DNA of 64,000 nt from Pedobacter cryoconitis (GTDB taxonomy: Bacteria > Bacteroidota > Bacteroidia > Sphingobacteriales > Sphingobacteriaceae). The stretch spans positions 1 through 64,000 of the forward strand of contig JAAAFW010000001.1 of NCBI GenBank assembly GCA_019352875.1, given 5' to 3'. Shown piece by piece: positions 1 through 64,000 of the stretch. The position numbers were made by a program, and so were the translations under genes. Position 1 is the first letter of the stretch, and every line of letters begins with the position of its first letter. The notes under the pieces are model-generated. The model was not told the DNA's origin and did not search any database. It worked only from the letters and a program-made list of their open reading frames with translations.

Positions 1-1004
1 TGAATATAAGCTTTAACAGAAGTAAGCGGGGTTTTTAATTCATGACTGGCCAGTGCGATAAAATCATTTTTCTGCAGTTGTTCAATTTTACGTTCGGTGA
101 TATCAATGCAGGTACCAAGCATGCGTACGGGTTTATCATTCTCATCCAATAATAAACGGCCGTTAGTGTTAACCCAGTGTTCTGTCTGATCTTCCCAGCA
201 GATTCTTACTTCAGCATGGAAAATTCCCGAAATTAATGCATGATCACGAGCTTCTTTTAATGTGTTCTGGTCTTCCGGATGAATCATGGCCGCAAGTTCC
301 GGCAGGCTGATTATAGCATTGCGTGGAAATCCGCAGATCTCCATCAGTGTCGGAGTATAAATAATAGCTTTGGTGACAAGATCGATATCCCAGCTGCCAA
401 TACCGGTCGCCTCGGTTGCGAGACGCAGCCTTTCTTCCGTGTTCAGAATATCTGAGGTTCTGGTTTGTGAGATCGTATTTTGATCACCTTGAAGTTTTTT
501 TAAAGCAACCACTTTGTCAGTAGTCTCAAAACAAGTAACAAGAACGCCCCGCTGATTTCCCTGTAGATCGGTTAGCACAGAAGAATTAAAAGTCCAGAAG
601 GCATCCTCAAGCTGGTTATTCCGGTATAAGGGCAAAGGATGATCTTGAATATTTGCAGCTGCAATGCCAGTTTGTGCATCTGGTAAAAGAAGTTGAGAAG
701 ATGGCCAGGTGGCGAGCCAGAAGCAATCTGCACACTGACCAATAGCAACAGGATGGTTGCCGGCAAAACCAAGGCTTGGCCTGAAGGCCTCATTATAAAA
801 GATATAACGTTCCGGGCCCCATAATAAAAGGGTTGGGAGCGAACTGTTTAATAACAGGCTGATTGTTGTTGTCAGACTTTCCGGCCACTTATTGAAACGG
901 CCGAGCGGATGTTTACTCCAGTCATTCGTTCGGACATAACTGCCGCATTCTGTCTCCTGCGTATAATTCATCCTTTCTTTCGACACGTAATTTTTTTCTT
1001 CCAT
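1..1004 (-). CDS. PAS-domain sensor histidine kinase, C-terminus outside the window
   Basis: Reading leftward from the ATG at 1004 gives 334 residues with no stop before the window edge. The first ~170 residues resemble the sensing region of Bacteroidota hybrid kinases (WPESL and FYNEAF motifs). Residues ~190-305 form a PAS/PAC unit (EERLRLATEATGIGSW to DITERK). Residues 317-333 are a HisKA H-box, ALASHELKTPLTS, with H321 the expected phospho-accepting histidine. The ATPase domain would lie beyond the window. No membrane segment is visible, so the sensor is probably cytosolic. The start is the first ATG; a second ATG 11 codons in is possible. The ligand cannot be told. Confidence 0.88.
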   Translation of the reverse strand, partial: MEEKNYVSKERMNYTQETECGSYVRTNDWSKHPLGRFNKWPESLTTTISLLLNSSLPTLLLWGPERYIFYNEAFRPSLGFAGNHPVAIGQCADCFWLATWPSSQLLLPDAQTGIAAANIQDHPLPLYRNNQLEDAFWTFNSSVLTDLQGNQRGVLVTCFETTDKVVALKKLQGDQNTISQTRTSDILNTEERLRLATEATGIGSWDIDLVTKAIIYTPTLMEICGFPRNAIISLPELAAMIHPEDQNTLKEARDHALISGIFHAEVRICWEDQTEHWVNTNGRLLLDENDKPVRMLGTCIDITERKIEQLQKNDFIALASHELKTPLTSVKAYI

Positions 1005-1225
1005 TTCACAGTATTGAATTACAGCTGTTTTGCCTAAAATTTACCAATAATATAAGCCTGTTGTTTACAGATATATGGTTTAACCCAGAACACCTTGAAA
1101 TAGTTTGGGAAGAGTGAGAATTACCTGATTTTTTTATTCATGCTGTCATCTGTATAATTTTTAAGTCTGCATTAAGCCGGAATATACTTCCTATCTTTCA
1201 ACTGATTAATCATCTTGAAACCTCC

Positions 1226-2884
1226 ATGAAATTACGCTTTCCGTTAGCTCTATCCGCACTTATCTGTGCATGCTCCTTAATATCCAGCGCACAAAACGTA
1301 ACCGAAATCACCAGATTTACCAGAGCCGACACGTTGCGGGGAACATTAACACATTTGCGCAGTTGTTACGACGTGAAATTCTATCACCTTGATGTGAAGT
1401 TCAATATAGCAGATCGCTTTATCAACGGGAGTAACCGTTTTAAGTTTGCTGCAGTATCGGATTTCAACCGTTTACAGTTTGATCTTTTTGAGAATTTAGC
1501 TGTCGATAGTATTATTTACAGATCAGGCCAACTTTCTTTTACCAGGGAAGCCAACGCTGTATTTGTGTCATTCCCGAAAAATATTAAAAAGGGCAGCAAT
1601 GACGAATTCACGGTTTTTTACTCCGGACATCCGACTGTAACTAAACGCGCGCCACGTGATGGCGGGGTGGTTTTCTCTACCGATGCTGCGGGGAAACCAT
1701 TTGTGGCGACGGCATGTGAGGGTACTGGCGCAAGTATCTGGTGGCCAAATAAAGATCACTTATCCGATGAGGTAGATAGTATGCTGATTAGTATCAGTGT
1801 TCCGACCGGGCTAAAAAATGTTTCTAACGGCCGGCTCCAGCAAATAACAGACTTGAAGAATGGATATACACGGTTTGACTGGTTGGTAGCCAATCCAATT
1901 AATAATTATAATGTGGCTGCCAATATTGGAGATTACACACATTTTAGTGATACGTATAAAGGCGAAAGTGGCCTTTTAAGTCTGGATTATTGGGTGCTCC
2001 CTGAAAATAAAGACCAGGCTGTTCCTCAGTTCAAAAAAAGTGTTCCACAGATGCTGGCGGCTTTTGAATATTGGTTTGGCCCATATCCTTTCTACAACGA
2101 TGGTTATAAACTGATCGATGCACCGTACCCGGCCATGGAACATCAGGGCGCTATCGGTTACGGTGGTTTCCTAAAGGGATTCCCGCCAAATGAGATGAAA
2201 GCTGTCGGTGGAAAAGAAGTCTGGGATTTTATAATTGTGCATGAGAGTGCGCATGAGTGGTTTGGTAACAACATAACGGCTCAGGATCTTGCCGATCTCT
2301 GGATCCATGAATCTTTCGGGACCTATGCAGAATCTTTATTTATCGAATATCTGTATGGTAAGCAGGCAGGGCAGGATTATGTCGCACAGAACAGAGCGCA
2401 TATAAAAAATGAGTCTGCTATTGTAGCTCCATATCATATGAACAAAATGGGGTCGGGGGAAATGTATGGAAAGGGATCTGTACTGTTAAATATGGTGAGA
2501 ACAATTATCAATGATGATGTGAGATGGCGCAAGATCTTACGCGGACTAAATACGCAATTCCGACACCAGACGGTAACCTATGCTGATATTGTAAATTATA
2601 TTTCTTCACAGTCCGGCAAAAAGCTGAATACAATCTTTGATCAGTATCTGCTCTTTAAAGATATCCCGAAACTGGAACTTTTTACCGTCAACGGTGAGCT
2701 GAACTGCCGTTGGCTGGCTGATGTGAAAGATTTCAACATGCCGGCACGCGTAAAAGTCAAGGATGCGGAATATCAATGGATTTATCCTTCTTCAAAATTC
2801 AAACCGCTGGGTATCTCAGGCGCCACAAAAGATAATGTAGAAATTGATACTGCTAATTTCTTTGTTAACGTCGAGGTCAGATAG
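1226..2884 (+). CDS. Secreted M1-family (gluzincin) metallopeptidase
   Basis: The 552-residue protein begins with a signal peptide (about residues 1-22, ending SSA-Q). Zinc-site residues are H339-E340-S-A-H343 and E362, the HExxH-x18-E spacing of family M1. PAMEHQGA at 302-309 matches the substrate-binding GAMEN-type motif. It should be an exported aminopeptidase-like enzyme. It is shorter than E. coli PepN and lacks its long C-terminal helical domain, as is usual for the small Bacteroidota M1 proteins. It stands alone in host DNA upstream of the prophage. Confidence 0.88.
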   Translation: MKLRFPLALSALICACSLISSAQNVTEITRFTRADTLRGTLTHLRSCYDVKFYHLDVKFNIADRFINGSNRFKFAAVSDFNRLQFDLFENLAVDSIIYRSGQLSFTREANAVFVSFPKNIKKGSNDEFTVFYSGHPTVTKRAPRDGGVVFSTDAAGKPFVATACEGTGASIWWPNKDHLSDEVDSMLISISVPTGLKNVSNGRLQQITDLKNGYTRFDWLVANPINNYNVAANIGDYTHFSDTYKGESGLLSLDYWVLPENKDQAVPQFKKSVPQMLAAFEYWFGPYPFYNDGYKLIDAPYPAMEHQGAIGYGGFLKGFPPNEMKAVGGKEVWDFIIVHESAHEWFGNNITAQDLADLWIHESFGTYAESLFIEYLYGKQAGQDYVAQNRAHIKNESAIVAPYHMNKMGSGEMYGKGSVLLNMVRTIINDDVRWRKILRGLNTQFRHQTVTYADIVNYISSQSGKKLNTIFDQYLLFKDIPKLELFTVNGELNCRWLADVKDFNMPARVKVKDAEYQWIYPSSKFKPLGISGATKDNVEIDTANFFVNVEVR

Positions 2885-3069
2885 CCGTGTCGCTGATTAC
2901 AGTTTGAAAATCAGCTTCAAACTGCTCGCTCTGACCATTCTTTATATAAAGAATTGCGACTTCTAAAATCATTTGGTGTGTATTGGTTAAGAAAGCAAGA
3001 TAAGGGAAATGGTGTTTACAGGTGATTATAAACTTATTTTTCTTCAGTAATTATTCCTAGTTTTCAGCC

Positions 3070-3804
3070 ATGAACGCTACTCAGCAATATAATTGGAGAA
3101 TTGTATTTATCTATTTTTTACTCGCAACGGGAATCTCTCTGATATTCAGGGTTTATGAGCCGCTTTGGCTAAATTTCACAAAGCTGCCTTATGGTTTTGG
3201 TCTCAGCTTAATTGTCGGTTTCGGACCTATGCTTGCTGCCATAGTCACCTGCAGGGTCTTCGAAAAAGAGGTAGAAACACCGAAAATGCCGCTATTTGGC
3301 AGCTCTGTCTGGAGAAGTATTGCTTTTGCGCTGGCTCCAATACTTGTCTTTGTATGGTTTGGTATTAAGAATCCTGATGGGGAGGATATTCATCTTTTTG
3401 GGTTGAAGACAGGCTTGCTCTGGTTTATTTATATTTATGGGGAGGAATATGGCTGGCGTGGTTTTCTGCAGCAACTCGTGGGCGGTAATAATCTAATCAT
3501 ATCATTAATTATTGGTATAACGTGGTATCTGTGGCATCTGTCATTTATATTCGAACAGTATGATTTAATGAAAGAGCTTGTCTTTCTTCTAGTCCTGACA
3601 GTAGGTAGTTATATAGCACTGCTAGTCACCAAAAGGACAAATAGCTTGTTAACAGCTATCGGATTACATTTTTCATTCAGCGTCATGACCAATATTCCTT
3701 TTACAGCTAATTATAAATATGGCGTGCTTGTGATGGTTGTTTTCTGGGCCGGCCTTTTAATCAGCTGGAAAGGAAAATCAGCAGATAAGTTAATTACTCA
3801 GTGA
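3070..3804 (+). CDS. CPBP-family intramembrane glutamic endopeptidase
   Basis: A 244-residue, very hydrophobic protein with roughly seven membrane segments. E125-E126-xxx-R130 (EEYGWRG) is the first signature of CPBP (CAAX protease and bacteriocin-processing) proteins; H156 in WYLWHLSF and a later histidine in GLHFSF match the next two catalytic motifs. Family members cleave membrane substrates; the substrate here is unknown. It ends one base before the cupin gene, so the two are probably co-transcribed. Confidence 0.85.
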   Translation: MNATQQYNWRIVFIYFLLATGISLIFRVYEPLWLNFTKLPYGFGLSLIVGFGPMLAAIVTCRVFEKEVETPKMPLFGSSVWRSIAFALAPILVFVWFGIKNPDGEDIHLFGLKTGLLWFIYIYGEEYGWRGFLQQLVGGNNLIISLIIGITWYLWHLSFIFEQYDLMKELVFLLVLTVGSYIALLVTKRTNSLLTAIGLHFSFSVMTNIPFTANYKYGVLVMVVFWAGLLISWKGKSADKLITQ

Positions 3805-3805
3805 T

Positions 3806-4144
3806 ATGATCAAATCAATTGAAAATTCTGAACACTATAAATGGGGTGAAAATTGCGATGGCTGGCACCTGTTAAAAACAGATAGCTTAAGTGTTATTCA
3901 GGAGAAGATGCCTCCTGGTACTGCAGAGCGGATTCATTTTCATACACAAGCCCAGCAATTATTTTTTATTTTATCGGGAACTGCAATCTTCAAAATGGGT
4001 GATGAACTGCTCACCGTAAATTCCGGAGAAAGCATGCACATTCCAAAAGGAACAATCCATTCCATTGCTAATCATGGGGTTAATGAATTGGAGTTCCTGG
4101 TTATTTCTGAGCCGAAATCCCATGGAGACAGAACGGATTTGTAA
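3806..4144 (+). CDS. Small cupin-domain protein
   Basis: 112 residues forming a single cupin barrel. Motif 1 has H44, H46 and Q50 (IHFHTQAQQ), motif 2 has P80 and H85 (IPKGTIHSI). The usual motif-1 glutamate is a glutamine. The metal site is therefore plausible but the reaction cannot be named. It follows the CPBP gene after one base and is the last host gene before the tRNA used for prophage integration. Confidence 0.8.
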   Translation: MIKSIENSEHYKWGENCDGWHLLKTDSLSVIQEKMPPGTAERIHFHTQAQQLFFILSGTAIFKMGDELLTVNSGESMHIPKGTIHSIANHGVNELEFLVISEPKSHGDRTDL

Positions 4145-4180
4145 TACGCTTAGAAGGATCGTCAGGTCTGCTAATATTTA

Positions 4181-4211
4181 TTTGCATTCCTCAAACTAAT
4201 TGCTATTTTTG
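4181..4211 (+). promoter_or_regulatory. Promoter of the tRNA-Ala gene
   Basis: TTTG at 4181-4184, a 19-base spacer and TATTTTTG at 4204-4211 match the Bacteroidota primary sigma consensus exactly (TTTG-N19-TAnnTTTG). Transcription should start a few bases before the mature tRNA at 4229. This site calibrates the weaker promoter calls elsewhere in the window. Confidence 0.75.
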
Positions 4212-4228
4212 CCATCCATAAGCCACGA

Positions 4229-4303
<75 letters not shown>

Positions 4304-4313
4304 TACATTGAAA

Positions 4314-4347
4314 AAGGTCTTTAATTAATTTTAAAGGCCTTTTTTTT
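4314..4347 (+). terminator. Phage-supplied terminator of tRNA-Ala
   Basis: Arms 4314-4324 and 4331-4341 form an 11-bp stem with one G-T wobble, followed by seven T. It lies on the phage side of attL, so the prophage replaces the host terminator that was displaced to 57018-57051. Confidence 0.75.
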
Positions 4348-4472
4348 ATACATATGTGCCTTTTATTTAAAATGGTAATATTAAAACATCTTATACATTT
4401 TCAAGATATACACACCTTTATATGATATCATAACTAAAAAAGTGCTACAATTGTGATATTCATATTTGTACA

Positions 4473-5768
4473 ATGGCTACTGTAAAATTCAAAGCACATA
4501 AACATCATAAAAAAGCAGACGGTACGATCAACATCAAGCTGGTTGTATATCATAAAGGTGAGAGGTCCTACCCTGACACCGACCATTATGTTGTGGAAAA
4601 GCAGCTAACGAAGAAATATGAGGTGAAGGATCCTGATTTAAATGCAATCCTAACGTCTGAACTCGGTGAATATAGAATGGAGATTAGTAAACTGGGGCGT
4701 AATAAATTAAATTTACTTTCTGCTGCTGAACTTGGCGAATTATTACTGCCTGATATAAGTTCCGATAGTGATAAAATTGACTTTATATCTTTTGGAAAGG
4801 CCTTGGTTTCTGACCTTAAGGAGCAAAAGCGATTTTCTTATGCCGGAACGCTTCAGGCTGTAATTAATAACCTTCTGGACTTTAAAAAAACAGATGTAAT
4901 ATTTACGCAGAACATTACATCTGAGCTGTTAATGCAATTTGAAGATTATTTAAGAAAACCTCATATTCAAACTAGATTGAACCAATTCAAGGCACCTGTT
5001 GATGTTCGGCAGCCAGCTATGGGGGATGCTGGTATTTTTGCGACTATGAAGAATTTTAGAATCCTATATAAAGCAGCAATGTCAAAATACAATAATCTGG
5101 AAACAGGAGAACTTAACATTAAAAATTATCCGTTTGCAAATTACAAACTCATTGAGCCTCCCGAACCTGTGAAAAGAGCTTTAGAGATATCTTATGTAAA
5201 GGAAATTATTAATTGTAAGGGCTTTAAAAAAGGTGGCCGGGGAGAAATGGCGCACGCAGTATTCTTAATTAGTCTTTATTTGTGCGGAATGAATGCGATA
5301 GATATTTATAATTTAAATGAAATAAAAGACGGTAGAGTTTCTTACAACAGGAGTAAGACTAAAGATAAAAGATCAGACAAAGCGTACATAAGTATCAAGA
5401 TAATACCAGAGGTCAGTTATTTGCTTGACCAATGGCTAGGAAAGCTCTCTAAAAGATATTCGACACCGGAAATATTTAGAAAAGCCGTAGCGGAAGGATT
5501 GAAGCAAGTGGCCTTAAAAATACAAGCTGATAAAAATGAAAACTTAGTCATAATGGGAATGTCTCCAGACGCGAAACTGATATTATTTGATTTTTATAGT
5601 GCCAGGCACACTGTAGGTAATGAGGCATACAATACATTAGGATTTACTGAGGCCGAAGTAGGAGAAGTCCTTAATCATACCAAGCCCACCATCACCGCAT
5701 CATATATTAAGAAAATGTGGGTATTAGTAGATAAAGTACAGGAATCATTTGTGGGTCTGCTAAAGTAA
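4473..5768 (+). CDS. int: Prophage tyrosine integrase
   Basis: 431 residues: an N-terminal arm-binding part (1-~90), a SAM-like core-binding domain (~100-210) and a C-terminal catalytic domain. R378 in YSARHT, H402 in LNHTKP and Y411 in ASYIKKM fit box II and the tyrosine nucleophile, with the usual nine-residue H-to-Y spacing. The box I arginine position appears to be asparagine (CGMNAIDIYNL) and the HxxR histidine is tyrosine; loss of the first arginine is known in Bacteroidota integrases such as IntDOT. It lies directly inside attL and should catalyse integration and excision at tRNA-Ala. Confidence 0.93.
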   Translation: MATVKFKAHKHHKKADGTINIKLVVYHKGERSYPDTDHYVVEKQLTKKYEVKDPDLNAILTSELGEYRMEISKLGRNKLNLLSAAELGELLLPDISSDSDKIDFISFGKALVSDLKEQKRFSYAGTLQAVINNLLDFKKTDVIFTQNITSELLMQFEDYLRKPHIQTRLNQFKAPVDVRQPAMGDAGIFATMKNFRILYKAAMSKYNNLETGELNIKNYPFANYKLIEPPEPVKRALEISYVKEIINCKGFKKGGRGEMAHAVFLISLYLCGMNAIDIYNLNEIKDGRVSYNRSKTKDKRSDKAYISIKIIPEVSYLLDQWLGKLSKRYSTPEIFRKAVAEGLKQVALKIQADKNENLVIMGMSPDAKLILFDFYSARHTVGNEAYNTLGFTEAEVGEVLNHTKPTITASYIKKMWVLVDKVQESFVGLLK

Positions 5769-5783
5769 GTTGCCCTTGATTAA

Positions 5784-6212
5784 TTATTGATCTTGTTGCT
5801 TCAGAAACTGCTCAATTCTTTTAATGAAGTGCGTACTGTTGGCTGACATGATGGCGATTTCCTTCTTCATTTCAATTATTTCACTCTGCAACTCTAGAAC
5901 CTTACTTCTCAGGTCATTGATTGTCTTGCCGAGTGGGGTTTCCTTTTGAGGACCTTCAATTCGATCAGTACCCTGTCCTGTAGTCAGCCAATTCATATTG
6001 AGCTTATATTTTGAAACCATCACTTTGGTAGCTTTGGCGCCGATACCACGTTTCCCTGATTCGATGAAAGATATGGACGGCTGAGTGATACCCAATATTT
6101 CTGATGCTACATACATATTCTCATCGACATACTTCTTGCGAAACAAGCTGTATCTGGCCGCCATACCCAGGTCGTATCTCGTTTGGTCTTTTATTTCTTT
6201 TTGTGTGTTCAT
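5784..6212 (-). CDS. XRE-family helix-turn-helix regulator
   Basis: 142 residues. The N-terminal half is a Cro/CI-type HTH (around YVASEILGITQPSISFIES), followed by NMNWLTTGQG, a segment seen after many phage repressor HTH domains. Residues ~95-140 are a predicted coiled coil (KVLELQSEIIEMKKEIAIM), suggesting dimerisation. There is no S24 peptidase domain, unlike the repressor at 8226. It is leftward, with its stop 15 bases from the end of the integrase. It may be a second lysogeny regulator and is a candidate binder of the palindrome that recurs in the prophage. Confidence 0.78.
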   Translation of the reverse strand: MNTQKEIKDQTRYDLGMAARYSLFRKKYVDENMYVASEILGITQPSISFIESGKRGIGAKATKVMVSKYKLNMNWLTTGQGTDRIEGPQKETPLGKTINDLRSKVLELQSEIIEMKKEIAIMSANSTHFIKRIEQFLKQQDQ

Positions 6213-6293
6213 TGTTATTAATTGTATTAGGTAAGTTGTACTTTTTATCTACGGGTGTTTTATTAATTACTATTGTATTCAATCTTTGAAACA

Positions 6294-6515
6294 ATGGACA
6301 ATCCGTTTCCTAAACCTTCCGGCCCGCCACTGGTATCTATCGAGAAATATGTTCGATACATCTATCACGAAATCTGGCATAAAAGAACTCACGTCGGGCG
6401 AACAGAAGAGGCAATTGTCTCTCTGAAAAAACTCCTGCTTATCGGAATTATTATTTTATCATTGATATCACTGCTGCAATTGCTGCTACTGCTGCTATTG
6501 CTAATGAAATCTTAG
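6294..6515 (+). CDS. Small membrane protein, unknown function
   Basis: 73 residues from the ATG at 6294 (MDNPFPKPSGPP). The first ~48 are polar with a basic stretch, and the C-terminus is one very hydrophobic leucine-rich segment. AATCTTTG just upstream could be its -7 box. Its last 65 bases overlap the 3' end of the leftward gene at 6451, which also encodes a membrane segment there. No family recognised. Confidence 0.5.
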   Translation: MDNPFPKPSGPPLVSIEKYVRYIYHEIWHKRTHVGRTEEAIVSLKKLLLIGIIILSLISLLQLLLLLLLLMKS

Positions 6516-6828
6516 AAATCCTAATGGCTTCTTTGGATGTTCTGGTGCTAGTTTCCAAACTTCTCCTCTGAAGTTCTTTATCTTCTTCATCAATTCTTTT
6601 TTGCCTATCCATCTCTTTAAAACCACCCTCACTTATAAACTTCATTCCTGTATTGGTTAAAGCAATCACATATATTGATCCGGTTGCTGTGTAGGTCAAT
6701 TCTAAGTATCCACATGATTTTAAATATTGTAGATCTACTGCGAGATATTCACCTGGATCCGAGATTGCTCCATCCTTTGGAAGTTCCCGAAGGATCGTAT
6801 CGTATAAATCGTGACTTTGATTACTCAT
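6451..6828 (-). CDS. Winged-helix-like protein with C-terminal membrane anchor
   Basis: 125 residues. Residues 1-~75 look like a small winged helix (DLQYLKSCGYLELTYTATGSIYVIALTNTGMKF). A charged helix (~80-105) leads to a C-terminal hydrophobic segment rich in alanine and isoleucine (SLAIAAVAAIAAVISMI). Such proteins occur in Bacteroidota prophages without assigned function. It belongs to the leftward lysogeny cluster and is probably expressed in the lysogen. Confidence 0.65.
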   Translation of the reverse strand: MSNQSHDLYDTILRELPKDGAISDPGEYLAVDLQYLKSCGYLELTYTATGSIYVIALTNTGMKFISEGGFKEMDRQKRIDEEDKELQRRSLETSTRTSKEAIRISKISLAIAAVAAIAAVISMIK

Positions 6829-6880
6829 ATATGTGGGGTTTAAGAGATTTATACTAAATTGTGATGATATCGATTATTAA

Positions 6881-7594
6881 TTAATCTTTGTTTAGCTGGA
6901 TTACGCCACCACTCACGTCTGATGTTGGTAAACTCCCTTTTTCCGTAAAAGGAAATTGAAATCTACCTAAAACCTCGTTTCCTAATGAATTCTTAGAATA
7001 ACAGTCGAGTTTGACTTTGAAAAACGCAAATTCATTTTCTTGTTTTGGGCTAAGGGAATTTAACCTCTTTTCTAATCTTGTTCTCTCTCCAAAATTCAAG
7101 AAATATATATTAAAATCTTTCAATACCGACAAGTACTTTAAGGCGTACTCCTTGTTTATTGCGATCAACTTGTTTCTAAACGCAATTTGTCCTTTATCTG
7201 TTTCTTTCTCTAAATTAGCTTCTTCTTTTTTGAGGTCGGCAATAACTTCATCGTAGGATTTTTGCCATTCGTCTCTATTTTCTTTCGTCCTATCTTTCTC
7301 GGCTATGTTGCATTTTTCGATTTCGGAAGCTATATAGTAGATGCTATCGATAAGTGATTGTTTTGTACTGACGCTGTCAGTGGTTATCTTTAATAGCCTG
7401 TAAGAATAAGGGTCTTTGAAAAATTTCTCGACATAGAAATCTTTAAACCATTTTTCAGCCTTGGTTTTTACAGACATCTCGGGGGAGACAACTGGTTTCT
7501 GGGGTACTGTCTTTTTATTTGGACTTTTAATTTGAGCCGATAATGTGACTGAAGTAAGTATCAATAGTATAATAGTAAACATCTGTTTTTTCAT
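6881..7594 (-). CDS. Exported protein of unknown function
   Basis: 237 residues with a clear signal peptide (MKKQMFTIILLILTSVTLSAQ). The mature part is lysine- and glutamate-rich and largely helical, with a beta-rich end. No catalytic motif is visible. It lies 29 bases after another exported protein in the repressor cluster, so it is probably made in the lysogen and acts in the periplasm or envelope (lysogenic conversion). Function not recognised. Confidence 0.7.
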   Translation of the reverse strand: MKKQMFTIILLILTSVTLSAQIKSPNKKTVPQKPVVSPEMSVKTKAEKWFKDFYVEKFFKDPYSYRLLKITTDSVSTKQSLIDSIYYIASEIEKCNIAEKDRTKENRDEWQKSYDEVIADLKKEEANLEKETDKGQIAFRNKLIAINKEYALKYLSVLKDFNIYFLNFGERTRLEKRLNSLSPKQENEFAFFKVKLDCYSKNSLGNEVLGRFQFPFTEKGSLPTSDVSGGVIQLNKD

Positions 7595-7623
7595 TGAGTC
7601 GTTAATTTATGTTTGGTTAATTA

Positions 7624-8202
7624 TTAAAAATCATCCTTGGATTTAATTCCACTCGACGATTTGCTCATCGCTGCTTGCAGGCTTGCAGATAATCTATTTA
7701 TTTCTTCATCCATATGTGGAATTATCACCTTTGCCGCACTATATAATATGCCTTTTTCTTTTGCATAGTATGGCAGGTATTCCATAATAGAGGCTCTTCC
7801 GCCAACCGAATGTTTACTTACCGTTTCGACAGTGAATTGCGAAAATTCGTATCGATATCTCCCATCTTTAACAGTGACCGATAATGTATAATTCAAATAG
7901 AAGTCTGTGTTAGACATCATAAATCTGTAAACTCCCGATGTCGTTCCCTTACCAATAATCTTACCGGCATTTTTATCGTCTAACTGTAAAACCTCTTTGG
8001 CGGAATTATACGTCATCACGTACCATTCTTTAGCTCTATTGTAGAGCTCATCTTTGGATACGCCGTCAACTAATATGACTTTTGAATAGGCAACGTCATT
8101 AGTAGATGAATCTATTGGAACTATAACCTTAGTATTTTTTTTCTGAGCGTAAGTATTTAACGTTAGTATAAGCGCAATTGCTATTAAAATTTGTTTTTTC
8201 AT
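7624..8202 (-). CDS. Exported DUF4468-like protein
   Basis: 192 residues with a signal peptide ending NTYAQ. The segment VDGVSKDELYNRAKEWYVMT, followed by DDKNAGKIIGKGTTSGVYRF and a beta-rich LNYTLSVTVKDGRYRYEFSQF, matches the pattern of DUF4468 (TBP-like fold) proteins of Bacteroidota. The role is unknown. It is the first gene after the S24 repressor and reads with it, so it should be expressed in the lysogen. Confidence 0.72.
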   Translation of the reverse strand: MKKQILIAIALILTLNTYAQKKNTKVIVPIDSSTNDVAYSKVILVDGVSKDELYNRAKEWYVMTYNSAKEVLQLDDKNAGKIIGKGTTSGVYRFMMSNTDFYLNYTLSVTVKDGRYRYEFSQFTVETVSKHSVGGRASIMEYLPYYAKEKGILYSAAKVIIPHMDEEINRLSASLQAAMSKSSSGIKSKDDF

Positions 8203-8225
8203 AGAGAGGTTAGTCTGTTTGTTTA

Positions 8226-8864
8226 TTAAAAGAATTTCTTTATAGCGCCCTTTACACGGAATACATGTGTTATTACTTCTTTTGGTATAGGTTGTGTCGC
8301 ATAATCGCCACCTTTATTATAAGGAATTAGGGTGTAATGATCATTATCTTCGCCTTTCCCTATCATCTTAATGGTTCGAAAGCCATTATCAGTTATTATT
8401 GCGTATATCTCGCCTTCTAATAAGAATCTTTTCCAGTCGTGGACTTGTTTCAAAGCAACAATATCCCCATGAGCAATTAAAGGCCCCATGCTTTTACCAG
8501 ATACGTTCACCCAATAGTCGGCATCGTTAAAAGGTAAGAAGTCGATATAAAAAGATGGGCTAACCTGATTATTATTAAAAACTAAGTCGAAACCTCCTAC
8601 AAAATCAATGTCAAAATACGGCACACCCTTTTCTTCTTTATTTATAGATGGGTTAATTTTTTCCAATTGACTATTTCCTTTGTCATTGGAATTAGTTCCA
8701 ATTCTAAAGTATGTGTTTAATTTTTGACTATCTAGCAATTTTGGAGTTCCTTTACCCTTAATCCATTTATACATGCGGTCTGCGGGTATTCCAGTCGCTC
8801 TTTCCACTTCTTTTATGTTTGAGTCTCGTAGCAGTAAAACTAACTCTGCAGGTTCTTTTTCCAT
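8226..8864 (-). CDS. CI-like repressor, HTH plus S24/LexA peptidase
   Basis: 212 residues. The N-terminal HTH (about 15-50, NIKEVERATGIPADRMYKWI) is followed by a linker and a LexA-type self-cleaving domain. S125 (VSGKSMGPL) and K166 (FRTIKMIG) form the serine-lysine dyad, 41 residues apart as in phage CI proteins. VGG at 89-91 is a candidate cleavage region. DNA damage through RecA would inactivate it and induce the prophage. Operator-like TTCC/GGAA repeats lie immediately upstream. Confidence 0.9.
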   Translation of the reverse strand: MEKEPAELVLLLRDSNIKEVERATGIPADRMYKWIKGKGTPKLLDSQKLNTYFRIGTNSNDKGNSQLEKINPSINKEEKGVPYFDIDFVGGFDLVFNNNQVSPSFYIDFLPFNDADYWVNVSGKSMGPLIAHGDIVALKQVHDWKRFLLEGEIYAIITDNGFRTIKMIGKGEDNDHYTLIPYNKGGDYATQPIPKEVITHVFRVKGAIKKFF

Positions 8865-8875
8865 TTTTTATTAAA

Positions 8876-8988
8876 TAGTTCCAAATAATTTGAAAATAAT
8901 TCCGATTTAATTTGGAATAATGGAATTAGTTCCGATATTTGTATTGTACAACAGAAACAAAGGTACAATATAAACTTAATCACACATA
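8876..8988. promoter_or_regulatory. Lysogeny switch: facing promoters and operators
   Basis: Rightward promoter: TTTG 8911-8914, 19 bases, GATATTTG 8934-8941 (one mismatch to consensus). Leftward promoter on the other strand: TATG 8988-8985, 19 bases, TACCTTTG 8965-8958. The two predicted starts lie only about 5 bp apart and face each other. Repeats ATTCC...GGAAT (8899-8918) and GGAATTAGTTCC (8922-8933) overlap the rightward promoter, the latter filling its spacer. These are likely operators for the S24 repressor at 8226. Confidence 0.6.
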
Positions 8989-9006
8989 TAGTTAATACCT
9001 ACTACC

Positions 9007-9249
9007 ATGAACCTACTAATTAATAACTACGGTATTCCAGCACTAAACTTTGAGGTTAATATTCTGACGCCCCGTGAAATTGAAGTTATCAAGAGAGTTT
9101 TATTACCAAGCAAGAATATAGCGTACGATTTAAACATCAGTGAGCATACAGTATCCTCTCACTTGACCAACATTAAGAATAAGACTGGGATGCTGGATAA
9201 GTATCACATGGCTTACTTCCTGGGCACAAGAAAAGAACTAATCAACTAA
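9007..9249 (+). CDS. LuxR/GerE-type HTH protein, first gene of the early operon
   Basis: 80 residues, almost entirely a GerE-type HTH: LTPREIEVIKRVLLPSKNIAYDLNISEHTVSSHLTNIKNKTG. It has no receiver or ligand domain. As the first gene behind the rightward promoter it may act as an early activator or anti-repressor, the role of Cro or CII in other phages. That role is inferred from position only. Confidence 0.75.
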   Translation: MNLLINNYGIPALNFEVNILTPREIEVIKRVLLPSKNIAYDLNISEHTVSSHLTNIKNKTGMLDKYHMAYFLGTRKELIN

Positions 9250-9253
9250 TCAT

Positions 9254-9484
9254 ATGAAACTAGAATTAGCAACACCACAAAAGGGTACTTCTTGGCCCAG
9301 TCTGATTTCAGACATTGAGTTGGTAGGGGAGCAGCACGGTAAGGCATTCCCATTGGATAAAGAAACATCCATCCGGCCAGCAATCAGTACCCACGTCAAA
9401 AAGGATTATCCGAACCGTGTTTATAAGGCCAATAAAAAAGTGAAGGATGGCATACGTGTCATCTGGGTTTGGAGGAAAGTATAA
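9254..9484 (+). CDS. Hypothetical early protein
   Basis: 76 residues with a basic C-terminal half (KKDYPNRVYKANKKVKDGIRVIWVWRKV), and a spacing of four bases from the LuxR-type gene. No family recognised. The basic beta-like end could bind nucleic acid, but this is a guess. Confidence 0.55.
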   Translation: MKLELATPQKGTSWPSLISDIELVGEQHGKAFPLDKETSIRPAISTHVKKDYPNRVYKANKKVKDGIRVIWVWRKV

Positions 9485-9657
9485 TGAAAAACAAGCCTGT
9501 ATCACTGCCCAAAAAGATCAAGTCGATGAAGCCTAATAATATGATAGGTATACCGGCTGATAAAATTCAGGAAGCATTGCCAATCCTGAATAAGCTTAGT
9601 TTCCCAATAAGCCGGGAGTATCAAAATGGTTCATTAATCATTACAAGAACAGCATAA
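9484..9657 (+). CDS. Hypothetical small early protein
   Basis: 57 residues from the ATG at 9484, chosen over an in-frame ATG at 9469 because GGAGG lies just before it. It overlaps the previous stop by one base (TAATG) and the next start by one base, so the three genes are translationally coupled. Function unknown. Confidence 0.5.
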   Translation: MKNKPVSLPKKIKSMKPNNMIGIPADKIQEALPILNKLSFPISREYQNGSLIITRTA

Positions 9658-9944
9658 TGGAAAAGTTATCATACGTAGACCAAGCGGTTAACTCCGATAC
9701 ATTTCAATTCATTACGATATTAAGTAGAGTAATCGATGTTAGAGAATCCGATTTATTGGATTTCATTGAGGGAAACAGCCTAAATGTTTCAACCGGCGGT
9801 ACAGGTTTAACCTCTGATCCTTGCGGTACTGAATACGAGCTGATAACTGAATCTTCGGTCTACCTGGATAACAATTTCGATGATGTCACTAATGACTATT
9901 TCAACTCAATACTAATTATTAAACTCTTAAATCACGTACCATAA
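9657..9944 (+). CDS. Hypothetical acidic early protein
   Basis: 95 residues, rich in aspartate and glutamate (about pI 4 by eye). It starts on the last base of the previous stop codon and ends on the first base of the next start. A small acidic early phage protein could be a nucleic-acid mimic or inhibitor, but there is no sequence match to support that. Confidence 0.5.
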   Translation: MEKLSYVDQAVNSDTFQFITILSRVIDVRESDLLDFIEGNSLNVSTGGTGLTSDPCGTEYELITESSVYLDNNFDDVTNDYFNSILIIKLLNHVP

Positions 9945-10243
9945 TGAATATCTCAATGTCAACCACAGATCTACGCGCCCTACTCATTGAGGCGGGCGAG
10001 GTCAGTAGCAGCAAAATACTTTGCAAGATCGGTCTTATAAAGCCTTTTCTTAATAAATCGGAGGCCTACAAGCAATATGGAAGATCAGATATTGATAGGT
10101 GGATAAAAGAAAGGTTGCTTAACCCTGTAAGGGATGGATCAGGCAAGGTGAAATGGAGATTCGATCGAGCAGAGCTCGATGCCGTTTCAAAAGCGTCCAA
10201 TAGACACACATTTCTTAATACCGAAGAAAGAAAATCCAAGTAA
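9944..10243 (+). CDS. Small HTH-like protein
   Basis: 99 residues. The middle (KPFLNKSEAYKQYGRSDIDRWIKERLLNPVRDGSGKVKWRFDRAEL) has the layout of an excisionase/MerR-like winged HTH: helix, turn, helix, then a short wing ending in a positively charged strand. It could be an excisionase-type or regulatory DNA-binding protein of the early operon. An alternative start lies five codons in. Confidence 0.5.
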   Translation: MNISMSTTDLRALLIEAGEVSSSKILCKIGLIKPFLNKSEAYKQYGRSDIDRWIKERLLNPVRDGSGKVKWRFDRAELDAVSKASNRHTFLNTEERKSK

Positions 10244-10244
10244 T

Positions 10245-10628
10245 ATGAAATCACTCGAAAAAGAGCTGCTGGAAATTGAGAATTTCTATAAGCACTGCAC
10301 GCCAATAGAAGCGGTTGCCTTCTTTAAAGCCCAAACTTCCAGAGCATACGGAGAGATTACTAAAATATTAGGTGATATCCAGGTAACTATCAAACAGGTC
10401 AAAACCGGACTTGAAGTAGCACTGAAACGTGATAAAACCAGATCATGCTTAGCCCCGATGGGGTGCAGGACAGTGACACCGGCTAGGCCTTACGATATGG
10501 ATGCAGGCAAATGGATGGATTACATCAGAAGTGAGCGCAGGTATATGGATAGTATGCTAAGGATACAGGAGGAGATCGCAATGGAGGAACTACTGATACA
10601 GGCACAAAAAATATTAATCAATAAATAA
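10245..10628 (+). CDS. Helical hypothetical early protein
   Basis: 127 residues from the ATG at 10245, two bases after the preceding stop. Mostly amphipathic helix, with a basic central region (KRDKTRSCLAPMGCR) and a charged C-terminal helix. I considered a DGR Avd protein (similar length and helical), but saw no convincing Avd features, and it lies 2 kb from the RT. Probably a recombination-module accessory gene. Confidence 0.5.
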   Translation: MKSLEKELLEIENFYKHCTPIEAVAFFKAQTSRAYGEITKILGDIQVTIKQVKTGLEVALKRDKTRSCLAPMGCRTVTPARPYDMDAGKWMDYIRSERRYMDSMLRIQEEIAMEELLIQAQKILINK

Positions 10629-10635
10629 AGGAATC

Positions 10636-11415
10636 ATGGAGAATAAATTAGCATTACAATCACTGCCACTAAATGAAGTCATGACGATGGCAGAAACATT
10701 CGCGAAAAGTGGCATGTTCGCTGATGCCAAAGAGCAAGCTCAGGCATTTGTTAAAATAGTTGCAGGCCAAGAAATCGGTATTCCTCCGTTTGCAGCAATC
10801 AGCGGTATCCATATTGTTAAAGGCAAACCTACAATCGGGGCGGGACTAATCGCGTCTTGTATCAAGGGATCTGGTAAGTATGATTACAAAGTGAGACAGC
10901 TGGATGATAAAGCTTGCTCCATTGACTTCCTGCAGGGCAAAGAGAATATTGGCAACAGCACCTTCACTATTGATGATGCCAAAAAAGCCGGCACACAGAA
11001 CATAGATAAGTTTCCACGCAATATGTTATTTGCTAGGGCAATATCAAACGGTGTGAAATGGTTTTGTCCAGATGTATTCTCGGGTCCAGTATACACTCCG
11101 GAAGAAATGCAATTTACTGAGGACATTCCGCATGAAGTTGTTCCCAATGTTGAATCAATAGCGTCCAATGTAACGGATATCCCTGATGCGACTATTGTAG
11201 ATGAATCTACCGGCGAAATCACTACGCCGACGACACCAGCATCGACACAGGTAACCGCTAAACCTGTATTAACGGAAGCTAATAAAGATGCTTGGGATAA
11301 GGTTGTAATTGCACTTTCAGGCGGCAAAACCATGGCCGATATCAGAACTAAATGGGCTGTATCAAAAGGTAATGAAACTAAATTATTGGCCCAGTCTAAA
11401 AAACAAGCAGCATAA
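10636..11415 (+). CDS. RecT-like single-strand annealing protein
   Basis: 259 residues. Residues ~15-165 follow the pattern of phage RecT-superfamily annealing proteins: GQEIGIPPFAAISGIHIVKGKPTIGAGLIASCIK, then DDAKKAG and PRNMLFARAISNG. The C-terminal third is low-complexity and threonine-rich, followed by a basic helix. It would pair single strands during phage recombination, alongside the SSB-like protein at 12059. The family call is by pattern; Erf-like annealing protein is the alternative. Confidence 0.62.
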   Translation: MENKLALQSLPLNEVMTMAETFAKSGMFADAKEQAQAFVKIVAGQEIGIPPFAAISGIHIVKGKPTIGAGLIASCIKGSGKYDYKVRQLDDKACSIDFLQGKENIGNSTFTIDDAKKAGTQNIDKFPRNMLFARAISNGVKWFCPDVFSGPVYTPEEMQFTEDIPHEVVPNVESIASNVTDIPDATIVDESTGEITTPTTPASTQVTAKPVLTEANKDAWDKVVIALSGGKTMADIRTKWAVSKGNETKLLAQSKKQAA

Positions 11416-11861
11416 TGGAAAACAAACTGTTAACCCTGAAACCAGAAGATTTCGAGGTAATGTACGCAGCTACATTTACTAAGAAAGACGCTGAACATGT
11501 AGGCAATGAGCTAGCTCACGATGTATTTGAAAAAGGAGAGGTTGATCCTTTACATGTGCTATCCAATTTAGCCAGACTAAAATGCGTAATTGATAGCGCT
11601 GACAAAACATTCAGATCCCGTTTAGTATTAAATGTTGCTGATAGCTGGAATGGCGTTTCTTTCACTCCTAAAAACGGATCAGAAAAGCTACAATTTAGTG
11701 AAGATCATGTCGTAGCAGACTTGGAGGCTAAACTGAAAGAAAGGAAAGACCTGGTTAAACTGGCGACTAAATCGAAGGATGTAATATTCGATAGTGATGG
11801 TAACGAAGTGACTAAAGTATCAAGTGTTTTCGATAAGTATTCAATCACAATCAGCTTCTAA
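11415..11861 (+). CDS. Hypothetical protein of the recombination module
   Basis: 148 residues, helical in the first half and lysine-rich in the second (AKLKERKDLVKLATKSKD). Its start overlaps the previous stop by one base, so it is made together with the RecT-like protein. A partner role in recombination is plausible from coupling only; no nuclease motif is visible. Confidence 0.55.
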   Translation: MENKLLTLKPEDFEVMYAATFTKKDAEHVGNELAHDVFEKGEVDPLHVLSNLARLKCVIDSADKTFRSRLVLNVADSWNGVSFTPKNGSEKLQFSEDHVVADLEAKLKERKDLVKLATKSKDVIFDSDGNEVTKVSSVFDKYSITISF

Positions 11862-11863
11862 AA

Positions 11864-12040
11864 ATGCCAAAACCAGATCTATCTAAGTTGCCACGGCATA
11901 TTAGATATGTCAGCAAGAAATGGTACTACAACAGCAAGACTGGGTGCTATATCCCGGCTCACAAAATCACAGAATATCTCCCTAAAGAATTACGGCCGGC
12001 TCAGGATGTAATCAGCAAAAGATGGGACCTCAATTATTAA
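11864..12040 (+). CDS. Small basic hypothetical protein
   Basis: 58 residues from the ATG at 11864, two bases after the previous stop, ending TAA at 12040. It is strongly basic and tyrosine-rich (MPKPDLSKLPRHIRYVSKKW). Spacing and uninterrupted operon context support it; no family recognised. Confidence 0.5.
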   Translation: MPKPDLSKLPRHIRYVSKKWYYNSKTGCYIPAHKITEYLPKELRPAQDVISKRWDLNY

Positions 12041-12058
12041 TCATTTAAACAATATACA

Positions 12059-12424
12059 ATGGAACTGAAAGGCAAAGTGCATGAAGTCGGAGAACTTCAA
12101 CAGGTTAGCGAGACCTTTAAAAAGCGCGACCTCATCATTGAGTATGCTGAGAACCCAACTTACCCGGAATACATCAAATTTGAAACCATCCAAGACAAGA
12201 CAGCACTGCTGGATACCGTCAAGGTTGGTGATGAAGTAGAAGTATCATTTAATTTACGGGGCAGGCCCTGGACAGATAAAGCAGGTAAAACGTCCTATTT
12301 CAACAGCCTTGTTGTGTGGAGACTCAATACACTGGTGAAAGGATCTGGAGCTGTAGCACCACAATACACACCGCCTGCAGATCTAGACAATTCACCTGGT
12401 CAAGGGGACGATTTGCCTTTTTAA
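12059..12424 (+). CDS. SSB-like DUF3127 protein
   Basis: 121 residues. Residues 1-~95 match DUF3127, an OB-fold-like family of Bacteroidota (VKVGDEVEVSFNLRGRPW). The protein ends in an acidic linker and the tip DDLPF, which mimics the SSB C-terminal tip (DDDIPF in E. coli) that recruits replication proteins. I infer it is the phage single-strand-binding protein. It sits between the RecT-like gene and the DGR. Confidence 0.72.
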   Translation: MELKGKVHEVGELQQVSETFKKRDLIIEYAENPTYPEYIKFETIQDKTALLDTVKVGDEVEVSFNLRGRPWTDKAGKTSYFNSLVVWRLNTLVKGSGAVAPQYTPPADLDNSPGQGDDLPF

Positions 12425-12436
12425 GTGTCAAATCCA

Positions 12437-12462
12437 ATAACAAAAGTCATTTAATGTATCAA
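12437..12462 (+). promoter_or_regulatory. Recurrent palindromic promoter element, copy 1 (DGR)
   Basis: ATAACAAAAGTCAT (12437-12450), six bases, then TATCAATT. First of six copies in the prophage. It lies 16 bp before the first DGR target gene, so the DGR has its own start point as well as possible read-through from the early operon. Confidence 0.5.
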
Positions 12463-12477
12463 TTAAAATAATGGAAA

Positions 12478-12957
12478 ATGCAAACATTACAAATCAGCAA
12501 GGCTAATGCCTTATTAGCATTTGAAGGTGCTACAAGTAAACAAAAAACATTGCTTTCCAACTTGTTCGGAAAGTCAGTATTCCAGAAATCGGCAATTGAA
12601 CGCATCAGGTCGTACGAAGATGCCTGCTCTGATCTCGGTATGGAGCCGTTGAGTGCTTCAGACTTCATGTTCCTACCAGAGAGGGACAGAAAACATGCAT
12701 TCGCTTCTCATAAGTTGACAATAATTATCCAGGCTTTAAATGAGGGATGGGTACCTAACTGGTCCAATAGCAATGAGTATAAATATTACGGATACTTCAG
12801 ATACTCTGGTTCGGGTTCTGGGTTTTCGTACGGCGTCTGCATCTGCGGTCGCGCTATCTCGGGTGTCGGGTCCCGCCTTGTATTCAAATCGAGAGAATTA
12901 GCTGAATACGCTGGAAAGCAGTTTATCTCCATCTACAACGATTATTTAACCCTTTAA
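12478..12957 (+). CDS. DGR target protein 1
   Basis: 159 residues. An N-terminal helical part (1-~50, KQKTLLSNLFGK) and a middle helix lead to KYYGYF, then the variable segment (residues 110-133, framed by GSGSGFS and VGSRL), then a conserved tail (FKSRELAEYAGKQFISIYNDYL). Targets 2 and 3 share this layout. Unlike classic targets, the variable segment is internal, with 26 residues after it. The fold is not recognisable as the C-type lectin of tail-fibre targets, and no signal peptide is present, so the protein is probably cytosolic. An ATG at 12471 is out of frame. Confidence 0.85.
   Translation: MQTLQISKANALLAFEGATSKQKTLLSNLFGKSVFQKSAIERIRSYEDACSDLGMEPLSASDFMFLPERDRKHAFASHKLTIIIQALNEGWVPNWSNSNEYKYYGYFRYSGSGSGFSYGVCICGRAISGVGSRLVFKSRELAEYAGKQFISIYNDYLTL
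12805..12876 (+). repeat. DGR variable repeat VR1
   Basis: Aligns without gaps to the template at 13849-13920 (offset 1044). There are 18 differences, all at template adenines; every other base is identical. It is the most diversified of the three. The 3' end CGGGTCCCGC is the putative initiation site (IMH). Confidence 0.93.
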
Positions 12958-12966
12958 TAGCTACAC

Positions 12967-13437
12967 ATGGAAACTTTAGATGTAAACAAAGAAAATGCAG
13001 TTAAGGCTTACGCCGAAGCTGATCCGAAAACAAAGTCTTTACTAGCCAATCTATTTGGGAAAAAGACATTCATATCCGATACCCGTGAACTAATCAAAAC
13101 GTTTGAGGATGCCTGTGAATTTGAGGGTATAGATCCGGATCAGTTCGCCTCAGATAACGAGGACTTAAGCCCAGATGAATATGCTTACAAACAGTTGAAA
13201 ATCATTGTAAAGGCATTAAATGGGGGTGAAGTACAGGATTACAAGGATGCCTCTGTCTGGAAATACTACCCATACTTTAATTCTACTGGTTCGGGTTCTG
13301 GGTTTTCGTGCAGCGACTCCTACTACGATTACGGTTACTCGTTTGTCGGGTCCCGCCTCCTTTTTAAAACCAGCGACCTGGCTGTATATGCAGGAAAAAA
13401 ATTCACTTCAATTTATAACCAATACCTAAACGGATAA
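12967..13437 (+). CDS. DGR target protein 2
   Basis: 156 residues, a paralogue of target 1 over its whole length: KTKSLLANLFGK, FEDACEFEGIDP, WKYYPYF, then the variable segment (residues 107-130) and FKTSDLAVYAGKKFTSIYNQYL. It starts nine bases after the previous stop. The variable codons read C S D S Y Y D Y G Y S F here. A tandem paralogous pair under one template suggests duplication followed by independent diversification. Confidence 0.85.
   Translation: METLDVNKENAVKAYAEADPKTKSLLANLFGKKTFISDTRELIKTFEDACEFEGIDPDQFASDNEDLSPDEYAYKQLKIIVKALNGGEVQDYKDASVWKYYPYFNSTGSGSGFSCSDSYYDYGYSFVGSRLLFKTSDLAVYAGKKFTSIYNQYLNG
13285..13356 (+). repeat. DGR variable repeat VR2
   Basis: Gapless alignment to the template (offset 564). 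There are 13 differences, all at template adenines. It ends with the same CGGGTCCCGC element as VR1 and VR3. Confidence 0.93.
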
Positions 13438-13440
13438 GCC

Positions 13441-13827
13441 ATGAACTTAGAAACTATCAAAACCTACGAAGATATCTGCAAACTGGATGGAGTAGACCCA
13501 ATCGCATCATTACCATATCAAAATCCCGTCAACAGCGAAGAAGCGGCAGTGAACAACTTTTCAAAAGTAATCCGGATCAACCGTATCCTAAATGATGGAT
13601 GGAAGCCGGATTGGTCAAATTGGGACGAGTACAAATATTACCCATGGTTTGAAATGGACTCGGATGAAACTGGTTCGGGTTCTGGGTTTTCGTACCTCGG
13701 CTACGACTGCGCTCTCGATCACTCGACTGTCGGGTCCCGCCTGGTTTACAAGACCCGTGAGTTAGCAAAGTTTGCCGGTACCGTATTCCTGGAGGAATAT
13801 AAAGGATACATGGTAATCCAGAAATAG
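13441..13827 (+). CDS. DGR target protein 3, short form
   Basis: 128 residues. It lacks the first ~40 residues of targets 1 and 2 (the LLxNLFGK helix) and starts at the equivalent of TYEDICKLDGVDP. The rest is conserved: EYKYYPWF, variable segment at residues 77-100, then YKTRELAKFAGTVFLEEYKGY. It starts three bases after target 2. The loss of the N-terminal part shows that this region is dispensable or provided by a partner. Confidence 0.83.
   Translation: MNLETIKTYEDICKLDGVDPIASLPYQNPVNSEEAAVNNFSKVIRINRILNDGWKPDWSNWDEYKYYPWFEMDSDETGSGSGFSYLGYDCALDHSTVGSRLVYKTRELAKFAGTVFLEEYKGYMVIQK
13669..13740 (+). repeat. DGR variable repeat VR3
   Basis: Gapless alignment to the template (offset 180). 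There are 14 differences, all at template adenines. It is the VR closest to the template and the RT. Confidence 0.93.
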
Positions 13828-13848
13828 AACTAGAGGTTGTGTGCTGCG

Positions 13849-13920
13849 ACTGGTTCAGGTTCTAGGTTTTCGTACAACGACTACAACTACGATAACGATA
13901 ACTCGAATGTCAGGTCCCAC
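13849..13920 (+). repeat. DGR template repeat (TR)
   Basis: 72 bp with 21 adenines. The variable core is built of codons TAC AAC GAC TAC AAC TAC GAT AAC GAT AAC then TCG AAT: all end in a pyrimidine or lack A, so adenine mutagenesis cannot create a stop. Its 3' end CAGGTCCCAC (IMH*) differs from the CGGGTCCCGC of all three VRs, the asymmetry that makes transfer one-way. It lies in an open frame (TTG 13837 to 14034) in phase with the VRs that ends on the RT start codon. About 110 bases separate it from the RT, where BPP-1 has a structured RNA. Confidence 0.93.
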
Positions 13921-14030
13921 ATTGCTAAAAAGAAATTAACCAGCACAGACCCTGCCTCTTGGCAAAAAATAACAGAATACTTCAAAGGCGTTGGTAACGA
14001 AAGTGAACACGACTTACAAAGCAAAGGCGC

Positions 14031-15029
14031 ATGAAACGAATAGGCAATTTATACGAACAGGTAATAAGCATTGATAACCTTCTGATGGCAGATCAGACTG
14101 CACGCAGGGGTAAATCAAAGCAGCACGGGATAATCAATTTTGACAAAAACTATGATCAGAATATTGCTGATATATACCGGGAGCTGGCAACCAATACCTA
14201 TAAAACTTCGAAGTACACCACAAGAACTATTTACGAGACGAAAGAGAGGATAATTTCTATCCTTCCTTACCGTGATCGGGTGGTGCAGCATGCAATAATG
14301 AATATCATGGAACCAATATTCGTATCGACGTTCACAGCAGATACTTACAGCTGCATCAAAGGTAAGGGTATACATGCAGCCAGCCGAGCATTAAAGAGTG
14401 CTTTGAAGGAGGAGGAATATACCAGGTATTGTCTAAAGCTGGATATCAGAAAGTTTTATCCATCAGTGGATAATTTGATACTAAAATCACTACTCCGGAA
14501 GAAAATTAAAGATCAGGAACTGCTGAAGTTACTCGACGGAATTATTGACAGCGCACCAGGTTTGCCGATAGGAAATTACTTAAGCCAGTACTTCGCCAAT
14601 TTTTACCTGACCTATTTCGATCACTGGATTAAAGAGCAGAAAGAAGTGAAACATTATTTCCGGTACGCTGATGACATTATAATCCTTGCGCCTAACAAAG
14701 AATACCTACACCGCGTACTGGCCGGGATAAGCAAGTACATGAGTCAGCGATTAAACCTGCAGGTGAAAAGCAATTATCAAATCTTTCCAGTTGCTGCCAG
14801 GGGAATAGATTTCGTTGGATATGTCCACTACCATACTCATGTGCTCATGAGAAAATCAATTAAGAAAAGCTTTGCCCGTAAAGTATCAAAGGGGATAAAT
14901 AAACTCTCTCTGGCTTCTTATCTGGGCTGGGCGAAACATTGTAATAGCCGACACCTACTTAAAAAACTGAGACCAAATGAATCTAAACCAAATAGAGACA
15001 AACGAACGGGTAATAAAGTCATTCAGTGA
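14031..15029 (+). CDS. DGR reverse transcriptase
   Basis: 332 residues, the usual DGR RT length. LDIRKFYPSV at 137-146 carries the first catalytic aspartate and YADD is at 212-215. LPIGNYLSQ (178-186) is the domain-4 SQ motif typical of DGR RTs in place of the QG of group II and retroviral enzymes. No maturase or endonuclease domain is present. It should copy TR RNA with adenine-specific errors into cDNA that replaces VRs. It is downstream of TR in the same direction. The next gene overlaps its 3' end by 53 bp. Confidence 0.95.
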   Translation: MKRIGNLYEQVISIDNLLMADQTARRGKSKQHGIINFDKNYDQNIADIYRELATNTYKTSKYTTRTIYETKERIISILPYRDRVVQHAIMNIMEPIFVSTFTADTYSCIKGKGIHAASRALKSALKEEEYTRYCLKLDIRKFYPSVDNLILKSLLRKKIKDQELLKLLDGIIDSAPGLPIGNYLSQYFANFYLTYFDHWIKEQKEVKHYFRYADDIIILAPNKEYLHRVLAGISKYMSQRLNLQVKSNYQIFPVAARGIDFVGYVHYHTHVLMRKSIKKSFARKVSKGINKLSLASYLGWAKHCNSRHLLKKLRPNESKPNRDKRTGNKVIQ

Positions 15030-15315
15030 CTTCAATATAGAATTAACGAGAACCGCACTTACCGGTGACAAGATTGAAATGTCGGAACTATTGAATAGGG
15101 AAATTATCATCACAGCATTCAGTATCGACGATTCGAAGTTCCCTGAAAAAGGTAATGGTTTGCGACTCACATTACAATTTAAAATTGATGATAGGGAGAA
15201 AGTAGTATTTACCGGATCAACACAGCTGCAGGATTTAATCAAGAAAGTAGCCCCGGAGAACTTCCCATTCTCAACGGTAATCATCAAGCAAAATAAAGGG
15301 TACAAGTTTACCTAA
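14977..15315 (+). CDS. Hypothetical protein overlapping the RT gene
   Basis: 112 residues, predicted beta-rich with alternating hydrophobic strands (REIIITAFSI, GLRLTLQFKI, EKVVFTGSTQ) ending in basic YKFT; an OB-like single-strand-binding fold is possible. It starts inside the last 53 bases of the RT, so translation is probably coupled. Position makes it a candidate DGR accessory factor; it does not resemble the four-helix Avd. Alternatively it belongs to the replication module. Confidence 0.6.
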   Translation: MNLNQIETNERVIKSFSDFNIELTRTALTGDKIEMSELLNREIIITAFSIDDSKFPEKGNGLRLTLQFKIDDREKVVFTGSTQLQDLIKKVAPENFPFSTVIIKQNKGYKFT

Positions 15316-15336
15316 AAAGTCCATTTTTTAACCAAG

Positions 15337-15370
15337 CCGGCGGTGTAAAGTCAAGTTCTCCCGCCGGTTT
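15337..15370 (+). terminator. GC-rich hairpin after the DGR operon
   Basis: CCGGCGG (15337-15343) pairs with CCGCCGG (15361-15367) around a 17-base loop, followed by only TTT. It could be a weak terminator or RNA-stability element at the end of the DGR unit. Confidence 0.4.
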
Positions 15371-15383
15371 AAACAGAACTTAA

Positions 15384-16319
15384 ATGATAACCGTAAACAG
15401 TTTATCCGGAGGCAAGACAAGTTCTTATATCGCGGTTCATTATCCTGCGGATCACGATGTGTTTTCGGTGGTATGCCTAGATGATGCTAACTGCACCCCG
15501 AAAGATCCAGCGGTTTTAAAATATGCTCAGGAAAAGCTATCAAAGTTTAATCGTGAATTCGGAGAGTTCATAGCTACAGCCGAAGATGACAAGACTTTAT
15601 TAGCAATGATGCATTTAGAGCAGTATATCGGTAGAGAGATTACATGGGTAAGGGGTATGTCATTCGATAATCTCCTGCGAACTAAAACAATGTTTGGGGG
15701 TGGTGAAATGGGGCCCGGTAGGTTACCATCTTGGGCGAGACGTTATTGTACAAGTGTCATGAAGCTGCAAGCAATATTCGAATGGTGGTTTAACAACGTT
15801 TATGAAAAGGTTGATATGAGACTAGGTTTCAGATTCGATGAATTCAAGCGGATGGAGAAGTTTTTCAACAATGGAACTCCGGGAATTTTCAAGATGCCTA
15901 CCAGCTGCTCCACTCAAGGAAAACGACTACAGAAAAAAGAAGATTTCCTGTGGCGGTATTGTTCATTTCCTCTCATACAAACTGGTGTAGATAAGTCTAC
16001 TGTAAATCAATATTGGAAAGATAACGGACTTATTCCGGCCACGCTTTTTAGTACTGAAGTAAAGATGGAGTTTCCAGTTATCTCTAATTGTGTAGGATGT
16101 TTTCATAAAAAAACTGAGACGCTGGCGATCATGTGGGAGATGCATCCCGAAAAAATGCAATGGTTTGCAGATCAAGAGCTCATAGGTAAAGGCACTTGGT
16201 TAGATAATAACCAAACCTATCAGTCAATTGGAAATAATCGATTTGAAGTAGCTAAAGAGGTGATGTATGAGTTCTTTACGCTGGGAGAAACTTGTGACAG
16301 TGGGGGCTGTACAGATTAA
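15384..16319 (+). CDS. PAPS reductase-like ATP pyrophosphatase
   Basis: 311 residues. The PP-loop SGGKTSS is at residues 8-14 (LSGGKTSSYIA), the ATP-binding signature of the adenine nucleotide alpha-hydrolase superfamily that includes CysH and DndC. Cysteines at CTSVMK, CSTQGKR, NCVGCFHKK and CDSGGC may bind metal. Phage-encoded members are common but seldom characterised; some modify nucleic acids or sulfur compounds. No other Dnd or queuosine gene is nearby, so the substrate is unknown. Confidence 0.75.
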   Translation: MITVNSLSGGKTSSYIAVHYPADHDVFSVVCLDDANCTPKDPAVLKYAQEKLSKFNREFGEFIATAEDDKTLLAMMHLEQYIGREITWVRGMSFDNLLRTKTMFGGGEMGPGRLPSWARRYCTSVMKLQAIFEWWFNNVYEKVDMRLGFRFDEFKRMEKFFNNGTPGIFKMPTSCSTQGKRLQKKEDFLWRYCSFPLIQTGVDKSTVNQYWKDNGLIPATLFSTEVKMEFPVISNCVGCFHKKTETLAIMWEMHPEKMQWFADQELIGKGTWLDNNQTYQSIGNNRFEVAKEVMYEFFTLGETCDSGGCTD

Positions 16320-16337
16320 CTAAAGCAATTCAGGAAT

Positions 16338-16781
16338 ATGAAACTACCACCAGGAGAGGCTGAACGTCGGAAGAAGCTCCGCAATGATGCCAGTTCTGAG
16401 CGCAGAAGGCAAACCAAAGCAGCATATAAAGCAATTCACGGTTGCAATCCTCCAACACCAGAAAGACGAAAGGAGCAGATGAAGCAGTATGCTCGACGTA
16501 AAAGGGAGAAAGAAAAGGCAATGCGGCCACCGAAGAAACCAAAGCCGGTGAAGCCACTAAGGGCACCAAAGCCGCCAAAACCAACTAAAATGGTTAAACC
16601 AGTAAAACCCAAAATCATGCCAGCAGCAAGAAAGCCAAAAACACAAGCACGCGTATTTAAAACCAGAGATACTACACAAGGTAAAGTGAAGGTCCGCATT
16701 GATCACCGCACAGAAGTGTACATCACTCCAGGTCAGGATATCGACCAGGTGAAGGCCCGTTATTTAAACCGCAGGTTATGA
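16338..16781 (+). CDS. Lysine/proline-rich basic protein
   Basis: 147 residues. Both the N-terminal part and residues ~55-100 are extremely basic, the latter a repeated KPxKP pattern (KKPKPVKPLRAPKPPKP). The last ~40 residues (VKVRIDHRTEVYITPGQDIDQVKARY) look like a small folded domain. Such proteins occur in Bacteroidota phages; DNA binding is likely from charge. Its stop overlaps the next start (ATGA). Confidence 0.6.
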   Translation: MKLPPGEAERRKKLRNDASSERRRQTKAAYKAIHGCNPPTPERRKEQMKQYARRKREKEKAMRPPKKPKPVKPLRAPKPPKPTKMVKPVKPKIMPAARKPKTQARVFKTRDTTQGKVKVRIDHRTEVYITPGQDIDQVKARYLNRRL

Positions 16782-17047
16782 CAATCATCGATAAATACAT
16801 ATCAGACAATTACCAGGTCAAGCCAGCAGCCGTAATGTCGAATGAACTTGGATTAAATTACAAGTATGTTCAAGCAAGGATAACACGGATTAGAAAAGCC
16901 AAATTATCGGGTGCAAATCAGAAAATGAAAAGGAGTGAAGAGGTGAGAGCATTGAATCTGCTAATCAGCACGCGCGTCTCAGGCTGGGCCGTAGAAATCG
17001 CAAAGGAAAGAATACGGAAACTGGAACAATTTGGTGATGAATTGTGA
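16778..17047 (+). CDS. Small HTH-like protein
   Basis: 89 residues. DKYISDNYQVKPAAVMSNELGLNYKYVQARITRIRKA reads as a homeodomain-like helix-turn-helix with basic recognition helix. The C-terminal half is a charged helix. It overlaps the preceding gene by four bases. Likely DNA-binding; target unknown. Confidence 0.55.
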   Translation: MTIIDKYISDNYQVKPAAVMSNELGLNYKYVQARITRIRKAKLSGANQKMKRSEEVRALNLLISTRVSGWAVEIAKERIRKLEQFGDEL

Positions 17048-17054
17048 AAATAAA

Positions 17055-17095
17055 ATAACAAAAGTTATTTTGCGTATCAATATAATGTATATTTG
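17055..17095 (+). promoter_or_regulatory. Recurrent palindromic promoter element, copy 2
   Basis: A perfect ATAAC-AAAA-GTTAT (17055-17068), six bases, TATCAATA. A second -7-like box TATATTTG lies at 17088-17095. It precedes the structured leader of the gene at 17233. Confidence 0.55.
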
Positions 17096-17100
17096 TAATA

Positions 17101-17207
17101 CGGCAATTGCGATCGCCAAAGACATTCAGTATCCATCCCCTATAAGCTGACAATAGCCGTTCTGGCTTTTGATAAGATCGCAAACCTTTAACGGGCTTAT
17201 AGGGGAT
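17101..17207 (+). ncRNA. Candidate structured leader with interleaved inverted repeats
   Basis: Two long complementary pairs interleave: TTGCGATC 17107-17114 with GATCGCAA 17176-17183 (8 bp), and 17135-17147 with 17195-17207 (13 bp, exact). The order A-B-A'-B' would allow a pseudoknot or a choice between two folds. A small AGCC/GGCT hairpin lies in the middle. The element is transcribed if the promoter at 17055-17095 is used and ends 25 bases before the next gene, so it may control that gene. As DNA it could instead be a binding site. Confidence 0.5.
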
Positions 17208-17232
17208 AGGTACAATTAATAAACTTAAAATT

Positions 17233-17607
17233 ATGGATTTACAGACAGTAAAAACTCTAACTGATGAAATTCAGAAGTGTCTTTCGTTGAAGGTTGACCG
17301 AACCAATGGTGATGAAGTCAGCGGAATTTTGCATGAGTTTATTTTAATTCAGGATACGTGCAGCCAGGCATTGGCATTGTCTACCATGGTTTATACCAAT
17401 AAGATCAGTGAGCTTTACGAAAGCCCTGCATTTGCCGGTATGTCTGCCACTGATAAGAAGATGGTGATAAATGGTCGGGCCTCAAAGGAGGTGTATTACC
17501 TGACTTTGGCAGAACGTTTAAGCAGATCAATATCTCACGGTATTGATGGCTACAGAAGCATTCTAAGCGACCTAAAATCACAACGTACCAATTACTCTGG
17601 AATGTGA
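17233..17607 (+). CDS. Hypothetical protein
   Basis: 124 residues, nearly all helical (DLQTVKTLTDEIQKCLSL, YYLTLAERLSRSISHGIDGYRSILSDLKSQ). No family recognised. It is the first gene after the structured leader and overlaps the HNH-like gene by one base (TGATG). Confidence 0.55.
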   Translation: MDLQTVKTLTDEIQKCLSLKVDRTNGDEVSGILHEFILIQDTCSQALALSTMVYTNKISELYESPAFAGMSATDKKMVINGRASKEVYYLTLAERLSRSISHGIDGYRSILSDLKSQRTNYSGM

Positions 17608-17993
17608 TGGGAAGGAAGTGTGATCAATGTGGGGGAGATTATTTTGCAAAAGGGAAATGCAAGGTCCATTACCGCATGCCTTCGCAATTAAATCCGAAAC
17701 CAACTACTAAGCAAACTAATGTTATCGCTAAATTTTCGGATAAGCGCAAAAAGATCAATGCAGCCTACAACGTTTTGAGAGATCAATATATGAAAGCTCA
17801 CCCAGTTTGCGAAGCAAGGCTGCCAGGATGCACCTATAACTCAACGGAGTGCCACCATAGCAGGGGAAGGGGAGAGTTCATGTTAGATCAGACTACGTAT
17901 AAGGCCCTCTGCGAACACTGTCATCGCTACGTGGAGTTACATCCAATTGAAGCAAAGAAACTAGGGTTATCAGCAAGCAGATTAAGCGCATGA
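17607..17993 (+). CDS. HNH-like endonuclease
   Basis: 128 residues from the ATG at 17607. CDQCGG plus KGKCKVHYR form a zinc knuckle near the N-terminus. The core CEARLPGCT, ECHHSRGRGEFMLD, LCEHCHRYVELHP carries the paired cysteines and histidines of an HNH/beta-beta-alpha-Me fold, as in phage NinG-like or HNH proteins. It could be a recombination or packaging nuclease; terminase-adjacent HNH enzymes are common but this one is 4 kb from the terminase. Confidence 0.65.
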   Translation: MGRKCDQCGGDYFAKGKCKVHYRMPSQLNPKPTTKQTNVIAKFSDKRKKINAAYNVLRDQYMKAHPVCEARLPGCTYNSTECHHSRGRGEFMLDQTTYKALCEHCHRYVELHPIEAKKLGLSASRLSA

Positions 17994-18151
17994 GTGTAGT
18001 CACAAGATACCAGATAGAACGGGAGAAGTATTTCAACTCCATTGGAGAGTATTTCTGCCAGAATGAAAAGAAGTGCGCAGCTCAGTGCGATGCCTGCAAT
18101 AAATATTTTGAGAATAAACTGATTAAGGAACAAGAAAAGGAGAAAAAGTAA
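17990..18151 (+). CDS. Small cysteine-containing protein
   Basis: 53 residues, coupled at both ends (ATGA with the HNH-like gene, TAATG with the next). FCQNEKKCAAQCDACNKYF holds four cysteines that could bind zinc, in a highly charged helix. No family recognised. Confidence 0.5.
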   Translation: MSVVTRYQIEREKYFNSIGEYFCQNEKKCAAQCDACNKYFENKLIKEQEKEKK

Positions 18152-18321
18152 TGGAAGGAAAACAGTTAAAAAGCCTCATTAATGATAGGGGTATGAAGAA
18201 AAAGTTTGTAGCCAGCAAACTAAGGGTGTCTAATGCTTTAATAACACAATGGCTTAACGGCACACGTCCAATAGCACAAAGACATTTACCAGGATTGAAT
18301 AAAATATTCTTTTTGAATTAA
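18151..18321 (+). CDS. Minimal Cro/CI-type HTH protein
   Basis: 56 residues, just the HTH: KFVASKLRVSNALITQWLNGTRPI. Alternation VASKLRVSNALITQWL fits helices 2 and 3 of the XRE fold. It starts on the last base of the preceding stop codon. A Cro-like role inside the replication operon is possible, and it is another candidate for binding the recurrent palindrome. Confidence 0.6.
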   Translation: MEGKQLKSLINDRGMKKKFVASKLRVSNALITQWLNGTRPIAQRHLPGLNKIFFLN

Positions 18322-18340
18322 CTATATAATAAAATATAGC

Positions 18341-18508
18341 ATGACAGAGCCTAACGAAGTTGAAATGTGGATTGACCCAGAGGGATATAAGGTATGCGAA
18401 ATGTGCGAGGAACAGACTCCAGTTAGTCAGATAAAGGCGAATGCTATCGGTTTAATATGCTATGTATGCTTGAGTCAAAATCAGCATTTAGCTGGTGAAT
18501 ACTATTAA
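18341..18508 (+). CDS. Small zinc-ribbon-like protein
   Basis: 55 residues with two CxxC pairs (VCEMCEE and ICYVCLS) 20 residues apart, a rubredoxin-like zinc ribbon. It lies between the small HTH gene and the initiator-like gene. Function unknown. Confidence 0.5.
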   Translation: MTEPNEVEMWIDPEGYKVCEMCEEQTPVSQIKANAIGLICYVCLSQNQHLAGEYY

Positions 18509-18518
18509 TAAATAATTT

Positions 18519-19286
18519 ATGAACGGATATGAACTATCGAGAATTTGGTTCAACTGGTGCTTTGAAAACCCCGATTTAATCAACACTAATCACACTGCAC
18601 TATACTTCTTTTGTATAGAGCATTGTAATCGTTTGGGGTGGAAACAAAAGTTTGGACTGCCCACCACCATGGCGAAGGAAGCTTTGGGTATTAGGTCGTA
18701 TAATACATACAAAAAAACATTGGATGACCTGGTGAAATTTGGTTTCATTGATTTGATAGAAATATCCAAAAATCAGTACTCATCCAATATAATTGCCCTA
18801 TCAAAATTTGATAAAGCACTTGACGAAGCACTTGATAAAGCAATAGGAAAGCACACGATAAAGCAAAGTGAAAGCATTGGTGAAAGCAACAGTAGTATAG
18901 ATAAACTAAAGAACATAAGAACTAAAGAACTAAAGAACGATGATGATGTAAAAGCAAAAAGTTCTCTACCATCATCAACACTTTTTTCAATTCAATCCAT
19001 AAATACCGAATTTTTAGATCAGGATGCCTTCTTGCTAATGGCAACAAGAAAGACTGGTCATAAGGTTGATCAGATAAAAGAATTTTTCAAATTATTCCTA
19101 ATTGATCAAAAAGGTGTAAACAAAATAGCGTGGCAGAGTGAGGCAGATATGAGAACTCATTTTGTCAATTGGATAAATAAACAACCTAAACAATCCGTTA
19201 AGCCGCAAATAAAAGAATCAACTCTTGCCCGTCAAAAAAGAGAAGCAGAAGAACAATTAAAAAAACAAATTCATGGACAGAAATAA
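18519..19286 (+). CDS. Phage replication initiator or helicase loader-like protein
   Basis: 255 residues. The N-terminal ~100 form a winged-helix region (YELSRIWFNWCFENPD, TMAKEALGIRSYNTYKKTLDDLVKFGFIDLI) typical of Bacteroidota phage replication proteins. A charged linker follows, then a C-terminal helical region (WQSEADMRTHFVNWINKQPK) seen after such domains. It overlaps the DnaB gene by 14 bp, so it is probably the origin-binding protein or loader for that helicase. Confidence 0.65.
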   Translation: MNGYELSRIWFNWCFENPDLINTNHTALYFFCIEHCNRLGWKQKFGLPTTMAKEALGIRSYNTYKKTLDDLVKFGFIDLIEISKNQYSSNIIALSKFDKALDEALDKAIGKHTIKQSESIGESNSSIDKLKNIRTKELKNDDDVKAKSSLPSSTLFSIQSINTEFLDQDAFLLMATRKTGHKVDQIKEFFKLFLIDQKGVNKIAWQSEADMRTHFVNWINKQPKQSVKPQIKESTLARQKREAEEQLKKQIHGQK

Positions 19287-20736
19287 TACCAAAAACGGAA
19301 GAATACCACCACAAGCAATTGATCTTGAAGAAATTGTACTTGGTGCGATTCTTTTAGAGAAAAATGCAATGTTGGATATTGCTGATTTCCTAAGGCCGGA
19401 TGCTTTTTACGTTGATGCCAACAAGAAAGTTTATGCAGCTATTCAACACCTGAGTATACAAAACGCTCCAATAGATATGATGACTGTTTGCGAAAGATTG
19501 CTTAAGACTGGGGAATTAGATTCCGTAGGTGGTAGGTTCTATGTAGCAAATCTGACGAATAAGGTTTCTTCATCTGCGAATATAGAAACTCATGCAAGAA
19601 TTATCCAGGAACGTTATATAAAAAGAGAATTAATCAGGTCATCCGAAAAATTATTGAATGATGCATATAGCAATGAAAATGATGTATTTGATCTGCTATC
19701 AACTTCCGAGTTTGAGAAAGATCAACTTTTACAATCGATAACTGTAAAAAAGGAAGTTCAAAACTCGGACTTGTATGTCTCTACGGTTATGACGTTGCAA
19801 AATCAGGATGATAATAGCCAGGGTATTACTGGAACTCCATCAGGTTTTACAGTAGTTGATAAAATAACGGGGGGATGGCAGAGATCAGATCTGATTATAA
19901 TCGCCGCGCGACCCGGTATGGGTAAAACCTCTTTTGCATTGCAAAATGCGATAAATGCTTCTTTCGATTTTAATATTCCAGGGGCTGTTTTTTCGCTTGA
20001 AATGTCGATGGAACAATTGATGAAAAAAGAATTAGCCATTGTTTGTGATATAGCATTAGAGAAGTTGAGAAAAGGAACCATGACGTCGGAAGATTGGTCA
20101 ATGGTTGCAAAAATGGATGAGAAAATATTAAATGCTCCTATTCATTGGGATGATACACCATCAATTAGTTTAATAGAATTATGTGCAAAAGCAAGGCGAT
20201 TGAAGAAAAAATTTGACATCCAATATATCATAATCGACTACCTGCAGCTCATGGTTAGTAAATCTGGAAAAAATACAAATCGTGAACAGGAGATTGGACA
20301 GATTTCTAGAGGGCTTAAGGGATTAGCGAAAGAGCTGGATATACCTGTACTTGCACTATCGCAGTTGAGCAGAGCAGTAGAAACAAGAGCTGGAGTAAAC
20401 GGCAAACGTCCGTTATTATCTGACCTAAGAGAATCAGGTTCAATTGAACAGGATGCCGATATAGTAATCTTCCTTTATCGTCCTGAATATTACGGAATCA
20501 CAGAAGATGAGACAGGGATAAGTACTGACGGTATGGCTGAAGTAATACTTGCAAAGCATAGAAATGGTGAAACCGGTGATGTGGCCGTGACCTTTGATAA
20601 AAAAACAACTGGTTTCAAGGATATCGTTTATTCGTATTTGGATGCCACTTACATAGAGCCGCCAGATAATGACTCAGCAAGCATAATTAAGCCTAATTTG
20701 AATTTCAGTACTTCAACTAGTGATTCACCATTTTAA
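19273..20736 (+). CDS. dnaB: Replicative DNA helicase (DnaB family)
   Basis: 487 residues, full length. The N-terminal DnaB domain (10-110, AIDLEEIVLGAILLEKNAMLDIADFLRPDAFYV) precedes a RecA-like ATPase with Walker A RPGMGKTS at 213-220, Walker B YIIIDYLQLM, and the DLRESGSIEQDADIVIFLYRPEYY motif of hexameric DnaB. No intein. It unwinds DNA for phage replication, with the overlapping upstream gene as probable loader. The C-terminal tip SDSPF is reminiscent of SSB-type tips but is not acidic enough to call. Confidence 0.95.
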   Translation: MDRNNTKNGRIPPQAIDLEEIVLGAILLEKNAMLDIADFLRPDAFYVDANKKVYAAIQHLSIQNAPIDMMTVCERLLKTGELDSVGGRFYVANLTNKVSSSANIETHARIIQERYIKRELIRSSEKLLNDAYSNENDVFDLLSTSEFEKDQLLQSITVKKEVQNSDLYVSTVMTLQNQDDNSQGITGTPSGFTVVDKITGGWQRSDLIIIAARPGMGKTSFALQNAINASFDFNIPGAVFSLEMSMEQLMKKELAIVCDIALEKLRKGTMTSEDWSMVAKMDEKILNAPIHWDDTPSISLIELCAKARRLKKKFDIQYIIIDYLQLMVSKSGKNTNREQEIGQISRGLKGLAKELDIPVLALSQLSRAVETRAGVNGKRPLLSDLRESGSIEQDADIVIFLYRPEYYGITEDETGISTDGMAEVILAKHRNGETGDVAVTFDKKTTGFKDIVYSYLDATYIEPPDNDSASIIKPNLNFSTSTSDSPF

Positions 20737-20738
20737 TA

Positions 20739-20999
20739 ATGACAATGAATGAAATTATCAGTAGTAACACAGGGGAGTACCTGTCAATGAGCTTTACTGG
20801 CCAGAATGGGAAGTGGGATCTTATATCGAGCGAATGCTCAAATAATGTTGATTTTCCAAAAAAATATTCATCGTGGTTAGATGGAGGAATTGGAAAAACG
20901 ATAGACACCTTCATCAATCGTAAGTCCGGTAGGTATTTGTCTCTATCCAGGAGCAAGATATATCTCTTTGCAGAGGAAGGTAAAATTAATGCAGCTTAA
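20739..20999 (+). CDS. Hypothetical protein
   Basis: 86 residues. Repeated S-N-T-G-E-Y-L-S-M-S and K-S-G-R-Y-L-S-L-S strands suggest a two-motif beta structure. It follows the helicase stop after two bases. No family recognised. Confidence 0.5.
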   Translation: MTMNEIISSNTGEYLSMSFTGQNGKWDLISSECSNNVDFPKKYSSWLDGGIGKTIDTFINRKSGRYLSLSRSKIYLFAEEGKINAA

Positions 21000-21016
21000 A
21001 CAAATAGAAAGACATA

Positions 21017-21376
21017 ATGAAAAGCATGACATCACAAGAGTTCTTAAAATTTGAACTCAAACCACGTAGATCCAAGTTTGGTAATATTAAAATTGAAATC
21101 GACGGTATTAAATTCGACTCAAAGAAAGAGGCTAATTACTACAGTAAACTTGTATTGCTACAAAAATCAGGAGAGGTGACAAGCTTTGAGCTTCAGCCTA
21201 AATTTGATATGATAGTCAACGGAGTGAAATGCGGCTTCTACAAAGCAGATTTTAGAGTGACATGGAAATCGGGGTCCGTAAAGATTATTGATGTGAAGGG
21301 AATGAAGACTCCAGTATACAATCTTAAAAAACGAATTATCGAGGCTATGTATGGGATTAAAATTATTGAGGTTTAG
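21017..21376 (+). CDS. DUF1064 nuclease-like protein
   Basis: 119 residues. IKFDSKKEANYYSKLVLLQKSGEVTSFELQPKF, then KADFRV and VKIIDVKGMKTPVYNLKKRII, match DUF1064, a PD-(D/E)xK fold of phage proteins. E in KKEANYY, D in ADF and D/K in IDVKG are the expected catalytic positions. It is thought to act as a Holliday-junction or packaging nuclease. It ends the replication unit. Confidence 0.75.
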   Translation: MKSMTSQEFLKFELKPRRSKFGNIKIEIDGIKFDSKKEANYYSKLVLLQKSGEVTSFELQPKFDMIVNGVKCGFYKADFRVTWKSGSVKIIDVKGMKTPVYNLKKRIIEAMYGIKIIEV

Positions 21377-21406
21377 CACGGGAAAACAATTTTTTTATAA
21401 TTTTAG

Positions 21407-21434
21407 ATAACAAATGTTATTAATTGTATCTTTG
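21407..21434 (+). promoter_or_regulatory. Recurrent palindromic promoter element, copy 3
   Basis: ATAAC-AAAT-GTTAT (21407-21420), six bases, TATCTTTG (a full -7 consensus). No TTTG stands 19 bases upstream; the palindrome takes that place. It precedes the packaging genes. Confidence 0.55.
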
Positions 21435-21456
21435 TGTTAATCAATCTCCAAAGCAT

Positions 21457-21894
21457 ATGAAACCATCTACAACCGCAAAGCTATCTACCATCGCTAAGAT
21501 GCTGGCTAAGGAGAATCCTGAGGTATTCAGGGCAATGTGTGATAAGAGTGAGCCGATGTTAAAGAATATATCGATCATTCCAAATATTCACTCCAAGATC
21601 AAAGAAGAGTTTCCGGAATTGGATCGCACTGATGAGAGTATACTTTTCACAACAACAATTTACCACGCATTTGCACCGGCTATTATGGAGGGTGATGCTT
21701 TGGAGAGACTACCTAACGGGGTGCGTCCACAGATGTGCAATGTAATGCAGTGGAAAGATCTGCCAACCTGCAACTACTACGCTAACATCGGGAGGGTCTA
21801 CTTTAAAGGGAAAACTTTTAAGGAGAAAGTAAACCATATCCTTTCGTTTTTCCAGGGATATTCTGTTAAACCTAACCAAACCTCATTGTTTTAG
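21457..21894 (+). CDS. Hypothetical protein before the terminase
   Basis: 145 residues from the ATG at 21457 (an upstream alternative start lies inside the promoter). Mostly helical with a central ESILFTTTIYHAFAPAIMEG. Two bases before the small terminase. Unknown; a packaging or regulatory role is suggested by position only. Confidence 0.55.
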   Translation: MKPSTTAKLSTIAKMLAKENPEVFRAMCDKSEPMLKNISIIPNIHSKIKEEFPELDRTDESILFTTTIYHAFAPAIMEGDALERLPNGVRPQMCNVMQWKDLPTCNYYANIGRVYFKGKTFKEKVNHILSFFQGYSVKPNQTSLF

Positions 21895-21896
21895 TT

Positions 21897-22358
21897 ATGG
21901 GAGCACCTAAAAAAAATCAGTTTTGGAAGATGAGGTCTACGCATGGTCGTGATCTTCTTTTCGGTTCGCCTACATTGATGTGGGAAGCAGCATGCGATTA
22001 TTTTGATTGGTGCGTAGCAAACCCTATAATTGATCCAAGATCCTTTGGGGGTAAGCAGAAAATACAGCGCCCTTTCACAATGGAAGGATTGTGTAGATTT
22101 TTAAATTGCAATTCAGCTTATTTCAGACAGTTCAAAAAAAGGACTAAAGACAAAGATTTTACTACTATCATTCAAGATATAGAGGAAGCAGTTTTTCAAC
22201 AGAAATTTGAAAACGCTGCGATCGGTGTTTACAAAGAAAACCTAATATCTCGAGATCTAGGTCTTGCCGATAAACAAGACGTCAAACATGACGGAATTCC
22301 TGAAACACCTGCAGCAAAACAAGTGATGATATTTAACGGTAAAAAAGTTGAGTTTTAG
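21897..22358 (+). CDS. Terminase small subunit
   Basis: 153 residues. TLMWEAACDYFDWCVANPI, RPFTMEGLCRFLNCNSAYFRQF and NAAIGVYKENLISRDLGLADK match the gp3-like DNA-packaging proteins: an HTH that recognises the packaging site and a C-terminal segment for the large subunit. It overlaps the large-subunit gene by 11 bases. Confidence 0.85.
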   Translation: MGAPKKNQFWKMRSTHGRDLLFGSPTLMWEAACDYFDWCVANPIIDPRSFGGKQKIQRPFTMEGLCRFLNCNSAYFRQFKKRTKDKDFTTIIQDIEEAVFQQKFENAAIGVYKENLISRDLGLADKQDVKHDGIPETPAAKQVMIFNGKKVEF

Positions 22359-23802
22359 TTTTGAAGCTGATGAAGATATCCTGCCAGAGGAAATCACTTT
22401 GTTTGAATCATTTCCCAAACAGGATGAATTCATTACGGCAATCCAGAGTGGTGAATTTTCGTTTGTTTTATTTGGCGGTGCAATTAGGGGAGGAAAGACA
22501 TTTGTTCTTTTGGCAATGTTCTGCCTGCTGTGTAAAGTCTTTCCTGGTAGTCGATGGGCTTTAGTTCGAAAGAACCTACCTACAATCAAAAAGAACCTTT
22601 ATCCTTCTTGGAATAAGATAAAGCCAGAAACATTTATTGATAAGATGAATAATGAGACTCACACAGTCACATTTAAAAATAAATCGCAAATCATTTTTTT
22701 TCCAGAAAACTATGCTCAGGATAAAAATCTAGATAGATGGAAAGGATTGGAGGTAAACGGATTCGGATTTGAAGAAATAAACGAATGCCAACAGGTAAGT
22801 TTTTATAAAGCATTTGAAAGAGCCGGATCATACATTGTACCAGGTTTGAACGTTCAACCAAAGCCTATAGTAGTTGCAACGTGCAACCCAACCCAGGGAT
22901 GGGTTAAAAGTTTAGTGTACACTCCGTGGAAAAATGGAACTCTCAAAAAAACATGGAAGTATATCCAAAGTAGAATACATGATAACCTACCTCTTTTAGC
23001 CGCTCAGCCTGATTATCTTCCTTCCCTAAGGGAAAACCTAAATCATTATGAATACGAAGTGTACGTCGAAGGAAACTGGGATGTGCAATTGAAAACCGGT
23101 GGTGAGTTCTTGAGAAGATTTGAACTGAGCGAACATGTTATGCCACTGGATTATGATATCAAAAATATGTTTCACATATCTCTTGACAGTAACGTTTATC
23201 CGCACATTGCTGTTACTGTGTGGCAGCTTGTAAAAAAAGGTAGCGGTTGGATTATAAGGCAAGTACATGAACTGCCAGCGGCTGATCCAATAAACACAGG
23301 AACGAAAGCTGGTAAGAATGTCGGTGAATGGCTAAAATCTGTAGACTACAAGCAGCGGGTTAAAATTTATGGGGATAGATCCACCAAGAACAGGAATAAT
23401 ATAGACGACAACAAAAAATCCTTTTTCCAGCTATTCACTGAAGGTATTTCTAATGAAGGATTTATCATTGAGGATTGCATGCTGAAAGGTGCTCCAGTAG
23501 TATCCACAATAGCTGACTTTGTGAACTCTATATTTGCTGGAGAAATACCAGGTCTTAGCATAGAAATAGCGGAGCATTGCCGTGAGTCTATCAACGATTA
23601 CATCGAAACCAAGACTGATAAGGATGGATCTATGCTGAAAGTAAGGGTGAAGCATCCGACTATAGAGGGGTTGAGTTATGAAAAGAACGGTCACCTTACC
23701 GACACCCTGAAGGACTTTATTGTATCGGCTTTCAATAAGGAATACCTGCAGTTTATCAACAAGAAGAAAGCACTGGGCATACGGGCTTTGTCGGGTATAT
23801 AA
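22348..23802 (+). CDS. Terminase large subunit
   Basis: 484 residues from a TTG start; no in-frame ATG occurs before the ATPase domain. Walker A GGAIRGGKT is at 43-51, and GFGFEEINE fits Walker B plus catalytic glutamate. The C-terminal nuclease part has SLDSN and YGDRS aspartates of the RNase-H-like fold. It cuts concatemers and pumps DNA into the prohead. The best marker for placing this phage in a phylogeny. Confidence 0.92.
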   Translation: MSFSFEADEDILPEEITLFESFPKQDEFITAIQSGEFSFVLFGGAIRGGKTFVLLAMFCLLCKVFPGSRWALVRKNLPTIKKNLYPSWNKIKPETFIDKMNNETHTVTFKNKSQIIFFPENYAQDKNLDRWKGLEVNGFGFEEINECQQVSFYKAFERAGSYIVPGLNVQPKPIVVATCNPTQGWVKSLVYTPWKNGTLKKTWKYIQSRIHDNLPLLAAQPDYLPSLRENLNHYEYEVYVEGNWDVQLKTGGEFLRRFELSEHVMPLDYDIKNMFHISLDSNVYPHIAVTVWQLVKKGSGWIIRQVHELPAADPINTGTKAGKNVGEWLKSVDYKQRVKIYGDRSTKNRNNIDDNKKSFFQLFTEGISNEGFIIEDCMLKGAPVVSTIADFVNSIFAGEIPGLSIEIAEHCRESINDYIETKTDKDGSMLKVRVKHPTIEGLSYEKNGHLTDTLKDFIVSAFNKEYLQFINKKKALGIRALSGI

Positions 23803-23842
23803 TGATGAAAAGTGTTAGACTAATGTGGAAAACTTGCATAAT

Positions 23843-23880
23843 GTAACGTGCGTGTTACAAATATATTTGTTTTATATTTG
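23843..23880 (+). promoter_or_regulatory. Promoter-like region with GTAAC/GTTAC repeat
   Basis: GTAAC-N6-GTTAC (23843-23858) precedes two -7-like boxes, TATATTTG 23862-23869 and 23873-23880. The layout resembles the recurrent ATAAC-N4-GTKAT element, but the spacing and bases differ, so I do not count it as a seventh copy. Confidence 0.4.
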
Positions 23881-23901
23881 GGTATACTTAAATCCTTAAT
23901 T

Positions 23902-24126
23902 ATGAGTGAGCTAGATTTGAATGCTAATTACAGCATTGACACAGGCGTAATTGCCGCAAGAACATTATCCTTAGATGCGATGGCAGAGACTACTCTTCTC
24001 TACCTTGCCAGAATAACAGCTCTGTTAGAAAAGAGAGAAGTTGAAGATGTAGAGAAGGAAATTCTCGAAATGGTAGAAGAAAAGACTAAAGCTCTTTTCG
24101 AATTACATTGCGAAAAAACAAACTAA
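23902..24126 (+). CDS. Small helical acidic protein
   Basis: 74 residues from the ATG at 23902. A long acidic amphipathic helix (EKREVEDVEKEILEMVEEKTKALFEL) dominates. It has its own promoter-like region and a strong terminator, so it is a single-gene unit between terminase and portal. Function unknown. Confidence 0.55.
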   Translation: MSELDLNANYSIDTGVIAARTLSLDAMAETTLLYLARITALLEKREVEDVEKEILEMVEEKTKALFELHCEKTN

Positions 24127-24148
24127 AAATAAAACCGAACCGGACCTC

Positions 24149-24188
24149 ATACCCCTGCTATGCTCAGTTGCTTAGCAGGGGTATTTTT
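24149..24188 (+). terminator. Strong intrinsic terminator
   Basis: A 12-bp perfect stem (24149-24160 with 24173-24184) with a 12-base loop runs into TTTTT. It separates the terminase unit from the cargo genes. Confidence 0.85.
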
Positions 24189-24207
24189 GTTTACACTAAA
24201 CTACCTA

Positions 24208-24507
24208 TTACAGTAACAACTGCAACAGAGCATATCCGGTAACAGCAAATAAAACTGTATTGATATACCAGTACTTTTTGAACCAAGCAAAGAAAAATAT
24301 TGTTGTCACAATACTCAGAAAGAAAAATATCCAAATAAATGCTACTGCTACGTAATAGAAGGTCACAAGCGGCACCGGTTCACCACCTGAATGACCTATA
24401 CTAATTACAGGTATTCCAATAAAGGTTATAGCAAAGAAGGATACTATTGACCAGCCGTAAAGTTTCGAGGGGGTGAGTGAGTTTAACATATTGAGCGGCG
24501 CAATCAA
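24208..24507 (-). CDS. Three-segment membrane protein (cargo)
   Basis: 99 residues with three predicted membrane helices (about 18-37, 47-73, 79-98). It is leftward within the rightward late region, flanked by a terminator, so it is probably an independently expressed cargo gene. No family recognised. Confidence 0.6.
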   Translation of the reverse strand: MIAPLNMLNSLTPSKLYGWSIVSFFAITFIGIPVISIGHSGGEPVPLVTFYYVAVAFIWIFFFLSIVTTIFFFAWFKKYWYINTVLFAVTGYALLQLLL

Positions 24508-24553
24508 TTCTATGAAATTTTCTTATATTGCTATTTACCAAATATAAATTATC

Positions 24554-24928
24554 ATGAAGGAAATCGAAAAATTGGCAAGAGAATTTTTGACGTTAAAAAA
24601 AAAAAAAATCGAAAAGAGGAGATATATAGATTATGATATGGTAGGCCACCTGAGAAATCTAAATCAAAGCAATCTAGGTCTAGTCGAAAATACCTTCCAA
24701 GTTAAAAGTTACGAATTGGAAATTGAGTCTCATGAATCAGAATATAATGATATTTCAAATGAGCTTTATGAAAATACTAAAGATTTGAGTCCGTTATTGG
24801 CAGCTTTAAAAGCCAGCCGGGAAAATCCACTAATAGTTCATGTAAACGGGAAAACTTATTTTGATGTTTTTTTAGATGAAAATGGAGTTATTCAAAGTCG
24901 AGACTTTTATACTGATTTATCCAAATAA
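24554..24928 (+). CDS. Hypothetical protein with a poly-A tract in its coding region
   Basis: 124 residues. A helical N-terminal half with KKKKIEKRR and a beta-like C-terminus (LIVHVNGKTYFDVFLDENGVI). A run of 13 A (24595-24607) falls at codons 14-18, a place where slippage could change the frame. Convergent with the next gene across a two-way terminator. Function unknown. Confidence 0.55.
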   Translation: MKEIEKLAREFLTLKKKKIEKRRYIDYDMVGHLRNLNQSNLGLVENTFQVKSYELEIESHESEYNDISNELYENTKDLSPLLAALKASRENPLIVHVNGKTYFDVFLDENGVIQSRDFYTDLSK

Positions 24929-24930
24929 GT

Positions 24931-24966
24931 TAATTATCCCCCCCAAAATCAGGTGGGGCTAATTAT
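24931..24966. terminator. Bidirectional terminator
   Basis: TAATTA-T-CCCC (24931-24941) pairs with GGGG-C-TAATTA (24955-24965), with A/T-rich flanks on both sides. It serves the convergent genes at 24554 and 24959, overlapping the end of the latter. Confidence 0.6.
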
Positions 24967-25633
24967 TATATATTTTTAGCTCTAGCTTTTCAATTTCATC
25001 AATTGGATATGGACCTTCCGCTATATCTCTCATATTTCCAATGTTAAGTTTTATTGGTTGGTCGGAATTAGATTCTATTGAAAACCTAAGTTCATTTTGA
25101 TCTTTATAATAATCTGACTTCTTGAAAATACCCATTTTACCTTGGTAAGTTGATTGATCAACATACTCTATGAATGAAAGTTTATACTGATATTTTTCTT
25201 TTTCTATGGCTATTTTAACCCTTTTAGCAAACTCGTTTGGGTCCTTTATAAAAATAAAGTATTTACCAAAATCAAATTCCCGTCTGTTAACTAAAACTGG
25301 TATTTCTTTATCTATAAATCTCTGCAGAAGATACTCATCAGGACCATACAGACAAAATATGTTCCGGTTGAATTCACTATCATGATCTCTCAGAACACCA
25401 TTTATTTTGATATCCGGCATATTAATACGCCCATCTTTGGAAATTATTTTATTTATAATCACTGGAGTAGCAGAGAGACATCCTTCATGTTTGTCACCTT
25501 GTTTTGGATCTTCTAATTTTCTGAAATAGCTAATGGTATTGCAGTATAAAATTCCTTTTTCAATGAGATCGGTCATATGGTCCTGCTCACCAAATTTTAA
25601 AAGGAATCGGAAATTTTTTGTCACTGTTGCCAT
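24959..25633 (-). CDS. Unknown protein paired with a DUF4145 gene
   Basis: 224 residues from the ATG at 25633, which follows the upstream stop by four bases (an in-frame ATG at 25669 would overlap that gene). FLLKFGEQDHMTDLIEKGILYCNTISYFRKLEDP, QGDKHEG and a beta-rich rest resemble unassigned bacterial proteins that recall DUF2971-type layouts. No catalytic motif is certain. Pairing with a DUF4145 gene inside a prophage suggests a defence-type cassette; this is inference. Confidence 0.6.
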   Translation of the reverse strand: MATVTKNFRFLLKFGEQDHMTDLIEKGILYCNTISYFRKLEDPKQGDKHEGCLSATPVIINKIISKDGRINMPDIKINGVLRDHDSEFNRNIFCLYGPDEYLLQRFIDKEIPVLVNRREFDFGKYFIFIKDPNEFAKRVKIAIEKEKYQYKLSFIEYVDQSTYQGKMGIFKKSDYYKDQNELRFSIESNSDQPIKLNIGNMRDIAEGPYPIDEIEKLELKIYNN

Positions 25634-25637
25634 TTTA

Positions 25638-26306
25638 TTATTTTTTCTTAGGATCAGGCATATCAGCAATCATGGAATTGGTTAAAGCTTCTGTTTCAAT
25701 CCAGTGTACTGTTAGCGCAATTAGCTTTTTTAGATGGGAAATATCCATTCCTTCCCATTTACGGATGTAGTGAGTTTCATCATTACCTAGCCACACTGCT
25801 CGTTTTGAAATATCTACAATCATTGAATTCTCAATATGATCACCAATGCATGCCGCTAATAATTTGTTTTCAACAGTAGATTTTAATTCGGGATTACCTG
25901 AAATTATATAGTCCTTAATTAAGAATTCAAGAGCTTTTCGATATCCAACACCGCAAATATCTTTCAAGTCTTGATGTTCGGCTTGCTCAGATTGATGGTA
26001 AATATCCACAAATCCTGAAGATATGTTATTGATTGTTTCAGAGTATATTATTCCTTTTGGAATTCCGTTCAGGAATCTTTCAAAATAGAAATGGCCAGAA
26101 TCACTCATATAATATTCAGATATGAAAAACTTACTACATTCATTGCGAGGACAGTAGAATGTCAAATAAGCATTAGCTGAGTCTATAGATGTATGTATAT
26201 GGATAGGAACGACACTATAATGGCAATGGGGGCATGTGTCAGGTAAATTATCAATGTTTATTTTAATGGATGTATGATTTAGGTTTAGAGCAGGTAATTG
26301 TAGCAT
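25638..26306 (-). CDS. DUF4145-domain protein
   Basis: 222 residues. An N-terminal zinc-ribbon-like part (TCPHCHYS, YCPRNECSKFF) is followed by the DUF4145 pattern: QAEHQDLKDICGVGYRKALEFLIKDYII, then GNDETHYIRKWEGMDISHLKKLIALTVHW. DUF4145 is frequent in restriction and other defence loci, probably as a nucleic-acid or partner-binding module. It is the first gene of a leftward pair between terminase and portal. Confidence 0.8.
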   Translation of the reverse strand: MLQLPALNLNHTSIKINIDNLPDTCPHCHYSVVPIHIHTSIDSANAYLTFYCPRNECSKFFISEYYMSDSGHFYFERFLNGIPKGIIYSETINNISSGFVDIYHQSEQAEHQDLKDICGVGYRKALEFLIKDYIISGNPELKSTVENKLLAACIGDHIENSMIVDISKRAVWLGNDETHYIRKWEGMDISHLKKLIALTVHWIETEALTNSMIADMPDPKKK

Positions 26307-26396
26307 TGATTTTTGTTTGGTTCATACTAACATACCAAAAAACTGTAGTAAGCCCAAACCAAAAATCACCTGCCTTACCTCTGGTAAATTTGGGAC

Positions 26397-27809
26397 ATGG
26401 AGCTATCAGAACTGAAAACCTTACTGTCCACACCAAAAGAGCTCGTTACCAAGATCCAGGAGCTTGCGCCTGTTATCCCGGAAGATGCGGTAAATTTTGA
26501 GCCTGAGCAGCATAAGGTAGTTACTGATCTGACGTATAGGCCTGATCGCAAAGTAGAAGTGCCCACCGGTGAAAAGGATGAGAATAACGAAAAGATATAT
26601 CGTACAGATACTAAACCTGTCCACCGTATCCCATCGGCCACGCAGAAGCAGATCATTGACTGGTCGGTAAATCTTGCTTTATCCGGAGGAATAGAAATTG
26701 ACTGCACTCCTCGTGACGGTTTCGCTACTGATGAGGTTATGCTCTCCATGATCAAAAAGACATGGGAGGATAACAAGTTCGATTACCTGGCTCAGGAGAT
26801 TGAAAGGCTTAAGCAGCGTTTCCTTACCGTTCTGCTTGTCTGGTACAGTGTGCCAGCAGATGAAGGATTCTGGGAAGGTATAGGCCGTAAGGATAGCAAA
26901 TTCAAGATGCGTTGTGTTATCCTTAGTCCAGAGGATGGCGATACCATTGTTCCAATTCGGGACCAGTATAAAGACATGATAGGGGCAGCCAGGCTGTACA
27001 AAGTCAAAGTTGGCGACAAGGATGTCGAAAAGATGGATTTGTTCCTGAACGATAAGTACATCACTTTTGCCCAGGGTGAGTCGGATTGGGTTATTGAGAC
27101 CTCAACACCTATTACCTACGGTAAAGCCAATTTCATTTTGGATGAGCAGAAGCGTACTGAGTGGGCCGATGTTGCTGATAAGATCAACCGGGTTGAGGAA
27201 ATCGATAGCGACACTGCAGATGAGAACCAGACCAGCGCATTTCCAATATTAGCAGCTACCGGTGAAATCCTTGCTGCATCAGGTGGAGGCGCTTCCAACA
27301 CACGTAAAACATTCCAATTGGAGAATGGTGCAGACTTGAAGTATGTTGAATCAGAAGGCGGGCAGGAGTCGGCCAGTACAGAACGTAAGAACTTACGGCA
27401 GGACATCTACACTGAAACTGCAACTCCTCAAATATCGCTGGACACTGCATCATTTACCGGCAATCTACCAGGTGTATCTATCGAAATGATGTTCCTGCCT
27501 TCTACGAATAAAGCCAGAGCAAAACAGAATGGCTCAATCGGTATTTTTCATCAGCGTAACCTGAACTTCTTGAAGTCTGCTATGGCTGTGATCAATACAG
27601 ATGTTAAACCGTCTATAGGCCTTCCAATGAAACCAAAGTTCACAATAGAGTTGCCGCGTAACTTGACTGAGGAATATGAGAACATCGTAAAGTTGGTAGC
27701 AGCTGGGTTAATGAGTAAGGATACTGCCATTCGCAAATTGAAGTTTACAGACGATCCGGATGCTGAGTATGCGAAGATCCTGGAAGAAGCGATGTCATCT
27801 AACTCCTAA
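26397..27809 (+). CDS. Phage portal protein
   Basis: 470 residues with the SPP1 gp6-like portal pattern: an acidic N-terminal part, KQIIDWSVNLALSGG, the stem region YGKANFILDEQKRTEWADVADKINRVEEIDSD, and ETATPQISLDTASFTGNLPGVSIEMMFLPSTNKA. It forms the dodecameric DNA gate to which terminase and head-tail connectors bind. The last 15 bases overlap the leftward gene at 27795. Confidence 0.85.
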   Translation: MELSELKTLLSTPKELVTKIQELAPVIPEDAVNFEPEQHKVVTDLTYRPDRKVEVPTGEKDENNEKIYRTDTKPVHRIPSATQKQIIDWSVNLALSGGIEIDCTPRDGFATDEVMLSMIKKTWEDNKFDYLAQEIERLKQRFLTVLLVWYSVPADEGFWEGIGRKDSKFKMRCVILSPEDGDTIVPIRDQYKDMIGAARLYKVKVGDKDVEKMDLFLNDKYITFAQGESDWVIETSTPITYGKANFILDEQKRTEWADVADKINRVEEIDSDTADENQTSAFPILAATGEILAASGGGASNTRKTFQLENGADLKYVESEGGQESASTERKNLRQDIYTETATPQISLDTASFTGNLPGVSIEMMFLPSTNKARAKQNGSIGIFHQRNLNFLKSAMAVINTDVKPSIGLPMKPKFTIELPRNLTEEYENIVKLVAAGLMSKDTAIRKLKFTDDPDAEYAKILEEAMSSNS

Positions 27810-28364
27810 TTTGGATAGAAGGGATTTTTTATCTATTATTTCTTCGTATTTACTGTCCAATATATAATTCACATCATTTTCGCTACTATTGAAAAAAATC
27901 AGATTATGAATCTCTTTAATTTCCTTTTCGCATTCTTTTGTGATTCCATCATTTATGATCTTTAATCTTCTGGCATGCGAGAACTTTAATGATGTTATGA
28001 TAGCTAATGTTTTGTTATAGAAACTTGTAATATTATGAGCTTCACCAAAATTTGTACGCAGCTGTTCTTTAATAATAAGCACTTCTTCATAAAGTTGACG
28101 TTCTGATTTTAAAACTGTGCTAAAATACCTAATGGATTCCTTTGCCGCTTGCAGCGTTAACTCATCGCTTTTGTGACCTTGCCGAAGCTTGAATACAAGA
28201 TCCATTGCTAATCTGCCTTTGGCAATTGCGTTCATTCGCAATTCATAGTTCTTTTGTGTTCTCCATCCATAAAGAGCTATTACAGCACAAATTGTTGTTA
28301 ATACTGTTCCAGCAGCAGAAGCGACTTCTGCCCAGTTAGGATCATTTGAAATTATATTTATCAT
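27795..28364 (-). CDS. Membrane-anchored helical protein (cargo)
   Basis: 189 residues. One membrane helix near the N-terminus (about 16-35, AAGTVLTTICAVIALYGW), then a long, mostly helical cytosolic region. It lies eight bases after another N-terminally anchored protein and reads leftward inside the late region. Small anchored pairs of this kind occur in phage-exclusion loci, but nothing specific is recognised. Confidence 0.6.
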   Translation of the reverse strand: MINIISNDPNWAEVASAAGTVLTTICAVIALYGWRTQKNYELRMNAIAKGRLAMDLVFKLRQGHKSDELTLQAAKESIRYFSTVLKSERQLYEEVLIIKEQLRTNFGEAHNITSFYNKTLAIITSLKFSHARRLKIINDGITKECEKEIKEIHNLIFFNSSENDVNYILDSKYEEIIDKKSLLSKLGVR

Positions 28365-28371
28365 ACTGTAA

Positions 28372-28941
28372 TCAATTAATTTTATTCTTTTTGACTGGCA
28401 AAGGTGGGAATGCTATTGGTCGATTTTCGTACGGTACGTTGATTTTTTGACAGTACCTGTTTCCTGCAGCATCTGAAAAACACACAAGTAACTTTATTTC
28501 ATAAAGCTTCCTTTCCATGTCTCCTTGAGTTGTAAAATCGAATTCTATCTTGTCAATTTCTGTGTAAAATGATATTTCACTTCCTTGAATAAATCCGATA
28601 GATTCGTTGTATTCAGCATGAACTAGGAAATCTTCTTGTTTAATGTTAGTTCTAATAAAACTATTCACTTTAAAATTGTATATATCAGATCTATGTAGAT
28701 TTAGGTAGAACCTTCCATAAATGACAGACTGCCTGTCTATAAAACTATTTACGTGTTCATAATTTAAGTCATGAGCAGCGGTAAATACTGGTTTCTTGTC
28801 CATTAACCTCCGCTCTTCTTCAATCATATTTGATCTAATTTGAATTTTAAGGGTACTAAAGATCAATACAAACGATACGGTTGTCGTAATTGCTGTAATG
28901 ATAGCGGCCCATGCAGTGATGGAATTAATGTCTGTTGGCAT
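28372..28941 (-). CDS. Membrane-anchored beta-rich protein (cargo)
   Basis: 189 residues. One N-terminal membrane helix (about 10-30), then a beta-rich domain (FDFTTQGDMERKLYEIKLLVCFSDAAGNRYCQKINVPY). The layout is that of the protein at 32404: anchor, short basic helix, beta domain ending in proline-rich tail. Probably co-transcribed with 27795. Confidence 0.6.
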   Translation of the reverse strand: MPTDINSITAWAAIITAITTTVSFVLIFSTLKIQIRSNMIEEERRLMDKKPVFTAAHDLNYEHVNSFIDRQSVIYGRFYLNLHRSDIYNFKVNSFIRTNIKQEDFLVHAEYNESIGFIQGSEISFYTEIDKIEFDFTTQGDMERKLYEIKLLVCFSDAAGNRYCQKINVPYENRPIAFPPLPVKKNKIN

Positions 28942-29001
28942 ACAAGAGGTTAATTCCCCAATATAAATAAATCCCTAAAATCTTTTTTTATAATTATTTT
29001 A

Positions 29002-29029
29002 ATAACAAAAGTTATTTTATGTATCTTTG
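29002..29029 (+). promoter_or_regulatory. Recurrent palindromic promoter element, copy 4
   Basis: Perfect ATAAC-AAAA-GTTAT (29002-29015), six bases, TATCTTTG (29022-29029). The best copy of the element. It drives a ~200-base leader before the gene at 29261. Confidence 0.6.
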
Positions 29030-29035
29030 AGATGA

Positions 29036-29235
29036 GCAAAGAAATTTAAGTCCTGTTGTCGCCCGGAAATCCATAGACACAGGCATAGAAAAGCCCTTGT
29101 CAAGCATATACTACTTTGTAACCCAGTTTAAGGCGTTCATTATGATGGTGGTAATAAGAAGCAAGGCAAAGCATTTGGTTTAGGTTTAGGATAAGTGTGG
29201 TTGAATAGCGGTTACTCAGGTGACCGCTTCTTTTG
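29036..29235 (+). ncRNA. Structured leader or small RNA ending in a terminator-like hairpin
   Basis: Between the promoter and the next gene lie about 200 bases with no open frame longer than 13 codons. CCTGT-T-GTC (29052-29060) pairs with GACACAGG (29076-29083) near the 5' end. A 9-bp stem (29207-29215 with 29220-29228, loop TCAG) followed by TCTTTTG ends the element 25 bases before the start codon. It could be an attenuator or a separate small RNA. Boundaries are inferred. Confidence 0.45.
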
Positions 29236-29260
29236 TAACTAATAATTTGAAAAATAATAT

Positions 29261-29530
29261 ATGAAGACAAATCCAAACGATCCGGCTAATCCGGTAACGG
29301 CTGATATTATTGATTACGAAAATCTAACTGACCAAATAGGATCAGGTCGTGTTAATATTCAGGGTTTAACAAAGCGTGAACAGTTTGCTATGGCTGCAAT
29401 GCAAGGTCTGTGCGTAGGTAAAATATCAAAAGACATAATGAGTGGACAATGCTTAGATATTGCAAATGAGGCAGTAGAAATAGCAGATTGTTTAATCGCT
29501 TCTCTAAACAAGGAGGTGCCAAGTGAATAA
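29261..29530 (+). CDS. Hypothetical phage protein
   Basis: 89 residues. The pattern GLTKREQFAMAAMQGLCVG...ANEAVEIADCLIASLNKE is common in small phage proteins of many hosts, without known function. It begins a run of small overlapping genes (29261-31965) that resembles an early accessory region displaced into the head genes. Confidence 0.65.
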   Translation: MKTNPNDPANPVTADIIDYENLTDQIGSGRVNIQGLTKREQFAMAAMQGLCVGKISKDIMSGQCLDIANEAVEIADCLIASLNKEVPSE

Positions 29531-29726
29531 CCAACTATCACAATTAAAAAGAGAGAACCAAGATCTGAAGGATCTGCTTTTCGATTTAGCCCCAATCATT
29601 GGGAAATGTGCAACCGACTTTGGTATGATCGATAAAGAGCTGCATGCTAAGGTTAAATCAATTGCCACCGGTGTTAAGTACAACCCGCTTGACTGGGATG
29701 AGAGTGACAAAAATGGAGAACAGTAG
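29523..29726 (+). CDS. Small hypothetical protein
   Basis: 67 residues with an N-terminal coiled coil (QLSQLKRENQDLKDLLFDL). Overlaps the previous gene by eight bases and precedes a membrane protein by two bases. Function unknown. Confidence 0.55.
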   Translation: MNNQLSQLKRENQDLKDLLFDLAPIIGKCATDFGMIDKELHAKVKSIATGVKYNPLDWDESDKNGEQ

Positions 29727-29728
29727 CC

Positions 29729-29926
29729 ATGGGAAAACAACTTAAAATAATAGGGATGACAATACTAATCCTACTCCTGACAGTGGCATTCTTTGCATTA
29801 TTATTTTACATGTGTGTGCTATTAACCAGATGCGGGCTTGATTGGGTACTTTTTGTTTGGCCAATAGTCGGGTTCTCAATATTCGCTTATCACGTTTCTA
29901 AAAGCATCATAAATAATAAACCATGA
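29729..29926 (+). CDS. Small two-segment membrane protein
   Basis: 65 residues with two membrane helices (about 7-32 and 37-57). Overlaps the MazG-like gene by four bases. Too far from the lysin to be an obvious holin, though its size and topology would allow that. Confidence 0.55.
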   Translation: MGKQLKIIGMTILILLLTVAFFALLFYMCVLLTRCGLDWVLFVWPIVGFSIFAYHVSKSIINNKP

Positions 29927-30126
29927 CAAAGACCGAAATGCTGTTGACACTTCTCGCTGAGGAATGCAACGAAACCGCGCAAAGAGCATCCAAGGCAATT
30001 CGATTTGGATTAGACGAAGTTCAGGAAGGCCAACCACATAACAACGCCGATAGGATAGTATATGAGTTCAATGATCTGGTTGCTGTAACGGAAATGCTGA
30101 AGAGGAAGGGCGCCTACCTGCAGTGA
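29923..30126 (+). CDS. MazG-like pyrophosphohydrolase, frame broken near the 3' end
   Basis: 67 residues. LLAEECNETAQRASKAIRFGLDEVQEGQPHNNADRIVYEFNDLVAV carries the EExxE and E-x-x-D metal-binding pattern of phage MazG-like NTP pyrophosphatases. The family normally continues for ~30 more residues; that continuation is present at once in the -1 frame. Either a one-base indel truncated the protein or the tail is reached by frameshifting. Confidence 0.65.
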   Translation: MTKTEMLLTLLAEECNETAQRASKAIRFGLDEVQEGQPHNNADRIVYEFNDLVAVTEMLKRKGAYLQ

Positions 30127-30212
30127 TTGACAGAGTTGCAATTGGATTGAAGAAGATCAAGATTGAAAAGTGGTTAAACTACTCCATTTCTTGCGGAACT
30201 TTAGAGAAATAA
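30123..30212 (+). pseudogene. Out-of-frame C-terminal tail of the MazG-like gene
   Basis: The -1 frame gives EEEGRLPA then VIDRVAIGLKKIKIEKWLNYSI, which is how MazG-like proteins usually end, finishing at the TAA 30210-30212. A GTG at 30123 could start it, but as a separate 29-residue protein it makes little sense. No canonical slippery heptamer is seen. Confidence 0.5.
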
Positions 30213-30234
30213 CGGGCTTTTTATGCCAAAATAG

Positions 30235-30262
30235 ATAACAAAAGTGATTTAATGTATCAAAT
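30235..30262 (+). promoter_or_regulatory. Recurrent palindromic promoter element, copy 5
   Basis: ATAAC-AAAA-GTGAT (30235-30248), six bases, TATCAAAT. Eight bases before the lipoprotein start at 30270, so the leader would be very short or absent. Confidence 0.5.
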
Positions 30263-30269
30263 AGAATTT

Positions 30270-30590
30270 ATGAAAACAATACTTACCGCTTTAGCAATAT
30301 CATTTTGCCTATTCTCCTGCCAAAAGGATGAAAAAACTAAACCTGATCAGAAGGTAGAATACAAGATCAGTTGCCAGGAATGCTCAGTGGAAATTGGAGC
30401 TGATCCGTCTGTAAAAGCATTTGCCGTTAAAGATTTCCTGATATATCATACTGTTGCGAATGAACCTACAACGATCATTATCGTATCCGGATCTGGTGAA
30501 ATGAAAACTCAGGTCAATCTTAATCGCAAAGTGATATTCAACCAGACCGACAGTAATGGCCGGTTCGTGTACACTGTTAAATTGAAATAG
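30270..30590 (+). CDS. Small lipoprotein
   Basis: 106 residues from the ATG at 30270, chosen because the in-frame ATG at 30252 lies inside the promoter. Signal peptide with lipobox ending at C17 (ISFCLFSC). The mature part is a small beta domain (YKISCQECSVEIGAD, TTIIIVSGSGEMKTQVNL). A phage-borne envelope lipoprotein could act in superinfection exclusion; no direct evidence. Confidence 0.65.
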   Translation: MKTILTALAISFCLFSCQKDEKTKPDQKVEYKISCQECSVEIGADPSVKAFAVKDFLIYHTVANEPTTIIIVSGSGEMKTQVNLNRKVIFNQTDSNGRFVYTVKLK

Positions 30591-30592
30591 AG

Positions 30593-30760
30593 ATGAAACA
30601 GATCAAGGAATTCGCATTTGTATTGCTGGTGGCCTTATTGGCTTATGCAACGATTAACCTGGCTTTACATACGTTCCGTGATCATGTGGAGGAATGTAGG
30701 GCAAGGTATGTAGAGGACTTTCCTGATCATTCAGAAATACCAAATAACCTAAACCAATAA
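30593..30760 (+). CDS. Small membrane-anchored protein
   Basis: 55 residues, ATG at 30593 two bases after the lipoprotein stop, TAA at 30760. One N-terminal membrane helix (FAFVLLVALLAYATINLAL) followed by an acidic tail. Supported by spacing in the gene run; function unknown. Confidence 0.5.
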   Translation: MKQIKEFAFVLLVALLAYATINLALHTFRDHVEECRARYVEDFPDHSEIPNNLNQ

Positions 30761-30765
30761 ACAAT

Positions 30766-30936
30766 ATGAAATGGTACTGTATAGTTCAACCAGACTCTGT
30801 AGCAGCGTTTGGGTTCAAACATGGTATTCTTTATGAATACAAAACTAACAATGAAGGAGATACCCAGGCATTCAACGGTAACTCTTGGGTGTGGATCGAC
30901 ACAGATCAGTTCTTAATGTTGCACACAATCCAGTAG
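30766..30936 (+). CDS. Small hypothetical protein
   Basis: 56 residues, ATG at 30766, TAG at 30936. Tryptophan- and aromatic-rich with a beta pattern (WYCIVQPDSVAAFGFKHG, SWVWIDTDQF). Five bases after the previous gene. No family recognised. Confidence 0.5.
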   Translation: MKWYCIVQPDSVAAFGFKHGILYEYKTNNEGDTQAFNGNSWVWIDTDQFLMLHTIQ

Positions 30937-30944
30937 TCAGAAAG

Positions 30945-31109
30945 ATGATACCATACCAAATGGACACCGAAACAGTAATATCTACTGTATTTGTACTGCT
31001 GTGTTATCTCGCAGTCTACCTGATCAGGAGAGCTGTATTAAAAGGCATGGACCGGGAGTACCTGGAGCAGGAAGAAACAAACAGAATTTTTAATAGTAGG
31101 AGGGAATAA
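30945..31109 (+). CDS. Small membrane protein
   Basis: 54 residues from the ATG at 30945 (a further ATG five codons in is possible). One membrane helix (VISTVFVLLCYLAVYLI) and a charged C-terminus. Two bases before the next gene. Confidence 0.5.
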   Translation: MIPYQMDTETVISTVFVLLCYLAVYLIRRAVLKGMDREYLEQEETNRIFNSRRE

Positions 31110-31111
31110 TT

Positions 31112-31672
31112 ATGAATGGAATTGAATTAATCGCCAAAGAGCGAAGCGAACAAATTGAAAAGCATGGTTATACTTTCGACCATGATCTAGAACACGGCTA
31201 TATGACTTTATTAAATGCAGCAGCAGCCTATATGTTTCGTGATCCGTATAAATGGCCTTTTGAACCAAAATCCTTAAAATTAAGCAGAATTAATATTGAC
31301 AACTATAAGAAAGCGGGTGCTTTTGTAGCTGCAGCTATGGATGTGTTAATAGGCCCCAACACAGCAGCACCCGTTAAAACACTTCAGGAGTGTAAAGATG
31401 AAGTGTGTCAACAACTTTTAGGGGTTGATTTCCATATCGCATTAGCTATGGCGGATGAAGACGATTTGCATAGAATTGTCAATGAAGTATCCGAAATGTA
31501 CGCTAACCAGCCAAAAGCATCCGTAAAGGTCGTGACGGATGAAGAGATTAAGAAGGCGTCTATTGATTATAGAAATGCAGATAGATGCACAAATCATAAA
31601 TATTTAGATGCTAATACCATGATATTTCAACGTGGAGCTGAATGGATGCGTAAACAATTAACCGGGGAATGA
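31112..31672 (+). CDS. Phage protein of the ERxEQIxKHG family
   Basis: 186 residues. The N-terminal ~90 (IAKERSEQIEKHGYTFDHDLEH ... LLNAAAAYM) match a widespread phage family of unknown biochemistry, with conserved E, H and D that could bind metal; a nucleotide hydrolase role has been suggested for similar folds. The C-terminal half holds FQRGAEWMRKQL, often found as a separate small phage protein, so this may be a fusion of two modules. Confidence 0.62.
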   Translation: MNGIELIAKERSEQIEKHGYTFDHDLEHGYMTLLNAAAAYMFRDPYKWPFEPKSLKLSRINIDNYKKAGAFVAAAMDVLIGPNTAAPVKTLQECKDEVCQQLLGVDFHIALAMADEDDLHRIVNEVSEMYANQPKASVKVVTDEEIKKASIDYRNADRCTNHKYLDANTMIFQRGAEWMRKQLTGE

Positions 31673-31965
31673 GTAAGCTAAACGAATCTGATCAATTGCT
31701 TAAAAACTTCCTCAACGAGTTCTTTGACTTTTACACACTTAGAAAAGTCGGATTCTTTCCAAAAGGGATGAAGAAAAGTGATATACATGGCCAGGCTGAA
31801 AGGATATGTCATTGTTTCGGATATAAGACCGTCTTTGAATATGGAGCAAAGCGAATAAGGTGCCATATTTCCTATGCTGATGGGCATAGGCCACAACACG
31901 TGGATGAGAATGGAGAGTTGCAACAAGAACCATTTATAACAGAAATAGGAGGTATTTATGAGTAA
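31669..31965 (+). CDS. Hypothetical protein
   Basis: 98 residues, coupled to the previous gene by ATGA. A helical first half and a histidine/cysteine-containing second half (RICHCFGYKTVFEYGAKRIRCHISYADGHRP). No family recognised. Confidence 0.5.
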   Translation: MSKLNESDQLLKNFLNEFFDFYTLRKVGFFPKGMKKSDIHGQAERICHCFGYKTVFEYGAKRIRCHISYADGHRPQHVDENGELQQEPFITEIGGIYE

Positions 31966-31983
31966 AAAAATAATTGTACAGTT

Positions 31984-32382
31984 ATGAAACCAAATCGTAA
32001 CGTTATCCATCAAAAATATAATGGACACTGCGCGTACTGTGGAGTGTCCATTGATATCAAAGCAATGCAGGTTGATCATATTATTCCTCAAAGGAATTAT
32101 GAATGGCACTTGAGAAATGAACACCAGATACCTCCGTTCTTGTCTCATCTATCATTAAATGACATCAACCATATTGACAACCTAATGCCGGCATGCAGGA
32201 GTTGCAACGGATTCAAATCTACCTTCCACCTGGAACTGTTCAGGTCAGAAGTTCAAGAGCAGGTCAAACGACTCAGGCAGTATAAGCCAACATTTAACCT
32301 GGCAGAACGATACGGTCTGATAGAGTGTAAGGTAAAAGCTGTTGTATTTTATTTCGAAAGCCTTAATTGTCAAAATTCATAA
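31984..32382 (+). CDS. HNH endonuclease
   Basis: 132 residues. CAYCG, then MQVDHIIPQ, then NLMPACRSCNGFKS give the two CxxC zinc pairs and the DH..N..H catalytic layout of HNH enzymes. The C-terminal ~50 residues form an extra helical domain. It may be a homing-type or packaging nuclease; it ends the run of small rightward genes. Confidence 0.82.
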   Translation: MKPNRNVIHQKYNGHCAYCGVSIDIKAMQVDHIIPQRNYEWHLRNEHQIPPFLSHLSLNDINHIDNLMPACRSCNGFKSTFHLELFRSEVQEQVKRLRQYKPTFNLAERYGLIECKVKAVVFYFESLNCQNS

Positions 32383-32403
32383 AACAGTTTTGTATATGGT
32401 GAA

Positions 32404-32976
32404 CTAATTTATCTTTACTGGACCGTATTTTGCTGGGTTACCAGTCGGAATTATAGCAATATCTATCCTATATTTCTGACCTAACTCATTAAAATATAAT
32501 ATTTCGACAGTGAATAGAATATATGGTGATTTTACCTCCTGAGTATTTAATATGTATTGGATGGGCATGGGCTGACCTACGATGAACGTACTAAGTAGAT
32601 ACGTATCTGTTTCAGCTAACCTTTGGACGGAATCACTTTTCTTTATAATTTTGACTGTCGCGTTTCTTAGAGGTCTATTTATAGGCGTAATAGTTACGTA
32701 TTGTGTTTTTATATCGTGTACTATAACTACGTCTGGCATAATTTCCAATTCATATCTGTTTTGCTCGATTTGTGTAATCTTTACCTGTGATTGTAAAGTT
32801 TTGTATAGATAAATAGCGGTAATAGCCGTAACCAAAGCCATTGTCCATTCCGATACATTTCCCCAAACATTTGAATCAAATGGGGCATTCAAAATAATAA
32901 ATAGCAATACCACAAATAATAAAGAAGATAAAAAAATTAAATTCTTTTGGATAAATCTTACGAGCTCTGGTGGCAT
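32404..32976 (-). CDS. Membrane-anchored beta-rich protein (cargo)
   Basis: 190 residues. Two N-terminal hydrophobic stretches (about 12-30 and 45-60) precede a basic helix and a beta-rich domain (IVHDIKTQYVTITPINRPLRNATVKII). It resembles the protein at 28372 in layout and length, though sequence similarity by eye is weak. Leftward cargo gene, function unknown. Confidence 0.55.
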   Translation of the reverse strand: MPPELVRFIQKNLIFLSSLLFVVLLFIILNAPFDSNVWGNVSEWTMALVTAITAIYLYKTLQSQVKITQIEQNRYELEIMPDVVIVHDIKTQYVTITPINRPLRNATVKIIKKSDSVQRLAETDTYLLSTFIVGQPMPIQYILNTQEVKSPYILFTVEILYFNELGQKYRIDIAIIPTGNPAKYGPVKIN

Positions 32977-33043
32977 TAATGAGAGGTTATTGATAAGTAT
33001 AATAAATATAATTGTCGAAATATAAATATATCAATATTTTATT

Positions 33044-33715
33044 TCACTGACTATTGATCGGTTCTATCAGGCCGGCATGATTATTCACGACTTTATTTAC
33101 CTCCTGGCTAACCCTGAATTTGTTTATCTCATCGGCTGGATAACTATCGCAAAGGGATAGTATTTCAGGAATGGGCAGATCTTTACTTAGCCATAACCTT
33201 TCATCTGACTTGGATAATATTACCGGCATGCGCTCATGGATAGGCTTAACCATATCGTTTGCAGCAGTGGTAATAATTGTGAACGTCTCATATGGGGCAC
33301 CTGTAACCGGATCTTTCCATCTAGACCATAAGCCGGCGAAAGAGAATAGATCCCTGTCTGGGACTACAAAACGGTACGGCAGCTTTTCTTTACCTGCTTT
33401 CTCCCATTCGTAAAATCCATCAGCCATAACCAAGCATCGTTTGCTCTTCTGTACCAGTGGTCGGAAAGCAGTTTTCTCCAGTAAAGTTTCCGATCTGGCA
33501 TTGATCATACTGAACGCTATTTTCTTATCCTTTGCCCAGTAAGGTACCAGGCCGAAATGCATAGCCTGAATTACTTCCGGTTCATCTGCAGTGATGATAT
33601 AACCAGGTTGTGAAGGAGCAAGGTTGAATGATTCACCGATAATATTCTTTACAGTAAACGGGTATTCCTGTTTAATCTGGGTTACTGATTTGGAGTTTGA
33701 ATATCTGCCGCACAT
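33044..33715 (-). CDS. SRAP/YedK (HMCES-type) DNA-protein crosslinking protein
   Basis: 223 residues starting MCGRYS: after removal of Met, C2 is the catalytic residue. MINARSET, DGFYEWEK and PIHERMPVIL supply the conserved asparagine, glutamate and histidine. The family crosslinks to abasic sites in single-stranded DNA and shields them. Phage or cargo copies are known. It is followed by an unrelated small gene one base upstream in the same operon. Confidence 0.92.
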   Translation of the reverse strand: MCGRYSNSKSVTQIKQEYPFTVKNIIGESFNLAPSQPGYIITADEPEVIQAMHFGLVPYWAKDKKIAFSMINARSETLLEKTAFRPLVQKSKRCLVMADGFYEWEKAGKEKLPYRFVVPDRDLFSFAGLWSRWKDPVTGAPYETFTIITTAANDMVKPIHERMPVILSKSDERLWLSKDLPIPEILSLCDSYPADEINKFRVSQEVNKVVNNHAGLIEPINSQ

Positions 33716-33716
33716 A

Positions 33717-34094
33717 TTAGTCGAATTGATTGTAAAATGCTTTCACCTGTTCGGCTACATCGGGATCTTTAATGCTGTTGATATGTGATTCATAATTTGC
33801 TGGTTCCTTTTTGACTTTTTCAGGAACATCCGGCATACCAATTATATCCTTTACTTTCCTGACTATGGGATCGTCAGTGCCTGCACTTTCTAAATGCACC
33901 TGCAGGTTGTTATCCCATTCCTGAATTGCCTGTTCAATAGAATCTCCCGATCCATATATGCACGTTTGATTATCTATTCCCAGCACGCACGAGTATTGAT
34001 CACCATTTTTAAATACAATGGGTTGTAGCAGCTTAGCTGCACCCTCATATTCGATATCAACTATCTGAGCCTTATCCAGATTAACCTTTTTCAT
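33717..34094 (-). CDS. Hypothetical protein upstream of the SRAP gene
   Basis: 125 residues. A beta-rich N-terminal part (QPIVFKNGDQYSCVLGIDNQTCIYGSGDSIEQAIQEWDNNL) recalls HicB-like folds, followed by an acidic helical tail. One base separates it from the SRAP gene, so the two are co-expressed. Confidence 0.55.
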   Translation of the reverse strand: MKKVNLDKAQIVDIEYEGAAKLLQPIVFKNGDQYSCVLGIDNQTCIYGSGDSIEQAIQEWDNNLQVHLESAGTDDPIVRKVKDIIGMPDVPEKVKKEPANYESHINSIKDPDVAEQVKAFYNQFD

Positions 34095-34157
34095 ATTAAA
34101 AGTAAAAACACTTGAATGTGATGCTTGTTACAAATAGCAAACCAAAAATTTAGAATT

Positions 34158-34340
34158 ATGAGCGACGATAAAAACATTAGAGACGGACGTGACAGCAGTA
34201 AAGTAAATTCAAATGAGAGCTATGAGCTTTCTTATTTGGAGGAAAAGTTAAATGTGAGCCGTGAACAGATCCGCGAAGCAATAGCAGCAGTTGGTAATTC
34301 ACGCGACAAAGTTGAAGAATACCTGAAGAAAAACAAATAA
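34158..34340 (+). CDS. DUF3606 protein
   Basis: 60 residues from the ATG at 34158. YELSYLEEKLNVSREQIREAIAAVGNSRDKVEEYLKK is the DUF3606 signature, a small three-helix domain of unknown function. It is closed by a strong terminator shared with the convergent paralogue at 34373. Confidence 0.75.
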   Translation: MSDDKNIRDGRDSSKVNSNESYELSYLEEKLNVSREQIREAIAAVGNSRDKVEEYLKKNK

Positions 34341-34343
34341 TTG

Positions 34344-34369
34344 AAAGCCTCCAAATTGGAGGCTTTTTT
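34344..34369. terminator. Terminator between convergent DUF3606 genes
   Basis: AAAGCCTCCA (34344-34353) pairs with TGGAGGCTTT (34357-34366) around AAT, followed by T. The stem has A before and T after it, so it can act in both directions. Confidence 0.8.
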
Positions 34370-34372
34370 ATT

Positions 34373-34549
34373 CTAGAATGTTTCAGTTAGACTGGTATCT
34401 CTAAATTGTTCTAAATACTCTTTGAGTATGCGTGTAGAGGTACCAACAATTTCCATAGCATACAGTAACTGTTCCCTTGTAACATGTAGTTCACGCTGAA
34501 TTTCTACAAGCTGGTTGATATCTTTTGGATTGACAGATTCTACGGACAT
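34373..34549 (-). CDS. Divergent DUF3606-like paralogue
   Basis: 58 residues from the ATG at 34549. NQLVEIQRELHVTREQLLYAMEIVGTSTRILKEYLEQ parallels the DUF3606 helices of the gene at 34158. The in-frame ATG 26 codons upstream would add an unrelated cysteine-rich stretch, so I prefer the shorter form. Confidence 0.6.
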   Translation of the reverse strand: MSVESVNPKDINQLVEIQRELHVTREQLLYAMEIVGTSTRILKEYLEQFRDTSLTETF

Positions 34550-34695
34550 TTTACATATTTTGCGTTGACTGATAATACAGATGAACGCTGGCGGATTACA
34601 TGTGAACTTTTTTAGAGTTATGCGCAAATTCCGATTTTGTAAAACCCGTGTAAATAAGTATAACTACTTGTTTATTAAGGTGAAAATACTATCTT

Positions 34696-35058
34696 TTATT
34701 GAGATTTATTCATAGTTGAAATAATGAGTTCACATAGTTCATTAATGTCAAAGGGTTTGATTAGGAAGTTGTCTGCACCATTTTCTTTTGATATTTCCGA
34801 AATGTTGGGGTTAGTTGAAGTTAATATAAGAGGAATTGAACGTAATTCTGGATCAAACTTCAATTCTTTGCAAATCGAACTTCCCTCATTGTTTATTCCA
34901 TTATGCATCAAAATTAAATCTGGCATAACTTCATTTACCTCGTTCTTATCAAAAGGCTTTTTTGCAACATACATTTCGTAGCCTTCCGATTCCAGTATTA
35001 GTGTTATTACATCTATGACGGCAGGATCTTTATCAATTAGGAGTATCTTTTTATTCAT
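34696..35058 (-). CDS. Receiver-domain protein without the phospho-aspartate
   Basis: 120 residues, a stand-alone CheY-like receiver. The acidic pair (D9, D11 in LLIDKDP), the threonine/serine (LILTSTN) and the lysine (FLIKPF) are kept. The phosphorylation position, normally LLD, reads LILMHN with H52. It therefore cannot be phosphorylated in the usual way and may act as a constitutive or partner-binding pseudo-receiver. No kinase gene is nearby. Confidence 0.82.
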   Translation of the reverse strand: MNKKILLIDKDPAVIDVITLILESEGYEMYVAKKPFDKNEVNEVMPDLILMHNGINNEGSSICKELKFDPELRSIPLILTSTNPNISEISKENGADNFLIKPFDINELCELIISTMNKSQ

Positions 35059-35180
35059 TTTGGAGCGTGCTTATAGTAGTCTTTCGGCAAAAATATAAAA
35101 ATTGAAAATACGTATTTTTAGTATAAATACGCATTTTGACTATACTGAAAACCTTTTAGTATAATTAACATTAGTAGATT

Positions 35181-35369
35181 ATGATAAAGGAAATTAAAAA
35201 GGGAGACAGGCTCATATGCATAAAATACTTAAGCCTGAGACATTTGTATGTGGATTTTATAGAAGGCGAAGTTTACAACGCCTCCAAGAACCACACAATT
35301 AAAAATAAACTAGGTATTGCCGGCTGGGACATTGATGTAGTAAACGAACATTTTAGACTTGCAGATTAG
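35181..35369 (+). CDS. Small SH3-like hypothetical protein
   Basis: 62 residues. KKGDRLICIK, FIEGEVYNASKN and VNEHFRLAD form a short beta-barrel pattern common in small phage and plasmid proteins. No function assigned. Convergent with 35376. Confidence 0.55.
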   Translation: MIKEIKKGDRLICIKYLSLRHLYVDFIEGEVYNASKNHTIKNKLGIAGWDIDVVNEHFRLAD

Positions 35370-35375
35370 CTTTGT

Positions 35376-35957
35376 TTATTCTGATTCTTTAACCGGTCTG
35401 AATTTTCTTAGCTTGTTCAATAGTATCTCCTTCTGCTCAGGGGTAAAGTAGTTATCGTGTTGTGGTCGAAAATCCCAATCTCCTTGGTAAATAATAAATG
35501 ATCCGTAATAATACTTATCAATATAAAGTACCCATGATCCACATTGACCTTCCACATAAGAGATGCTGAATGTGCTTGATTTACCTTTATATTTTGCTTT
35601 AAAAACTATTTCATCTTTTCTTTTAGTGATCTGTTCCTCCTTTTTAGTTTTCTTCCTCGGAACCATTTCAAAAGCAATGTTCACCCGATCTATGAAATCC
35701 TTGAAATCTTTTTCCTCGTTCTGCAATTTCTCAATTCGCTTCTGAATGGCGTAAGCTGGATAATAGAAATTTACATTTGGAACGTCGCTTACTCCCGCCT
35801 TGGTATAGATAACCTGCTCATTTGAATCCAGGAACTCTCTTGGAGTATACCATTTCTGGCTAGCCTGTGAGAATATAACGAAGCCACCTTCAAAAGCTTT
35901 AGTAGCGATCTCACGACGTTTGTCATATTCTGATATGTTTTTATTAGTAACAGCCAT
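35376..35957 (-). CDS. Hypothetical cargo protein
   Basis: 193 residues: an N-terminal domain with WYTPREFLDSNEQVIY, a charged coiled coil (EKLQNEEKDFKDFIDRVNIAFEMVPRKKTKKEEQITKRKDE; described only by position ~95-135), and a beta-rich end. No family recognised. It is the last leftward gene before the head operon. Confidence 0.55.
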   Translation of the reverse strand: MAVTNKNISEYDKRREIATKAFEGGFVIFSQASQKWYTPREFLDSNEQVIYTKAGVSDVPNVNFYYPAYAIQKRIEKLQNEEKDFKDFIDRVNIAFEMVPRKKTKKEEQITKRKDEIVFKAKYKGKSSTFSISYVEGQCGSWVLYIDKYYYGSFIIYQGDWDFRPQHDNYFTPEQKEILLNKLRKFRPVKESE

Positions 35958-36030
35958 GCTGCAAACCTATGAAAAACTAAAAATATTAGCAAAATATATT
36001 TTTCAACTTACTATTTTTCCGATCATTTAG

Positions 36031-36058
36031 ATAACAATAGTGATTTATTGTATTTAGC
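36031..36058 (+). promoter_or_regulatory. Recurrent palindromic promoter element, copy 6
   Basis: ATAAC-AATA-GTGAT (36031-36044), six bases, TATTTAGC. It precedes the capsid operon by ~120 bases of untranslated leader. The -7-like part is the weakest of the six. Confidence 0.45.
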
Positions 36059-36175
36059 ATTACTATATGAATGCAGTAAGCCGGTTAAGTTTATCAGGCC
36101 ATACTGTAGGGGTATTTTTGGGTATTAAATCGCAAATAGCAACCCAATGCAGGGGTGTTAAGCAAAATATTCCAA

Positions 36176-36844
36176 ATGAAACAAAAACTTATTTTGATGC
36201 TAAAGACCTTATTTGCAAGTAAGGGTTTTAGTCAAAAAGCATTAGAGGGTCTGGCAGATGTAATTGCACCGAACCTCACTGAAGAATCAACTACTGAGGA
36301 ATTAACAGCAGCAATCGAAGGTCTAAAACCAATGACTGATATCATGCAGTCAGAGATAAATCGCCAGGTGAATGATGCTAAAAAACCTAAGCCAGTTGAA
36401 GAGCCAGCAAAACCAGCAGATGAACCTGCAAAACCTGTCAACAATGATGATATGCCAGAGTGGGCCAAAACGCTTACTACCGCTGTTCAGACTTTAGGTC
36501 AGGGTTTACAAGCGATCCAGTTGGAAAAAGTTGGTAATACCCGTAGGGATCAATACGCAAAAACATTAGAAGGTACTTCTGAGGCATACAAATCTAAAGC
36601 ATTGAAAGATTTCGATCGGTTAACATTCAAGGATGATGAAGATTTCACTGGATGGTTAACTGATACAACCGAAGACGTGAAAGGCTTTATCCAGGAAGAA
36701 TCAAATTCAGGTTTAGGCGGAGACAGACCGAACGGAGGAGCCGGTAAACAGGCTAACGGTGAGAAAGAGGTATCACCTGCAATGAAAGAATTAATCGCAG
36801 AACGCACAGCACAGGCTGCTGCTAAAACTGCACAAAACGCGTAA
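36176..36844 (+). CDS. Scaffold-like head protein
   Basis: 222 residues from the ATG at 36176 (a GTG at 36155 is in frame). Helical and acidic, with a proline/lysine-rich linker (KKPKPVEEPAKPADEPAKP, residues ~62-80), a central DMPEWAKTLTTAVQTLGQGL and a C-terminal helix. Size, composition and position just before the decoration and capsid genes fit a scaffolding protein. Confidence 0.65.
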   Translation: MKQKLILMLKTLFASKGFSQKALEGLADVIAPNLTEESTTEELTAAIEGLKPMTDIMQSEINRQVNDAKKPKPVEEPAKPADEPAKPVNNDDMPEWAKTLTTAVQTLGQGLQAIQLEKVGNTRRDQYAKTLEGTSEAYKSKALKDFDRLTFKDDEDFTGWLTDTTEDVKGFIQEESNSGLGGDRPNGGAGKQANGEKEVSPAMKELIAERTAQAAAKTAQNA

Positions 36845-36846
36845 GA

Positions 36847-37218
36847 ATGAAAGGTATTGTAAGAGAGGGTACGCAAGGGTTCCAAAAGGTAGTTTATGAA
36901 AACGTACTAGATACGTTGCCAGGGGGCTTGCTAATGGACTTTACAGCGTACGCTGCCGGAGTTAATGGCTATATGCCAGAGGGAACTTGCTTAGGTAGAA
37001 TGACCGCAACAGGTTTAGGTCGAGTGGTATTAGATCCGGCAGCTCCGATTGCAGGAGTTCAAATTCTAGGTACGTCTTTAAGGGATGTATTTATTGAGGA
37101 CAATGCAGTGGCTGGAGTGGTGCTATCCGGAACCGCTAGACTAAAAGCTTTGCCGGCAAATGAGAAATCAAAAGCTGCTGCATTAGCTACTGCGCTGCCG
37201 AGAATCAGCTTCGTTTAA
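36847..37218 (+). CDS. Head decoration-like protein
   Basis: 123 residues, glycine/alanine-rich beta protein: FTAYAAGVNGYMPEGTCLGRM, APIAGVQILGTSLRDVFIEDNAVAGVVLSGTARL. This matches the layout of small capsid-stabilising proteins of the lambda gpD type encoded just before the capsid gene. Confidence 0.65.
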   Translation: MKGIVREGTQGFQKVVYENVLDTLPGGLLMDFTAYAAGVNGYMPEGTCLGRMTATGLGRVVLDPAAPIAGVQILGTSLRDVFIEDNAVAGVVLSGTARLKALPANEKSKAAALATALPRISFV

Positions 37219-37254
37219 TTAACAGAATTAGTAACGCATTTACATAAATAAGAA

Positions 37255-38352
37255 ATGGTAAACGTACAAGAATTATTACCAGCTTTTAGACAGGCAGATG
37301 CACAAGCGTTTATTGAAACATATCCGTTTGATGTATTGCCTTACCAAACCGTATATCCACTGATGTATCAGCCGGATTTAAAATGGTCTGGTATTGAAGC
37401 TGAGTTTGGCGCAAAGGTTATGGCGGACGTAGTTGCGTTCAACAGCCGTGCACCCAGAAAAGGGCGCTCATTGCCTACAAAAATCTCAGGCGATATGCCT
37501 AAGATTGAAATTGCTAGGGATAAGGTAGAAACCGATTTTAACACTTTAAGGGCATTAGAAAATGCTGTAAGATTGTTACCTGAGGGGCCGACTCGTAAAC
37601 AAGCCATGCGAAGGGTCCTGGATTGGCATTATGAAGATCAAGGTTTTACTGTTGATGGTGTAAATGCTCGTTTAGAATGGATCGCAAAGCAGATCACTTC
37701 AAAAGGAAAATACTCGCTTACGTTGGTTAACAATGAAGCTGGGGTACAGACAAAAATTGATGTTGATTTCGGTATTCCTACTGGACAGATCGTTAACGCG
37801 ACTAAATCATGGAGCGATCCAACGTCTGATCCGATTACAGACATCAGAAACCGAAAAGCTGCTGCTAAAGCCAAAAACCGTAAGCTGAACTATATGACAA
37901 TGGAGGAGGATAATTTTGACATTTTCGCAAGTAATCCCATCGTTCAGAAGTTTTGCGCAACGTATTTCGCGAATGCATTGAGTGTTCAACAAATACCTGA
38001 TTTGCCAACAGTAAACGCTTCATTAACACGTCAAGGCTTACCAATCATCAAAATATGGGAGTCCACAATGATTGCCGAAGGTAAAGATGGTAGCCAGAAC
38101 GGTACAACCGGATGGGAAGAAGGAAACGTAACATTCCATGAGACATCAGAACTGGGTAACACTCAGTATACATTGTCTGCTGATGAATATGTTCAAGCTG
38201 GTGTGGCTCAAAAAACCAAATCAGGTATCATATTAATCAAAACTTGGGGTGAAGAAGATCCGATCACTGTCATCACTAAAGCTGTGGCTTACGCTACACC
38301 TGTGTTGAACAACTCGAAATTCGTTCACATATTGAAAACTAAGCTGGCATAA
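37255..38352 (+). CDS. Major capsid protein (lambda gpE type)
   Basis: 365 residues. The gpE-like pattern is clear in the C-terminal half: LPIIKIWESTMIA, GWEEGNVTFHE, TKSGIILIKTWGEEDPI and AYATPVLNNSKFVHILK. An HK97-type fold is expected. It overlaps the next gene by one base and follows the decoration-like gene after 36 bases. Confidence 0.87.
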   Translation: MVNVQELLPAFRQADAQAFIETYPFDVLPYQTVYPLMYQPDLKWSGIEAEFGAKVMADVVAFNSRAPRKGRSLPTKISGDMPKIEIARDKVETDFNTLRALENAVRLLPEGPTRKQAMRRVLDWHYEDQGFTVDGVNARLEWIAKQITSKGKYSLTLVNNEAGVQTKIDVDFGIPTGQIVNATKSWSDPTSDPITDIRNRKAAAKAKNRKLNYMTMEEDNFDIFASNPIVQKFCATYFANALSVQQIPDLPTVNASLTRQGLPIIKIWESTMIAEGKDGSQNGTTGWEEGNVTFHETSELGNTQYTLSADEYVQAGVAQKTKSGIILIKTWGEEDPITVITKAVAYATPVLNNSKFVHILKTKLA

Positions 38353-38669
38353 TGACTATAAAAGAAGCCCTTACAAGCACCATTAATTTTTCTATACCGG
38401 TAGTCCGGGTGGAAAAGGCATTGATTGATGCTGGGTTAGATGGTTCTGCCATCTATGCCAAAACAGACGAGAAAGATATTGATCTGTGCTTTGCCGGGCT
38501 TCTTTTAACCTTGATCACCAGTGCGGATGTCACTGAAGATGATGTAAGCGTAAAGCTTCCAGCACGTGATCAGCTGCTGAAAATATATTCTGCTATCTAC
38601 AAGAAATGGGGAATGAAAGATCCTTTATCTGTAGCTGGCCCCACTGTTAAACAACGCTTGTTTTGGTAG
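38352..38669 (+). CDS. Head-tail connector-like protein
   Basis: 105 residues, helical: VVRVEKALIDAGLDGSAIYAKTDEKDIDLCFAGLLLTLI and a C-terminal IYSAIYKKWG. It resembles DUF6706-type proteins encoded after the capsid gene in Bacteroidota phages. Probably an adaptor that binds the portal. Confidence 0.6.
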   Translation: MTIKEALTSTINFSIPVVRVEKALIDAGLDGSAIYAKTDEKDIDLCFAGLLLTLITSADVTEDDVSVKLPARDQLLKIYSAIYKKWGMKDPLSVAGPTVKQRLFW

Positions 38670-38971
38670 ACTTCAGACCACATATAATGACTTGGACAAC
38701 TCCAGACGGCGAACCGACTGATGGACCTGATGGATTTCCAATACCAGGTACTCCGGGTGAAGTCAAAGAGATTCCATGTCACTGGCATTTAGGAGGTAAC
38801 AAGGAATACCGGAATGAGGATAACAATATTACCCGTCAAAAAGGTAGAATCCGTATTGATGTGGGTGTTGAAATGCCGGAGGTGGGACAGGAAGTTGTAG
38901 TTGTAGGGCATTTCAAAGGTGAAGTGAAGGATATATACCGTGGACAATTAAGCTGGAGAATCGATGTTTGA
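38663..38971 (+). CDS. Head-closure-like protein
   Basis: 102 residues, beta-rich (GRIRIDVGVEMPEVGQEVVVVGHFKGEVKDIYRGQLSWRIDV). Size and position match the stopper or head-closure proteins. Overlaps both neighbours by a few bases. Confidence 0.55.
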   Translation: MVDFRPHIMTWTTPDGEPTDGPDGFPIPGTPGEVKEIPCHWHLGGNKEYRNEDNNITRQKGRIRIDVGVEMPEVGQEVVVVGHFKGEVKDIYRGQLSWRIDV

Positions 38972-39410
38972 AATAATTCAAGAGTTTAACCTGCAGGAAC
39001 TGGAAGATATGATCAACGGCGATATAGATCAGTGGTTTGATGAACTGGTTGAAACTTTCCGGGTAAAGGGTAGAGATTTCACCGAGCGTGCAAGAAGTAA
39101 AACAGAGGCCGGGATGAAAGTGTACAAAAACATCACCTGGAACCTGGTATCATCGATTGGCTACTGCCTATTATTTCAAGGTAGAATAATTGAAAGTTAT
39201 TTCCCTGCATTAAAAGGTGGTACATCCGGTGAAACTAAAGGTCGGGAACTTGCTGAAAGGGTAGGTCTTTATGAAGGTGATAACGATGGGGTTATTTTGG
39301 TTCTTGTTGCTGGTGAGAAGTACGCAAGGTTCCTACAGTCAAAAGATTGGGATGTTATTGACAATTCAATCCTTGTATTTGAAAATGAATTAGCATCAAT
39401 GTACTCATGA
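38964..39410 (+). CDS. HK97 gp10-like tail component
   Basis: 148 residues. A helical start (FTERARSKTEAGMKVYKNITWNLVSSIGYCL), then VLVAGEKYARFLQSKDWDVIDNSI, the core of HK97 gp10-like proteins. Likely a head-tail joining protein. Overlaps the next gene by four bases. Confidence 0.65.
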   Translation: MFEIIQEFNLQELEDMINGDIDQWFDELVETFRVKGRDFTERARSKTEAGMKVYKNITWNLVSSIGYCLLFQGRIIESYFPALKGGTSGETKGRELAERVGLYEGDNDGVILVLVAGEKYARFLQSKDWDVIDNSILVFENELASMYS

Positions 39411-39829
39411 AAGACGCAATAGATCTGGTAAACGATGTTAGGGCATTAATCAATATCCCAATGATCACCAGCCAGATAACCGGTAAAGTTTGGGCAGACG
39501 AAAGGTGGGATGACACTTCGAAAACTGATGTCGTTGTCAGCAGTACTGGAATTGTGAATACGGTTATCCAGGTGGGGTATGCAAACGTGAATATTTATAC
39601 TCCATCTGAAAAATTAGCATATGGAGGTAAAGATAAGCTGTATCCACCAAGGCAGGAATTAAAACGGATCTCTAATCTGATAACCCCATTAATAGAAAGC
39701 AGAGTTACTTCCACATTTAAAACATCAGTGGATGAGGCAGGATTGATCATGAGAGATACAGACGGCAGCTGGTTTATGAATATCAGGGTAAGGTATCAAT
39801 CACTACAATCAAATTATAAAAATATTTAA
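39407..39829 (+). CDS. Tail terminator/completion-like protein
   Basis: 140 residues. DLVNDVRALINIPMITSQITGKVW and LKRISNLITPLIESRVTSTFKTSVDEAGLIMRD fit the alpha/beta layout of tail completion proteins. The call rests on length and position before the tail tube gene. Confidence 0.55.
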   Translation: MKDAIDLVNDVRALINIPMITSQITGKVWADERWDDTSKTDVVVSSTGIVNTVIQVGYANVNIYTPSEKLAYGGKDKLYPPRQELKRISNLITPLIESRVTSTFKTSVDEAGLIMRDTDGSWFMNIRVRYQSLQSNYKNI

Positions 39830-39860
39830 CCGCTCCAAAGGGGCAAAACCAATTAAAATT

Positions 39861-40427
39861 ATGGCAACAGAAAAATGGACCGTGAGCGGGATTGACAAGC
39901 TAAGAATTGGCCCGGGCGTGACTACAGGAACATTACCTACCGTCGGTATGATTGATGTTTCTGATATCATCACACCAAACAGCGTTATCTACACCAAGAA
40001 CGTAGATAATATCGAAAGAATTATCCCTGATGGCAGGAGCGTTGCATACGTGACCTTCTTAACACCAGGTGATCCAAACACCATTGTGATCGGTTTGCTT
40101 GACCAGAATCCGGAAATTGAAGGGTTAGTTGGTAATATCATTTATGATGCAGCTACCTCCACCGTTACAGAGCTGGCTCAGCGTAAACTAGCAAATATCT
40201 GCGTTGAGATTACAACTCACGTTCAGAATGGCAAAAAGTGTATTATCATCATCCCGAATATCGATGCGACTTTGGGAACTGCAGATCCATTAACATTCAA
40301 TAACGTTGAGAAGTTTGTGATTAACGGTGAGCTAAAGCCATTCTTGACCACTGGTGGTGAGGAAGCGATCAGGATTAAAAAGTTCGTTAATCCGGACGGA
40401 ACGCCGATTGATTCTACTGCTCCATAA
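39861..40427 (+). CDS. Major tail (tube) protein
   Basis: 188 residues, beta-rich: GTLPTVGMIDVSDIITPNSV, VAYVTFLTPGDPNTIVIGLLDQNPEIEGLVG, EKFVINGELKPFLTTGGEEAIRIKKF. Expected size and place for a tube protein, directly before the chaperone pair and tape measure. Confidence 0.7.
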   Translation: MATEKWTVSGIDKLRIGPGVTTGTLPTVGMIDVSDIITPNSVIYTKNVDNIERIIPDGRSVAYVTFLTPGDPNTIVIGLLDQNPEIEGLVGNIIYDAATSTVTELAQRKLANICVEITTHVQNGKKCIIIIPNIDATLGTADPLTFNNVEKFVINGELKPFLTTGGEEAIRIKKFVNPDGTPIDSTAP

Positions 40428-40612
40428 TGAAAAAAGCGAAGGTATTAACTGCCTTTTTAATCTCACACAGCAATACAAAATATGCGAAGGGTGATGATGT
40501 AGAAGTGAGCAACGAGGTTGCGCAAAGGCATGGCGAAAATGGAACAGGGTTTTTAAAGATTATTGGAGATGTGGAGGAGTCGGTTAAAGCTCCGAAGGCA
40601 ATCAAGAAATAA
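40427..40612 (+). CDS. Small hypothetical tail-region protein
   Basis: 61 residues: VLTAFLISHSNTKYAKGDDVEVSNEVAQRHGENGTGFLKIIGD then a lysine-rich end. It begins on the last base of the tail-tube stop codon. Similar short proteins lie between connector and tube genes in many phages; function unknown. Confidence 0.55.
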   Translation: MKKAKVLTAFLISHSNTKYAKGDDVEVSNEVAQRHGENGTGFLKIIGDVEESVKAPKAIKK

Positions 40613-40615
40613 AAT

Positions 40616-40645
40616 AAAGGCCACTTGCAAATGTAGGTGGCCTTT
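40616..40645 (+). terminator. Hairpin between tail tube and chaperone genes
   Basis: AAAGGCCAC (40616-40624) pairs with GTGGCCTTT (40637-40645), loop of 12. Only a short T run follows, so it probably lowers but does not stop transcription into the tail assembly genes, which suits the high need for tube protein. Confidence 0.6.
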
Positions 40646-40660
40646 CTCATACAGAACAAT

Positions 40661-41182
40661 ATGCAAGAAGAAGATGTACTTAGTGGAATAGTGGATACGC
40701 TTGTTGAAAAGGAGGTTTACCGGTTCAATATTACCATTGATCAACCGCGTAAATTAAGTATCTGGGACAGGCTGCTACGCAGAAAGGTGGAAAAATTCCG
40801 GACGTTTGTAATTAAGCCCTGTAAGGTGTGTAATATGGCAAGGGTTGCCGGTAATGCAGTAAAGCTGCCCAAAGAAATACTGGAAGGCAATTTAAGTGAG
40901 GCGATTATGCCATTGATTCCGGAAAATATCGAATTGATGACGTATGTGATAGCAGCAGCGATACAGAACGATGATCAGGAGCCTAAGAAATCACTAATCA
41001 CCTTCATCCGGAGACACTTTGATAATATTGATATTTACCAGGGGCTTCATGCTGCTCTGAACGGTTTAGAGATGGAGTCTTTTTTAAATTCTATTGTCTT
41101 GGCGAAAGGAACAATAAGCATTCTAAAACCAAAGACAAATCCAATGGACGGGAGCGAGTTGATAGCCTCCCACACAGAGTAA
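40661..41182 (+). CDS. Tail assembly chaperone (gpG-like)
   Basis: 173 residues from the ATG at 40661. Helical protein with KCxxC-like KPCKVCNMARVAG. Position between the tail tube and tape-measure genes, plus a slippery site near the end followed by an open -1 frame, is the arrangement of lambda G/GT. It should bind the tape measure and recruit tube subunits. Confidence 0.72.
   Translation: MQEEDVLSGIVDTLVEKEVYRFNITIDQPRKLSIWDRLLRRKVEKFRTFVIKPCKVCNMARVAGNAVKLPKEILEGNLSEAIMPLIPENIELMTYVIAAAIQNDDQEPKKSLITFIRRHFDNIDIYQGLHAALNGLEMESFLNSIVLAKGTISILKPKTNPMDGSELIASHTE
41080..41086 (+). other. Candidate -1 ribosomal frameshift site T TTT TTA
   Basis: The heptamer is in phase with the chaperone codons (TCT TTT TTA AAT) and fits the X XXY YYZ rule. 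In the -1 frame no stop occurs from 41039 to 41346, so slippage here would join the chaperone to the downstream 41194-41346 coding stretch. Confidence 0.65.
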
Positions 41183-41193
41183 TTGGGAGTGCA

Positions 41194-41346
41194 ATGCATT
41201 ATTTCCAGTCATGGACACCGGAAATTGTCCTGAATATGAGCTGGAATAATTTTATGCTTTATATGGCAGCGATATCCAGCGAATCTGAGGAAGATGCTCC
41301 GGAGAATAAAAGGCCGGAATCCAAGAATGCTGCTGATGTGTTTTAA
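41194..41346 (+). CDS. T-like extension of the tail chaperone
   Basis: 50 residues if started at the ATG 41194; probably translated mainly as the end of a -1 frameshift product of 40661. HYFQSWTPEIVLNMSWNNFMLYMAAI matches the hydrophobic T-type piece of siphophage tail chaperones that contacts the tape measure; the end is acidic. Confidence 0.62.
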   Translation: MHYFQSWTPEIVLNMSWNNFMLYMAAISSESEEDAPENKRPESKNAADVF

Positions 41347-41383
41347 TTAAAAGACTGCCTTAATCGGTGGTCTTCTTATATCT

Positions 41384-41866
41384 CTAAGAAGCCTCTTGTT
41401 GAAGCAGGCTAGAAATATCAAAAATAGGTAATATCACACCATCAAGTATCGTCCCCGCTGTCCTAGTTAAGATTATGCCTCTTGATGTTCCGTAAACGAT
41501 ATTCATTAAAGATACCCCTAATACATAATGCATTTTATAAACAATGTTATTACTTGATTCTTTTTCTTCAGAAATTAAAAAATCTTCAAGGTTATCTACA
41601 ATAAAGTCAAAGCCAAAAGTAAATGTCGCTTGGATTTCACTAACCTGCTGATTAATTTTAGCAAGGTCAACTGTGAAAAGGATGGAACAATATTTTCGTT
41701 CAATATTAAAACTAGTTTTAGTCTCAAAGGTCAGGTCAAGCTCGTCGTCTTTTTTTAAATCGCCAGAAGTGTTTTCAATCTGAGCTTTAACTATTCGAAC
41801 AGCTGTTAAGTGCAGGGCCTCAGGGTTTACATTTGGTGTCTTAACCGATTTCTCTTGAGATTTCAT
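41384..41866 (-). CDS. SecB-like chaperone of a TAC module
   Basis: 160 residues. The C-terminal part (MHYVLGVSLMNIVYGTSRGIILTRTAGTILDGVILPIFDISSLL, residues ~110-155) follows the SecB pattern of helix 1, the SRG turn and LxPxxF strand (E. coli: PYARECITSMVSRGTF..LNLAPVNFDALF). The first half is the beta-sheet part. In TAC systems such a chaperone stabilises the antitoxin. It overlaps the antitoxin gene by 26 bp and comes last in the operon. Confidence 0.75.
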   Translation of the reverse strand: MKSQEKSVKTPNVNPEALHLTAVRIVKAQIENTSGDLKKDDELDLTFETKTSFNIERKYCSILFTVDLAKINQQVSEIQATFTFGFDFIVDNLEDFLISEEKESSNNIVYKMHYVLGVSLMNIVYGTSRGIILTRTAGTILDGVILPIFDISSLLQQEAS

Positions 41867-42461
41867 TTGTTCGTTTTTTACTAGGTTGTAAATTCCATTC
41901 CGTATGCTGTTCGTCCATTTCTATGAAACTTCTCAATCCTTCTAATCTGTCTTCTTTTAGGACTAAATTATTAATATGCATTTTATGGTGATACCCCCGA
42001 ATTTCAATAATTTTTTGCATTGGATCGAGTATGTTAATACCAGTATCACCAATATTTAGTGCTTTAATATAATGACCTCCAGATTTCTTAAAAGAGGCCA
42101 TATGGAATGTAGTTTCAGGACGGTCTAGATAGCCAGTCAAATACATTGATCTGAAATTATTATCTGATTCAAAATCAATGTGTTGTAACTTAACAGTGGA
42201 CTTTGGTGTAACTACGATATCTTGCTCGAATGCGGCCTCTATTTTACTAATTGTTTGGAGGGTAAAATTATGGAGACCTGAAAGCCATTTACTAATCTCA
42301 GATTCAGATTTACCTAATTTCTGTGCAAAATCTTTTTGAGACCAACCTTTGAGATTTAAAATCTCATTAATTTGCTCTATAAGATCTAGATTTTTCTCGA
42401 TAAACCTTTTGGCTTCTGGCCTTACCTTTTCTTCGGCATTAAGAAAGCGTTTACTTTGCAT
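41841..42461 (-). CDS. HigA-like HTH antitoxin with C-terminal extension
   Basis: 206 residues. HTH at about 39-77 (WSQKDFAQKLGKSESEISKWL). The following beta-rich ~90 residues and the charged end (MDEQHTEWNLQPSKKRTNE) go well beyond a normal HigA and may be the chaperone-addiction segment of TAC antitoxins. It starts two bases after the toxin stop and overlaps the SecB-like gene. Confidence 0.75.
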   Translation of the reverse strand: MQSKRFLNAEEKVRPEAKRFIEKNLDLIEQINEILNLKGWSQKDFAQKLGKSESEISKWLSGLHNFTLQTISKIEAAFEQDIVVTPKSTVKLQHIDFESDNNFRSMYLTGYLDRPETTFHMASFKKSGGHYIKALNIGDTGINILDPMQKIIEIRGYHHKMHINNLVLKEDRLEGLRSFIEMDEQHTEWNLQPSKKRTNEISREIG

Positions 42462-42462
42462 T

Positions 42463-42957
42463 TTAATTAATAATTATATCGTCACCTCCAACGGGGATCA
42501 ACATCCCGTTTTGGATTTCGAACGATGTGTTTTTAGAACTAGATATTCTTTTCACAAAAGATATCGCCTCTCGTAACTGAATTGGAGTCTTACCAAATTT
42601 ATTCTCATGTGCAATCCCACCTCCAAAAAGAATTACAATCCCAGGCGATATTTCGATATAATATAATCTCAATTTATTGTCAAATTGATTAATTTCATAT
42701 TTCAGTGATTTTGGTGGTAAAGCAAGTGCACTTGCCTCGGGTCTAACTCGAGAAATTATTGATAAACCTTTTACGCTAAGTTTCTTCATGAGCATGTGGA
42801 TCTGTTCAATATCATCTAAGTATTTACCATCATCTACCCAATATTTATCATAAAATTTATCTGTCTCTGAAACCTCACAATTATCATACCTGACTGTATA
42901 AAAATTACAGAGATTTGATTCCATTACGTTAAAAGGCTCAATTACAAATGTATTCAC
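42463..42957 (-). CDS. Putative toxin of a TAC module
   Basis: 164 residues, first gene of the leftward trio. The C-terminal half (KLRLYYIEISPGIVILFGGGIAHENKFGKTPIQLREAISFVKRI) has the strand-strand-helix pattern of RelE/HigB-type toxins, though the N-terminal half is longer than usual and unlike them. The order toxin, HTH antitoxin, SecB-like chaperone equals that of HigBA-SecB and CmdTAC. The activity is not certain: an ADP-ribosyltransferase as in CmdT is not supported by any motif I can see. Confidence 0.6.
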   Translation of the reverse strand: MNTFVIEPFNVMESNLCNFYTVRYDNCEVSETDKFYDKYWVDDGKYLDDIEQIHMLMKKLSVKGLSIISRVRPEASALALPPKSLKYEINQFDNKLRLYYIEISPGIVILFGGGIAHENKFGKTPIQLREAISFVKRISSSKNTSFEIQNGMLIPVGGDDIIIN

Positions 42958-43147
42958 TTTTAAGTTAAGTTCAGTAGAAAGACAAATTTTTTACAGTAAG
43001 ATGGTAACGTTTTTTTTTCTATTTGTGAAATATACAAAACTCAAATGAATAAATAAGATCATCTTCTTAATATAAGCAATCGTTTTTAACTCTACTTAGT
43101 AAGCCCACTTAACCTATCCCCGAAAGACCACCCGGTATTTTTGCTTT

Positions 43148-43657
43148 ATGGCAAAATTGAATGATTACCTGATGGATAAGGCTCCGAAAAACCTGTGCGC
43201 TCCGGCGGCAAGTGTCTTGCAGAGTGCCGATGTGAACAAGTTGCTGGATCTATATATCAAGAACATTGATTACGTCCTATCGGAAGACTACCCATCAAAG
43301 GATGATCTTCTAGAATACGGTGGAACATCACTCGCTGATCATGGGATCTATATCGAGTCCCAGAGTAAATTATCTAACCGGGCGACTCTTGTATTTCTTG
43401 GTAAATGCCATTCGATAGTTGATCTATCCAAGTTTACCGTCTCCAATATCTATGTAAAGCACAATTCTCTTTTGGAGCTGCAGGTAAGCGACAACGCCTT
43501 TGTGATCGTGGATTGCTTTGATAGCTCGTGTCTTCAGGTGGTTGCATCAGGTAAGTCCAGGGTAATCATTAATCATTATGGAAACGCTGAGGTGGTTTAT
43601 TCGAAGGATGACCAGGCAACGGTTAAAGTCAATCACAAACACAAAAACACTTATTAG
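43148..43657 (+). CDS. Hypothetical protein before the tape measure
   Basis: 169 residues. The N-terminal ~70 are helical. The rest is a series of short strands (SIVDLSKFTVSNIYVKHNSLLELQVSDNAFVIVDCFDSSCLQVVASGKSRVIIN by position ~85-160) that reads as a small right-handed beta-helix. Probably tail-associated; it restarts the tail operon after the TAC cassette and ends two bases before the tape-measure gene. Confidence 0.6.
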   Translation: MAKLNDYLMDKAPKNLCAPAASVLQSADVNKLLDLYIKNIDYVLSEDYPSKDDLLEYGGTSLADHGIYIESQSKLSNRATLVFLGKCHSIVDLSKFTVSNIYVKHNSLLELQVSDNAFVIVDCFDSSCLQVVASGKSRVIINHYGNAEVVYSKDDQATVKVNHKHKNTY

Positions 43658-43659
43658 GG

Positions 43660-46600
43660 ATGGGAACAGGAGCGAAGGGAAATAGTAATCTGAGATATAC
43701 TGCTCAGTTATCAGTGAAGGAAGCAATAGCGAATGCTAAGCTGTTTAAAAAGGAAATGGCATCAATGGGAATTGATGTGTCGAAAGCATTTGACAGTAAG
43801 CCAATGACTGAGTATCAGAAAAATCTGGTAAGTCTAAAGAAGGATTTCATTGATAAAAAGAAAACCTGGCAGGATCTGCTGGAGGTAGAAAAGAAGGCGC
43901 AAATCAGTTCTGCCCAATCGAAAGCCGAAATAGACAAACTGAAAGTCTCTGAACAGGAACTGACCGTTGCGCTGAAAGCTAAGAAGATAAGCCAGGAAGA
44001 ATATAACCTTGAGCAGAAAAAGAATATTGACGCACAGAAGTTGGCCGTTGCAACTCAAAAGGAGGCGGATAGGCAGATCAACCAATCAAATAAACTCCTT
44101 AGGGAGCAGCTGACTATCGCTAGACAGCAAGAAGCTCAACTGGAGAAAAACCGGAAGAAACTACAACAGGAAAGTAGCGAATACTACCAGTTAAATAAAG
44201 CATTAAATGCTGTTCGTGGACGAACAAAGGATGTGTTGGCGGCAATGTTTGATTTGGAGCGTCAAGGCAAGAAGAATTCTGACGCCTATAAAGCCCTTGA
44301 ACAACGTTCGAAAGGGATGGTTGCCCAGACTAATATCTTGGACAGGGGTATCAAGAAGATAGATACAACACTAGGTCTTCATCAAAGACACGTTGGGGAT
44401 TACGGAAGGGCATTGGAAGGATTGAGTCCTCATTTTGCTTCAATCAACGCGCAACTTGCTATGTTCGGAACTTCCTTACAGGAGTTATCTGAAGAAGGTG
44501 GTGTAAAAGCATTAGGTACTTCCATTGCCACTGTTGGTAAGAATATACTGACGTTTCTTGTCTCTCCTGTAGGATTAGCAATAGCTGCGTTTACTGCGCT
44601 GTATGCCTTATTTACGGGTAATAAGGATACGGTAATTGAATTTGATAATAAGCTATTAAACGTCAGCAAAACCACTAATATGGCTGGCCGTGAGCTGGAT
44701 CAGTTTGGTAATGATATTATCAATTTATCCAGGGCACTAAAAACCGTCTCTACCGATAAATTACTGGAGTATGCAACTGTTGCCGGGCAGCTGGGTGTGA
44801 AAGGGAGGGATAATATTCTTGCTTTCTCTGAGGCACTGGCAAAACTGGAAACCGCATCCAATATCAGTGGTGAGGAAGGCGGTTCCGAGATAGCCAGGTT
44901 ATTGACGCTGACAGATGGTGGTGTGCAGAATGTAAAGGCTTTTGGTGATGAGATCGTAAACCTGGGTAATAACTTTGCTGCCACAGAGAAAGAAATCCTT
45001 ACCAATGCTGAACAGATTTCGCAGAATACCGGTCTTTATAAGATTGGCCGGCAGGATGTGTTAGCCTATGCAACTGCCACCAAAGCTGTTGGTTTAGAGG
45101 CGGAGGTTGTTGGATCTGCATTTAACAGAACCCTATCAACTTTCGAAAAAGCTATCCGGACCGGAAAGAATATCGATGAATTGGCAAAGCAGACCGGTAA
45201 AAGCGTTGAGCAACTTAAAGCCCAGTTCAAGGATAACGCTGCAGGTGTATTCAATGATTTTCTTGGTGGTTTGAATAAGGTGAATACATCTGGAGGTAGT
45301 GTAAATGAGGTACTGGAAAAGCTAGGGATTGTTGCTGTCCGTGATCAGAGGGTTATATCAACTCTTGCTACCACGGGTTACGGTAAGCTTACTGAAGCAA
45401 TGGATACCGTTCGTAATGCATCTGGTGCATTAGATCAGGAGTTTAATACTGCATCCGGAAAACTGGTGAACCAGACCAAGAAATTCAGTATTGCCTGGGA
45501 CAACTTGGTGCTGTCTGTTGAGAATGGCCAGGGTGTTATCGGTAAGGCTTCCGTAGGGGTGATTGGGTTTTTCACTGATATCGTGGATGCAATTACGCCA
45601 AGTACGAGGTCTTATCAGTATAACGGTGAAGAAATTGATAGGCTTAAAAAGCGTTACGATGAATTAGGGATAGAAGTAAAGAAGGCCGGTGGAATTGCTA
45701 AATTAAGTAAAACAGACCAAGATGAATTGAGAGAAGTAACAGCTCAACTCGGGGCATTGCTGCCTGGTGTAACAACTAAATTTGACGGGTTCGCTAATTC
45801 ACTGGAGATAAGCCGTGATAAAGTTGAAAGAATGACTAAAGCTCAGCGTGAGCTTCAACAAGTCATGAACCGAAGCGATATCAAGAATGCCAACAAAGAT
45901 TTCGCAGAGTCTGAAAGAAGAGCTGCAGCACAACTAAAAATAGTTGAGGATGTAAATAGCAGAGTCGGTAAGAAGCAAGGGTTTAGAACTATTTCCAGTA
46001 AGGACGTCCTGGAGCAAAAGGATTTTCTATTACGCATAAAAAACGATCAGTATGAAGCAGCAAAGGCAATAAGATCATTCGGTGGGGAACTCACGGATGC
46101 ACAGAAAAAGGTGATCGAATTTTATGAAATTGAAAAGAAAGTAGTACCTACCGGAAAACCAAAACCTAAAATAGACGAGGGAAATGATCCACCGACAAGA
46201 ACAGCTGAATTTATAAAAGGGGAAATAAAGAAGATCCAGGAATTACAAAAGCCGCTGGATATCGCCAGCAAAGGCTATGCGGAATATGCCGCAAAAATTA
46301 AGGCACTAAGAAACGAATTGAAGGTCGCGAATGGTGGTAAAGACAGCGAAAGTATTTCTGCTGACAAGGAACTGAATTCTGCTAAACAAAGACAGAAGAA
46401 TCTACAGGATGAAATAACCAAAAATCATAAAGCGGTAATGCGGAGTCAGCATACCAACGACAATGAAGAGTTGCAGGCTATTACTGATAAATATGACGCG
46501 CTAAGAAAAAAAGCTGCGGATTTCTATGGCAATAAAAATAATAAAGGGCTTAAAATTGACCTCTCAAACATTGCGGGAGACCAGAAGTCAGAAACTGATG

Positions 46601-48567
46601 AAATCTTAGCTAAACAACAGATTGCCATACAGAAACAATCATTTGATACCCAGAAAATTCTGTTCAATGAATATGAGCAGTACAAAACTGAATTTGGAGT
46701 TAAAGAAGCGGACAAGCGGTTCTCTGAGGAATTGAAAGGTTATAAAACTTTTGTGGACTACGTCAAGAGCCTTATTCCTTCTGATTCCGATCAATCTGTC
46801 CTGGCAAATAAAATGCGTGACCTGATCGATAAGGATGTATTACCAAAAGCGCAGAATGATGATTTAAAGATACAGCAGAATAATTATGCGCGTGCATATC
46901 AGAATGCACTCACGGCTAACCAGGCACTATTGCAGATTGAGGCTGACTACCAGCGGGATGTGAAAGCATTGGGTGATAGCGCTACCGAAGAGCAGAAAGC
47001 GATGCTGAATAGGCGTAAGGAAATGGCGATCAAGAGTATGAATGAGGAAAATGCAGATCGTAAGGCTGGATATGCTGATCTCTTAGAGAACATCGATGCT
47101 ATGACTAGGGGCAATGCAATAAAGGCATTGGAACAAGCTAAGCATTCTTATACCGAAGACTATAAAAATAAACTGATTACGGCTAGGCAGTTAGCTGACA
47201 GGATCGCAGCATTAAATCGGGATATCGATAATCTAAATGGAAATAATATTTTCAAGGGTATCTCAAATGCAATCGAACGATATAAAAAAGCGAAAATAGC
47301 CTTTGATAAAGCTGCTACTGGTGACACAGAAGATAAAAATGGCAAAGCTAATGCTGTATTAGCAGCAAGAGCAGAAATGTTTGGGAAAATTGCTGAAGGT
47401 GCTCAAGCTGCAGCTGCTGGGCTGTCCGGTATCGGTGAAATTTTTGCGGATCTCGGTATTGGTGGCGAAAAATTACAAGTTGTTCTTGGTCAAGTTTCAG
47501 GTATTCTTGAAGGGGCTGGCGGAATAGCCAATGGAATAAAAAATGCAGACCCCGTAGCCATTGTATCAGGGTCCATTAAACTGCTTTCTTCCGCTATCGA
47601 CCTGTTTAATTCCAAAGACAGAAAGCTAAACAGACAAATCGAGGTTTACAAAGAGCATCTGGATAGTCTGGGTAAAGCATATGCTAAGCTGGAACGGGAT
47701 GTCAACAACTCTGTAGGGGAATCATACTATACTGATAGTGCCAAGCAGATAGAGAACCTGAAGCAACAGGAAGCGGAACTAATCAAAGCCAGGGATGCTG
47801 AAGCCAGTAAAAAGAAATCGGATAAGAGCAAGGTTCAGGAATACAACAATGCAATATCTGAGATTCCTAATAAGATCGAGGATATCAATCGGGCCGTTTC
47901 CCAAATGCTGCTGCAGTCGAATTTCAAGGAGTTCTCCCAGAATTTGAGTGATGCCCTGGTATCGGCATTTGAAACTGGTGAAAACAGCATTGATGCAATG
48001 AACGACACCTTTGATAAGTTCATCAAGAAAGCTGTTGCCAATTCTATTCAGCTTAAAATCATACAGCCCATCATTGATGATATGATGAAGGAAGCCGGGG
48101 AATACGCAAAGGGTAACAACAATAGTATCCTGGGTTTCGATTTCAATAAATGGCGTGATTTACTTGCCGGAGTGACTGATAAATCCACACAGTTACTGGA
48201 AGAGGCATATAACGGATTGGGATTGGATAAGGGTAACGACCCTAAATCATCCAGCCTCCAAAAGGGTATCAAGTCAATTACTTCTGATCAGGCCAGCGCA
48301 TTAGAGGGAATATCCAGAGGGCAGTATGATCAGCAGAAAAAACTGGTGCTGTCTTCTGGGCAGCAAATCGTACAACTAACCACGATTGGTAAATCTATAG
48401 GCGACATATTCCAAATAGCAAGGGATAGCTTTGCTATGACAGTACGTATTGAGAAAAACACAGCGGATACCGTTGCAGAACTTAAGAATGCGGTTACTGA
48501 GCTGAAGGGGATAAATAAGAATACCACTAATACTGGTGGTTCATATAGAGGGAGCGGTTTTGGATAA
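43660..48567 (+). CDS. Tail tape measure protein
   Basis: 1635 residues. Coiled coils fill ~60-230, 690-900 and 1290-1420. A hydrophobic stretch near 295-330 (FLVSPVGLAIAAFTALYALF) and another near 1255-1300 are typical of tape measures. TP901-type repeats cover ~330-620. Using the rule of ~0.15 nm per residue, the tail would be ~240 nm long. It overlaps the next gene by up to 32 bases. Confidence 0.92.
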   Translation: MGTGAKGNSNLRYTAQLSVKEAIANAKLFKKEMASMGIDVSKAFDSKPMTEYQKNLVSLKKDFIDKKKTWQDLLEVEKKAQISSAQSKAEIDKLKVSEQELTVALKAKKISQEEYNLEQKKNIDAQKLAVATQKEADRQINQSNKLLREQLTIARQQEAQLEKNRKKLQQESSEYYQLNKALNAVRGRTKDVLAAMFDLERQGKKNSDAYKALEQRSKGMVAQTNILDRGIKKIDTTLGLHQRHVGDYGRALEGLSPHFASINAQLAMFGTSLQELSEEGGVKALGTSIATVGKNILTFLVSPVGLAIAAFTALYALFTGNKDTVIEFDNKLLNVSKTTNMAGRELDQFGNDIINLSRALKTVSTDKLLEYATVAGQLGVKGRDNILAFSEALAKLETASNISGEEGGSEIARLLTLTDGGVQNVKAFGDEIVNLGNNFAATEKEILTNAEQISQNTGLYKIGRQDVLAYATATKAVGLEAEVVGSAFNRTLSTFEKAIRTGKNIDELAKQTGKSVEQLKAQFKDNAAGVFNDFLGGLNKVNTSGGSVNEVLEKLGIVAVRDQRVISTLATTGYGKLTEAMDTVRNASGALDQEFNTASGKLVNQTKKFSIAWDNLVLSVENGQGVIGKASVGVIGFFTDIVDAITPSTRSYQYNGEEIDRLKKRYDELGIEVKKAGGIAKLSKTDQDELREVTAQLGALLPGVTTKFDGFANSLEISRDKVERMTKAQRELQQVMNRSDIKNANKDFAESERRAAAQLKIVEDVNSRVGKKQGFRTISSKDVLEQKDFLLRIKNDQYEAAKAIRSFGGELTDAQKKVIEFYEIEKKVVPTGKPKPKIDEGNDPPTRTAEFIKGEIKKIQELQKPLDIASKGYAEYAAKIKALRNELKVANGGKDSESISADKELNSAKQRQKNLQDEITKNHKAVMRSQHTNDNEELQAITDKYDALRKKAADFYGNKNNKGLKIDLSNIAGDQKSETDEILAKQQIAIQKQSFDTQKILFNEYEQYKTEFGVKEADKRFSEELKGYKTFVDYVKSLIPSDSDQSVLANKMRDLIDKDVLPKAQNDDLKIQQNNYARAYQNALTANQALLQIEADYQRDVKALGDSATEEQKAMLNRRKEMAIKSMNEENADRKAGYADLLENIDAMTRGNAIKALEQAKHSYTEDYKNKLITARQLADRIAALNRDIDNLNGNNIFKGISNAIERYKKAKIAFDKAATGDTEDKNGKANAVLAARAEMFGKIAEGAQAAAAGLSGIGEIFADLGIGGEKLQVVLGQVSGILEGAGGIANGIKNADPVAIVSGSIKLLSSAIDLFNSKDRKLNRQIEVYKEHLDSLGKAYAKLERDVNNSVGESYYTDSAKQIENLKQQEAELIKARDAEASKKKSDKSKVQEYNNAISEIPNKIEDINRAVSQMLLQSNFKEFSQNLSDALVSAFETGENSIDAMNDTFDKFIKKAVANSIQLKIIQPIIDDMMKEAGEYAKGNNNSILGFDFNKWRDLLAGVTDKSTQLLEEAYNGLGLDKGNDPKSSSLQKGIKSITSDQASALEGISRGQYDQQKKLVLSSGQQIVQLTTIGKSIGDIFQIARDSFAMTVRIEKNTADTVAELKNAVTELKGINKNTTNTGGSYRGSGFG

Positions 48568-49306
48568 TGGTATAAACTATAAAATAGATGGTATTGATTT
48601 GTTTACATCGGTTGGATTTCTGGCCGATGTAAACAGGGCTACCAGTAATTCCATTGAACAGCCGGCTAATGTATCTGAAGTATTTTCTCATACCTGGGAT
48701 GATGGATTTGTAGAATATGATCTGGTAACCATTCCAGGTGATCAGCCTAGGAAAATCAGAATTGAAGGTCATTTATATGCGACCTCTGAGGCTGACTATA
48801 GGTCTAAGAAGTCAAGTTTAGAAGTAATAAGGAAGAAGCCTTATTCGACTATTTACAGCCCTGAACTGGATTCCACTATCAACGCAAAGTTCGAATCCTT
48901 TTCCACCTGGCAGCGGCTAACACCAATCAAAGGCCAAACAAAAATAGTCACCAAAATAGCAATGGATTTTAACGAGGTACTTGGTATTGCTTTACCAACC
49001 TATTCTATATACTACGGTCCATCGGATACTATACCGAATACTGCAGCTCAGGTGACTGCTCTCAATTCTGGTGAGTTTGCTAATGAGATCACCATGGATA
49101 CCGGCACAACCAAACGGATTATGAATATAGCCATTCAGACAGGGCGAACTATCGTTTCGACTACTGATCTGGATAGTGTATTTGGTGCGGTTACATATAC
49201 GCAGAGAGGTACTGTTACCATCGCTGGCAATAGCTACAATATATATTCACTGGAACTCGGACTTCCATATCAACCAAGTCATAGACATAAATTTATAATT
49301 TCATGA
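48536..49306 (+). CDS. Distal tail-like protein
   Basis: 256 residues from a GTG at 48536; a TTG at 48560 that overlaps the tape-measure stop by eight bases is equally possible. Beta-rich with FSHTWDDGFVEYDLVTIPGDQPRKIRIEGHLYA and TPIKGQTKIVTKIAMDFNEVLG. It resembles DUF6046-type tail proteins of Bacteroidota phages and takes the place of a distal tail protein (Dit). Confidence 0.65.
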   Translation: MVHIEGAVLDNGINYKIDGIDLFTSVGFLADVNRATSNSIEQPANVSEVFSHTWDDGFVEYDLVTIPGDQPRKIRIEGHLYATSEADYRSKKSSLEVIRKKPYSTIYSPELDSTINAKFESFSTWQRLTPIKGQTKIVTKIAMDFNEVLGIALPTYSIYYGPSDTIPNTAAQVTALNSGEFANEITMDTGTTKRIMNIAIQTGRTIVSTTDLDSVFGAVTYTQRGTVTIAGNSYNIYSLELGLPYQPSHRHKFIIS

Positions 49307-52300
49307 GTAACGATATCACAGGCGGGTTAAGAAATCTAAAGGGGGGAAGTATTGATGCGTTACGCGGTCCATATCCAACCGTTGCCGCTGCTAATTTGGC
49401 AATTCCCGATACCATCGTTGATGATCTGAATTTCAGGGAAGGAAAGTTCGTAGATATTGGTATAAAACCAAATTTGGTTACTCACTGGTGGAAAGGCGGG
49501 TATAAGAATGAAAATCTGGTTGAGTACATTGAAGTTACTCAAGCTAAATTTAATACGGTTGCACCCATTGCGGGAATGTTGATTCTATCAGAAAACCTGT
49601 TAAACAATAATGAGCTTGTTTTTGGCGGTTGGAGTAAAACTGGTGGAAAACGCATCAGCAGTACAGAACTACGAACTCCATTGATACAAATTGACCCATC
49701 AAAAGTCAATATTACATTTAGTGGCGGGTTTAATATTGGGACAAATATGGCCCGGTTTGTTTTTTTTGATAAGAATGAGGTTTTTATATCTTATTCGGAT
49801 GATCTTACTACAGCTATTCCTTCGAATGCAAGATTTGTAGGCGTTAGTGTCGCGAATTCCGCCATAATGGGCAACGATCCGACTCAGACACAATTTACCA
49901 TAACTGCAATGCTTAACTACGGTACAGTGGCTAAACCATGGCAGGGGTTCAATGCGTCTATAGATAATACAAGGATTAAAAATTTAGACTTAAAAACACT
50001 AGTTAGGTTTTACAATCTTTACAATTCCTCCGGCAAAAATAAATTTGATTTGACCGCTAGCATCAACGGTAAAGTGATCCGTGCTGCAACAGGTTTAATA
50101 GAAGATAGGGCCGATAGTGCCTTGTCAAACCTGATACCGGTAAAACCTGGAACAACATATAGCCTTTCAGGACTTACAAACACAACAAAGGTAATAAGGT
50201 TTGTCGATGCGGCAGGCACCCCCTTGAAGCCCAAGAAAACAGACGGTACAGATTATGGCAGCTATAGCTACACAAGCGGGGCGTTTATAGCACCGCCTGG
50301 ATCAGTGTATTTTCAGTTGTTATGGAAATATAATAATATTGGAGTTTCAGATCAGGTTCAATTTGAAAAAGGTTCTGTTTCTACACAATATGAAAGTTTT
50401 GTTAGTAAAATTGGTTCTGACCAAATAGAGGGTGATGTAAACATCGATTTAACGGGATACACAAAAACTGGAGGGTCATCCAAAACAACGATGGAATTAG
50501 ATACTGCGGTTCAGCAAGCGTCTAGTGGAATAAATAGCGCAATATCTGTTTCAAACACAGCAATTTTGAAAGCAGATGAGGCTAAAATTATTGCAGACTC
50601 GAATTCTAATCAAATCCAAAATAAACAATTTGATAGCAATCAGATTAGAGATGCAGCGATAAATCTTGCTAAATTAAATCAATCAGTCCTTGATTTTATC
50701 AATGCTTCTGGTGGAGGGGTAATAAATAATTTTCCAGATGAAAAGTTTTTAACTAAGAATCCAGGCGCAAATGGAACTTTAACTTTTAAAGATGGTGCTG
50801 ATGGTTATGCCAGAATCAGTGCTATGTCTACCGTATCCGCTCAAATTACAGAGCTCAAGACTAAATCAGAAAATTACAAGTCAATAATTATACAGGAGTC
50901 TTTCGATTTGGCATCTAGCACAGGAGCAAGATCCACTCTCTTGTTACCGGATAACACGACAATAAAGTTTGTTGGAAATGGTATGTTAAGAAACACTTAT
51001 TTATATGGTAAGAACTTAATCATACAAGCTGATAGAGTCAGAATTTTTGATAACGTGCAGTTTTTCGTTTACGGCGCAGGGGGAGTTCAAGTCCCGTCAA
51101 CTTCAAATAACATACTTACCGTTAACATACCGGCAACATCCACAGTTGACTTTTTCAATAAAAAGACAAGGACAGTATATTTAGCATCATCCGGAGCGAC
51201 AGTAAATCCTTTTGACACCAAGCCTATGCACGCCAAAATGCCAAATTTGTCAGCGCTGACAAATGTCAGTGGAGTTTGGAGGTTGAGGATTGGGCAGGCT
51301 GCAGATTTCCCGCTAACGTCGTCAGGTAGTAATGTTGTAATACCAATCAGTAATAAATATATATTTTTTGATAAAGATACAGACGCAGTATTAGCATCTG
51401 GTTTAACTTATGACCCTCTTAAAATCAAAGGCACCTATCTGGTAAACTATAACAGAACTTTAAGATCTTCAATTTATGGCGACGTGTTCCCGGAGTGGTT
51501 TGGAGCTAAAGCAGATGGTATAACAGATAGTACTGATGCAATCAACATTTCCAGTAGGATTATAAATGCTGCCGGCGGTGGCTGTCTGAATTTTGAGAAC
51601 AGCGGTCTTCAATATATGTCCAGGGGAGGTATAGTATTATTGAGCAATGTGCAATACAAACTGAACTACACCAAACTAAAGTTAATGAATAATGCATCTG
51701 AACATTTAATTATTCACGATGATATCGAAACAATTTCGAGGTGTAATATAACTCCTGGATATTTGGACGGGAATAAAAGCAATCAAACTTTAAGCCTAGA
51801 CATAATCCATATTGGGTGGCCTTATGGGCAACCTTTCTATTCACAAGACGCCTCTTACTGTTTTTCTGAGAGTGACTTTTCTGGTGTTTATGCTGAGTTC
51901 GCTAAAGGCCATGGTTTTTATGTAGCTGTTCCTGGAGATATTGTATTAGCAAGTTGCCGATCAAGGTATAATGAGCTAGATGGTTTCTACTGGGAAAAGG
52001 AGCATTTTAAATTTATGGAGTGCATGGCCTGGTATAATGGCCGCGATGGCATACATACAGATGGAGGCAATCACTTTAGTATTATCGGTGGTAAGAACGC
52101 CCATAACGGAAGAAATAATATCAATCTTGAAAATGCATTCGAATTCCAGTTGTCAGCGCTAGCGACTATTGACGCTGTTAATGGTGCGAATTTAAATATC
52201 GCAAACTGCTATGGGTTTATGATTAATAATCTTAGGTGTGTAGGTCCTTCTGTAGTTGGTATTCGAATAGATATCGGAAGTAGAAATGGTAAAATATTAG

Positions 52301-52380
52301 GGGTAATTGATAAAGGAAATACAACTAGTATAATAAATGCTAGCAGCACTGTAGAAGTTAGAGATGTTGTGTCCTATTAG
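49303..52380 (+). CDS. Tail fibre/spike with pectate-lyase-like beta-helix
   Basis: 1025 residues. The first ~80 (DALRGPYPTVAAANLAIPD, THWWKGGYKNENLVEYI) are a virion-binding head typical of Bacteroidota phage fibres. The middle has two CBM-like repeats. After ~residue 725, VFPEWFGAKADGITDSTDAINISSRII is the Pectate_lyase_3 signature that opens a right-handed beta-helix. It is the probable receptor-binding or depolymerase protein. No VR-like repeat is present in it. Confidence 0.8.
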   Translation: MSNDITGGLRNLKGGSIDALRGPYPTVAAANLAIPDTIVDDLNFREGKFVDIGIKPNLVTHWWKGGYKNENLVEYIEVTQAKFNTVAPIAGMLILSENLLNNNELVFGGWSKTGGKRISSTELRTPLIQIDPSKVNITFSGGFNIGTNMARFVFFDKNEVFISYSDDLTTAIPSNARFVGVSVANSAIMGNDPTQTQFTITAMLNYGTVAKPWQGFNASIDNTRIKNLDLKTLVRFYNLYNSSGKNKFDLTASINGKVIRAATGLIEDRADSALSNLIPVKPGTTYSLSGLTNTTKVIRFVDAAGTPLKPKKTDGTDYGSYSYTSGAFIAPPGSVYFQLLWKYNNIGVSDQVQFEKGSVSTQYESFVSKIGSDQIEGDVNIDLTGYTKTGGSSKTTMELDTAVQQASSGINSAISVSNTAILKADEAKIIADSNSNQIQNKQFDSNQIRDAAINLAKLNQSVLDFINASGGGVINNFPDEKFLTKNPGANGTLTFKDGADGYARISAMSTVSAQITELKTKSENYKSIIIQESFDLASSTGARSTLLLPDNTTIKFVGNGMLRNTYLYGKNLIIQADRVRIFDNVQFFVYGAGGVQVPSTSNNILTVNIPATSTVDFFNKKTRTVYLASSGATVNPFDTKPMHAKMPNLSALTNVSGVWRLRIGQAADFPLTSSGSNVVIPISNKYIFFDKDTDAVLASGLTYDPLKIKGTYLVNYNRTLRSSIYGDVFPEWFGAKADGITDSTDAINISSRIINAAGGGCLNFENSGLQYMSRGGIVLLSNVQYKLNYTKLKLMNNASEHLIIHDDIETISRCNITPGYLDGNKSNQTLSLDIIHIGWPYGQPFYSQDASYCFSESDFSGVYAEFAKGHGFYVAVPGDIVLASCRSRYNELDGFYWEKEHFKFMECMAWYNGRDGIHTDGGNHFSIIGGKNAHNGRNNINLENAFEFQLSALATIDAVNGANLNIANCYGFMINNLRCVGPSVVGIRIDIGSRNGKILGVIDKGNTTSIINASSTVEVRDVVSY

Positions 52381-52459
52381 ATAATTGATTTATACAATCA
52401 AAAACGGTTAGTAAATACCACCGGCAAAATACAAAATAGCACGGTTGTATTTTTGGGTT

Positions 52460-55033
52460 ATGCGAGCTACTCCCATAATTCTCAATTCTGTTCAGGTTGC
52501 TACGTTACCTATTTATGATGACTTAAATGTCACCAGTGAGTTAATGGGTGCGCAGGAAATTCAGACAGACATTGATCTTCCGGGTACGCTCATATCTCCG
52601 ATTGGAGCAACTATTGGCTACAAAGGAAATCCATACACAATCAATACACCACCGTTGCGAGTAGATAAGCTGGGCAACAGGTTGTTCAAATACTCAGTGA
52701 TGTTTGAAAGCGTGCTGTACCGGCTTTATGATAAAAAGCTCCGACACTTAGGGAACAGGACATTTCAATATTATAATGACCCGGCCGGATATGCGCAGTT
52801 AATTGTTGACAATGCGAACGAGATTGATCCGGGCTGGTCAGTTGGTAACTGTGATGTTCTTCCAGAAAAGACAATCGACTTCAGTGGCCATACCTGCAGA
52901 ACTGCATTAGACACCGTTGCTGAAGCATTCAAATTGGAATGGTCCCTGGACGGGAAGAAAATCAATTTCGTAAAACAGGTGGGCAATACCACTACGCTCG
53001 TTTTTAAGTATGGCCGGGGCATGGGTCTATATAGCCTTTCATATTCCTACCAATCAGATAAGAATGTAGTTACACGGGCATATGGTTATGGTAGTACTCG
53101 AAACCTGCCAAAGAATTATAGAAACGGTGCAACACAGCTCATGTTTGATGGAGAATTTCTGGAAAAGAATGTGTTCAAACCGGATGGGGTAACCAAGCTA
53201 TACGGAGTTAAGGAAGGTGATTATGAGAATGAAGATATCTTCCCTCAAATCGATGGACTAGTATCTGGGGTATCTGCATTTGATCCTGATGCAGCAACAT
53301 TCACGATCACCGATGCAAGCTTAACATTCGACCTGAATACATATTTCGGGTCTGATACTCCGAAGCTTTCATTTAAAACCGGTGAGTTGCAAGGACAGGA
53401 ATTCGAGATCACACGATACAAGCACGACACTAAGACTATCACATTAAAGGTATTTACTGATAGTAATGACAATAAATTGCCGAATTCAGTTTTCCAGGCA
53501 GCGATAGGCGATACCTACAATCTATTCGATATGAACCTGCCGGATGAGTGTATCTTGGATGCCGAGAACAGGTTAAAGGCCGCAACACAGGAATTTCTGA
53601 ATGAAAACTGTGTTCCGAGGGTTTTATATACTTTGGAAATAGATCCGCTATATGCCAGGGATAATAATATTATGCTGAAGCCCGGCGATAAAGTTCGTGT
53701 CATTGATGAAGATCTGGGGATAGATGAAATGATCAGGGTTACCAAGACCAACTATCCTTTTAACTTTCCTGAGCAAATTACCAAGTCAACTAAGATAAGT
53801 GTTGACATTGCCAACTTCATTCCTTATACAACTACTGAGCGGGTTATCGCAGACACCATAGATAACCAGAAGGAAATAAAGGTTGTCGATCGTACCAATG
53901 CTGAGCGGGCCAGATTGAACGCGTTAAATATGAAAAACCTTGCTGGAAGGGTATTCGATCCGGATGGAAATTTGGCGAAAGGTTCAGAATCCATTGTTGC
54001 TGCTATGGCTACATTCGGCTTTGATTCTCAGAATTTCGGCTTGATAGATGTGACTATTGCACCGAACTCCGGAGCAGATCCTAATTCACTGGTGATATCC
54101 GGCGGTCAGCTGGTACACCGGATTTATGAAATCGAGGGATTGGGTTATACCTGGCAGATGACCGGTAATGCCTGGTCCGGATTGAATCCATCTAAATTCT
54201 ATTACGTGTATGCCAAGTGTAGTAAATATTCTTTGACTGGTACCTGGGAGATCAGCGAGACACCTGTATTCGTTAATGATAATCTCGGATCATATTCTTT
54301 CAACCTCGGTCAACTCTTTGAGGTAAATACTGCCGGCTACCGGAGTTTTGAGTTCACTAAAGGCATGACCTATATCGTCGGAGATACGATTACAACAGGC
54401 ACTATACAATCCATAGATAAACAGAATTTCTTCAACCTGAACAATGGTACTTTCAATTTGGGGAGTGCGTTAAGTGGTCTTGATTGGGATGTTACAGAAG
54501 ATGGTCAGCTCACCATTAGAGGGAAGGTAATTGCCACTGATGCAGAGTTCATTAACCTTTTTGTTCAGAATTTGAAAACAGCAATAGCCGGTAGAAGAAT
54601 GGAAATTTCTGCAGCTAATAACAACATGAGGCTGATTAATGCCGAAGATAAGACCGAGGTGATTATCGACGATGATGTAGCAAGTGAGGGGGAATCTGTT
54701 TTTGGATCTGGCATGAGGGTAGGTAGAATAGGAGAAACATCTGCTGCAACTTTTGGAGCGAAAGGTGTTTATATATATAATGATAATGGAAATATTACTA
54801 CTTCACTCACTAATGCACCAGGACCGGGATTCTTAGGACTCGCGACATCGGGATCTATTCAGGTTAGGGGACAATCAAATTTAGCAAGTATAAGATTTAC
54901 AGGGACTATTAATCCAGATGCCACCGGAGATGAGTTTGGTATATCTACTACTCAAGATGTAAGAGTTGGAGGAGATAGGTTTATACGAATGAAATGGACC
55001 AAGGGGATATTGGTTTCCGCTGTAGAGCTGTAA
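52460..55033 (+). CDS. Tail-tip/hub protein
   Basis: 857 residues from the ATG at 52460 (a TTG five codons upstream is in frame). The N-terminal part (LPGTLISPIGATIGYKGNPYTIN; residues ~40-470) is the hub-like Tal region of siphophages. After ~550 follow strand-rich fibre domains ending near GDRFIRMKWTKGILVSAVEL. It should cap the tail and carry the fibre at 49303. Confidence 0.72.
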   Translation: MRATPIILNSVQVATLPIYDDLNVTSELMGAQEIQTDIDLPGTLISPIGATIGYKGNPYTINTPPLRVDKLGNRLFKYSVMFESVLYRLYDKKLRHLGNRTFQYYNDPAGYAQLIVDNANEIDPGWSVGNCDVLPEKTIDFSGHTCRTALDTVAEAFKLEWSLDGKKINFVKQVGNTTTLVFKYGRGMGLYSLSYSYQSDKNVVTRAYGYGSTRNLPKNYRNGATQLMFDGEFLEKNVFKPDGVTKLYGVKEGDYENEDIFPQIDGLVSGVSAFDPDAATFTITDASLTFDLNTYFGSDTPKLSFKTGELQGQEFEITRYKHDTKTITLKVFTDSNDNKLPNSVFQAAIGDTYNLFDMNLPDECILDAENRLKAATQEFLNENCVPRVLYTLEIDPLYARDNNIMLKPGDKVRVIDEDLGIDEMIRVTKTNYPFNFPEQITKSTKISVDIANFIPYTTTERVIADTIDNQKEIKVVDRTNAERARLNALNMKNLAGRVFDPDGNLAKGSESIVAAMATFGFDSQNFGLIDVTIAPNSGADPNSLVISGGQLVHRIYEIEGLGYTWQMTGNAWSGLNPSKFYYVYAKCSKYSLTGTWEISETPVFVNDNLGSYSFNLGQLFEVNTAGYRSFEFTKGMTYIVGDTITTGTIQSIDKQNFFNLNNGTFNLGSALSGLDWDVTEDGQLTIRGKVIATDAEFINLFVQNLKTAIAGRRMEISAANNNMRLINAEDKTEVIIDDDVASEGESVFGSGMRVGRIGETSAATFGAKGVYIYNDNGNITTSLTNAPGPGFLGLATSGSIQVRGQSNLASIRFTGTINPDATGDEFGISTTQDVRVGGDRFIRMKWTKGILVSAVEL

Positions 55034-55137
55034 ACGTTTTTTTTTCGCAATTGGCTGTCTACCAATGTAACCGAGTAAGTTCGGATATCAGAAGTCGGAA
55101 AATCAAGGAAGTAAATTTGATACATATATCATAGAGT

Positions 55138-55701
55138 ATGGCAAAGTTTACAATAGCAGAAGGAATTACAGGCGGGAATGAGGGGCTTTACGCCAATAAT
55201 CCTGCAGACACCGGGGGAGAAACCTGGGTGGGGATCGCACGTAATTACTGGCCGAAGTGGAAAGGGTGGTCAATAATCGATACAATAAAACTACAGTTTG
55301 GCAATTCTGCGAAAATCATCAATAAATATGGATCGGTTGACCCTAATTTAAAAAGTTTCGTTTCTTCATTCTACAAGCAGAATTTCTGGGATGTCAATAA
55401 ACTCGATCAGTTCAACGATCAACAACTGGCCAATACGGTTTACGATTTTGGTGTTAACTCCGGTACTGGTAGATCTGCCAAGTTCCTACAACAAGCGGTA
55501 AATGACCTCGGAGTATTTGAATTAGGTGTGGACGGATCAATTGGGAACATGACTTTATCGGCAGTCAATAACAGTGATTCTAAGCGTCTTTATGATGCAT
55601 TTAATAAAAGACGAACAGATTTTTATGTTTCGATCGCCAAAGGATCACAGGCGCAGTTTCTCAAATCATGGTTAAGCCGAATCAAACCGTATAAATCGTA
55701 A
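55138..55701 (+). CDS. Endolysin, GH108 family
   Basis: 187 residues. E15 in GGNEGLYANNPADTGGETWVGIAR is the catalytic glutamate position of glycoside hydrolase 108. The C-terminal ~90 (AKFLQQAVNDLGVFELGVDGSIGNMTLSAVN) is the attached peptidoglycan-binding domain. No signal peptide, so release needs the holin. First gene of the lysis cassette. Confidence 0.9.
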   Translation: MAKFTIAEGITGGNEGLYANNPADTGGETWVGIARNYWPKWKGWSIIDTIKLQFGNSAKIINKYGSVDPNLKSFVSSFYKQNFWDVNKLDQFNDQQLANTVYDFGVNSGTGRSAKFLQQAVNDLGVFELGVDGSIGNMTLSAVNNSDSKRLYDAFNKRRTDFYVSIAKGSQAQFLKSWLSRIKPYKS

Positions 55702-55704
55702 TTC

Positions 55705-56091
55705 ATGCAAGAACAAGAATCTCCAGTAGCTAAAGCGAAACAGGATATGGTGGATAGGAAGGCTGCTTGGATTGAAAGAATGTTTGACCGGTTGTTCGCG
55801 GCTATTCAAAAAAATCCATTCGCGACGATTGCAGTTCTCTCCCTTTCGATGAATATCTGGCAGTTTAGTATCAACAACCATATTAATGAATTGAGGCTAT
55901 CAGACAAAGATAAGTCAAACGCTGATATAGTTGCTGAAGTAAGGCGAACCGTAGATAGAGAGTTACCCAAGAAACTGGCCCCTTACGAAGCGAAGCAGGA
56001 CAGTATAAGTAAAAACGTAGATACCTCATTATATAATCTAAATGGAACGGTTGAATCAGTTAAACAATACATCAAGAAAAAGACGAGATGA
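55705..56091 (+). CDS. Holin-like single-span membrane protein
   Basis: 128 residues. One membrane helix (about 43-60, ATIAVLSLSMNIWQFSI) between an amphipathic basic N-terminus and a long polar helical C-terminus. Three bases after the endolysin and four-base overlap with the next gene. A holin or antiholin is likely from place and topology. Confidence 0.62.
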   Translation: MQEQESPVAKAKQDMVDRKAAWIERMFDRLFAAIQKNPFATIAVLSLSMNIWQFSINNHINELRLSDKDKSNADIVAEVRRTVDRELPKKLAPYEAKQDSISKNVDTSLYNLNGTVESVKQYIKKKTR

Positions 56092-56261
56092 AAAAGTTAT
56101 TCATAATACCAGTATTTCTGGTTTGCATTACTGGGGCGTCACCTAATAAGGTGCAGTCCCCTGCCAAAGTCGCCGGCATAGATAAACTTCCGATAAGCTC
56201 AAAGGTAGACAGTCTCAATATCAAAGCAACAGAGTTGAACCAATTAATCAGACAGCGATGA
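56088..56261 (+). CDS. Small exported protein of the lysis cassette
   Basis: 57 residues, ATG at 56088 overlapping the previous stop, TGA at 56261 overlapping the next start. A signal-like N-terminus (MKKLFIIPVFLVCITGAS) and a short polar periplasmic tail. Coupling on both sides supports it; its role beside the spanin is unknown. Confidence 0.55.
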   Translation: MKKLFIIPVFLVCITGASPNKVQSPAKVAGIDKLPISSKVDSLNIKATELNQLIRQR

Positions 56262-56809
56262 AAGTTATATTATATATATTACTAGCCCTGTCACTTTCCA
56301 GTTGTGGCCTGTTCCGGAAGATACACAAGGAGAAAACCCTGAATAAATCTGAATCCTCAATAATTACCAAGTCAGACAGCTCCGGTGTGACCATTGATAA
56401 ATCGGTGATCATCACGAAAGAGAAACTGGATACGGTAATCACTTTACCAGGTAAAACTGTCAAGCAGGATGTTTATCTAAATATGGATAGCCTTATCAAT
56501 GGAATGACTGCCGTAAAGAATGATCTGCTCGATGTTCGTCTGGTACTGAACCCAGTTACAAATATCTTATCTGTAGAAAGTAACCTCAAACCCCGCGATG
56601 TTCCTGTAAAATTTGACCGAGAAACAAACCGGCAAAATGATATCACTCAATCTGGCTTTAAGTCCGAACAGAAGGATCTGAAGCTGAAGGAGTTTCATGA
56701 GACAAATACAGTTGACAAGCAGCCTAAAAATTCAATCTGGTTCACGGTTTTAATATGGGGAGTAGTGGCAATCGTGATCTTTGCGTTATACCGATATTTT
56801 AATCGATAA
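56258..56809 (+). CDS. Unimolecular spanin-like lipoprotein
   Basis: 183 residues. A lipobox ends at C16 (LALSLSSC), so the N-terminus is anchored in the outer membrane, while residues ~160-181 (WFTVLIWGVVAIVIFALYRYF) form an inner-membrane helix. The periplasmic part between is strand-rich. This two-membrane layout is that of u-spanins such as T1 gp11, which fuse the membranes in the last step of lysis. It is the last prophage gene. Confidence 0.72.
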   Translation: MKVILYILLALSLSSCGLFRKIHKEKTLNKSESSIITKSDSSGVTIDKSVIITKEKLDTVITLPGKTVKQDVYLNMDSLINGMTAVKNDLLDVRLVLNPVTNILSVESNLKPRDVPVKFDRETNRQNDITQSGFKSEQKDLKLKEFHETNTVDKQPKNSIWFTVLIWGVVAIVIFALYRYFNR

Positions 56810-56963
56810 GGATGTCTTTACGTATTTTTCATTTATTCGTATCTTTACCAACACAAGAACACCAAAACATGACGGTTTTATACATTTAGCGACAAAAGTG
56901 CTACAAGAAAATACAATATTTTATATAAAGTGCTTGTATCCATATTGTTATAGTGTGTTTATT

Positions 56964-57012
56964 GCTTGCCTGGCAGGCAAGAGGTCAGCGGTTCGACTCC
57001 GCTATTCTCCAC
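56964..57012. repeat. attR, 49-bp copy of the tRNA-Ala 3' half
   Basis: Exact copy of 4255-4303. It has no D arm or acceptor 5' strand, so it is not a second tRNA. It marks the right end of the prophage, whose unit length is 52,709 bp. Confidence 0.93.
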
Positions 57013-57017
57013 CCTTC

Positions 57018-57051
57018 AAAAACCTTTCAGTTAGTTCTGGAAGGTTTTTTT
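57018..57051 (+). terminator. Displaced host terminator of tRNA-Ala
   Basis: AACCTTTCAG (57021-57030) pairs with CTGGAAGGTT (57037-57046), then T. It sits just outside attR, where the tRNA terminator stood before integration. Its arm sequence recurs in the host terminators at 59283 and 62447. Confidence 0.8.
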
Positions 57052-57250
57052 GTTTCTAGCATTGCATCCATAGCCTCTTAAGTTCATCAAGTATCTGTTC
57101 CTCCAAAGTGAAAAATAATTCACAAAAATATTGAACGGATTAATGGTTGTATGTAAGTATTTGAAAATCAGTCTTTAACAAAAAGCCGGGAAGAACCAAT
57201 TTTCTGAAACCAGTCAGTGGGTATTAACATGCATCATCTATTACACCAGT

Positions 57251-57321
57251 TTGTCGCAATACATTGTATTGCGACAAAAAAATAGGTGTATTTGTCGCAA
57301 TACTTTCAAATTGTCGCGATA
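57251..57321. repeat. Cluster of four TTGTCGCAATA repeats
   Basis: TTGTCGCAATACA (57251-57263), one base, and its exact reverse complement (57265-57277) form a 27-bp palindrome. Direct copies follow at 57292-57302 and, with one change, 57311-57321. The stretch 57052-57408 holds no gene. The cluster could be operators for a regulator; a seven-A run after the palindrome also makes it terminator-like on the other strand. Confidence 0.6.
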
Positions 57322-57408
57322 TGAAGGACGAACGGAGACAGCAGGTGATAAAAAGGCGTTGGCCTAGTATGGTTGTTTTTCAGTAAGTGCAACCAAAAAC
57401 CGAAAACA

Positions 57409-57462
57409 TACCCTTTCGGGTATAAATGATGAATAATTCTATATATTGTACCCTTTAGGGTA
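57409..57462 (+). promoter_or_regulatory. HipB-type operators
   Basis: TACCCTTTCGGGTA (57409-57422) and TACCCTTTAGGGTA (57449-57462): two palindromes 40 bp apart, about four helical turns, just before the hipB start at 57468. Autoregulated hipBA loci carry such pairs. Confidence 0.7.
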
Positions 57463-57467
57463 TTAAT

Positions 57468-57680
57468 ATGAAAGCAATCGTTACATTCATTAAAAATTCC
57501 AGGAAAAAGCATGGTCTTACTCAGCAAGAACTAGCGTTTAAAGCAGATGTTGGCCTCCGGTTTCTACGTGAACTGGAAAGAGGAAAAACAACTGTTCAGC
57601 TTGACAAAGTAAACGTTGTTCTGAATATGTTTGGTAAGGAACTTGGTATAACCGATAAACAACCAGAAAATGACCACTAA
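57468..57680 (+). CDS. hipB: HipB-like HTH antitoxin
   Basis: 70 residues, an XRE HTH: KKHGLTQQELAFKADVGLRFLRELERGKTTVQLDKVNVVLNMFGKELG, the HipB/y4mF pattern. It would repress its own promoter through the two TACCC palindromes. Its partner is decayed (next entry), so it may remain only as a regulator. Confidence 0.8.
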   Translation: MKAIVTFIKNSRKKHGLTQQELAFKADVGLRFLRELERGKTTVQLDKVNVVLNMFGKELGITDKQPENDH

Positions 57681-57841
57681 AGCAAAAGTTTTGTACAGCG
57701 GTCAACTGGCAGGATTACCTTGAAAAATCCCTGAGCCTGTCAGATAAAGTATTTGCCCTGATTGATCAGTCGTTCCTATCTGAGGACTACAAGGTAAAGT
57801 ATAAAAAGATTTGGCTGGAGCGGAGTTCACGACTAAAATGA
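57670..57841 (+). pseudogene. hipA: hipA remnant with internal deletion
   Basis: The ATG at 57670 overlaps hipB by 11 bases as in intact hipBA. It reads MTTKAKVLYSGQLAGLP, the HipA N-terminus, then stops at 57721. From 57722 another frame gives KVFALIDQSFLSEDYKVKYKKIWLERSSRLK and a stop at 57839-57841, which resembles the HipA C-terminus. About 350 central codons, including the kinase core, are missing. Confidence 0.68.
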
Positions 57842-57850
57842 TGGTATTCA

Positions 57851-58186
57851 CTAAGATGCGACCCACTCTTCAAGGGAATCAAAAATGGACAATAAGGACT
57901 TGCCCTTAGCAGTAAGCTCATAGTCTACTCTAACAGGAATTTCAGGAACAATGGTTTTAGAGATCAGTCCATTCTGTTCCAGGTCTTTAAGCTGTCGGCC
58001 CAGTATTTGGTCAGAAATAGGGCTGAGTATATTCTTAAGCAAACTAAACCGATTTTGACCCTCATGTATATATATAATAATCAATGCTTTCCATCTTCCC
58101 GAAATCAAATCGATAGCTTCATTTACGCTGCAGGACCTGTGGAGAAACTCTTTATTAAGTGCATTGGATGAATTAGATTTTTTCAT
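57851..58186 (-). CDS. HxlR-family transcriptional regulator
   Basis: 111 residues. CSVNEAIDLISGRWKALIIIYIHEGQNRFSLLKNILSPISDQILGRQLKDLEQNGLI is the HxlR winged helix, with the conserved near-N-terminal cysteine (CSV). Members often sense electrophiles or redox state through it. Divergent from the oxidoreductase at 58282, its likely target. Confidence 0.9.
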   Translation of the reverse strand: MKKSNSSNALNKEFLHRSCSVNEAIDLISGRWKALIIIYIHEGQNRFSLLKNILSPISDQILGRQLKDLEQNGLISKTIVPEIPVRVDYELTAKGKSLLSIFDSLEEWVAS

Positions 58187-58281
58187 TGGTACTTCTATTT
58201 TTATGAGTAACTCACTTTAAAGTAGGTAGGGGCCAAATCGTGCTATTTTAAGCTACGTTTGTTTCCATAAAGATAAGAAAA

Positions 58282-59265
58282 ATGAAAACAATAGTATTGA
58301 ATGGGTTTGGAGGGACAGAAAACTTCAAACTAGAAGAAATTAATATTCCTGAGTTTGGCGATAATGAAGTTCTTGTACGTATAAAAGCTACTGCTTTTAA
58401 TCCGATAGATCATCAGATGAGGCGGGGGGAAAGAGAACGTGAGTTGATGATAGGAAATATCCTGGGTATTGAGTTTTCCGGGATAGTCGAAAAAACGGGA
58501 GCAGCTGTCAATGACTTCAAAGAAGGCGATGAGGTTTTTGGATGTAGCATTGAGAAGGGAAGTAACGGAACCTATGCTGAGTATATAGCTATTTCTAGTT
58601 CTGAGCTTATCCATAAACCGGCCAACATCAGTCTGGAAGAAGCGGCATCCCTTCCCATTGCCAGTATGACCGCATGGTTATGTGTGAACAGGATGGGCTG
58701 GAAATCCGGAGAGAGCGTTTTTATAAATGGTGCCGCAGGAGGAGTAGGACGCTTCCTTTTAGTACTATTCATGCGTAATCATCCTGATGCTCATGTAGTG
58801 GTGGTTGCCGGAAATCCTGAAAGTATTTCTGTCTTGAAAAGCCTTGGTTTACCAGAAGAAAGAATTATTGATTATCATACTCCAGACCTGGAGAAGGTGC
58901 TATTATCAGTAAATGGAGGGAGATTTTACGACCATGTGGTCGATCTGGTGGGCAGCACTATCTCCGAGACTACTGCCAAAATACTTGCCATAAACGGAAA
59001 CTATCTGGATGTTACGCTTCATGGCACCCAAAATACCCGGGAGATTTTATTTGATAAAGCAGCAACAGTTATGAATATTGCTGCATACGCTGAAATACAA
59101 GATAACAGAGTGTTAAACTCTATTGCTGAGCTTATCGGAACCCAGCAAATTACTGTTCCGGAAATTCGGATCATCGGACCAATCAGCGTAGCGACGGTGA
59201 GCGAAGCCCACCAGCTTATGGAAAAAAATCAGACGAACGGGAAAAAGTTAGTGATGACAATGTAG
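58282..59265 (+). CDS. MDR-family quinone oxidoreductase-like enzyme
   Basis: 327 residues. GroES-like N-terminal domain (DNEVLVRIKATAFNPIDHQMRRG), then a Rossmann domain with NGAAGGVGRFLL, the NADPH-binding motif of zinc-independent quinone oxidoreductases. No catalytic zinc ligands. Divergently placed next to the HxlR gene, as is usual for regulator and detoxifying reductase pairs. Confidence 0.9.
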   Translation: MKTIVLNGFGGTENFKLEEINIPEFGDNEVLVRIKATAFNPIDHQMRRGERERELMIGNILGIEFSGIVEKTGAAVNDFKEGDEVFGCSIEKGSNGTYAEYIAISSSELIHKPANISLEEAASLPIASMTAWLCVNRMGWKSGESVFINGAAGGVGRFLLVLFMRNHPDAHVVVVAGNPESISVLKSLGLPEERIIDYHTPDLEKVLLSVNGGRFYDHVVDLVGSTISETTAKILAINGNYLDVTLHGTQNTREILFDKAATVMNIAAYAEIQDNRVLNSIAELIGTQQITVPEIRIIGPISVATVSEAHQLMEKNQTNGKKLVMTM

Positions 59266-59282
59266 ATGATTCCCAATTATTT

Positions 59283-59317
59283 AAAAAGCCTTTCAGCGTT
59301 TGCTGGAAGGCTTTTTT
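59283..59317 (+). terminator. Host terminator after the oxidoreductase
   Basis: AAAAGCCTTTCAGC (59284-59297) pairs with GCTGGAAGGCTTTT (59302-59315) with one wobble pair and loop GTTT, then T. It belongs to the same terminator sequence family as 57018 and 62447. Confidence 0.85.
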
Positions 59318-59340
59318 GTTTAAAGCTCTATCCTTTTAAA

Positions 59341-59703
59341 TTAATAAAATTCGCCAAAATGCCAGAGTATTCCGGATGGGTCATGCAGGAAACATTCCCT
59401 TCCCCAATTTTCTACGCGGATCGGTGTCAGTTTAACATCCTGATATTTTTTAGTTAGTTCTAAAGAAACCAATTCATCCCAGGTGTGCTTTACGTTTTCA
59501 ACCTGAAAAAATATCATTGTATTATCAATCCATTCTTTTACGTATGCATTCTGTAAATAGAAGCCTAATTCCCCCCATTTGAATAGTGACAGTACAGGAC
59601 TCAAAATTGTTTCACTGAATCCAATATCCCGATAAAAATTCCTCGACTGTTCAAAATCTTTGGCGCCAATAAATGGTCGGACGGAAATTGCGTTTTGTTT
59701 CAT
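59341..59703 (-). CDS. VOC/glyoxalase-family protein
   Basis: 120 residues. VRPFIGAKDFEQSRNFYRDIGF, then TWDELVSLELTKKY and ECFLHDPSGILWHFGE follow the paired beta-alpha-beta-beta-beta modules of the vicinal-oxygen-chelate superfamily. Many such small proteins are resistance-type binders; substrate unknown. Confidence 0.85.
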   Translation of the reverse strand: MKQNAISVRPFIGAKDFEQSRNFYRDIGFSETILSPVLSLFKWGELGFYLQNAYVKEWIDNTMIFFQVENVKHTWDELVSLELTKKYQDVKLTPIRVENWGRECFLHDPSGILWHFGEFY

Positions 59704-59780
59704 GTATAATACTCTTTAAATGTTTCATATGTTTTACTTTAAATGTAAAACATAATTTGTCTTTGTCCACTTGATTGGAA

Positions 59781-60365
59781 TCAAGAAATATTCTTCACCA
59801 GTTTATTCCTTATACGACTTAAAGTTTCAGGGGTAATCTTCAGATAGGAGGCGATCATCTTTAGTGGGTACATCTGAATAAGATCCCGTTTATTATCTAT
59901 TATAAATTGATATTTCTGTAAGGGATTAAGCATATTATCAAAAAGATATGCACTTGAAGATCCATTTGTCAATATCCTGTTTAATTGAAGAAAGGAAATT
60001 GATTTCCCTACTAAGTAGTGAATAGATTCTATACTGAGCTCTAAAATAACACTTTGCTTGAAAGCAACTATATCATGATTTGACGGATGCTGGGAAATAA
60101 AACTTTCAGCATTAAAAAACCATTCATTCTTAAGATGCAGGTCGATAATGTTATAATTTACTGTTGACTGAGAAAGAGATTGATAGACAGCTCCTTCAAT
60201 CAGGAAATAAACAGATTTAGCGACCTGCCCCTGATGTAATAATGTTTCATCTTTAAGGAGGATACGCTCTGTTGTTTCCTGTTGAAAAAGTTCAAGTTCA
60301 TTATCATTGTAGTGCCCTGTGATTTTTAAAGCATTTGGATACATCTCTGACATTTTAAATGGCAT
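59781..60365 (-). CDS. Crp/Fnr-family regulator
   Basis: 194 residues. Cyclic-nucleotide-binding-like domain (~20-120: LLHQGQVAKSVYFLIEGAVYQ) and a C-terminal winged helix (MIASYLKITPETLSRIRNKL). No FeS cysteines. The layout is that of the many small Bacteroidota Crp-like regulators with unknown ligand. Confidence 0.85.
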   Translation of the reverse strand: MPFKMSEMYPNALKITGHYNDNELELFQQETTERILLKDETLLHQGQVAKSVYFLIEGAVYQSLSQSTVNYNIIDLHLKNEWFFNAESFISQHPSNHDIVAFKQSVILELSIESIHYLVGKSISFLQLNRILTNGSSSAYLFDNMLNPLQKYQFIIDNKRDLIQMYPLKMIASYLKITPETLSRIRNKLVKNIS

Positions 60366-60517
60366 TATGGATACTTATAGCTAAATAAAGATAGGCAATA
60401 CATCATTACAGTGTCATCTTTATTCTGCATTTTTTTTCGAAAAAGTGCATTTTCAAAAATCTAAATATTCCTGAAAAACGTAAGTACTGTCAAATTAAAT
60501 TGCAAGCAGGTGCTTTT

Positions 60518-60844
60518 ATGGGAAAATTTTCCTTCTTATTCATCCTTCCCTTACTTCTACTTGTACTTCTTGTAAGTGCGAAAATGGTTATGCCTGTAAT
60601 TAGTACCGGCACGTCAATTACATCAAAACAAGATCTTAAGACGGATAGAGTCGAAAAAATTGAGACCAGTGAGGAAGAAAAAAATGAAACCAAAGGTAAA
60701 GTTAAACCCGGAGAATTTATTTTAACCCATATCGACCATATTACTTTCCTGCATAAGCAGCGTAACATCAACTACGCTAAAAATAATCCTAATCTTCCCA
60801 GCACTTATTTGAAAGTTTTACAGCAACCACCTAGAAATTTTTAA
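60518..60844 (+). CDS. Small membrane-anchored protein
   Basis: 108 residues from the ATG at 60518 (a TTG at 60500 is in frame). One N-terminal membrane helix (FSFLFILPLLLLVLLVSA), a charged linker and a C-terminal basic tail. 52 bases before the DUF4394 gene. No family recognised. Confidence 0.6.
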   Translation: MGKFSFLFILPLLLLVLLVSAKMVMPVISTGTSITSKQDLKTDRVEKIETSEEEKNETKGKVKPGEFILTHIDHITFLHKQRNINYAKNNPNLPSTYLKVLQQPPRNF

Positions 60845-60896
60845 TTTTTCGAATAATTAAACAAATTCCTTAAATAAGATCTAAAAAATTCTAAAT

Positions 60897-62417
60897 ATGC
60901 TTAAAACTAAATATATACTAATAGCAGTACTTTGTACTTTCACTTTTATATTCACGTCTTGCAAAAAAGACAGAAGTTACAACGACCAGGGAGGGTTAGT
61001 TCCGGGTCCGGATTTAACTGTTTACGTGTTAACCAGCGATAGCAAACTGCTTTTGGTTAATGCTAAAAATCCTTCGAGTATCACCTCACAGGCGACATTA
61101 TCGGGTTTACAGACTGGCGAAACTATTTTAGGTATCGATTTCAGACCTGCAACGGGACAACTTTATGGCATTGGCAGTACAAGCCGTTTATATATTATCG
61201 ACCCGAAAACGGGTGTATCAAGAGCAGTTTCTGCAACGCCATTTACACCTGCAATCAGCGGAACCTCTGTTGGTTTTGATTTCAATCCTACGGTTGACCG
61301 AATCAGATTAGTTACTTCGACGGGACAAAATCTTCGTTTACACCCGGAAACTGGTGCAGTTGCTGCAACTGACGGTGCAATAAATGGGGTTCCAAATGCA
61401 AAAATTACGGCATCTGCCTACACGCAAAATAAAGCGGGCGCAACTATGACTGTTTTATTCGGTATTGATGTAGCTAACAGTAAACTTCATAAACAAGACC
61501 CACCAAATGATGGTAAACTTGTGGAAGTTGGTAGCATTGGCTTCGATATAGAAGATGCCAGCGGATTTGATATTAATCCAGATGGAACTTCGGCCCTGGC
61601 CGCTTTGTCTGTTGCAGGGACTTCATCACTTTTTACCATTGATTTAACCACTGGAAAAGCCTCAAAAATAGGTGATTTCACGCAGCATATTACAGGAATT
61701 GCGATTCCAACTGAGCCTGTAGCTTATGCAATATCGACAACAAACGACCTTTTAATCTTCAATCCGCTTGCAACTACACCTACGTTGATTGCGAAACCGA
61801 TTACCGGAATTCAAACAGGAGAAACAATTCTCGGTTTAGATATGCGCCCGGTTAACGGTCAGTTATTTGCACTTGGAAGTACGAGCAGAATTTATACAAT
61901 TAACGCCTCATCTGGTGTTGCTGCTGCCGTTGGCACAAGCTCTTTTGCTACACTGCTTTCTGGAACTTCATTTGGATTCGATTTTAATCCAACAGTCGAC
62001 AGGATCCGAATTGTAAGTAACACAGGTCAGAATTTACGATTTAATCCAGCCGATGGTACTGTAATCGTTGACGGTAACATCTCACTGGCATCAGCAAATA
62101 TAACTGGTGCAGCATATACTAATAATTTTGCTGGCGCTACCACTACCGTACTTTTCGATATTGATTCGCAAACGGACCGACTATACAAACAAGACCCACC
62201 AAACTTAGGTGCTTTGGTAGATGTTGGTGCACTTGGTATTAACGTTGAAGCTGCAAATGGTTTTGATATTGGCTCAACATCAGGAGCTGCTTACGGGCTG
62301 TTTACAGTTTCTGGTGTACAGAAAATTTATACTGTTGACTTAACTACAGGCGTTGCATCCGCTTTAGGTACAATATCAACTCCGGCGAGAGCCTTTACTT
62401 TAGGCATAGGTTTATAA
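60897..62417 (+). CDS. Lipoprotein with two DUF4394 repeats
   Basis: 506 residues. Lipobox ending at C22 (TFIFTSC). Two ~225-residue units (about 40-270 and 275-505) share GLQTGETILGIDFRPATGQLYGIGSTSRLY, SGTSVGFDFNPTVDRIRLV, GQNLR and YKQDPPN (HKQDPPN in the first), the DUF4394 pattern of beta-propeller-like cell-surface proteins. The tandem repeat shows an internal duplication. Function unknown. Confidence 0.88.
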   Translation: MLKTKYILIAVLCTFTFIFTSCKKDRSYNDQGGLVPGPDLTVYVLTSDSKLLLVNAKNPSSITSQATLSGLQTGETILGIDFRPATGQLYGIGSTSRLYIIDPKTGVSRAVSATPFTPAISGTSVGFDFNPTVDRIRLVTSTGQNLRLHPETGAVAATDGAINGVPNAKITASAYTQNKAGATMTVLFGIDVANSKLHKQDPPNDGKLVEVGSIGFDIEDASGFDINPDGTSALAALSVAGTSSLFTIDLTTGKASKIGDFTQHITGIAIPTEPVAYAISTTNDLLIFNPLATTPTLIAKPITGIQTGETILGLDMRPVNGQLFALGSTSRIYTINASSGVAAAVGTSSFATLLSGTSFGFDFNPTVDRIRIVSNTGQNLRFNPADGTVIVDGNISLASANITGAAYTNNFAGATTTVLFDIDSQTDRLYKQDPPNLGALVDVGALGINVEAANGFDIGSTSGAAYGLFTVSGVQKIYTVDLTTGVASALGTISTPARAFTLGIGL

Positions 62418-62446
62418 TCTTAAAAACAGATTATAAACTCCTTTAA

Positions 62447-62478
62447 AAACCTTTCAGCATATGTTGAAAGGCTTTTTT
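62447..62478 (+). terminator. Host terminator after the DUF4394 gene
   Basis: CCTTTCA (62450-62456) pairs with TGAAAGG (62465-62471) across a partly self-complementary loop, then TTTTTT. Same arm family as 57018 and 59283. It also faces the end of the leftward gene at 62486. Confidence 0.8.
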
Positions 62479-62485
62479 GTCTTTT

Positions 62486-63067
62486 CTACTTTCTAAGCAC
62501 TAGTTTTTTCTTTATCCGGCTCAGGGTTTCTGGTGCAATGCCCAGGTAGGAGGCAATGAGGTTTTGTGGTATACGCTCAATAATCTGCGGGTTGGAATTT
62601 ATAAGCTGCACATACTTTTCTTCGGCGTTATGGGTTATGGAGCTCATTAGCCGCTTCTCCTTTGTGACCAGGCTATTTTGGTAAAGAATACGGAAATACC
62701 GGTCCATAACAGGTACAGCCAATGTGAGTGCCTCATAATTTGATAATGAGATCAGTAGCAGTTCAGCTTCTTCAATAGCATCGATATTAAATACTGAGGG
62801 TTCGCCCGAAAGGAAGCTGTTGAAATCGGAAATCCACCAGCCCTCCCAACCAAAAACGCTCATATGTTCATCTCCCTTCTCATCTACGTTATAAGTGCGT
62901 ATAAGTCCGGAGCTAACAAATGACAGATATTTACAAACGTCACCTTCCTGAAGCAGGTACTGTTTTCTCCTTAACTTTTTTTCGATAAAAAAGGGCTTAA
63001 TCAATTCCTTGTCCATCTCGGTAATTGAGACTTTATCCTGAATATGTTTGAAAAGTATATCGATCAT
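62486..63067 (-). CDS. Crp/Fnr-family regulator
   Basis: 193 residues. N-terminal nucleotide-binding-like domain (KQYLLQEGDVCKYLSFVSSGLIRTYNVDEKGDEH) and C-terminal HTH (PQNLIASYLGIAPETLSRIKKKL). Different from but homologous to the regulator at 59781. It is divergent from the SDR gene, with two FNR-like boxes between, so it probably controls both genes. Confidence 0.87.
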   Translation of the reverse strand: MIDILFKHIQDKVSITEMDKELIKPFFIEKKLRRKQYLLQEGDVCKYLSFVSSGLIRTYNVDEKGDEHMSVFGWEGWWISDFNSFLSGEPSVFNIDAIEEAELLLISLSNYEALTLAVPVMDRYFRILYQNSLVTKEKRLMSSITHNAEEKYVQLINSNPQIIERIPQNLIASYLGIAPETLSRIKKKLVLRK

Positions 63068-63133
63068 ATCTTTTTGTTGGAAGTAAAGATAAATCTTTCA
63101 TTGCAGAACTATTCAAGCGGCGGAGGAACTTTG

Positions 63134-63171
63134 CTTGATCTAAATCAAGTTTCTTATTTGATACAGGTCAA
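63134..63171. promoter_or_regulatory. Two Crp/Fnr-type operator boxes
   Basis: TTGAT-CTAA-ATCAA (63135-63148, 6-bp arms with the outer C and G) is a perfect FNR-type palindrome, and TTGAT-ACAG-GTCAA (63158-63171) a near copy, 23 bp further on. Both lie between the divergent regulator and reductase genes. TAATTTTG at 63194-63201 is a fair -7 box for the rightward gene. Confidence 0.7.
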
Positions 63172-63236
63172 GCGGCAGCCACTTTCACCTCGTTAATTTT
63201 GTGTAAGATTTTTATCGATTGAAAAAATAGAATAAT

Positions 63237-64000
63237 ATGGAAAAGATAGCTTTAGTAGTAGGTTCAAGTGGTATTGCCGGTAGTGTTCTGGCAGAAAAAC
63301 TAATTGCTGGAGGGTGGGAAACTTATGGTCTGGCACGCAGACCAAATACAGAGAATAAGGAACTTAAGCCAGTTGCCGCCGATCTTTTGGAATTGGATAG
63401 TTTAAGAAAGGCATTAGCCGATGTCAGACCAACGCATGTTTACATTACTACATGGATGCGCAATGAAACCGAGGCGGAAAATATCAGAGTTAATGGGCTG
63501 ATGGTTAGAAATATATTGAGTGTACTGTCTGAAGGAAAGTCAGTGGAGCATGTTGCTCTTGTTACTGGTTTAAAACATTATCTCGGCCCATTCGAGGCTT
63601 ATGCAAAAGAGGGGTTTTTACCTGAGACACCGTTGCGCGAAGAACATCCAAGGCTCGAATTAGAGAATTTCTATTATGCCCAGGAAGATGAGGTATACGC
63701 AGCCGCTGAACGCGATGGTTTTACCTGGAGTATACACAGACCACATACCGTTATCGGTATGGCAGTTGGAAATGCGATGAATATGGGTACAACTTTGGCT
63801 GTTTATGCCAATATATGCAAGCAGACCGGACGTCAGTTTGTATGGCCGGGTTCATCTGCCCAATGGAATGGTTTATCAGATATGACTGATGCAGGAGTGT
63901 TAGCTGAACACTTGATTTGGGCATCTACCACTGATATTGCCAGAAATGAGGCCTTCAATATAGTTAATGGAGATGTGTTTCGTTGGAGCAGGTTGTGGAA
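63237..64000 (+). CDS. SDR-family reductase (PRISE-like), 3' end outside the window
   Basis: 254 residues are visible. VVGSSGIAGSVLAEKL is a Rossmann dinucleotide motif. TGLKHYLGPFEAYAKEG and ENFYYAQEDEVYAAAERDGFTWSIHRPHTVIG match the extended SDR/PRISE (progesterone 5-beta-reductase/iridoid synthase-like) pattern with YYxxEDE-type active-site tyrosine. It should reduce an enone-type substrate with NAD(P)H. Its promoter lies under the FNR-like boxes. Confidence 0.87.
   Translation, partial: MEKIALVVGSSGIAGSVLAEKLIAGGWETYGLARRPNTENKELKPVAADLLELDSLRKALADVRPTHVYITTWMRNETEAENIRVNGLMVRNILSVLSEGKSVEHVALVTGLKHYLGPFEAYAKEGFLPETPLREEHPRLELENFYYAQEDEVYAAAERDGFTWSIHRPHTVIGMAVGNAMNMGTTLAVYANICKQTGRQFVWPGSSAQWNGLSDMTDAGVLAEHLIWASTTDIARNEAFNIVNGDVFRWSRLW

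What the first reader, a model, noticed from the sequence alone, without database searches (positions are those of the whole stretch)
12437..15029. A complete three-target diversity-generating retroelement in a Bacteroidota prophage
Three tandem paralogous genes each carry a 72-bp variable repeat that aligns without gaps to one template repeat just upstream of a DGR-type reverse transcriptase. By hand count the differences from the template are 18 (VR1), 13 (VR2) and 14 (VR3). All 45 fall on the 21 template adenines; the 51 other positions are identical in all three. That is the signature of adenine-specific mutagenic retrohoming. The core offers 16 adenines in 11 codons, or 4^16 nucleotide combinations.
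Basis: partly seen in the sequence, partly recalled or inferred. Interest (0 to 1): 0.96.

Follow-up and report, generated by a model that had tools for sequence, protein, structure and literature searches.

The report
Phage hypermutation cassette with hidden helper
A virus integrated in a Bacteroidota genome carries a hypermutation cassette with three small target genes of a predicted non-lectin fold, and its relatives reveal a likely overlooked helper protein, sometimes fused to the reverse transcriptase, and a simple pattern: a template A that stands before G is almost always G in the target copies.

Summary
It is a DGR among the early genes of a complete-looking prophage. Corrections: 12 of the 45 differences are the same four A-to-G changes in all three VRs; the core holds about 28 of 32 bits. 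The targets look unlike C-type lectins (predicted helical fold with one beta-hairpin) and their VRs are internal. Two parts were missed. (1) Gene X (14977-15315, predicted OB-like) follows the RT in 77 of 80 viral relatives and in archaeal virus ANMV-1, is fused to the RT in 7 contigs (6 distinct sequences), and never occurs with a BPP-1-type Avd: a likely DGR accessory protein. (2) A covarying RNA between TR and RT (Rfam RT-17) is probably the RT-loading spacer. In 249 TR-VR pairs a template A in CAG is G in 581 of 593 VR cells; silent AG sites inside the mutagenised tract are G in 25 of 26. This repeats with three other RT queries and is weaker with the BPP-1 RT. New variant of a known kind; nothing was tested in the laboratory.

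The parts
12478..12957 (+). target gene 1 (159 aa, phrog_11581, unknown function)
   Evidence: model
12967..13437 (+). target gene 2 (156 aa)
   Evidence: 47% identical to target 1
13441..13827 (+). target gene 3 (128 aa, lacks most of the N-terminal part)
   Evidence: 44% identical to target 1 over residues 40-158
12805..12876 (+). VR1, inside target 1
   Evidence: 18 differences, all at TR adenines
13285..13356 (+). VR2, inside target 2
   Evidence: 13 differences
13669..13740 (+). VR3, inside target 3
   Evidence: 14 differences
13849..13920 (+). template repeat (21 adenines); positions 13857, 13864 and 13912 are AG sites that are G in all VRs, 13919 (CAC) likewise G
13948..14025 (+). structured spacer RNA between TR and RT, Rfam RF03020 RT-17; likely RT recruitment and priming RNA
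   Evidence: 40.5 bits, cut-off 40.4; covariation in 31 spacers
14031..15029 (+). DGR-type reverse transcriptase (332 aa)
14977..15315 (+). gene X (112 aa, phrog_19665), overlaps the RT end; likely accessory protein with predicted OB-like fold

Best explanation
This is a diversity-generating retroelement without a BPP-1-type Avd, in which the reverse transcriptase likely copies the template RNA with errors at adenines and the resulting cDNA likely overwrites the internal variable repeats of three small phage proteins, with gene X as the likely RT-linked helper. Shown by sequence: the TR/VR adenine pattern; the conserved order targets-TR-spacer RNA-RT-X; the covarying spacer RNA; RT-X fusions; VR divergence between related loci at TR-adenine sites with a fixed TR. 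Inferred: that the spacer RNA loads and primes the RT as in BPP-1; that X binds cDNA or ssDNA; that the enzyme reads A before G as G, so AG in the template acts as a programmed A-to-G change while A before A, C or T gives diversity; that the targets are soluble proteins made early in infection. A possible use of the programmed sites (speculative): they make the cDNA match the VRs and mismatch its own template, sparing the TR from being overwritten.
For: TR/VR. 80 viral relatives: TR-VR pairs in 76, targets in 77, X in 77; L024, L025 and L047, which lack targets, begin about 0.2 kb before the RT, and L048, one of three lacking X, ends 72 bp after it. 78 genome loci: X in 42 of 44 with an RT. 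X is in one open frame with the RT in L209, L229, L420, L417, L068, L202, L206 (L209 and L229 identical, L068 cut by the contig end). X in 2 of 50,697 phage records, both right after a DGR RT, and in 5 of 395 Bacteroidota genomes (the window's own included), 5 of 5 beside an RT. Spacer: 11 of 12 pairs with changes on both sides, 0 of 500 shuffles as high. AG pattern. Activity: L049/L058 differ at 18 of 40 VR-adenine, 0 of 123 other VR, 0 of 82 TR and 100 of 2854 outside positions; L043/L058 23 of 40, 0 of 123, 0 of 82, 67 of 2153.
Confidence: 0.85

Rival explanations
1. An ordinary Avd-less DGR; gene X is a generic small phage DNA-binding gene that merely shares the operon.
For: X needs 20 changes on the RT tree and is missing beside many RTs (present in 37 of 66, 20 of 74 and 32 of 79 RT loci of the crAss-, Versailles- and Perkons-type scans). 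Larger, weaker relatives lie further from the RT (about 750 bp, E about 1e-8).
Against: Seven RT-X fusion contigs, 6 distinct sequences; 2 of 2 phage records and 5 of 5 genomes with X have the RT adjacent; X accompanies RTs with other, larger targets too.
Confidence: 0.3
2. The A-to-G fixed sites reflect selection on VRs (protein or homing-site sequence), not a reading rule of the enzyme.
For: Many fixed sites lie near the ends of the repeat and change Ser to Gly or His to Arg; the 3' sites may lie outside the copied tract, since TR-A at +8, +9 and +11 is a fixed C or T in most VRs. In archaeal DUSEL4 DGRs TGGGGT in IMH faces TGGAAT in IMH* (passage). Non-AG silent sites with the Perkons-type RT are also G in 19 of 26.
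Against: Fourfold-degenerate AG sites between mutagenised adenines are G in 25 of 26, 45 of 46, 18 of 18 and 13 of 16 in four RT sets.
Confidence: 0.3
3. The targets are virion or receptor-binding proteins like other phage DGR targets, only encoded away from the tail genes.
For: Phage DGR targets are mostly annotated as tail proteins (PMC8144416 section 9). One of the 20 neighbours scanned in four relatives is a head-type match (L014).
Against: Early or recombination-type neighbours, small size, predicted fold unlike a lectin.
Confidence: 0.35
4. The window's cassette is a dead remnant.
For: One genome, one snapshot; no expression data.
Against: Targets, RT and X are open frames and each VR keeps all 51 non-adenine positions; related loci diverge at VR adenines with a fixed TR.
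Confidence: 0.05

Closest known systems
Bordetella phage BPP-1 DGR (mtd, avd, TR, brt)
   Same: Related RT, adenine-specific TR-VR differences, spacer between TR and RT
   Different: BPP-1 has one annotated DGR target and Avd; here three targets with internal VRs, no such Avd, gene X instead, no match of the spacer model in 15 BPP-1-type sources, stronger AG-to-GG pattern
crAss-like phage DGRs, RT 'lineage 3' without avd (PMC7290462, passages)
   Same: Order target-TR-RT, no Avd; RT 47-56% identical over 92-99% of its length in the first 21 hits, mostly crAss-like; AG pattern
   Different: One large tail target at the listed loci; no X found in the six fetched records L162-L167 under the standard code (some of these phages show stops in that code)
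Archaeal virus ANMV-1 DGR (PMC4372165, passages and section 5 read)
   Same: X directly after the RT (hhalign E 4e-20); AG sites G in 7 of 8
   Different: One Mtd-like C-type lectin target near tail fibres (authors' model); no match to the spacer model
Two-target DGRs: tentaclin phages (PMC10743442) and Bacuni phages (PMC8143477)
   Same: One TR serves more than one target gene (abstract and section 2.6; passages)
   Different: Their targets are unlike each other and called lectin or DUF1566/fimbrial proteins, and Bacuni has Avd; here the targets are tandem paralogues of one small family

Membership tests
Diversity-generating retroelement | TR-VR differences confined to TR adenines | tested here: met
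   45 of 45
Diversity-generating retroelement | DGR-type reverse transcriptase near the TR | tested here: met
Diversity-generating retroelement | observed mutagenic retrohoming | not testable with these tools
   only indirect: divergence between related loci
Diversity-generating retroelement | accessory protein Avd | tested here: not met
   0 of 81 viral and 0 of 78 genome loci; the profile is built from BPP-1-type Avds and may miss distant ones. About a quarter of DGRs have no homologue of the accessory gene (PMC7290462, passage)
Diversity-generating retroelement | IMH element and hairpin downstream of the VR | not tested
   TR and VR differ in a fixed way just 3' of the repeat in relatives, but no hairpin search was made
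C-type lectin DGR targets | C-type lectin fold around the VR | tested here: inconclusive
   predicted helical with one beta-hairpin; no solved structure matched. A missing match does not exclude a fold; pLDDT is 58 at residues 121-130
C-type lectin DGR targets | VR at the C-terminus | tested here: not met
   median 27 residues after the VR in 246 relatives
OB-fold single-stranded DNA-binding proteins (gene X) | OB strand order with a helix between strands 3 and 4 | tested here: inconclusive

The most novel reading that the evidence does not exclude
A large Avd-less DGR clade, from Bacteroidota phages to the archaeal virus ANMV-1, uses a previously unrecognised OB-fold partner of the RT (gene X, sometimes fused to it) that handles the cDNA. 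Its enzyme reads A before G as G almost always, so each template carries two classes of adenine, diversifying ones and programmed A-to-G ones; the latter make the cDNA match the targets but not its own template. In the window's family this machinery diversifies small early proteins that act inside the host cell, a phage arms-race device and not a receptor switch.
Probability: 0.4. Interest if true: 0.88.

Novelty: new variant of a known kind. Interest (0 to 1): 0.76.

Why it matters
How Avd-less DGRs load, extend and integrate their cDNA is open; X and the covarying spacer RNA are concrete parts to test. The AG pattern turns existing TR-VR alignments into a readout of RT fidelity and could let one design templates in which some sites vary and others change in a fixed way. 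Hypermutated early, non-tail proteins would widen the known use of DGRs in phages.

Tried and rejected
RecT/SSB link: the window's RecT-like and SSB genes lie upstream of the cassette, which suggested recombineering-like homing; not a conserved feature, as phmmer finds RecT in 0 and the SSB in 3 of 80 relatives.

'Fixed adenines lie outside the copied tract': rejected as the only cause, because silent AG sites inside the tract are G too. The 3' sites from +7 on may still lie outside. 'Any A after C becomes G': rejected, CAA varies freely and CAC keeps A in 48 of 272 cells.

Genes after X-less RTs as distant X relatives: hhalign of eight clusters against X gave probabilities below 1%. Solved-structure searches found nothing for X at E<=1 and nothing credible for the targets (best E 0.19). 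PADLOC and NCBIfam gave nothing for targets or X. Foldseek on viral models gave 7 matches at E<=0.001, six listed as uncharacterised and one unnamed. The VIA listing for the target holds no lectin, which is no evidence of absence. Pfam named no lectin in 8 larger VR proteins from X-bearing loci (one sub-threshold CBM_5_12).

Limits and dropped rows: 18 of 118 pairs did not fit the 3' anchor and are left out of that table (they could enter). Searches count pairs with distinct sequences, not independent events; 15-mer counts are. The crAss-like scan re-found some window-family contigs; identical pairs were counted once. Seven of the first 80 contigs are cut near the RT or targets. The RT tree is a quick one of 245 of 334 rows. 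The spacer alignment used the 31 loci whose RT start fitted a pattern. No supplement was read; whether the target family is among the clusters of Roux et al. is unknown. Searches for prior description: (open-licence PMC only); I saw no X-like accessory or AG rule in those listings or in the passages read.

Full report
OBSERVATION. A script finds 18, 13 and 14 differences, all on the 21 template adenines; the 51 other positions are unchanged. TR positions 9, 16, 64 and 71 are G in every VR, so 12 of the 45 differences are shared, one is TR position 1 in VR1, and 32 lie on the 16 core adenines. With family-wide base frequencies by 3' neighbour the core holds about 28.1 bits, not 32; those frequencies include selection.

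SETTING. The window is the start of contig C6 of a 4.93-Mb genome. Around the cassette lie a protein with an integrase SAM-like domain (4473-5768), a CI-like repressor, RecT-like and SSB genes upstream, and downstream a DnaB-like helicase, terminase, portal, major head protein, tape measure and endolysin: a complete-looking prophage with the cassette among its early genes.

RELATIVES. A viral-contig scan with the RT kept 80 loci. TR-VR pairs were found in 76 of 80 and the target family in 77 of 80. The one genome-collection scan, with the target profile, gave 78 loci, most titled as Bacteroidota, with Ignavibacteria, a Chlorobi bin and Clostridia bins. Of 130 cassettes with pairs, 110 have two targets within 2.2 kb upstream of the TR, 11 three, 8 one and 1 four; L085, L091, L120, L133 and L159 have a further VR-bearing target kilobases away. 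The window is a three-target member of a family that usually has two.

TARGETS. They match only phrog_11581, of unknown function, and have 2181 relatives at E<=0.001; the annotated phage collection has none at E<=1e-5. The AlphaFold2 model (pLDDT 86.5, 110 sequences) is mostly helical with one beta-hairpin at 102-124; the VR (residues 110-133) covers its second strand and the least certain stretch. No solved structure matched convincingly. About 27 residues follow the VR. Roux et al. 2021 state that VRs lie at C-termini and that annotated VR regions were systematically C-type lectins (PMC8144416, sections 8 and 9 read). Among 20 neighbours scanned in four relatives, those with a named function are repressor, exonuclease, replication initiation, helicase, Mu-like transposition, HNH and a weak Sak4 match, plus one head-type protein in L014; no tail gene. 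That the targets are intracellular is inference.

SPACER RNA. Rfam finds RT-17 RNA at 13948-14025, just over its cut-off; at that cut-off it also finds it in L004 and L420 but not in 11 other loci tested. In 31 aligned spacers 11 of 12 pairs show changes on both sides, 95.4% of cells pair, and 0 of 500 shuffles reach any of the five measures. A model of it hits 60 of 93 loci at E<=0.1, nearly all just upstream of the RT (in L209, L229 and L420 some 0.5-0.6 kb upstream of the RT frame), none of 15 BPP-1-type sources, and not ANMV-1 or vir525. In BPP-1 the spacer recruits the RT-Avd complex and primes cDNA synthesis (PMC12875486, passages); the same role here is inferred.

READING RULE. In 249 TR-VR pairs the VR base under a template A in CAG is G in 581 of 593 cells; before A, C or T the outcomes are mixed. 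TAG is weaker: 20 of 28. At fourfold-degenerate CAG sites it is G in 186 of 191. At silent AG sites between two mutagenised adenines it is G in 25 of 26 (window family), 45 of 46 (Perkons-RT scan), 18 of 18 (crAss-like-RT scan), 13 of 16 (Versailles-RT scan) and 4 of 6 (BPP-1-RT scan); silent non-AG sites give 16 of 63, 19 of 26, 9 of 20, 11 of 36 and 27 of 65. ANMV-1 gives G in 7 of 8 AG sites and vir525 in 4 of 5. A 2026 study of the BPP-1 enzyme reports strong dependence on the 3' neighbour, with incorporation that yields A-to-C raised before C and 0.08% before G (PMC12875486, section 7 and the first part of section 12 read); its text gives no A-to-G rate for AG. The tentaclin paper noted rare A-to-C at the second A of AAC (PMC10743442, section 2.6 read), and about half of replaced adenines become G in a large survey (PMC6642488, passage). 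A near-obligate A-to-G before G I did not find described.

ACTIVITY. Three pairs of loci at about 96% identity differ at 18, 23 and 24 VR-adenine positions, 0, 0 and 1 other VR positions and 0, 0 and 2 TR positions (L049/L058, L043/L058, L038/L072). Identical or nearly identical loci have identical VRs. This is what a DGR active over evolutionary time leaves; no culture was tested.

VERDICT. A DGR, new variant of a known kind: unusual targets, an unrecognised likely accessory protein, a structured spacer RNA and a context pattern hidden in TR-VR alignments.

Noticed in passing
L209, L229, L420, L417, L068, L202, L206: Gene X is in one open frame with the reverse transcriptase.
   Followed up: partly
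protein P0016: A 247-aa protein holds two copies of the target family in tandem, a natural fusion of two targets.
   Followed up: no
protein P0010: A target protein whose variable part reads like a template repeat and runs on into spacer-like residues, as if target and TR had been joined by a deletion.
   Followed up: no
L137:7965-9649 and L116: Four tandem targets; no RT was found in these 16-kb stretches.
   Followed up: no
L092, L107, L130, L138, L145, L158, L161: Targets and TR present but no RT over 200 aa matched in the fetched stretch: lost, diverged or elsewhere.
   Followed up: no
L162:6001-7026 (crAss-like phage cr52_1): The annotated RT shows 6 stops under the standard code, consistent with stop-codon recoding in this phage group.
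   Followed up: partly
window 15384-16319: PAPS-reductase-like gene (phrog_424) right after the cassette; also found in relative L006.
   Followed up: no
after X-less RTs in the Versailles- and Perkons-RT scans: Two other small gene families (median 141 and 88 aa) hold the place of X; possibly other accessories or tail-module genes.
   Followed up: partly
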